This document shows, one piece after another, positions 1-5,453 of a stretch of 5,453 bases of DNA. The position numbers and the translations under genes are program-made. Every line of letters begins with the position of its first letter. Position 1 is the stretch's first letter. The notes below the pieces were generated by a model. The model was not told where the DNA came from and did no database searches. It saw only the letters and a list, made by a program, of their open reading frames with translations. The stretch lies in assembly GCA_022361135.1 (NCBI GenBank), contig JAKSBM010000618.1:1-5453 (forward strand), written 5' to 3'. Source of the stretch: Desulfobacterales bacterium. Its GTDB lineage: Bacteria > Desulfobacterota > Desulfobacteria > Desulfobacterales > Desulfobacteraceae.

Positions 1-17
1 ACTTCATTTTCATTCAT
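1..17 (-). CDS. possible start of the next gene after dnaN (partial)
   Basis: On the minus strand the dnaN stop TGA (16-14) overlaps an ATG at 17-15 in an ATGA arrangement, typical of translationally coupled genes. This frame reads M-N-E-N-E before the window ends. A second ATG lies at 13-11 in another frame. No clear Shine-Dalgarno sequence is visible upstream of either. Many bacteria have recF or gyrB after dnaN, so one of these is the obvious guess, but five residues cannot identify a product. The call rests only on the overlap and on gene-order convention. Confidence 0.3.
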
Positions 18-1138
18 GATATATGCATAGCCATTATTACACAGACAAGTTTATCATCTTCAAGACCTTTAATAATACAAGGGCTCTTACTATCCTTTAT
101 ATTGAGAACCACGGTGGATTCACCAAAGAGGTTCAAGGCATCCTGGAAGTATTTGGGATTGAATGCGCTTTTGATTTCTTCCCCGGAAAAACCGATCATC
201 AGCCGTTCCTTGGATTCGCCGATTTCCGGATTGGTGATGGTGACCACCAATTCATTGTCCAGGAAGTTTAAAACCACACTCTTGTAATCCTCGGAGGTGA
301 GGATGGAAACCCGTCGCATGAGGGTGGAAAAGATGCCCCGATCCATTTCAACGGGGATCATGGCATCGGTGTTGATAACGGGTTTATAATCGGGATAATC
401 CCCATCCAGCAGCTTGATCATGATGGATTCGTTGGCCCGCTGGAAGATGAAATGATTATCCTTGACCCCCACCCTGATTTTATCATCCCCACTGTCGATG
501 AACTTATTCAATTCGGACAATCCCTTTTTGGGGATGATTACCTTTTCATCGGGAAGGTTCAGGGTACCGGTGAAATCGGCATCATAGCAATGGAGGCGTC
601 TGGAATCGGTGGAAACGATGCGGAGCTTTTCTGATCCGTCGTCCTGGACAATCTTTTCAATGAGGGATCCCAGTACATAAATCCGTTTTTCGTCCCCTGA
701 AAAATTAACCACGGCGGAAACATCCACCATTTTTTTCAGGTCCTTGGCATCGACTTCAATGAAATCCACATTTTCAATCACAGGGGTTTCAGGAAAATTT
801 TCATAATCCGAGGAGACAATGTGAAAAATACTGTCGCCCTGACCGATTTCTACCCAGCGATTTTCAACTTCATTGATCAGAACTTCCGTATCTGGATACT
901 CCCTGATGATCTCAAAAAACTTCCTGGAATTAATGGATAGGATACCCTCGGTTTCCACCTGGGCATCGTAACTTCCCGTAAAAACGGTTTCCAGGTCATT
1001 GGCCGTGATGGAGATTTGATCCCCCATGGCCTTGATCAATATGTCCGATGTGATGGATAGGTTTGTTTTCCTCCCTGTTATCCCCTGAACTTTTGACAGT
1101 ATTTCCAGGATATCTTTTTTGTTAAATGCAAATTTCAT
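14..1138 (-). CDS. dnaN: DNA polymerase III beta subunit (sliding clamp)
   Basis: The 374-residue product fits the beta-clamp family (E. coli 366 aa): a ring-forming protein that encircles duplex DNA and tethers the replicative polymerase and other partners. Visible family features are the start MKFAFNKKDILEIL, the domain-2 motif TDSRRL at residues 177-182 (E. coli TDGHRL), DGDYPDYKPVI around 245-255 (E. coli FPDYRRV), MRRVSIL around 274-280, FNPKYFQDAL around 326-335, and the C-terminal strand ending at 374. The three repeated clamp domains fall at roughly 1-125, 126-255 and 256-374. The start is supported by AAGGA six bases upstream. Oddities are TDSRRL instead of TDGHRL, and a C-terminus MAMHIS where most clamps end in MPMR plus a hydrophobic residue; both motifs line the partner-binding groove. 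It is transcribed leftward from the candidate origin, with no dnaA in view. Identification is firm; the functional effect of the substitutions is inference. Confidence 0.96.
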   Translation of the reverse strand: MKFAFNKKDILEILSKVQGITGRKTNLSITSDILIKAMGDQISITANDLETVFTGSYDAQVETEGILSINSRKFFEIIREYPDTEVLINEVENRWVEIGQGDSIFHIVSSDYENFPETPVIENVDFIEVDAKDLKKMVDVSAVVNFSGDEKRIYVLGSLIEKIVQDDGSEKLRIVSTDSRRLHCYDADFTGTLNLPDEKVIIPKKGLSELNKFIDSGDDKIRVGVKDNHFIFQRANESIMIKLLDGDYPDYKPVINTDAMIPVEMDRGIFSTLMRRVSILTSEDYKSVVLNFLDNELVVTITNPEIGESKERLMIGFSGEEIKSAFNPKYFQDALNLFGESTVVLNIKDSKSPCIIKGLEDDKLVCVIMAMHIS

Positions 1139-1175
1139 TCTGGTTCCTTTTCTAATAATTTGGATGCCAAAAAAC

Positions 1176-1202
1176 TTTATATCATCTGGTATGAATTATC
1201 AA
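1176..1202 (-). promoter_or_regulatory. candidate dnaN promoter
   Basis: On the minus strand TTGATA (1202-1197) is followed after 15 bp by TATAAA (1181-1176), about 37 bases before the dnaN ATG. The hexamers match the sigma-70 consensus well, but the spacer is shorter than the usual 16-18. A perfect TATAAT also occurs further upstream within 1221-1232 but lacks a recognisable -35 and lies in very AT-rich DNA where such matches are expected by chance. Confidence 0.35.
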
Positions 1203-1209
1203 TGATAGG

Positions 1210-1246
1210 TTATTCTATTAATTATATATTTATTAAAAGATAATAA
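1210..1246. other. AT-rich stretch, candidate DNA unwinding element
   Basis: Thirty-five of these 37 bases are A or T, the exceptions being C at 1215 and G at 1239. It directly follows the trio-like triplets and leads towards dnaN, which is where an unwinding element is expected in a trio-type origin. AT-richness alone would also fit ordinary promoter DNA. Confidence 0.5.
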
Positions 1247-1259
1247 TCGTAATAGGGGG
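1241..1259 (-). other. GC cluster plus DnaA-trio-like triplets
   Basis: On the minus strand, CCCC (1259-1256) immediately follows the nonamer TTTTGAACA (1268-1260) and precedes CTA TTA CGA TTA TTA (1255-1241). The opposite strand therefore reads 3'-GAT AAT GCT AAT AAT-5', and four of five triplets fit the 3'-(G/A)AT-5' pattern of the DnaA-trio, the element to which DnaA binds as single-stranded DNA. Order and spacing match the B. subtilis arrangement. Confidence 0.5.
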
Positions 1260-1407
1260 TGTTCAAAATGTTAATAACTTTGCAACTCCCTGTATTAGAG
1301 GCGAATTTTTTCGCAACCTGTGTACAAAAGCCGGTTGAGTTTATGAACAAAAGAAGTCGGTTCTTGTTCATAAAAATCGGCTGTTGAAAACTGCGAAGTT
1401 TTGAACA
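1260..1407. repeat. cluster of seven DnaA-box-like nonamers
   Basis: Six nonamers fit TTWTNAACA: TTTTGAACA at 1260-1268 (minus), TTATTAACA at 1269-1277 (minus), TTATGAACA at 1341-1349 (plus) and 1365-1373 (minus), TTTTCAACA at 1382-1390 (minus) and TTTTGAACA at 1399-1407 (plus). A seventh, TTGTACACA at 1319-1327 (minus), differs from the DnaA consensus TTATNCACA only at position 3. The first two are directly adjacent in tandem; the next pairs are inverted. Relative to the classical box the shared change is C to A at position 6. I noticed only one further TTWTNAACA elsewhere, at 370-378 inside dnaN. A different DNA-binding protein could also use these sites. Confidence 0.5.
1341..1373. repeat. 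inverted repeat built from two TTATGAACA nonamers
   Basis: TTATGAACAA (1341-1350) and TTGTTCATAA (1364-1373) are perfect 10-bp inverted arms. Inside them GAA (1353-1355) and TTC (1361-1363) add three pairs with a two-base bulge, around the loop GTCGG. The stem is AT-rich and is not followed by a T run on either strand, so it is a poor terminator. It is better read as paired protein sites or a cruciform-capable element. Confidence 0.6.
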
Positions 1408-1413
1408 TTTTTT
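1382..1413. terminator. hairpin after the rdgC pair, possible weak terminator
   Basis: Plus-strand TGTT-G-AAAACT, loop GCGA, AGTTTT-G-AACA form a 10-bp stem with one G-G mismatch, followed on the plus strand by six Ts (1408-1413). On the minus strand the same stem lies 17 bases past the stop at 1424 and is followed by GCCGATTTTT, so it could end rdgC transcripts, though the T run is offset and the stem is AT-rich. The arms are also two of the DnaA-box-like nonamers, so a replication role is equally possible. Confidence 0.3.
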
Positions 1414-1423
1414 CTTCCCATTT

Positions 1424-1960
1424 TTAATACCGATAAACCCACTCGCGCATCTGCTGTAACCCCTTGTTTTTCCATTCTTCCTGGGTGCAGGCATCCACAA
1501 ACTTGAAAAAGAGGGTGTCAATAATCCCGGAAACCTTGAAAATGAAGTAGGCTTTTTCCAGAACCATGCCTTCTATTTCGTCTTCGGAATCCGCCTTTCC
1601 CATGGATGGGGTTTTTAAACCGGTGATGTTGAAGCTCTCTCCCTTGAGGGTGAATTTATACTCTTCTTCCTCCCCCAGTTTCATGATCAGATTCAGTTCC
1701 GTCACCTTGGCGCCCTTTTTAAGTGCCGTGGCGCCTTCTTCGAGACCGGCCTGGTCTCCTTTTATGGTGATGCGTTCCTTGGACTTGTCCCCCAGGCTGT
1801 TTTCCAGGACCAGGGAATTACCGATTTCCAGGCGGACGGGCAGGCCGGCCGAAGGGATTTCCGGAAGGGGTTGGTCGGTTTCGATCATGAACCAGATCCA
1901 GGTGAGGAAGTCGTTGCCCAGGTATTGATATTTATTATATGCGGTTGCAATGTCCAGCAT
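1424..1960 (-). CDS. RdgC-like protein, C-terminal half
   Basis: The 178-residue product resembles the second half of RdgC, the ring-shaped DNA-binding protein that restrains RecA in Proteobacteria. The segment NDFLTWIW (16-23) matches the stretch around TLTEWV in E. coli RdgC. Residues 79-155, with the order AL-KKGAKVTELNL, YKFTLKG, ITGLK, an acidic stretch (124-130) and FKVSGIIDTLFFKFVD, follow the E. coli C-terminal order EAGKVVTKLAL, IQFVM, LKRLKF, acidic stretch, TGELAALIQNLIEGL. The start is set by GAGG six bases upstream of ATG, overlapping the stop of the preceding gene. That gene is in the same frame, ending TAA followed by one ACC codon and then this ATG. The protein is soluble, acidic-looking, with no signal or membrane segment. 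It probably works with the N-terminal half as a two-part RdgC; homology is by eye, and partnership is inferred from position. Confidence 0.65.
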   Translation of the reverse strand: MLDIATAYNKYQYLGNDFLTWIWFMIETDQPLPEIPSAGLPVRLEIGNSLVLENSLGDKSKERITIKGDQAGLEEGATALKKGAKVTELNLIMKLGEEEEYKFTLKGESFNITGLKTPSMGKADSEDEIEGMVLEKAYFIFKVSGIIDTLFFKFVDACTQEEWKNKGLQQMREWVYRY

Positions 1961-1963
1961 GGT

Positions 1964-1970
1964 TTACCTC
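1964..1970 (-). promoter_or_regulatory. ribosome binding site and stop overlap between the RdgC halves
   Basis: The minus strand reads GAGGTAA ACC ATG. GAGG (1970-1967) is the Shine-Dalgarno of the downstream gene, and TAA (1966-1964) is the stop of the upstream gene. Ribosomes ending the N-terminal half would stop right on the next initiation site, which predicts translational coupling and near-equal amounts of the two proteins. Confidence 0.7.
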
Positions 1971-2578
1971 GCTAATTTAAGGGGGGAGAGGGTGTAAATC
2001 TGATCTTTCTGTGATTCGGTGAAATCACTTTCCTTTTCCACCAATGTATAGGGAAAAAGGCGGATGGCTTTCAGGCCGAACGATTTGAGAAACTGGGTTT
2101 CGAAAAACTCGTTTGCCGCCTTTTGTGTAGTAAAAAGATACAGGCTTTTTTCCTCGTAATTCCATAGCACGTCATAGATGTTCGGAACGGCCGGCATTTT
2201 GCTCATCAGGATATCCATGACGAATTCCTTAATTTCACTCTTTTCATTTTTAGAGACAAAATCGCGGCCTGTACTTTCCTTGCGCTTTTCAATTTCCAGG
2301 GCCATTTGCTTTTGGATCAATTTGGCTGGAATGGATTTCTTATCCACGCGGAGGGAAAAGAGGAAATAGGTGCCGTATATGCAGGAAAATTTTTCAAAAT
2401 CCGGATCATAGGGACTTTCAAAGGGGGTCCAGCCCACGGAAATTTCTTCGTATTCGCTTTCGAGTTTTGGGATGGCATTCTGGATCAGGCCGTTTCGTAC
2501 TTCTTCCATGGTGGAACCGTCAAATTCGCCTTCGATGTGATAACGACTCATGGAATGGGTGTTGGATAAAAATCCCAT
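1964..2578 (-). CDS. rdgC: RdgC-like protein, N-terminal half
   Basis: The 204-residue product looks like the first half of RdgC. SRYHIEGEF (11-19) fits the opening strand, SVGWTPF (47-53) corresponds to KMGWVPP in E. coli RdgC, and SLRVDKKSIPAKLIQKQMAL (75-94) to the stretch containing RKEEKILPSPVIKQAL. A charged helix of Lys and Glu (95-120) and a strand LYLFTTQKAANEFFETQFLKSFGL (about 136-159) match E. coli [23 protein letters not shown]. E. coli RdgC is 303 residues in one chain; here the chain stops after about the first two thirds of that order and the rest is in the next gene. The start at 2578 is chosen because AAGGAG sits five bases upstream; an extension to 2710 would add 44 residues without a ribosome binding site and unlike the family. 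Predicted role: binding DNA and limiting RecA access. The family call is fairly secure by eye; the split-protein role is inference. Confidence 0.72.
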   Translation of the reverse strand: MGFLSNTHSMSRYHIEGEFDGSTMEEVRNGLIQNAIPKLESEYEEISVGWTPFESPYDPDFEKFSCIYGTYFLFSLRVDKKSIPAKLIQKQMALEIEKRKESTGRDFVSKNEKSEIKEFVMDILMSKMPAVPNIYDVLWNYEEKSLYLFTTQKAANEFFETQFLKSFGLKAIRLFPYTLVEKESDFTESQKDQIYTLSPLKLAR

Positions 2579-2583
2579 ATATT

Positions 2584-2589
2584 CTCCTT
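2584..2589 (-). promoter_or_regulatory. ribosome binding site deciding the RdgC N-half start
   Basis: AAGGAG on the minus strand lies five bases before the ATG at 2578. It is the only strong Shine-Dalgarno sequence near any in-frame start of this gene and excludes the longer reading from 2710. Confidence 0.8.
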
Positions 2590-2775
2590 GGTATCGGTAA
2601 GGTCTTTGGATTATTCGAAAAAGGTTTCTGATAAAACCAACGGAGTTTACCATATTTGGACAAAAAATAATAGAAGGTGTAGAATGGAGAAATTCCATGA
2701 TCATCGACAATAATTTTACAATTCATGCAGACGGGTAATTATGGCGGTTATTTAGGTGATCTGATGATCTATCAA

Positions 2776-2810
2776 CACCCCTTTTCACCCCCTTTCACCC
2801 CACAAGACCC
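2776..2810 (-). repeat. C-rich 10-bp tandem repeat, G-quadruplex-type motif on minus strand
   Basis: The plus strand carries CACCCCTTTT (2776-2785), CACCCCCTTT (2786-2795) and CACCCCACAA (2796-2805), followed by CCC at 2808-2810. The minus strand therefore has four runs, G3, G4, G5 and G4, with loops of 6, 5 and 6 bases, which satisfies the usual G3+N1-7 pattern. It lies on the non-template strand upstream of rdgC. The exact 10-bp phase would also suit a protein binding one face of the helix. Confidence 0.55.
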
Positions 2811-2910
2811 ACACAAACCATCTTATGCAGGATATTGAAAATGTTAGGGATTGTTTAAGGTTTATTAATTAAAAAAACAACGGGTTTTCCTTATGGAACT
2901 TGGCTTTGAG

Positions 2911-5453
<2,543 letters not shown>

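Follow-up and report, generated by a model that had tools for sequence, protein, structure and literature searches.

The interval directly upstream of dnaN (1139-1423) in a 5,453-bp stretch of a Desulfobacterales genome, here called the window, is very probably a chromosomal replication origin, oriC. The nonamer TTWTNAACA that recurs in it would be the ordinary DnaA box of this lineage, bound by a DnaA with a re-specified domain IV. We place the probability of this reading at about 0.87. A first-pass annotation had named a candidate oriC beside dnaN, and that proposal gains support from conservation of the boxes and of their layout, from the GC skew of two related genomes and from a change in DnaA itself.

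The proposed origin fills exactly the gap between dnaN and a 178-aa ORF (Table 1). It had been described as the dnaN-rdgC interval. The dnaN flank was named correctly, but the other flank is the 178-aa ORF, and that name needs correcting because this ORF sits between the interval and the RdgC-like gene. The RdgC-like ORF covers only positions 9-157 of the 298-position RdgC model, with the conserved 178-aa ORF directly adjoining it, and the two may represent a split RdgC.

Table 1. Genes and proposed origin elements in the window
Feature	Position	Strand	Remarks
dnaN (sliding clamp)	14-1138	-	three Pfam DNA_pol3_beta domains
Proposed oriC	1139-1423		69% A+T; proposed from box cluster, conserved layout and A+T content
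A+T-rich stretch, candidate unwinding element	1190-1255		85% A+T
DnaA-trio-like tract	1239-1255	+	3'-GAT AAT GCT AAT AAT-5'; one unit without the middle A; tract conserved in relatives
GGGGG (CCCCC on dnaN strand)	1255-1259		spacer between boxes and trio-like tract; C-rich in relatives
DnaA-box-like TTTTGAACA	1260-1268	-	second of tandem pair, next to spacer
DnaA-box-like TTATTAACA	1269-1277	-	first of tandem pair; 104 bp from inverted pair
TTGTACACA, canonical-like site	1319-1327	-	
DnaA-box-like TTATGAACA	1341-1349	+	arm of second inverted pair
DnaA-box-like TTATGAACA	1365-1373	-	partner arm of second inverted pair
DnaA-box-like TTTTCAACA	1382-1390	-	inner arm of conserved inverted pair
DnaA-box-like TTTTGAACA	1399-1407	+	outer arm of conserved inverted pair
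178-aa ORF	1424-1960	-	no Pfam match; kept beside box module in relatives
RdgC-like gene	1964-2581	-	PF04381, E 1.4e-8
Pyruvate:ferredoxin oxidoreductase (PFOR) gene, start only		+	

Six copies of TTWTNAACA and one TTGTACACA lie within 148 bp (1260-1407), as the first-pass annotation had counted. It had found only one other copy, inside dnaN, but there are two, at 370 in dnaN and at 4981 in the PFOR gene, both in coding sequence. Its estimate of well under one copy per 285 bp by chance holds, as shuffled versions of the interval average 0.149 copies. Dinucleotide shuffles of the whole window give a mean of 0.67 copies and at most 4 (n=200). The window does lack a canonical box, with TTATCCACA and TTATNCACA matched only by sites with one mismatch, and TTWTNCACA does not occur in the part of the window that was scanned. 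We considered TTGTACACA as a conserved remnant of a canonical box and rejected this, as of 36 other loci only two contain TTRTNCACA, the outgroup L039 among them.

Conservation of the nonamer in relatives is strong. A scan of genome contigs yielded 39 dnaN loci. In 38 of them (Desulfobacula, Desulfotignum, Desulfobacter, and other MAGs and isolates), identity over the best segment is 68-83%; in the outgroup, from Oligoflexia, it is 29%. Set A consists of 32 dnaN-upstream regions of at most 320 bp, 31 from these loci plus the window. It omits five Desulfobacter-type loci with no TTWTNAACA upstream of dnaN (L022, L023, L026, L027, L028), two loci without upstream sequence (L032, L037) and the outgroup. 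Set A holds 108 copies of TTWTNAACA against 7.7 expected, present in 31 of the 32 regions, and 1 copy of canonical TTWTNCACA against 2.2 expected. All expected counts derive from first-order composition and treat related sequences as independent, so the ratios are a guide and not a probability.

The same word recurs beyond the family, in order and class sets that are the groups as drawn by the search tool. In 27 dnaN-upstream regions from other genomes of the order (30 searched), TTWTNAACA occurs 30 times against 3.4 expected, in 15 regions, and TTWTNCACA twice against 1.3. Regions upstream of dnaA were usable for 45 of 48 family loci, 22 of 23 order loci and 29 of 30 loci in set E, the phylum members with a standard DnaA. 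The order regions contain 16 copies of TTWTNAACA (2.6 expected, in 13 of 22) and no TTWTNCACA (1.2 expected); the 45 family regions show no enrichment, with 12 copies of TTWTNAACA against 8.5 expected. Among the 16 TTWTNxyCA variants, AACA ranks first by excess in set A, upstream of dnaN in the order and upstream of dnaA in the order. In the 29 regions with a standard DnaA, CACA ranks first (33 against 1.1 expected, in 20 regions), followed by TCCA (13 against 1.7) and AACA (12 against 1.9).

The AACA sites of the standard-DnaA members are mostly TTATCAACA, and position 5 of the family AACA sites is G or A in 80%. Upstream of dnaN, the order also has an excess of TTWTNGACA (11 against 1.2 expected), so position 6 may be any purine there. 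Sites of the form TTATTGACA or TTATCGACA were seen upstream of dnaN at L295, L300, L304 and L306, in other genomes of the order. Dense arrays are found in another branch of the family, with 8-12 boxes within 300 bp at L116-L119 and 5 at L115, mostly TTATGAACA; a TTATTATTATTA-like tract comes next in these arrays. In the order, at L263-L284, TTWTNAACA recurs slightly upstream of a TTGACA-like element before dnaA, a pattern that looks like autoregulation.

The DnaA proteins of these relatives are altered at base-contact positions of domain IV when compared with E. coli. The canonical motif GG[KR]DH[STA]T is replaced by [KN][RK]YH[AT]T, and E. coli GGRDHTTVLH (430-439) aligns with [KN][RK]YHATAIY, one residue shorter before R432. 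The derived form, with a short turn and no D433, was found in 55/55 family loci, in 71 of 73 further order and class loci, and in none of 25 parsed canonical loci of the phylum. It was also present in 120/120 homologues of one family DnaA among the matches listed (of 3327). The 73 order and class loci, in which some genomes appear twice, divide into YH (68), QH (2), IH (1) and a longer turn (2), and D433 is absent in 72 of them. One longer-turn locus, L317 (GNKHHSS), belongs to a genome that also has the derived L279; the genome of the other, L342 (GGRDHTT), has another DnaA match. Two DnaA genes each were seen in G005 and G006 (L040, L041, L060, L061), and three DnaA-domain matches lie in a row in G336:C2:4080516-4085609.

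Base contacts have been placed at positions 399, 423, 433, 434, 435 and 439 in one account (PMC7561715) and at 399, 423, 432-435 and 438-439 in another (PMC5043019). In the 55 family loci, from 48 genomes, position 433 is always Y, 434 H and 436 T, and R399 is always kept. Position 435 is A in 54 and T in 1, position 423 is K in 53 and Q in 2, and position 439 is Y in 49 and H in 6. R399 and H434 are thus retained while P423 and D433 are lost in all 55, leaving none with the canonical set of reading residues. The canonical comparison used set E, the 30 best domain matches in the phylum rather than a random sample, of which 25 were parsed. All 25 have the longer turn and D433, with A435 in 5, Y439 in 5 and P423 in 19. 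Since the canonical loci vary at 423, 435 and 439, these positions are less specific, and what separates derived from canonical loci cleanly is the short turn and the absence of D433. Domain IV is mostly below pLDDT 50 in the predicted DnaA structure, and no claim is drawn from that model.

The change in the box, from C to A at position 6 and away from a predominance of C at position 5, would go with the one-residue-shorter turn and the replacement of D433 by tyrosine. The retained residues would read the retained ends of the box, and the changed residues its changed middle. The match between DnaA type and box type is best counted as one correlation. The switch was probably a single event with many descendants, so the DnaA and box counts are not independent.

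The first-pass annotation had offered two readings of the nonamer, a DnaA that accepts A at position 6 or an origin with low-affinity boxes only. Under the second, the interval is oriC, DnaA has ordinary specificity and a strong TTATCCACA is simply absent. Weak boxes do belong to known origins (PMC8287927), and members with a canonical DnaA also carry TTWTNAACA above expectation, as given above. This reading is nonetheless improbable. Canonical sites number 1 against 2.2 expected, 2 against 1.3, 1 against 3.5 and 0 against 1.2 in the four in-class sets, the aspartate at 433 is gone throughout the family and from nearly every order and class locus, and the arrays of 5-12 near-identical TTATGAACA at L115-L119 look like preferred sites. 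We prefer the first option, a DnaA that accepts A at position 6, since nonamer and DnaA change alike are found again and again across the family and its order. An ordinary DnaA box, and not a weak site, is the likeliest identity of the nonamer, given that the derived DnaA goes with AACA and that loci with a canonical DnaA favour canonical boxes.

On balance we also favour a broader claim, with less assurance, that the whole class including Desulfobacteraceae has rewritten its DnaA-box code. The short turn, Y433, K or Q at 423 and usually A435 would have moved the box from TTWTNCACA to TTWTNAACA, and origins would be poorly cross-read between this class and canonical bacteria. We found no report of an altered box and DnaA in this lineage in the open-licence PubMed Central literature.

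The boxes are part of a conserved layout. The order toward dnaN is an inverted pair, 96-106 bp of DNA, a tandem pair, a C-rich spacer, a TTATTATTATTATTAT-like tract and T-rich DNA. In 24 of 32 regions the arms of the inverted pair are separated by 8 or 9 bp (8 bp in the window). Its distance from the tandem pair was measured in 22 regions and is exactly 104 bp, as in the window, in 13. The tandem pair has at most 2 mismatches to the 17-mer TTWTNAACATWTNAACA in 29 of 32 regions; in the window a single additional base separates the two boxes. This 17-mer gave 19 matches in 20 genomes, compared with 3 for the reversed pattern, and has a match in 51 of 86 family genomes.

On the other strand, in the 3'->5' direction, the common tract consists of successive AAT units and resembles DnaA-trios. 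Searches for the basal unwinding system (BUS) have required at least three xAx units together with a box and a spacer of no more than 16 nt (PMC8287927). Runs of at least five xAx units occur in 84% of set A, the window included, and in 9% of simulated sequences. For strict [GA]A[TA] runs of at least four, the shares are 19% and 1.6%, respectively. For other genomes of the order, the mean does not exceed that of simulations. We use "BUS-like" as a description and not as membership, since the tract in the window is interrupted, strict trios are uncommon and sister genomes are near background.

If the interval is an origin, GC skew should change sign near it, and this was read in sampled genomes of relatives. 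A switch at the site appears in two of them and is blurred or weak in three others. The closest complete relative sampled, G333 (4,958,664 bp), has a DnaN 80% identical to that of the window and only two exact boxes before dnaN. Its skew is negative before dnaN and positive after, changing sign at about 567 kb (2-kb bins), with dnaN starting at 567,090 and the opposite change at 3.16-3.42 Mb. The contig of G361 (5,589,073 bp) has dnaN at base 1; beyond the contig start skew is mostly positive, and before it mostly negative. G359 (5,197,905 bp) also has dnaN at base 1. Its skew stays positive over the first 2.2 Mb or so, is mostly negative between about 2.5 and 4.4 Mb and fluctuates around zero from 4.4 to 5.2 Mb; this broad, flat minimum of about 0.8 Mb does not single out dnaN. 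In G341, thin and noisy sampling shows skew moving from about -0.06 to about zero near the 178-aa ORF (4.05-4.08 Mb) and not near dnaN (4.26 Mb). Skew is weak in G327. In 12 genomes, including G333, G359 and G361, dnaA and dnaN share a contig but are separated by a linear distance of at least about 1 Mb; the dnaA of G359, at 2.66 Mb of 5.2 Mb, is nearly opposite dnaN.

Eight Desulfobacter-type genomes have dnaN on the same contig as the 178-aa ORF but 94-301 kb away from it. Among ten such genomes, five have two boxes within 150 bp of the end of the 178-aa ORF and one has a single box there; another has three boxes within 760 bp of the ORF, and the remaining three lack boxes there. Most simply read, the constant element is the module and not dnaN. 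Three modules are present in G359: the 178-aa ORF has one (L160:12433), and two precede dnaN (19163 and 19789). The latter two look like a recent duplication, with a dnaN-like start between them. No box was found within 1494 bp downstream of the 178-aa ORF of G327. That genome has intergenic clusters of 8 and 7 TTWTNAACA, each within 320 bp, at L391:12529 and L394:12654. These clusters are 60 kb apart and flank the module-less 178-aa ORF, and may be a moved origin or a regulatory cluster.

A regulatory role must be weighed for the window as well. The boxes could be an operator for dnaN or for the 178-aa ORF and rdgC, bound by another regulator or by DnaA acting as a transcription factor, with the origin elsewhere. 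The cluster does lie directly before dnaN, DnaA also regulates genes, and in the order a single box recurs before dnaA in the 22 regions described above. Against this, skew switches at the site in G333, the modules of several Desulfobacter-type genomes stay at the 178-aa ORF when dnaN is far away, and a trio-like tract next to tandem boxes is more in keeping with unwinding than with repression. We regard an operator in place of an origin as very unlikely. A chance cluster in AT-rich intergenic DNA (69% A+T in the interval against 53% across the window) can be dismissed, since dinucleotide-preserving shuffles of the interval never exceeded 3 copies, none of 20,000 reached six, and both the word and its spacing are conserved in relatives.

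In an origin of this kind, DnaA with its re-specified domain IV would bind the TTWTNAACA boxes. A DnaA filament seeded at the tandem pair would extend over the GGGGG spacer to the trio-like strand and, in the direction of dnaN, melt the AT-rich stretch. Further DnaA could be anchored by the inverted pair, which is 104 bp from the tandem pair, and by the window's extra inverted pair.

The DnaA box is among the most widely shared DNA words of bacteria. If our reading is correct, origin finders seeded with TTATCCACA, the default seed of Ori-Finder 2022 (PMC10225481), may overlook origins in these sulfate reducers or put them in the wrong place. A natural switch of both partners across a class would also be a ready setting for working out the base read by each DnaA residue and how an essential initiator changes along with its many sites.

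The box of this lineage shares with that of Escherichia coli (TTATCCACA) a length of nine bases, a TT start and an ACA end, and its DnaA keeps R399 and H434. In the family the protein differs at P423, D433, T435 and usually H439. The commonest sites, TTTTGAACA and TTTTAAACA, have three differences from TTATCCACA, and TTATGAACA has two. The nine-base DnaA boxes tabled in PMC4285127 all have C at position 6, and the same source calls TCATTCACA of H. pylori the most distant from E. coli.

The layout recalls the BUS-type oriC of Bacillus subtilis, as described in PMC8287927, in its tandem boxes, short C-rich spacer, tract of trinucleotides with a middle A on the right strand and AT-rich DNA. It differs in the box word TTWTNAACA, in the broken unit of the window's tract, in the rarity of the strict trio, and in relatives' dnaA not being beside the origin.

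Thermotoga maritima has a deviant DnaA box, AAACCTACCACC (PMC4285127, PMC10316083). Its helix FNRSHPVV (chain 2z4r) aligns without gaps with the derived FKRYHATA, so this DnaA also lacks the extra turn residue and the aspartate. The boxes of the two are quite different, and the resemblance is likelier to be a parallel change than shared descent.

A survey of Proteobacteria describes the 433-434 dyad of DnaA as highly conservative (PMC5043019). The nearest published joint change at class level is that of the Epsilonproteobacteria (H. pylori, Arcobacter; core TTCAC), in which a lineage-wide box change likewise accompanies changes in the recognition helix (PMC5043019). In that case T occupies position 5, and C6 and the D-H dyad are kept (PMC5043019). 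In the lineage described here, position 6 is A and the aspartate is lost.
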